A stretch of DNA of 12,385 bases from Undibacterium sp. (GTDB lineage Bacteria > Pseudomonadota > Gammaproteobacteria > Burkholderiales > Burkholderiaceae_D), in NCBI GenBank assembly GCA_019752975.1, contig JAIELM010000345.1, forward strand, positions 1-12,385. The letters are read 5' to 3'. The position numbers were made by a program, and so were the translations under genes. The notes beneath the pieces were generated by a model. It saw only the letters and a list, made by a program, of their open reading frames with translations, had not been told where the DNA came from and ran no database searches. Shown one piece after another: positions 1-12,385 of the stretch. The first letter of the stretch is position 1; every line of letters begins with the position of its first letter.

Positions 1-597
1 TGCAAGTCCGGCCGCGCCAGCTCCGATGACGCAGACCGGCATTTCGCCCGGCTTTGCAATGGCTGCCGCCGTCGGGACTTCTGCTTGTTCCAACGCCCGC
101 ACCTCGATTTTTATGCGAGTTCTCAATAAAAGCACTTCGAGTATAAAAAAAACGCTTGCGCTGATGTAGGCCATATGTAACATGGGAATACTGATAATTT
201 CCATACATACACCTAACCAATTGGGATGCCTGATATGGGCAAATATCCCTGTTCGTACGCGCGGCCTACCAGGGACAACGGTGGTTGGTAAAGTCCAACG
301 TTGTCCCAATGCGTGCATGGAGGCTAAGCGCAATGCCAGCGCCAACACGGAAACTAAGGCGGCTGCGATTGCAAAGGAGAGAGAGAAGTTGCGCTGTAAT
401 AGCCAAACCTCACACAACATACTGACAATCCAAGCACTGCGTAACAAAATATTGAGTAGACCCATACCGCTAGCATCAACAATTCTTGCACCTTGTAATA
501 ACAGTGCTTGAACATGTCGCTTACTGATAACGGCAAGGAAAATTAATTCTAGTGCGACCAGCGCCACTATCCATGTGAAAATTTGACGGTAATCCAT
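1..597 (-). CDS. Isoprenylcysteine methyltransferase-like domain fused to FAD-dependent oxidoreductase (partial, runs off left edge)
   Basis: I translated this frame by hand from ATG 597 to base 1: 199 codons with no stop, so the 3' end lies outside the window. Residues 1-160 look like an integral-membrane methyltransferase of the ICMT/PEMT type. There are hydrophobic segments near 6-24, 46-64, 72-92 and 134-158, and a conserved core LGQRWT (97-102) followed by RHPNWLG (123-129) and Glu133, the usual SAM-binding region. After a short Ala/Pro-rich linker the same frame enters PVCVIGAGAAGLA (187-199), a GxGxxG dinucleotide-binding start typical of FAD monooxygenases. The start codon lies one base after the polyketide synthase stop, so translation is probably coupled. 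Likely roles, inferred from similar partners of type III synthases: O-methylation and ring hydroxylation of the alkyl-aromatic product at the membrane. Met186 could be an internal start giving a separate flavoprotein, but no stop separates the two parts. Confidence 0.85.
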   Translation of the reverse strand, partial: MDYRQIFTWIVALVALELIFLAVISKRHVQALLLQGARIVDASGMGLLNILLRSAWIVSMLCEVWLLQRNFSLSFAIAAALVSVLALALRLASMHALGQRWTLPTTVVPGRPRVRTGIFAHIRHPNWLGVCMEIISIPMLHMAYISASVFFILEVLLLRTRIKIEVRALEQAEVPTAAAIAKPGEMPVCVIGAGAAGLA

Positions 598-598
598 T

Positions 599-1744
599 TT
601 AGTTCCAACCAACCAATACCGCTTCTTGAGAAAAGCCTGGCCCCATTGCGACAATCATGCCTTTGCTGCCAGCCTGTGGGCGTTTGTTTTTGAGGGTTTG
701 ATCCAACATGTAAAGAATAGTCGCCGATGAGATGTTGCCGACCTTTCTTAAGGTGTCACGACTGCCTTGCATTTTTTCCTTAGGAAGATTAAACGCCGAT
801 TCGGCGGCATCCATGATTTTGGGACCTCCCGGATGTAAGGTCCATTCGTCAATGTCTTCGCTACTTAATTTAAATTGTTTGAGCAATGGTTCGATCACGC
901 TCTTTAGTCCTGCGCCAACAAAAGTTTTGACTTCAGGTCTCAAAATATTCCGCATCCCGTCATTGAGTACATCGAGTCCCATAATGTGCTCGGTATCCGG
1001 TATCCAGTTTGAGCGATTAGCAAACACGCTGATCGCTGCGGTTTTAGCTAAAGGATGCTCGTCTCCAACCATCAATAATGCGCCAGAGCCATCACCAAAT
1101 AATGCTGCAGTGACGATGGACATCACCACTTCGTGATATTGCGAGGTGTCACTCTTAAGACTACGGATTTGGTTGAGTAAATCGGTTTGTACTGAACCCT
1201 GCCATAAACCCGAGGACAACTCGCAAGAAATAAGGATCAAGGCTTCGGTCGGATGGCTAGCTAGATAATCTGCTGCGCGGCTGATACCGGCCACGCCGGC
1301 CATGCAACCCAAACCTGCCAGGGGCATGCGTTTGGTATGCGGGGCAAAAGCGACCCGATTCATTAATCTAGCGCACATACTAGGTACGGTTGGTGTCAGC
1401 GTTACAGAGACAATTTGTGCGATGTCGGTCCCCTTTAGTCCGCTGGCTTCTAGCAAGTTTCTGACATTTATTTCTGATTGTTGTACGCAGGTTTCGATGG
1501 CATCTTCAATCGATTTTCCCATTTTTCCACCGTTGCAAAAATCCTCAACTGGAAAGCGAAAATGCCGACCATCGATCTCTACATTTTTAAATAGACTGCG
1601 CACCGATTCAATAGGAAAATCTAAATCGTTGCTGGTCAAAAAATCACAGATGGTGTCGGCTAATGTAGTCTGCGCATAATATTGACCGGGAAAGGACGAG
1701 GACGAGGCGACGATATGCGCTTTGGGTAGGGCTTGATTAAACAC
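599..1744 (-). CDS. Type III polyketide synthase (chalcone/stilbene synthase-like, alkylresorcinol or alkylpyrone type)
   Basis: This 381-residue protein has the normal length and fold markers of a bacterial type III polyketide synthase. The nucleophile Cys147 sits in GLGCMAGVAG. The other triad members are His304 (WTLHPGGPKI) and Asn337 (RKVGNISSAT), and the C-terminal glycine loop is AMGPGF (366-371). The family extends an acyl starter with malonyl-CoA by decarboxylative condensation and cyclises the chain to a resorcinol, pyrone or acylphloroglucinol. The upstream acyl-AMP ligase/ACP gene suggests that the starter is a fatty acyl chain delivered from a carrier protein; that is inference. 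The start is GTG at 1744, five bases after the preceding stop and with only a weak Shine-Dalgarno, which suggests translational coupling. No ATG exists before the conserved N-terminal core. The family is certain; the product is not. Confidence 0.95.
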   Translation of the reverse strand: MFNQALPKAHIVASSSSFPGQYYAQTTLADTICDFLTSNDLDFPIESVRSLFKNVEIDGRHFRFPVEDFCNGGKMGKSIEDAIETCVQQSEINVRNLLEASGLKGTDIAQIVSVTLTPTVPSMCARLMNRVAFAPHTKRMPLAGLGCMAGVAGISRAADYLASHPTEALILISCELSSGLWQGSVQTDLLNQIRSLKSDTSQYHEVVMSIVTAALFGDGSGALLMVGDEHPLAKTAAISVFANRSNWIPDTEHIMGLDVLNDGMRNILRPEVKTFVGAGLKSVIEPLLKQFKLSSEDIDEWTLHPGGPKIMDAAESAFNLPKEKMQGSRDTLRKVGNISSATILYMLDQTLKNKRPQAGSKGMIVAMGPGFSQEAVLVGWN

Positions 1745-1749
1745 GATGA

Positions 1750-4700
1750 TTATCCATTCACAGTATTGACATTGTTGACATTGGAGGGAATTACACTAAG
1801 TTGGCGAGCATTGTCTTTCAGTCGTTTAAGCGACCATAAAGAAGCCATGACAGATTCAGAAGGCACACCAAAATCAAGTAGGCAAGCGATTTCGTTGACG
1901 CCAATTGCGTGCAGTTTTTGAACCATGGGGAGGCAGGTTTCTGGTGTACCGCACAACGATTGCGAACGTAGATAACGTTGCAGCGCGAATTCCAATACTT
2001 GCGCTTTTTGTTCAGAGCTGAGGTTCTCAAGTTTGTCAGATTTTTGACGCCATAGGTCTACCGAATCTTCCAAATATTTCAGCATAGGGTCACGCACCCG
2101 CGCTACCGTACCTTCCAGGTCTTCTCCAACAAAAGTATGCAGCATCAGCGTCACTTGCCCAGTGTGTGGATTATGTCCGTGCTCGGCACGAGCGCGACGG
2201 TAGGCTAGAATTTTCACAGCGAGCTCGTCCGCATCTTGAAACAGCAATGCCGTCAGTACGTTGGCACCACTTGCACCTGCTTCGGCAAAACGATCAGGGC
2301 CGCCCGAACAGGTGATCCATGTAGCTAATTGTGTTTGCTGCGGCGGAGGGAAAATGCCGATCGCAGCTACTTCGCCTAAGCCATTAGAGCGAGCGATTTT
2401 TTCACCACGCCACAAGGCTTTGATATCAGTAATTCCTTGATACATGGTTGGTAGTCGACTGGCATAATTTTGTGGTGCCAATACAAAATCATTGGGATTC
2501 CAGCCTTGTCCAAAGGCCAGATCTACCCGTCCGTGCGACAAATTGTCTACGACGCTCCACTCTTCGGCTACGCGCAAGGGATCATGCAAAGGAAGAATCA
2601 CGCTACCAGCTCGTATTCTTATCTTACTGGTCTTAACGGCTACTGCCGCTGCTAGCACCGCAGGATTGGGATAAAGCCCGCCAAAACGATGAAAATGACG
2701 CTCAGGAATCCAGATCGCTTGAAAGCCGTTTTTATCGCCAAACTCTACGCTTGAGAGTAATAGATCATATTTGTGCTGTTGTCGTTCTTCTGCGTCGCTG
2801 GAAAAAAACATCATACTAAATTGCATACCACCGTCGAAATTCAATTCAAACGCAGGTGGCGCACTGCTGACATTTTTTGAAATTAACAATGGATTTACGC
2901 TTGTTGACGCATGCAATGGTACTTGTTTTTGTTCGCCCTTTTGCTCTTGTTTTTGCATGTGAATATTCACTGTACTGATATTTTTAAGGGCAGTGTGATG
3001 CAAAGTTTGATCTTCAATTTGGCGAGCGATATCTTTGACTGTGAGTCCGTCAAAGAAGTGTTCTATGGTGAAAGTCCGTTGATAGGTGCTTTCGAACTTA
3101 TGGCTTAATTCCAATTGTTTAAGCGAGTCTATACCCTGCTCAATCAAGGGCAAATCCATCTTCAAAGTGGCTGGATAAATATCGATAATTTTGGCAATAG
3201 CTTCACGTAAATCACGCTCTAAAGGTGTGTCTTCGCTAAGATAAGCAAGGCTATTTTTATCAGCTTGGTCAAATTGATTGTCCTTGGCGTGTTCTTGGTA
3301 ACAGGCGATGGCTTCAAGTTCATTCGCAAGAACCATATTCTTTATTTTGGAGCGTTGCACCTTGCCGCTGCTGGTCTTAGGTAGATGTTGTGGCTGGATA
3401 AAAATAATCCTGTGAACTTGCAATTGAAAATGGAGGGTGATTGACTTACGAATGGCATCCGACGCGATGATGGGGTCAAATGCTTTGAGGCTGGTACGTT
3501 TAACTTCTTGGACTATCACTAATTTACTACTACCGTCGACTTCGATTTCGAATGCGGCGTTGGCGTCGATACGCAAATCCTCATGACTCTCGGCTGCAAT
3601 TTGCTCAATATCCTGTGGGTAATAGTTGCGACCTCGGATAATAATCACATCCTTAAGTCTACCGGTAATGAAAAGGTGTCCGTCACTAAAAAACCCAAGG
3701 TCCCCAGTACGTAAGTAATGTTGGCGATCTGAAGTTGAGTCCTCTGACGTATCAGCCAGTTGCGCGAACACCCTCTGGTTTAACTCGTCTTGATTCCAAT
3801 AACCACCACAAACACTAGCACCTCGTATCCAGATTTCGCCAACCTGATTTGGCCCGCAAAGTTGTCTCGTTTGATGGTCAACTATCCGTGCCACATGATG
3901 GTCAATTATATGACCACAACTCACTATGCTGGTGCCATCTTCGCTTGCTCTAGCTGCGCTGACAATGCGATTGTCTTCTAAAGAGCGCTTACTAATATGA
4001 CGCACCAAAGGGATGCTATCGATCTTGCACACTGAGACCAATAATGAAGACTCAGCCATTCCATAACAGGGCTGGAACGCACTACGATCAAAATGACAGG
4101 TATAAAATTTCTCAGAAAATTGTTCAATGACACTTGCTCGAACTGGTTCGGCACCATTAAACGCAATTTTCCATGTACTCAGATCCAATTGCTCGAGTTC
4201 ACTAGGAGAAATGCGATCGGCACATAATTTATAAGCAAAATTAGGACCGCCACTGATACTCGCTTTATAACGACTGATCGCAGCTAACCAACGTAATGGC
4301 TCCTGCACAAAATCTTGCGGGGACATGAAATACAGCTGCCCTCCCCCATACAAAGTGCCAAGCACGTTACCGATCAAACCCATATCGTGGTATAGCGGGA
4401 GCCAACCGACGGTCACGGTCTCTTTATTGATCCCGAATTGGTGTTGAATTTGCGAGAGATTGGCCATTAAATTGGCGTGGCTGAGCATCACGCCTTTGGG
4501 TGCGCCAGTGGAGCCTGAGGTGTATTGAAGCATGGCGATGGCACTGGCGGGTACGACTGGCAGGGATTCATGTGGCGAAATTACATCATCAAAATCCAAG
4601 ACCAGCCACGTCGGGCGAGTACAAAGTTCGCTGGTTGCAAATTTAGCATTTACACGCTTCTTGATTTCTTCGGTCGCTAAGACGAATTTGGGTGAGCAAT

Positions 4701-5043
4701 CTTTCACTATTCCGTCGAGCACACTGCTACTTCGGACGGGCGGATAAGTAGGAACGGCAATCGCTCCAACATATAGACAAGCCCAAAAGGCGGTAATGAA
4801 TTCCAAACCAGATGGAAATAGTAAAAGAACTCTGTCTCCAATTTGGCAATCCTGTCGCTTTAGTTGCATTGCAATATTTTTTGCAGAGTCATGTAGCTTT
4901 TGGTAGCTAATTCGCTGCTCTTTTTCACCATGAGCCTGCAAAAATACATAGGCATTCTGTTTCGCCTGTTGTAGCGCATGGCATTGAAGTACCTCTATGA
5001 GGGTTTGGCAATTGTCAATCGATTGCATGGATTTAGCGGACAT
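1750..5043 (-). CDS. Fatty acyl-AMP ligase - acyl carrier protein - luciferase-like monooxygenase fusion
   Basis: This 1097-residue protein has three parts. Residues 1-585 are an adenylate-forming ligase of the FAAL type: P-loop YTSGSTGAPKGV (174-185), PLYHDMGLIG (216-225), CYGMAES (326-332), YLRTGDLGF (443-451), and the late lysine motif PKTSSGKVQR with Lys561. The VSCGHII stretch near 374-380 is characteristic of FAALs. Residues about 605-680 are an acyl carrier protein with the phosphopantetheine Ser640 in EQGIDSLKQLE. A Gln/Ser-rich linker (about 681-735) leads to a luciferase-like FMN monooxygenase (about 738-1075) with FSMMFFSSD, IPERHFHRFGGLYPNP and DLAFGQGWNP, as in the domains embedded in PKS/NRPS lines. 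Likely job: activate a fatty acid as acyl-AMP, load it on the in-cis carrier, oxidise it, and hand it to the downstream type III synthase. ATG 5043 has AGGAAA eight bases upstream. The Asn/Val tail is low complexity. Domain calls are firm; site of oxidation unknown. Confidence 0.93.
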   Translation of the reverse strand: MSAKSMQSIDNCQTLIEVLQCHALQQAKQNAYVFLQAHGEKEQRISYQKLHDSAKNIAMQLKRQDCQIGDRVLLLFPSGLEFITAFWACLYVGAIAVPTYPPVRSSSVLDGIVKDCSPKFVLATEEIKKRVNAKFATSELCTRPTWLVLDFDDVISPHESLPVVPASAIAMLQYTSGSTGAPKGVMLSHANLMANLSQIQHQFGINKETVTVGWLPLYHDMGLIGNVLGTLYGGGQLYFMSPQDFVQEPLRWLAAISRYKASISGGPNFAYKLCADRISPSELEQLDLSTWKIAFNGAEPVRASVIEQFSEKFYTCHFDRSAFQPCYGMAESSLLVSVCKIDSIPLVRHISKRSLEDNRIVSAARASEDGTSIVSCGHIIDHHVARIVDHQTRQLCGPNQVGEIWIRGASVCGGYWNQDELNQRVFAQLADTSEDSTSDRQHYLRTGDLGFFSDGHLFITGRLKDVIIIRGRNYYPQDIEQIAAESHEDLRIDANAAFEIEVDGSSKLVIVQEVKRTSLKAFDPIIASDAIRKSITLHFQLQVHRIIFIQPQHLPKTSSGKVQRSKIKNMVLANELEAIACYQEHAKDNQFDQADKNSLAYLSEDTPLERDLREAIAKIIDIYPATLKMDLPLIEQGIDSLKQLELSHKFESTYQRTFTIEHFFDGLTVKDIARQIEDQTLHHTALKNISTVNIHMQKQEQKGEQKQVPLHASTSVNPLLISKNVSSAPPAFELNFDGGMQFSMMFFSSDAEERQQHKYDLLLSSVEFGDKNGFQAIWIPERHFHRFGGLYPNPAVLAAAVAVKTSKIRIRAGSVILPLHDPLRVAEEWSVVDNLSHGRVDLAFGQGWNPNDFVLAPQNYASRLPTMYQGITDIKALWRGEKIARSNGLGEVAAIGIFPPPQQTQLATWITCSGGPDRFAEAGASGANVLTALLFQDADELAVKILAYRRARAEHGHNPHTGQVTLMLHTFVGEDLEGTVARVRDPMLKYLEDSVDLWRQKSDKLENLSSEQKAQVLEFALQRYLRSQSLCGTPETCLPMVQKLHAIGVNEIACLLDFGVPSESVMASLWSLKRLKDNARQLSVIPSNVNNVNTVNG
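1766..1783 (-). repeat. 9-bp tandem duplication in the 3' end of the FAAL gene
   Basis: TTGACATTG occurs twice head to tail on the plus strand. On the coding strand it encodes two copies of Asn-Val-Asn in the C-terminal tail, followed by a degenerate third Thr-Val-Asn. It lies beyond the monooxygenase fold and next to the stop codon, so it is probably neutral length variation. Confidence 0.8.
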
Positions 5044-5188
5044 AATTAGTTTCCTAAATTTTATTTGACTGCATTTTGCTGCAATCGCATAATAACATCG
5101 AAAATAACTAATTAACTAGTAATATTCAACATATATAAGAAATATATTTTTTAATTTTGGATTTAACCCACATAATATTGATTTTCAG
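5044..5188 (-). promoter_or_regulatory. AT-rich leader and probable promoter region of the polyketide operon
   Basis: About 145 bases of very AT-rich sequence separate the FAAL start from the terminator behind it, so the operon promoter should lie here. On the minus strand a possible -35 TTGAAT is followed 17 bases later by TATTTT, a weak match. An imperfect palindrome (ACTAATTAACTAGT, plus strand, near 5107-5120) falls inside that spacer and could be an operator. AGGAAA at 5050-5055 is a good Shine-Dalgarno for the start at 5043. The exact promoter is uncertain. Confidence 0.4.
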
Positions 5189-5223
5189 AAAAAAAAACCC
5201 CGCACAAAAGTGCAGGGTTTTTT
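5189..5223 (-). terminator. Rho-independent terminator after the dipeptidase gene
   Basis: The stem pairs 5198-5205 with 5210-5217 around an AAAA loop on the plus strand (CCCCGCAC / GTGCAGGG). On the minus strand all eight pairs form, one of them G-U. Reading minus, the stem is followed by a run of T (complement of the A run 5189-5197) and preceded by A's. It lies 27 bases past the dipeptidase stop and isolates the polyketide operon from read-through. The A/T flanks would also allow activity in the other direction. Confidence 0.88.
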
Positions 5224-5249
5224 ACCTAAGAAGTGAGTCTCACTTCATC

Positions 5250-6590
5250 TTACTTTTTTGCTTGCATACTCTGCGCAACTTTTTCGACTTCACTCATCAC
5301 ACGCAATAGATTTCCACTCCAGAGTTGTGCGATTTGCGCTTCGGTGTAACCTCGACGAACCAGTTCTAATGTGACATTGAACGTCTCGCCCGCATGATTC
5401 CATCCATCGATACCGCCGCCGCCATCAAAATCAGACGAAATGCCGACATGATCGAGGCCGATTTTTTTCACTGCATAATCTATATGATCGACTAAGTCTT
5501 TTACACTAGCACGACTCGGTGGAGGAAAGGCGGCGTCGAGTTGCTCGACGCGCTTGATGATTTGTTCTCTTTGTTCCTCACTGATGCCACCTACAGGACC
5601 ACGCTTTAGAGCGGCTAAGGAAATTTCCGTTGGCAGTTTAGTTTCTTCACGTAGAGCCTTTAACGCAGCACGTCTTTCCTTACTATCGGTCTTAAGATAG
5701 CTGTTAAATCCGACCACTTGTATCACTCCGCCATTGGCTTTTAATGCCAGCAATTGCTCATCATCCATATTACGACTGACATCGGCTAGGCTGCGTACCG
5801 CTGAATGCGATGCGATGATAGGTGCTTTGGTGATTTGCAGCGTTTGCATCATCGATTCTTTAGAGGGATGCGAGACATCCACCATGATGCCAACCCGATT
5901 CATCTCGAGCACCACTTGCTTACCTAATGGGGACAGTCCATTCCATTTCCAACCGATTTGTTCGCCCGTGTTTGAATCTGAAAATTGACTATGCCCTTGA
6001 TGCGCTAGAGACATGTAACGCGCTCCTCGCTCATAGAATTGCTTTACTCGCTTAAGAGCATTTTTTTCGTCACCCAGAGGATAGGCATTTTCTACGCCTA
6101 TCAGTGCTACTTTTTTGCCTTTAGCATGAATCCGTCTAACCTCTTCTGCGGTACGCGCAAACTCAATTTGCGTAGGCGCTAACACGGTAGTCATACGTTG
6201 TATGCTTTCGAACATATTGATCGCACTATCATAAGCGCGCTTATAGCCAGCCGCCTCAAAAGCGTCTGGTTCGGTCGATTGGCCGGTATATACAATAAAA
6301 AAAGATGCATCTAGGCCGCCAGCGATCATTTTAGGTAAAGTGACTTGGTTGTCTAGATCCTGTGAATAATTACGTGAAAAGCCGAAATTATTGATGTCGA
6401 TATCATTGTGCGTGTCTAAGGTAAGTACCCGTTTATGAATGCCCTTGGCCTTACTAATAAGGACTGATTCAGCATCGGGCTTGGATTTGGTTTCTGATGC
6501 TGCTATCGCGGCGCTAGCAACGCCAGACAATAAAGCGGCGACCAGAATGGCGATGCCTAGCTTGCTGCAGGTATTTGGGTTTGGTCTCAT
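5250..6590 (-). CDS. Secreted membrane dipeptidase homologue (peptidase family M19, renal dipeptidase type)
   Basis: I chose ATG 6590 (446 residues), preceded by GAAAGAG, because it places a signal peptide at the N-terminus: a basic start, then GIAILVAALLSG, then small residues near 25-32. A 22-residue GTG-started extension is possible but would bury that signal. No lipobox is seen. M19 zinc-site residues are present: LDTHND with His61 and Asp63, GVEN with the bridging Glu167, DVSHPS with His241, ASHSA with His262, and SSDFDGG with Asp387. The C-terminal GNLLRV motif is also typical. The family hydrolyses dipeptides, including some D-amino-acid and cysteinyl dipeptides, with two zinc ions; the signal peptide points to the periplasm or outside. 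A charged helical insert at about 300-375 separates the core strands. It is followed by its own terminator, so it is not part of the polyketide operon. Substrate unknown. Confidence 0.93.
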   Translation of the reverse strand: MRPNPNTCSKLGIAILVAALLSGVASAAIAASETKSKPDAESVLISKAKGIHKRVLTLDTHNDIDINNFGFSRNYSQDLDNQVTLPKMIAGGLDASFFIVYTGQSTEPDAFEAAGYKRAYDSAINMFESIQRMTTVLAPTQIEFARTAEEVRRIHAKGKKVALIGVENAYPLGDEKNALKRVKQFYERGARYMSLAHQGHSQFSDSNTGEQIGWKWNGLSPLGKQVVLEMNRVGIMVDVSHPSKESMMQTLQITKAPIIASHSAVRSLADVSRNMDDEQLLALKANGGVIQVVGFNSYLKTDSKERRAALKALREETKLPTEISLAALKRGPVGGISEEQREQIIKRVEQLDAAFPPPSRASVKDLVDHIDYAVKKIGLDHVGISSDFDGGGGIDGWNHAGETFNVTLELVRRGYTEAQIAQLWSGNLLRVMSEVEKVAQSMQAKK

Positions 6591-6661
6591 TTTTACTCTT
6601 TCTTTGGTTGTTGCGCCATTGCTCAGCGCAATATGACTGCATTGAAATAAGTTCACTCAAT

Positions 6662-6680
6662 TTCTATCGAAAACATAGAA
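6662..6680. repeat. Short inverted repeat upstream of the dipeptidase gene
   Basis: TTCTAT and ATAGAA are perfectly complementary arms around a 7-base spacer, about 72 bases upstream of the dipeptidase start. The dyad is the right size for a dimeric regulator, but the arms are only 6 bp and AT-rich, so chance is possible. The rest of 6591-6757 holds the presumed dipeptidase leader; I see no gene there. Confidence 0.35.
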
Positions 6681-6757
6681 GGCTGAACAGTGACGCTGTT
6701 TATTTAATTTTTAGGTGGACCCAGAGATAGCTGACAGCATTCCTGCCAGAAGGTTCC

Positions 6758-7399
6758 TTAAGCCGTCGTTTCTGTACTGACGCTATCCCAATCGTCTTCA
6801 TCGTCATAGCGACACATCCAATTGACCGCCCTATGCCATTCTTTAACCATCTCCGCATTTATATTGCCCGGACTAGGTTTGTTAGTCAGAGCGGCATGGC
6901 GTACCGCCCAGTGCAGCCGATAGAGTAAATCTGACCAATCCATAATCTGGGATTTTTGCCTTACATTGATCACATCGGCTATTTTGGGCGCCTGTTGTAA
7001 TGACGGAAAATAATGCAAAGTACTTTCCAGAGAGATGGGCTTTTGGTTAAGGTGTAGCTCATCAAGTAGTCCCCCACACCATGCTAGAAAAGTAAATGCG
7101 TAACGACTAGTCCGCACCCTAGTCAAGTCATCGTCAATATCGAGGAAAAAGTCAGCCTCTTCTTGAGAAAGCGCAGACAGCAAATCATGTTGCTCAAGAT
7201 ATTGGTAACTCAACTGCTTGCGCCAACTCGGCGTAGCATGAAAAATCACCCAAAGTACGAGCAAGCGCTGTTCTAGTTCATGTGCTGAACGTAGTTTGAT
7301 TTCCTCATCGGATTCAATCACATGCAGTTGCACATTGACGCGTATGCCGCGCTTATGCAGGATAAGTTCTGAGGCTTCTTTACGGAGTTCTGGTGTCAT
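6758..7399 (-). CDS. DUF4272 domain-containing protein, function unknown
   Basis: This 213-residue protein is soluble, has no signal peptide or membrane segment, and is rich in Trp, Leu and acidic residues. It matches my recollection of DUF4272 proteins: an N-terminal helix with LRSAHELEQRLLVLW (36-50), a QEEADFF stretch (79-85), and a C-terminal region with LLYRLHWAVRHA (158-169), then KEWHRAVNWM (186-195) and an acidic end with DDWDSV. No catalytic motif is visible. ATG 7399 has only a weak purine-rich Shine-Dalgarno (GAAAAG). It lies behind the dipeptidase with a 167-base gap and is divergent from glmU, so it is probably transcribed alone or loosely with the dipeptidase. The family assignment is by eye; no function can be given. 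Confidence 0.8.
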   Translation of the reverse strand: MTPELRKEASELILHKRGIRVNVQLHVIESDEEIKLRSAHELEQRLLVLWVIFHATPSWRKQLSYQYLEQHDLLSALSQEEADFFLDIDDDLTRVRTSRYAFTFLAWCGGLLDELHLNQKPISLESTLHYFPSLQQAPKIADVINVRQKSQIMDWSDLLYRLHWAVRHAALTNKPSPGNINAEMVKEWHRAVNWMCRYDDEDDWDSVSTETTA

Positions 7400-7508
7400 G
7401 TTTGCTTTTCGATGCTTATTTCCGACTTACGCAAAATCGTGCCAATGCAAGCATTTCCTCTAATGCGCAATCTGAGGTGTACTGACGTAGACGATGCTTA
7501 AGCCCCTC

Positions 7509-7546
7509 CGCCTAACTCAGAGGCAAAACGACGCTGAGGCGTTTTT
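7509..7546 (+). terminator. Terminator-like hairpin in the glmU leader region
   Basis: CTCAG (7516-7520) pairs with CTGAG (7534-7538). CGC (7509-7511) pairs with GCG (7539-7541) across a 4-base bulge, and five T's follow at once (7542-7546). The shape is that of a plus-strand terminator, yet no plus-strand gene is visible upstream. It could be the 3' end of a small transcript or a leader attenuator if glmU is transcribed from further upstream. The bulge and 13-base loop make it imperfect. The remainder of 7400-7664 contains no gene that I can support. Confidence 0.35.
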
Positions 7547-7574
7547 GTACAAGTTCTGTTTCAAGTGCTGTTAT
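7545..7574 (+). promoter_or_regulatory. Possible sigma-70 promoter for glmU
   Basis: TTGTAC (7545-7550) is followed after 18 bases by TGTTAT (7569-7574), about 90 bases before the glmU start. Both boxes are partial matches. The -35 overlaps the T run of the hairpin just upstream. This is the best candidate that I see, but it is tentative. Confidence 0.3.
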
Positions 7575-7664
7575 CAATAGCGAGTATTCGATGATTATGC
7601 CATGCCTAGCAACACCGCCGCATGGTAAACTTTCGGCTTGAATTCTCATTTAAAGAGTGTTTTT

Positions 7665-9044
7665 ATGAATGTTGTCATTCTCGCCGCTGGCATGGGCAAA
7701 CGTATGCAATCGGCGCTACCCAAAGTCTTACACACTATCGCGGGCAAACCCATGCTAGTTCATGTGATCGAAACTGCGAAACTTCTACATGACAATCAGC
7801 ATGCAAATATTTGCGTTGTGTATGGACATGGTGGCGAACAAGTACCACTTGCCCTAACCCTGGCACTCCCCGACCTCAAACTAGCTTTTGCCAAACAAGA
7901 ACCGCAACTCGGAACTGGACACGCGGTAGCTCAGGCGATTCCATACTGGGACGATGCGGTACCGACTTTAATTTTATATGGCGATGTCCCACTGACGCGC
8001 GCATCTAGCTTGCAACGCTTAGTTGAAGCGGCCGAACACAATCAATTGGCGATTCTGACTGCGCATATGGATGATCCTAGCGGCCTAGGGCGCATCATTC
8101 GTGTCGATGGAAAGATTACGAGAATCGTCGAACAAAAAGATGCCAACGAAGACGAACGAGCGGTGACGGAAATTAATACTGGCATCATGGTTGCCCCAAC
8201 TAAGCACCTCAAGAAATGGCTCAGCAATTTATCCAATAAAAATGCCCAAGGTGAGTACTACTTGACCGACATTGTTGCAAGCGCAGTGGCTGATGGCATC
8301 ACCATCACATCAGCGCAACCCGACGCCATTTGGGAAACCTTAGGCGTCAATAGCAAAATACAACTAGCCGAGTTAGAACGCATTCATCAGAAAAACATCG
8401 CCCTTAAACTCTTGGAACAGGGAGTAACTTTGCTCGACCCCGCCCGTATTGATGTACGTGGCGAGTTGTCTTGCGGTCAGGACGTCAGTATCGACGTGGG
8501 CTGTGTTTTTGAAGGTAAAGTGGTGTTAGCCGATGGTGTCAAAATTGGTGCGCATTGTGTGATAAAAAATGCGCAGATTGGTGCCCAAAGCGAGATCAAG
8601 CCCTTTTGCCACATCGAAGAGGCACTGGTAGGAGAACTAGCACAAATCGGACCCTATGCACGCTTGCGCCCCGGCACGAACTTGGCTGAAGGGGTACATA
8701 TTGGTAATTTCGTCGAAGTCAAAAACAGCCAAATCGCTGCTCATAGCAAAGCCAATCATCTTGCCTATTTGGGCGATGCGACGATAGGTAGTCGGGTGAA
8801 TATCGGAGCGGGAACGATTACTTGCAACTACGACGGAGTAAATAAATTTCGTACCGTGATAGAAGATGACGCATTTATCGGCAGCGATAGCCAATTGATT
8901 GCACCGGTAACAGTAGGCAAAGGCGCGACTCTAGGTGCTGGAACGACCTTAAGCAAAGATGCACCGGAAGGCAAACTCACAGTCTCGCGCGCTAGGCAAG
9001 TGACACTGGAAGGCTGGCAACGGCCAGTGAAAATCAAAAAATAA
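7665..9044 (+). CDS. glmU: Bifunctional N-acetylglucosamine-1-phosphate uridyltransferase / glucosamine-1-phosphate acetyltransferase
   Basis: GlmU acetylates glucosamine-1-P with acetyl-CoA and then couples it to UTP, giving UDP-GlcNAc for peptidoglycan and LPS. The chosen start ATG 7665 gives 459 residues, close to the usual 456, and puts the nucleotidyl-transfer motif LAAGMGKRM at residues 6-14 with PKVLH at 19-23. An upstream TTG in the same frame (7638) would only add a non-conserved tail. AAAGAG precedes the start. The N-terminal domain shows GTGHAVAQA (83-91), YGDVPL with Mg-binding Asp107, and GVN with Asn229. From about 255 onward come left-handed beta-helix hexapeptides with LRPGTNL (334-340), [11 protein letters not shown] (362-372) containing the catalytic His365, and [13 protein letters not shown] (379-391). 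It is complete, with no missing key residue. It is transcribed toward the converging 29-residue ORF and regulator gene. Confidence 0.98.
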
Positions 9045-9059
9045 GAAGTATGGCGTCGA

Positions 9060-9082
9060 GGATACTGCATGACGCAGTATTC
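9060..9082 (+). terminator. Hairpin shortly after glmU, possible terminator without a T run
   Basis: ATACTGC (9062-9068) and GCAGTAT (9074-9080) pair perfectly around ATGAC, and the stem extends by a G-U and a G-C pair to 9060-9082. It begins 15 bases after the glmU stop. No T tract follows in either direction, so intrinsic termination is doubtful; it may instead protect the mRNA 3' end. A weaker TCCCC/GGGGA pair follows at about 9092-9110. The rest of 9083-9211 shows no gene. Confidence 0.4.
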
Positions 9083-9211
9083 ATGTGGTCTCCCCAGATA
9101 AGAGGGGAAGGTCGATGGACTCTCACATAAATCTCACACGAATACGACGTCTAACGCCTAGGACAATGTTACTGCTGACAGATTTTTATTACTCTTACCT
9201 AAAACTAACAA

Positions 9212-9259
9212 CGATTACTTTGCTTCGATTACTTTGCTTCGATTACTTGGCATCGATTA
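9212..9259. repeat. 14-bp tandem repeat, about 3.4 copies
   Basis: The unit CGATTACTTTGCTT occurs twice exactly (9212-9225, 9226-9239). A third copy has two changes (9240-9253) and a partial fourth is CGATTA (9254-9259). On the minus strand each full unit carries AAGTAATCG, so the array repeats the end of the small ORF, including its stop context. Fourteen is not a multiple of three, so copy-number change would shift any read-through frame. Confidence 0.92.
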
Positions 9260-9332
9260 GGTAAGTGCTAAAAGCGACTACCAAAAAAGCGAAAGTGGCG
9301 ATAACTTGTAAAGAGATGATTGCGTCGATCAT
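9243..9332 (-). CDS. Putative 29-residue single-span membrane protein
   Basis: ATG 9332 to TAA 9243 encodes 29 residues: a short acidic start MIDAIISLQ, a continuous hydrophobic stretch from about residue 9 to 25 (including VIATFAFLVVAF), and a polar end LIDAK. AAGGA stands seven bases before the ATG, the best Shine-Dalgarno of any small frame seen here. A plausible promoter lies 87-116 bases upstream. The composition suits a small inner-membrane peptide such as those that sit beside larger membrane complexes, but I do not recognise it as a known family (it does not look like KdpF or CydX). It lies between convergent glmU and the Lrp/AsnC gene, on the same strand as the regulator. It is too short for statistics; the case rests on the ribosome site, promoter and hydrophobic pattern. 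Confidence 0.6.
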   Translation of the reverse strand: MIDAIISLQVIATFAFLVVAFSTYLIDAK

Positions 9333-9418
9333 GATATTTTCCTTAATAAAATAGTGATTTAATTTAAAATGTTTGTCGCTCCACATTGAATTAGTGCTCT
9401 TGTGTTTCGACAGGAAGA

Positions 9419-9448
9419 ATCATATCAAGCCGACCAATATAAATACAA
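9419..9448 (-). promoter_or_regulatory. Possible sigma-70 promoter for the 29-residue ORF
   Basis: On the minus strand TTGTAT (9448-9443) is followed after 18 bases by TATGAT (9424-9419), a five-of-six match to the -10 consensus. A transcript would start near 9412 and have a leader of about 80 bases before the ATG at 9332. The surrounding DNA is AT-rich, so chance matches are possible. Confidence 0.42.
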
Positions 9449-9499
9449 TTTCATTTTATGATGTCGACCATTCATAAATCGTATATCTTGAAATAGTCA

Positions 9500-9520
9500 A
9501 TCATTTTTCGCGTAAATGAT
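9500..9520 (-). terminator. AT-rich hairpin directly after the Lrp/AsnC stop
   Basis: ATCATTT (9500-9506) and AAATGAT (9514-9520) are exact inverted arms around a 7-base loop, abutting the regulator stop codon at 9521. The stem is weak (mostly A-T) and no clean T run follows, so it may be a poor terminator or a stabilising 3' hairpin. Confidence 0.3.
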
Positions 9521-9985
9521 TTAGATAATTTCCGTTTTTGTCTCGAATTTACTACACAGTACAGAGAAAAAACAGCGCACATTGCGCACATTACTCTGTG
9601 TAGCGAATAATCTATGGGCAAGCGTATGATAAGCCGCCATGTCCGCCACCATAATGATGAGGATAAAATCCGGCCCTGGTGAGACGCGATAACATTGTTG
9701 CACTGCACTTTCCTTGTTGGCTAGGCGTTCAAATTCGATCAATTTCTCACTCCCTTGATGATCCAAACTGATTTCTACAATCGCGGTTAAGCCCATGCCG
9801 ATGAACTCTGGATTGAGGATCGCCACCTGTTTAACGATTATCCCCTCCTCTACTAATCGGTTGACCCGCCTTAAGCAAGTCGGTGGAGATGCGTGCACGC
9901 GAGCAGCTAGCGCTTGATTACTCAAAGTAGCGTCACTTTGCAAGCTATTCAATATGCGTTTATCAAGCTCATCTAAAATAGTCAT
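9521..9985 (-). CDS. Lrp/AsnC-family transcriptional regulator
   Basis: The chosen ATG 9985 gives 154 residues, the usual size; a TTG at 10000 would add five residues but lacks family support. GGAA lies nine bases before the ATG. Residues 1-60 form the winged helix-turn-helix: LDELDKRILNSLQ, then LSNQALAARVHASPPTCLRRV (21-41) as the DNA-contacting helices, and LVEEGII. Residues about 66-140 form the RAM ligand-binding and multimerisation domain with the typical SPGPDFILIIMVAD stretch. The family forms dimers and octamers, often responds to amino acids, and usually represses itself. The gene is divergent from glmS, so it may control glmS as well as itself. The shared intergenic region carries spaced ATTCC half-sites. 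The ligand cannot be read from the sequence. Confidence 0.95.
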   Translation of the reverse strand: MTILDELDKRILNSLQSDATLSNQALAARVHASPPTCLRRVNRLVEEGIIVKQVAILNPEFIGMGLTAIVEISLDHQGSEKLIEFERLANKESAVQQCYRVSPGPDFILIIMVADMAAYHTLAHRLFATQSNVRNVRCFFSVLCSKFETKTEII

Positions 9986-9991
9986 GATGAA

Positions 9992-10030
9992 AAATTCCAA
10001 AAATAGTTAAGGAATGAAATTAAATTCCAA
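9992..10030. promoter_or_regulatory. Putative Lrp/AsnC operator: three ATTCC/GGAAT half-sites
   Basis: AAATTCCAA occurs exactly twice, at 9992-10000 and 10022-10030, 30 bp apart (near three helical turns). An inverted GGAAT lies between them at 10011-10015. This gives ATTCC-N12-GGAAT-N8-ATTCC just upstream of the regulator start and before the glmS promoter region. The layout fits binding by an Lrp-type multimer and autoregulation; that is inference. Confidence 0.5.
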
Positions 10031-10072
10031 CCCTATCCGATATTGGACTAATCAGCCAAATTTTACAAAATT

Positions 10073-10101
10073 TTGAAAGATAATTTCATTCAAGCTAGCA
10101 T
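10073..10101 (+). promoter_or_regulatory. Probable sigma-70 promoter for glmS
   Basis: TTGAAA (10073-10078) is followed after 17 bases by TAGCAT (10096-10101), inside a short TAGCA-TAGCA-TAGTA repeat that offers alternative -10 boxes. Transcription would give a leader of about 25-30 bases. GAGG (10128-10131) stands five bases before the glmS ATG. The short leader leaves no room for a ribozyme or riboswitch. Confidence 0.5.
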
Positions 10102-10136
10102 AGCATAGTAAACTTATTTTCTCTATCGAGGTTTCT

Positions 10137-11966
10137 ATGTGTGGCATTGTCGGCGCAGTAGCACAACGTAACATCACTCCTATTTTGCTAGAAGGCCTCA
10201 AGCGCCTCGAATACCGCGGTTATGATTCCTGCGGCGTGGCCTTGCATGTGGATGGTAAATTGCAACGCTCACGCAGCACTTCACGCGTCGCAGAATTACA
10301 GTCGCAAGTCGAACAAACTAAGTTAGCAGGATTCACTGGCATCGCCCACACCCGCTGGGCAACGCATGGCGCACCCTCCTCAGCCAATGCGCACCCGCAC
10401 TTTTCTCGCGATGGCGACAACGCGCGCATCGCCTTAGTCCACAACGGCATCATAGAAAATCACGAAGAACTACGCGCTGAACTTACACAAGCTGGCTATG
10501 TATTTGAAAGCCAAACCGATACTGAAGTGATCGCCCATCTTGTCGATCACTTATATAGCGGCGATTTATTTGAGACCGTACAACAAGCGGTCAAACGACT
10601 AACAGGCGCGTATGCCATTGCCGTCTTCTGCCGCGACGAACCACACCGCGTGGTCGGTGCACGCCAAGGCTCGCCACTAATCGTCGGTGTCGGTAGAGGC
10701 GAGAACTTTCTAGCGTCCGATGCAATGGCATTGGCCGGTACCACCGATCAAATTATCTATTTAGAAGAAGGCGACGTCATCGATTTGCAATTGCAAAGGG
10801 TGTGGATCGCTGATGTGAATGGCAAACCAGTCGAACGCGAAGTGCGCACCGTGCATGCCCACACTGGCGCAGCCGAATTAGGCCCGTATCGCCACTACAT
10901 GCAAAAAGAAATCTTCGAACAAGCACGCGCTTTGGGTGACACTTTAGAAGGCATCACCAACATCATGCCCGAGTTATTTGGTGACAAAGCCTATCGCGTA
11001 TTTCAAGACATCGACAATGTGTTGATACTCGCCTGCGGCACCAGTTACTACGCAGGCATGACCGCAAAATACTGGATAGAATCTATCGCCAAAATCCCGG
11101 TCAACGTCGAGATCGCCAGCGAATACCGTTACCGCGACAGCGTGCCAAATCCTAAGAGCCTAGTCGTCACGATTTCACAAAGCGGCGAAACCGCCGATAC
11201 GCTAGCGGCACTAAAACACGCTCGCGGACTAGGCATGCTACACAGCTTGACCATCTGCAATGTCGCCACCAGCGCCATGGTGCGCGAATGCGAACTCGCC
11301 TACATCACACGTGCCGGTGTTGAGGTCGGCGTAGCATCGACCAAGGCTTTCACCACGCAATTAGCTGCGCTGTTTTTGTTAGCATTAACACTGGCGCAAA
11401 ACAAAGGTAGACTCAGCGAAACGCAAGAACAAGACCACATCAAAGACCTGCGTCATTTGCCAGTGGCGATTACTGCGGTGCTCGCTCTAGAACCGCAAAT
11501 CATCGCTTGGGCAGATGAATTCGCCCGCAAAGAAAATGCACTTTTCTTAGGCCGTGGCTTGCATTACCCAATCGCTTTAGAGGGTGCATTAAAACTCAAA
11601 GAAATTTCCTACATTCACGCAGAAGCCTACCCCGCAGGCGAACTCAAACATGGCCCGCTAGCTTTAGTGACCAAAGAAATGCCAGTAGTCACCGTCGCGC
11701 CAAACGACACGCTCATCGAAAAACTTAAATCGAATATGCAAGAAGTCCGCGCCCGCGGCGGTGAACTCTACGTCTTCGCCGACGCCGATTCCCGCATCAC
11801 CCCAAGCGAAGGCGTACACGTGATTCGCCTGCCAGAACACTACGGCATGTTGTCACCGATTTTGCATACGGTACCTTTGCAATTGCTGGCATATCACACG
11901 GCTTTGGCGCGGGGGACGGATGTAGATAAGCCGAGGAATTTGGCGAAGAGCGTCACTGTGGAATAG
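10137..11966 (+). CDS. glmS: Glutamine-fructose-6-phosphate aminotransferase (isomerizing), glucosamine-6-phosphate synthase
   Basis: GlmS makes glucosamine-6-P from fructose-6-P and glutamine, the first step to UDP-GlcNAc. The 609 residues equal the length of the E. coli enzyme. The start MCGIVGA exposes the nucleophile Cys2 after Met removal. The glutaminase domain shows HTRWATHG (71-78) and NGIIENH (103-109). The two sugar-isomerase (SIS) domains show ACGTSYYAG (299-307), SQSGETADT (347-355) and STKAFTTQ (401-408), then the [22 protein letters not shown] stretch (486-507) with Glu489 and His505. The C-terminal NLAKSVTVE supplies Lys604, the ring-opening and channel residue. All key residues are present. 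It is divergent from the Lrp/AsnC gene, and glmU is only 1.1 kb away on the same strand, so pathway start and end are physically linked though not in one operon. Confidence 0.99.
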
Positions 11967-12028
11967 GCTTGGTTCTATCAAAAACACATTTGAAACTGTT
12001 CATCGAAGCAGCGTTTATGGTTTCCTCT

Positions 12029-12056
12029 GTTATACCTGTTTTGAGACGGGTATAAC
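12029..12056 (+). terminator. Strong hairpin downstream of glmS, followed by an A run
   Basis: GTTATACCTG (12029-12038) pairs with CGGGTATAAC (12047-12056) over ten base pairs (one G-U) around TTTTGAGA. It lies 63 bases past the glmS stop and before the next gene. Bases after it are A-rich, not T-rich, so it does not fit a standard intrinsic terminator in the plus direction. It may be a 3' stabiliser, a factor-dependent terminator element or a protein-binding dyad. Confidence 0.45.
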
Positions 12057-12169
12057 AAAAAACAACAAGGCGTGGCGCGGTTTTTGAGCGGTTTGGAACT
12101 TTGTTGATGAAATTTTAAAAATGTGTTAACTTCGGTTTCTTTCACATTAAAACAAGCTAGGAGTCTTAC

Positions 12170-12385
12170 TTGACGATCAAGGATTGGCTCGCTGTATTTT
12201 TCGGCGGCGCTTTTGTCGCACACGTGCTACTTTCATGGCGAAAGAATAGCCGCAACCGTATGGGTGTGTGCGCCAAGTGCGAGACGACAATTACACCTGA
12301 ATCCGCAATCGGCATTACTGCCTCTGGTCAGACTCATTACTATTGTTCTGCTTGTGGAATCAAACAGAAGCGAATTGATCGGGGT
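12170..12385 (+). CDS. Membrane-anchored zinc-ribbon protein, N-terminal part (runs off right edge)
   Basis: From TTG 12170 the frame stays open for 72 codons to the window end. TAGGAG (12158-12163) stands six bases before the TTG, and a TAG in the same frame just upstream rules out a longer start; the next in-frame ATG (12260) would lose the hydrophobic part. Residues about 6-23 form one hydrophobic segment (LAVFFGGAFVAHVLLSW), followed by a basic stretch RKNSRNR, which suggests an inner-membrane anchor with the rest in the cytoplasm. Two CxxC pairs (Cys34/37 and Cys59/62), 21 residues apart, look like a zinc ribbon. I do not recognise the family. Such ribbons bind nucleic acid or partner proteins, but no role can be assigned from 72 residues. 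A weak promoter (TTGATG, 17 bases, TAACTT) is possible near 12105-12133. Confidence 0.68.
   Translation, partial: MTIKDWLAVFFGGAFVAHVLLSWRKNSRNRMGVCAKCETTITPESAIGITASGQTHYYCSACGIKQKRIDRG

Follow-up and report, generated by a model that had tools for sequence, protein, structure and literature searches.

What could be made from a fatty acid by three adjacent genes that encode a fatty acyl-AMP ligase (FAAL) fused to an ACP and a luciferase-like monooxygenase (LLM), a type III polyketide synthase (PKS), and an ICMT methyltransferase whose frame continues into a flavoprotein? The question is raised by a contig of Undibacterium sp., which was analyzed over its entire length of 12,385 nucleotides (the window).

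Organization of the operon

The three minus-strand genes were separated in the ORF call by 5 bases (1745-1749) and 1 base (598) (Table 1). The same-strand arrangement with 5- and 1-base gaps given in the earlier note was therefore borne out by the ORF coordinates, and the observation of a three-gene lipid-polyketide operon is confirmed. The third gene is incomplete, since the contig stops within it at base 1. No minus-strand promoter of the operon was called in 5044..5249. The scan covered 4900-5400 and returned two promoter-like sites, each of them plus-strand, where shuffled sequence gave 1.7. The catalytic residues, which had been described as intact in each visible part, were found complete for the PKS triad and the ACP serine; for the flavoprotein this can be claimed only for the first FAD motif because the third gene is truncated.

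Table 1. Features of the operon and the adjoining stretch; domain positions are residues of the 1097-aa protein.
Feature	Position	Strand	Details
FAAL-ACP-LLM protein	1750..5043	-	1097 aa, ATG start
Predicted FAAL domain	about residues 10-580		AMP-binding 234 bits
ACP domain	about residues 611-675		PP-binding 30 bits; Ser640 in GIDSL
LLM domain, MupA/Atu3671 family	about residues 742-1076		Bac_luciferase 141 bits
Type III PKS, CylI group	599..1744	-	381 aa, GTG start
ICMT methyltransferase and first flavoprotein FAD motif	1..597	-	ATG at 597, frame open at base 1, 199 aa readable
Stretch separating the M19 gene from the operon	5044..5249	.	Expected site of any operon promoter

Domain assignment of the encoded proteins

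The ligase domain remained under the curated cut-offs of the NCBIfam fatty acyl-AMP ligase models (best 408 of 600). Its best single-function NCBIfam models were FAALs and its best solved chains were 7r7f, 3kxw and FadD32; judged by these nearest profiles and structures, the domain is assigned to the FAALs, and the proposed loading of a fatty acid onto the carrier is supported by homology. The LLM domain scored 460.8 bits with TIGR04020 (MupA/Atu3671 LLM; curated cut-off 244.45), and its nearest solved relative was PuwE (361 bits).

The PKS matched the C-terminal and N-terminal chalcone/stilbene synthase profiles (PF02797, 73 bits; PF00195, 30.5 bits; cut-off 27 each), while the DpgA model was under its cut-off (141 of 425). 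The Cys-His-Asn triad, the catalytic hallmark of type III PKS, was complete, with Cys147 in GLGCMAG, His304 in LHPGGP and Asn337 in GNISS. The nearest solved structures were CylI (385 bits) and Pks11 (207), with the next at 99. In the PKS tree, the protein was nested among CylI-like cyanobacterial rows including the CabI-like P0065, and we assign it to the CylI group. The known products of the CabI, CylI and MerE clade are alkylresorcinols, according to the sections available of PMC8086630. A resorcinol is accordingly the favoured predicted product over a pyrone, and homology agrees with the lipid-resorcinol type of synthase that had been proposed.

The third gene displayed an ICMT domain (PF04140, 66.7 bits, cut-off 24), with the NCBIfam ICMT equivalog under its cut-off (27 of 160). 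About 14 flavoprotein residues lie in the window, up to GAGAAGLA, and the FAD motif starts at residue 192, the same number as in the Sphingomonas fusion. The flavoprotein part is visible only in relatives because the contig ends inside the gene. Full-length fusions of ICMT with an FMO-like domain (PF00743) were identified in nine database proteins (P0241-P0249) and also in loci L023 and L043. The suggested methyltransferase-flavoprotein fusion was thus recovered in relatives, the window itself displaying the ICMT domain and the first FAD motif. The suggested likeness to the Streptomyces Srs flavoprotein appears doubtful, as the relatives have the FMO-like PF00743. A search of the genome itself (assembly 73% complete) gave three matches with PF01593; with the Sphingomonas FMO domain, it gave only a match of 40 residues in C312. 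The latter spans only the FAD motif and was taken as another flavoprotein. The remainder of the third gene is probably absent from the assembly.

Related loci and gene order

A total of 69 PKS loci were found, and the 22 with at least 44% identity (L023-L044) were counted. The other 47 had at most 30% identity and were left uncounted; six of them, screened with the window proteins, gave a PKS match only. The counted loci comprised 18 from cyanobacteria and four from alphaproteobacteria, namely Sphingomonas glacialis (L023) and three Hyphomicrobiales that are mutual close relatives (L024-L026).

All four alphaproteobacterial loci displayed the order FAAL-ACP, LLM, PKS, ICMT, as in the window, so that the co-occurrence check proposed in the earlier note had a positive outcome: the gene set recurs in other loci. 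The LLM is a separate gene in these four, while it is fused in the window. The L023 set is complete, with FAAL-ACP at 6847-8907, LLM at 8904-9986, PKS at about 10001-11128 and ICMT-FMO at 11134-12981. L023 carries an ICMT-FMO fusion like that of the other relatives, whereas in L024-L026 the ICMT gene stands alone and is followed by a ketosynthase gene; no ketosynthase match was found in L023. Over the 22 loci, ICMT matches were present in 17 and FMO-like matches in only four. In L043 the ACP is fused to the PKS. A type I PKS thioesterase gene was located directly upstream of the PKS in 16 of the 18 cyanobacterial loci and in none of the four alphaproteobacterial loci (where no type I PKS match was found upstream of the PKS); the FAAL-ACP-LLM gene occupies the upstream place in the window.

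Phylogeny and transfer

Phylogenetic trees were compared for the PKS (58 rows: 31 of 119 other listed proteins, 26 loci and the window), the FAAL (41 rows: 29 listed proteins, 11 loci and the window) and the LLM (68 rows: 64 of 120 listed proteins, three loci with L025 left out, and the window). The PKS tree did not include SrsA, HidC or other characterised enzymes, with the CabI-like P0065 as the sole exception. The window and its alphaproteobacterial loci fell into one clade in each tree, comprising 22 rows for the PKS (support 99/100), 11 for the FAAL (100/100) and 10 for the LLM (100/100). The window grouped with Sphingomonas, Hyphomicrobiales and metagenome proteins in all three trees alike, suggesting that PKS, FAAL and LLM were co-inherited, a point that we count for the pathway proposed below.

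The cyanobacterial loci L041 and L043 adjoined the PKS clade of the window (89/87, a branch that is not strong, L043 being a long row). They were rejected as the source of the FAAL coupling, as their FAALs grouped with other cyanobacterial FAALs; the coupling of FAAL to PKS may have arisen more than once. In the LLM tree, the fused rows P0126 and P0131 fell beside unfused alphaproteobacterial LLMs. This placement suggests that the fusion was split by fission in alphaproteobacteria, but P0131 does not take the same position in the FAAL tree as in the LLM tree, and support for the deepest forks is low.

The PKS of the window was present in only one of 43 genomes of the genus, and this distribution indicates that the operon was probably acquired by transfer. 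Composition gives no argument for transfer because the GC3 of the operon (0.43-0.48) resembles that of its neighbours (0.42-0.55). Contamination or a chimaera was judged unlikely, since the operon adjoins an M19-DUF4272-glmU block conserved in the genus: DUF4272 lies beside the M19 gene in all ten other genomes having M19, and glmU comes next in nine of them, the sequence stretch ending before it in the tenth.

Proposed pathway and alternatives

On balance, the comparisons point to a probably transferred, minimal pathway of the CylI/Mks lipid-resorcinol type, a reading that we hold with moderate confidence. The FAAL domain would adenylate a fatty acid and load it onto the fused ACP, and the LLM would oxygenate the chain bound there, with the carbon adjacent to the thioester as the most likely position. 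The chain would then pass to the type III PKS, which would add three malonyl units and close the resorcinol ring; direct transfer from the ACP fits the ACP-PKS fusion of L043. The ICMT domain would methylate one hydroxyl of the ring, while a further oxygen would come from the FMO-like domain that relatives carry fused to ICMT. We expect an alkylresorcinol that is methylated and oxygenated and that may bear a hydroxyl on the first carbon of its chain. How the pathway ends is not fixed, given the scarcity of FMO among the loci and the ketosynthase gene after ICMT in Hyphomicrobiales. The pathway outlined in the earlier note therefore retains its FAAL loading, resorcinol-type PKS, ICMT-flavoprotein fusion and recurrence, while its likeness to Srs appears doubtful. 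Counting against the proposed pathway, besides its variable end and the neutral composition, are the flavoprotein of the window, which is cut off by the contig end, and the natural substrate class of the LLM: this is beta-keto, and FAALs do not form such chains.

The substrate of the LLM thus appears as a puzzle. The characterised relative MupA alpha-hydroxylates an ACP-bound chain, which speaks for the proposed pathway; the substrate shown carried a beta-keto group, and there was no turnover with acetoacetyl-ACP (PMC10952193). PuwE was proposed to act following PKS extension (PMC4219810, in the part available). Both are in agreement with an alternative, possible but doubtful in our view, in which a cellular or clustered ketosynthase, or one PKS round, supplies a beta-ketoacyl chain and the LLM hydroxylates the alpha carbon of this chain before the PKS completes the ring. 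The ketosynthase gene of the Hyphomicrobiales loci would fit it as well, while its absence among the matches in the Sphingomonas locus, the lack of one seen in the window and the fusion of the LLM directly behind a FAAL-loaded ACP argue against it.

It is unlikely that the PKS instead releases a pyrone or resorcylic acid for modification by ICMT and FMO, although the solved relative that follows CylI, Pks11, bears the name of an alpha-pyrone synthase, and work of Hayashi in 2011 on Myxococcus xanthus reportedly connected alkylresorcylic acid with a FAAL and a type III PKS. The score with CylI far exceeds that with Pks11, and CylI is grouped with alkylresorcinol makers (PMC8086630, same sections). 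It is very improbable that the window shows only one end of a larger cluster of paracyclophane type whose type I PKS, halogenase and alkylating genes lie past the contig edge: PKS, ICMT and FMO are common to PmNT3 and mer (PMC11264947, in the sections available) and the contig ends within the operon, but FAAL-ACP-LLM stands where the cyanobacterial type I PKS would be, and the Sphingomonas locus has no type I PKS match within 10 kb on each side.

Within the proposed lipid-resorcinol pathway, we tentatively suggest that FAAL-ACP-LLM might oxygenate a plain, unactivated acyl chain while it is bound to the carrier of the same protein, and then pass it directly to the type III PKS, giving a resorcinol pre-hydroxylated at the first chain carbon. 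If true, the MupA family would gain a new class of substrate and type III PKS a new mode of priming, and a compact cassette lacking type I PKS would have spread within the Pseudomonadota.

Comparison with known systems

Streptomyces SrsABC, the comparison drawn in the earlier note, is like the window in its logic of PKS, methyltransferase and flavoprotein; SrsC belongs to a flavoprotein class other than the FMO-like PF00743, and the set is not known to have a FAAL or LLM. The nearest PKS among solved structures is CylI (cylindrocyclophane). In Myxococcus xanthus, a FAAL reportedly supplies a type III PKS, with alkylresorcylic acid as the named product class.

Judged by sequence, the nearest kin of the operon is found in larger cyanobacterial gene clusters. 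Those for cylindrocyclophane, carbamidocyclophane and merocyclophane (CylI, CabI, MerE, MerF) share the PKS group and the FAAL start, and the mer cluster has an ICMT-type gene like the window (PMC11264947, as far as available). The cyl-type clusters employ type I PKS elongation, the CylC halogenase and CylK alkylation to form ring dimers, in the available account of PMC8086630; none of these is visible in the window, where the gene immediately before the type III PKS is not the type I PKS that marks the [7.7]paracyclophane type. HidC of hierridin (hidABC) is set apart by description, being assigned to another PKS clade in PMC8086630, and no FAAL-ACP-LLM appears in the available descriptions of hierridin and planctomycete operons (PMC10896814, PMC8086630).

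The orphan Mks/PmNT3 cluster of Microcystis shares FAAL and ACP, a CylI-group PKS, an ICMT-type methyltransferase and an FMO-like flavoprotein, the last as seen in relatives of the window. Unlike the window, it has a pair of type I PKS genes separating FAAL-ACP from the type III PKS, and also an acyl-CoA dehydrogenase domain; its ICMT and FMO are separate genes, and no LLM is named in the sections available (PMC8086630, PMC11264947). The earlier suggestion that the gene set is undescribed stands for the exact set, of which a topic search of the open-licence literature found no description, but not for its PKS, ICMT and FMO part, already in print as this orphan cluster (PMC11264947, same sections).

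A hybrid type I/type III system was stated to be unidentified outside cyanobacteria (PMC8086630, in the text available). CylI-group synthases are present in Pseudomonadota (Sphingomonas, Hyphomicrobiales) without type I PKS, with FAAL-ACP-monooxygenase in its place. The three-gene set is small enough for whole expression, and would make testable both the priming of a CylI-group synthase by a FAAL-loaded carrier alone and the need of MupA-family monooxygenases for a beta-keto group.

Organization of the operon

The operon comprises three minus-strand genes running from 5043 to 1, with intergenic gaps of 5 and 1 bases (Table). The first encodes a fatty acyl-AMP ligase (FAAL), an acyl carrier protein (ACP) and a luciferase-like monooxygenase (LLM). 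The window is one entire contig of 12,385 bases in an assembly that is 73% complete. The gene set and layout described in the earlier note were right, but of the flavoprotein it named no more than the first ~14 residues lie before the contig end. A G+C-rich hairpin followed by a T run was seen by eye after the M19 gene and was not among the sites listed by a promoter scan of 4900-5400; it looks like a terminator separating the M19 gene from the operon.

Table. Features of the window and of related loci
Feature	Position	Strand	Remarks
FAAL-ACP-LLM, first gene	1750-5043	minus	
Type III polyketide synthase (PKS), second gene	599-1744	minus	381 aa; Cys147, His304 and Asn337 present
Third gene	1-597	minus	Cut at contig end; N-terminal ICMT methyltransferase domain, then FAD-binding motif GAGAAGLA
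Hairpin and T run	~5190-5220	minus	
M19 dipeptidase, DUF4272, glmU	5250-9044		Conserved block, kept in other genus genomes
Locus L025 (Hyphomicrobiales)	6040-6720 and 11689-12954		Flanking SAM methyltransferase and FabF-like ketosynthase genes
Locus L043 (Waterburya agarophytonicola)	9518-14068		PKS with N-terminal ACP, then ICMT-FMO fusion, then glyoxalase/dioxygenase-fold protein
Locus L023 (Sphingomonas glacialis)	15326-18457		AcrB-type RND efflux pump gene

Distribution and genomic setting

At an E-value cut-off of 1e-40, the PKS was matched in 1 of 392 family genomes, 1 of 369 class genomes and 2 of 398 phylum genomes; there is overlap between these samples, and the window's own genome is part of each. 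The second phylum match displayed 30% identity. Within the genus, 39 of 43 genomes matched the PKS at E up to 0.001, the best besides the window's own being 1.9e-10 and the identities 23-30%, the level to be expected of FabH-like synthases.

The M19 gene was identified in 11 of 42 genus genomes, own included. The M19-DUF4272 pair was kept in all ten others, with glmU next in nine. At the side of M19 that the operon occupies in the window, all seven relatives examined carried other genes, with no operon match; three of them shared the same gene pair, which we take from the sequence starts to be metE and its regulator. The simplest reading is that the operon was gained at a variable junction adjoining the fixed M19-DUF4272-glmU block. 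Base composition spoke neither for nor against this gain.

Phylogeny and nearest relatives

In the PKS tree the window fell in a clade of 22 of the 58 rows together with all four alphaproteobacterial loci (support 99/100). The window clades of the FAAL tree (11 of 41 rows) and the LLM tree (10 of 68 rows) both had support of 100/100, and both contained, besides the window, proteins P0122-P0126 and P0131 and the alphaproteobacterial rows entered in each. Since the window grouped with alphaproteobacterial rows in all three trees, the PKS, FAAL and LLM parts appear to have been inherited together.

The closest PKS proteins (P0002-P0016, from metagenomes and Sphingomonas) were 60-70% identical to that of the window, followed by others at 54-55% and then mostly cyanobacterial ones at 45-51%. 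Compared with solved structures, the window PKS scored highest with the cylindrocyclophane synthase CylI (385 bits), ahead of Pks11 (207) and the next (99), and the LLM with PuwE (361 bits; next 81). FAAL-ACP-LLM fusions are widespread, their domains occurring in most of 120 listed proteins, many with cyanobacterial names.

Gene neighborhoods and the ICMT-FMO fusion

A single scan of genome contigs returned 69 PKS loci, among which 22 had at least 44% identity (four alphaproteobacterial, 18 cyanobacterial). Sixteen of the 18 cyanobacterial loci had, upstream of the PKS, a gene with a type I PKS thioesterase that ended no more than 190 bases away; in the remaining two a FAAL lay upstream, with the ACP in the same protein as the FAAL (L041) or fused to the PKS (L043). 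All four alphaproteobacterial loci carried FAAL-ACP and a separate LLM gene upstream. BLAST searches of the flanking open frames detected LLM in at least four of the 22 loci, all alphaproteobacterial, ICMT in at least 17 and FMO-like proteins in at least four, these being lower bounds because contig ends cut several loci.

The ICMT-flavoprotein fusion is real in relatives. Nine of 68 proteins (P0241-P0249) found with the 615-residue Sphingomonas glacialis protein had both ICMT and FMO-like domains, P0241 being a near copy of the query; a further fusion occurred in Waterburya (L043). The window's third-gene fragment was 45% identical to the Sphingomonas fusion over 186 residues, and its FAD motif started at residue 192, an invariant glycine position in the alignment of eleven fusions. 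Fusions P0243, P0245, P0246 and P0249 probably share contigs with the close PKS homologues P0013, P0009, P0016 and P0007, respectively, as do FAAL-ACP-LLM proteins P0122, P0123 and P0125 with PKS P0003, P0002 and P0007, because their longest source contigs are equal-sized and their sources overlap.

In Hyphomicrobiales (L024-L026), the FAAL-ACP/LLM/PKS/ICMT set was flanked by a divergent SAM methyltransferase gene and by a FabF-like ketosynthase gene. In L043 a FAAL gene lay upstream and a group of RND-like frames followed, and the L023 pump gene also lay downstream of the cluster. RND transporters are reported for Microcystis Mks clusters too (PMC8086630).

Proposed pathway

Each step is predicted from protein family. 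The FAAL would load a fatty acid onto the ACP, the LLM would oxygenate the bound chain, the type III PKS would extend it and close the ring, the ICMT would methylate the product and the FMO would add oxygen. Characterized members of the CylI clade are described as makers of alkylresorcinols (PMC8086630), MupA hydroxylates ACP-bound chains alpha to the thioester (PMC10952193), and an alpha-hydroxyl in palmerolide (PMC8739492) and a 2-hydroxyl in puwainaphycin (PMC4219810) are linked to LLMs.

The LLM substrate is the weak joint of this pathway. MupA was active on a beta-keto thioester and gave no product from a free pantetheine substrate or acetoacetyl-ACP (PMC10952193); the FAAL-loaded chain has no beta-keto group. 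The boldest reading is that the window LLM oxygenates the unactivated chain directly. Alternatively, the chain may be extended before the LLM acts, a reading to which the ketosynthase gene that follows ICMT in Hyphomicrobiales adds some weight.

Comparison with known systems

No description of FAAL-ACP-LLM, type III PKS and ICMT-FMO together was found in topic searches of the open-licence literature. The orphan Microcystis Mks/PmNT3 cluster encodes a FAAL with ACP, a PKS of the window's group, an ICMT and an FMO-like protein, plus two type I PKS genes (PMC8086630, PMC11264947). A review of FAALs cites cylindrocyclophane as a case in which a FAAL works with a type III PKS, a type I PKS standing between them (PMC11837247). 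The hierridin and planctomycete operons follow a similar logic with a PKS from a different clade (PMC10896814, PMC8086630).
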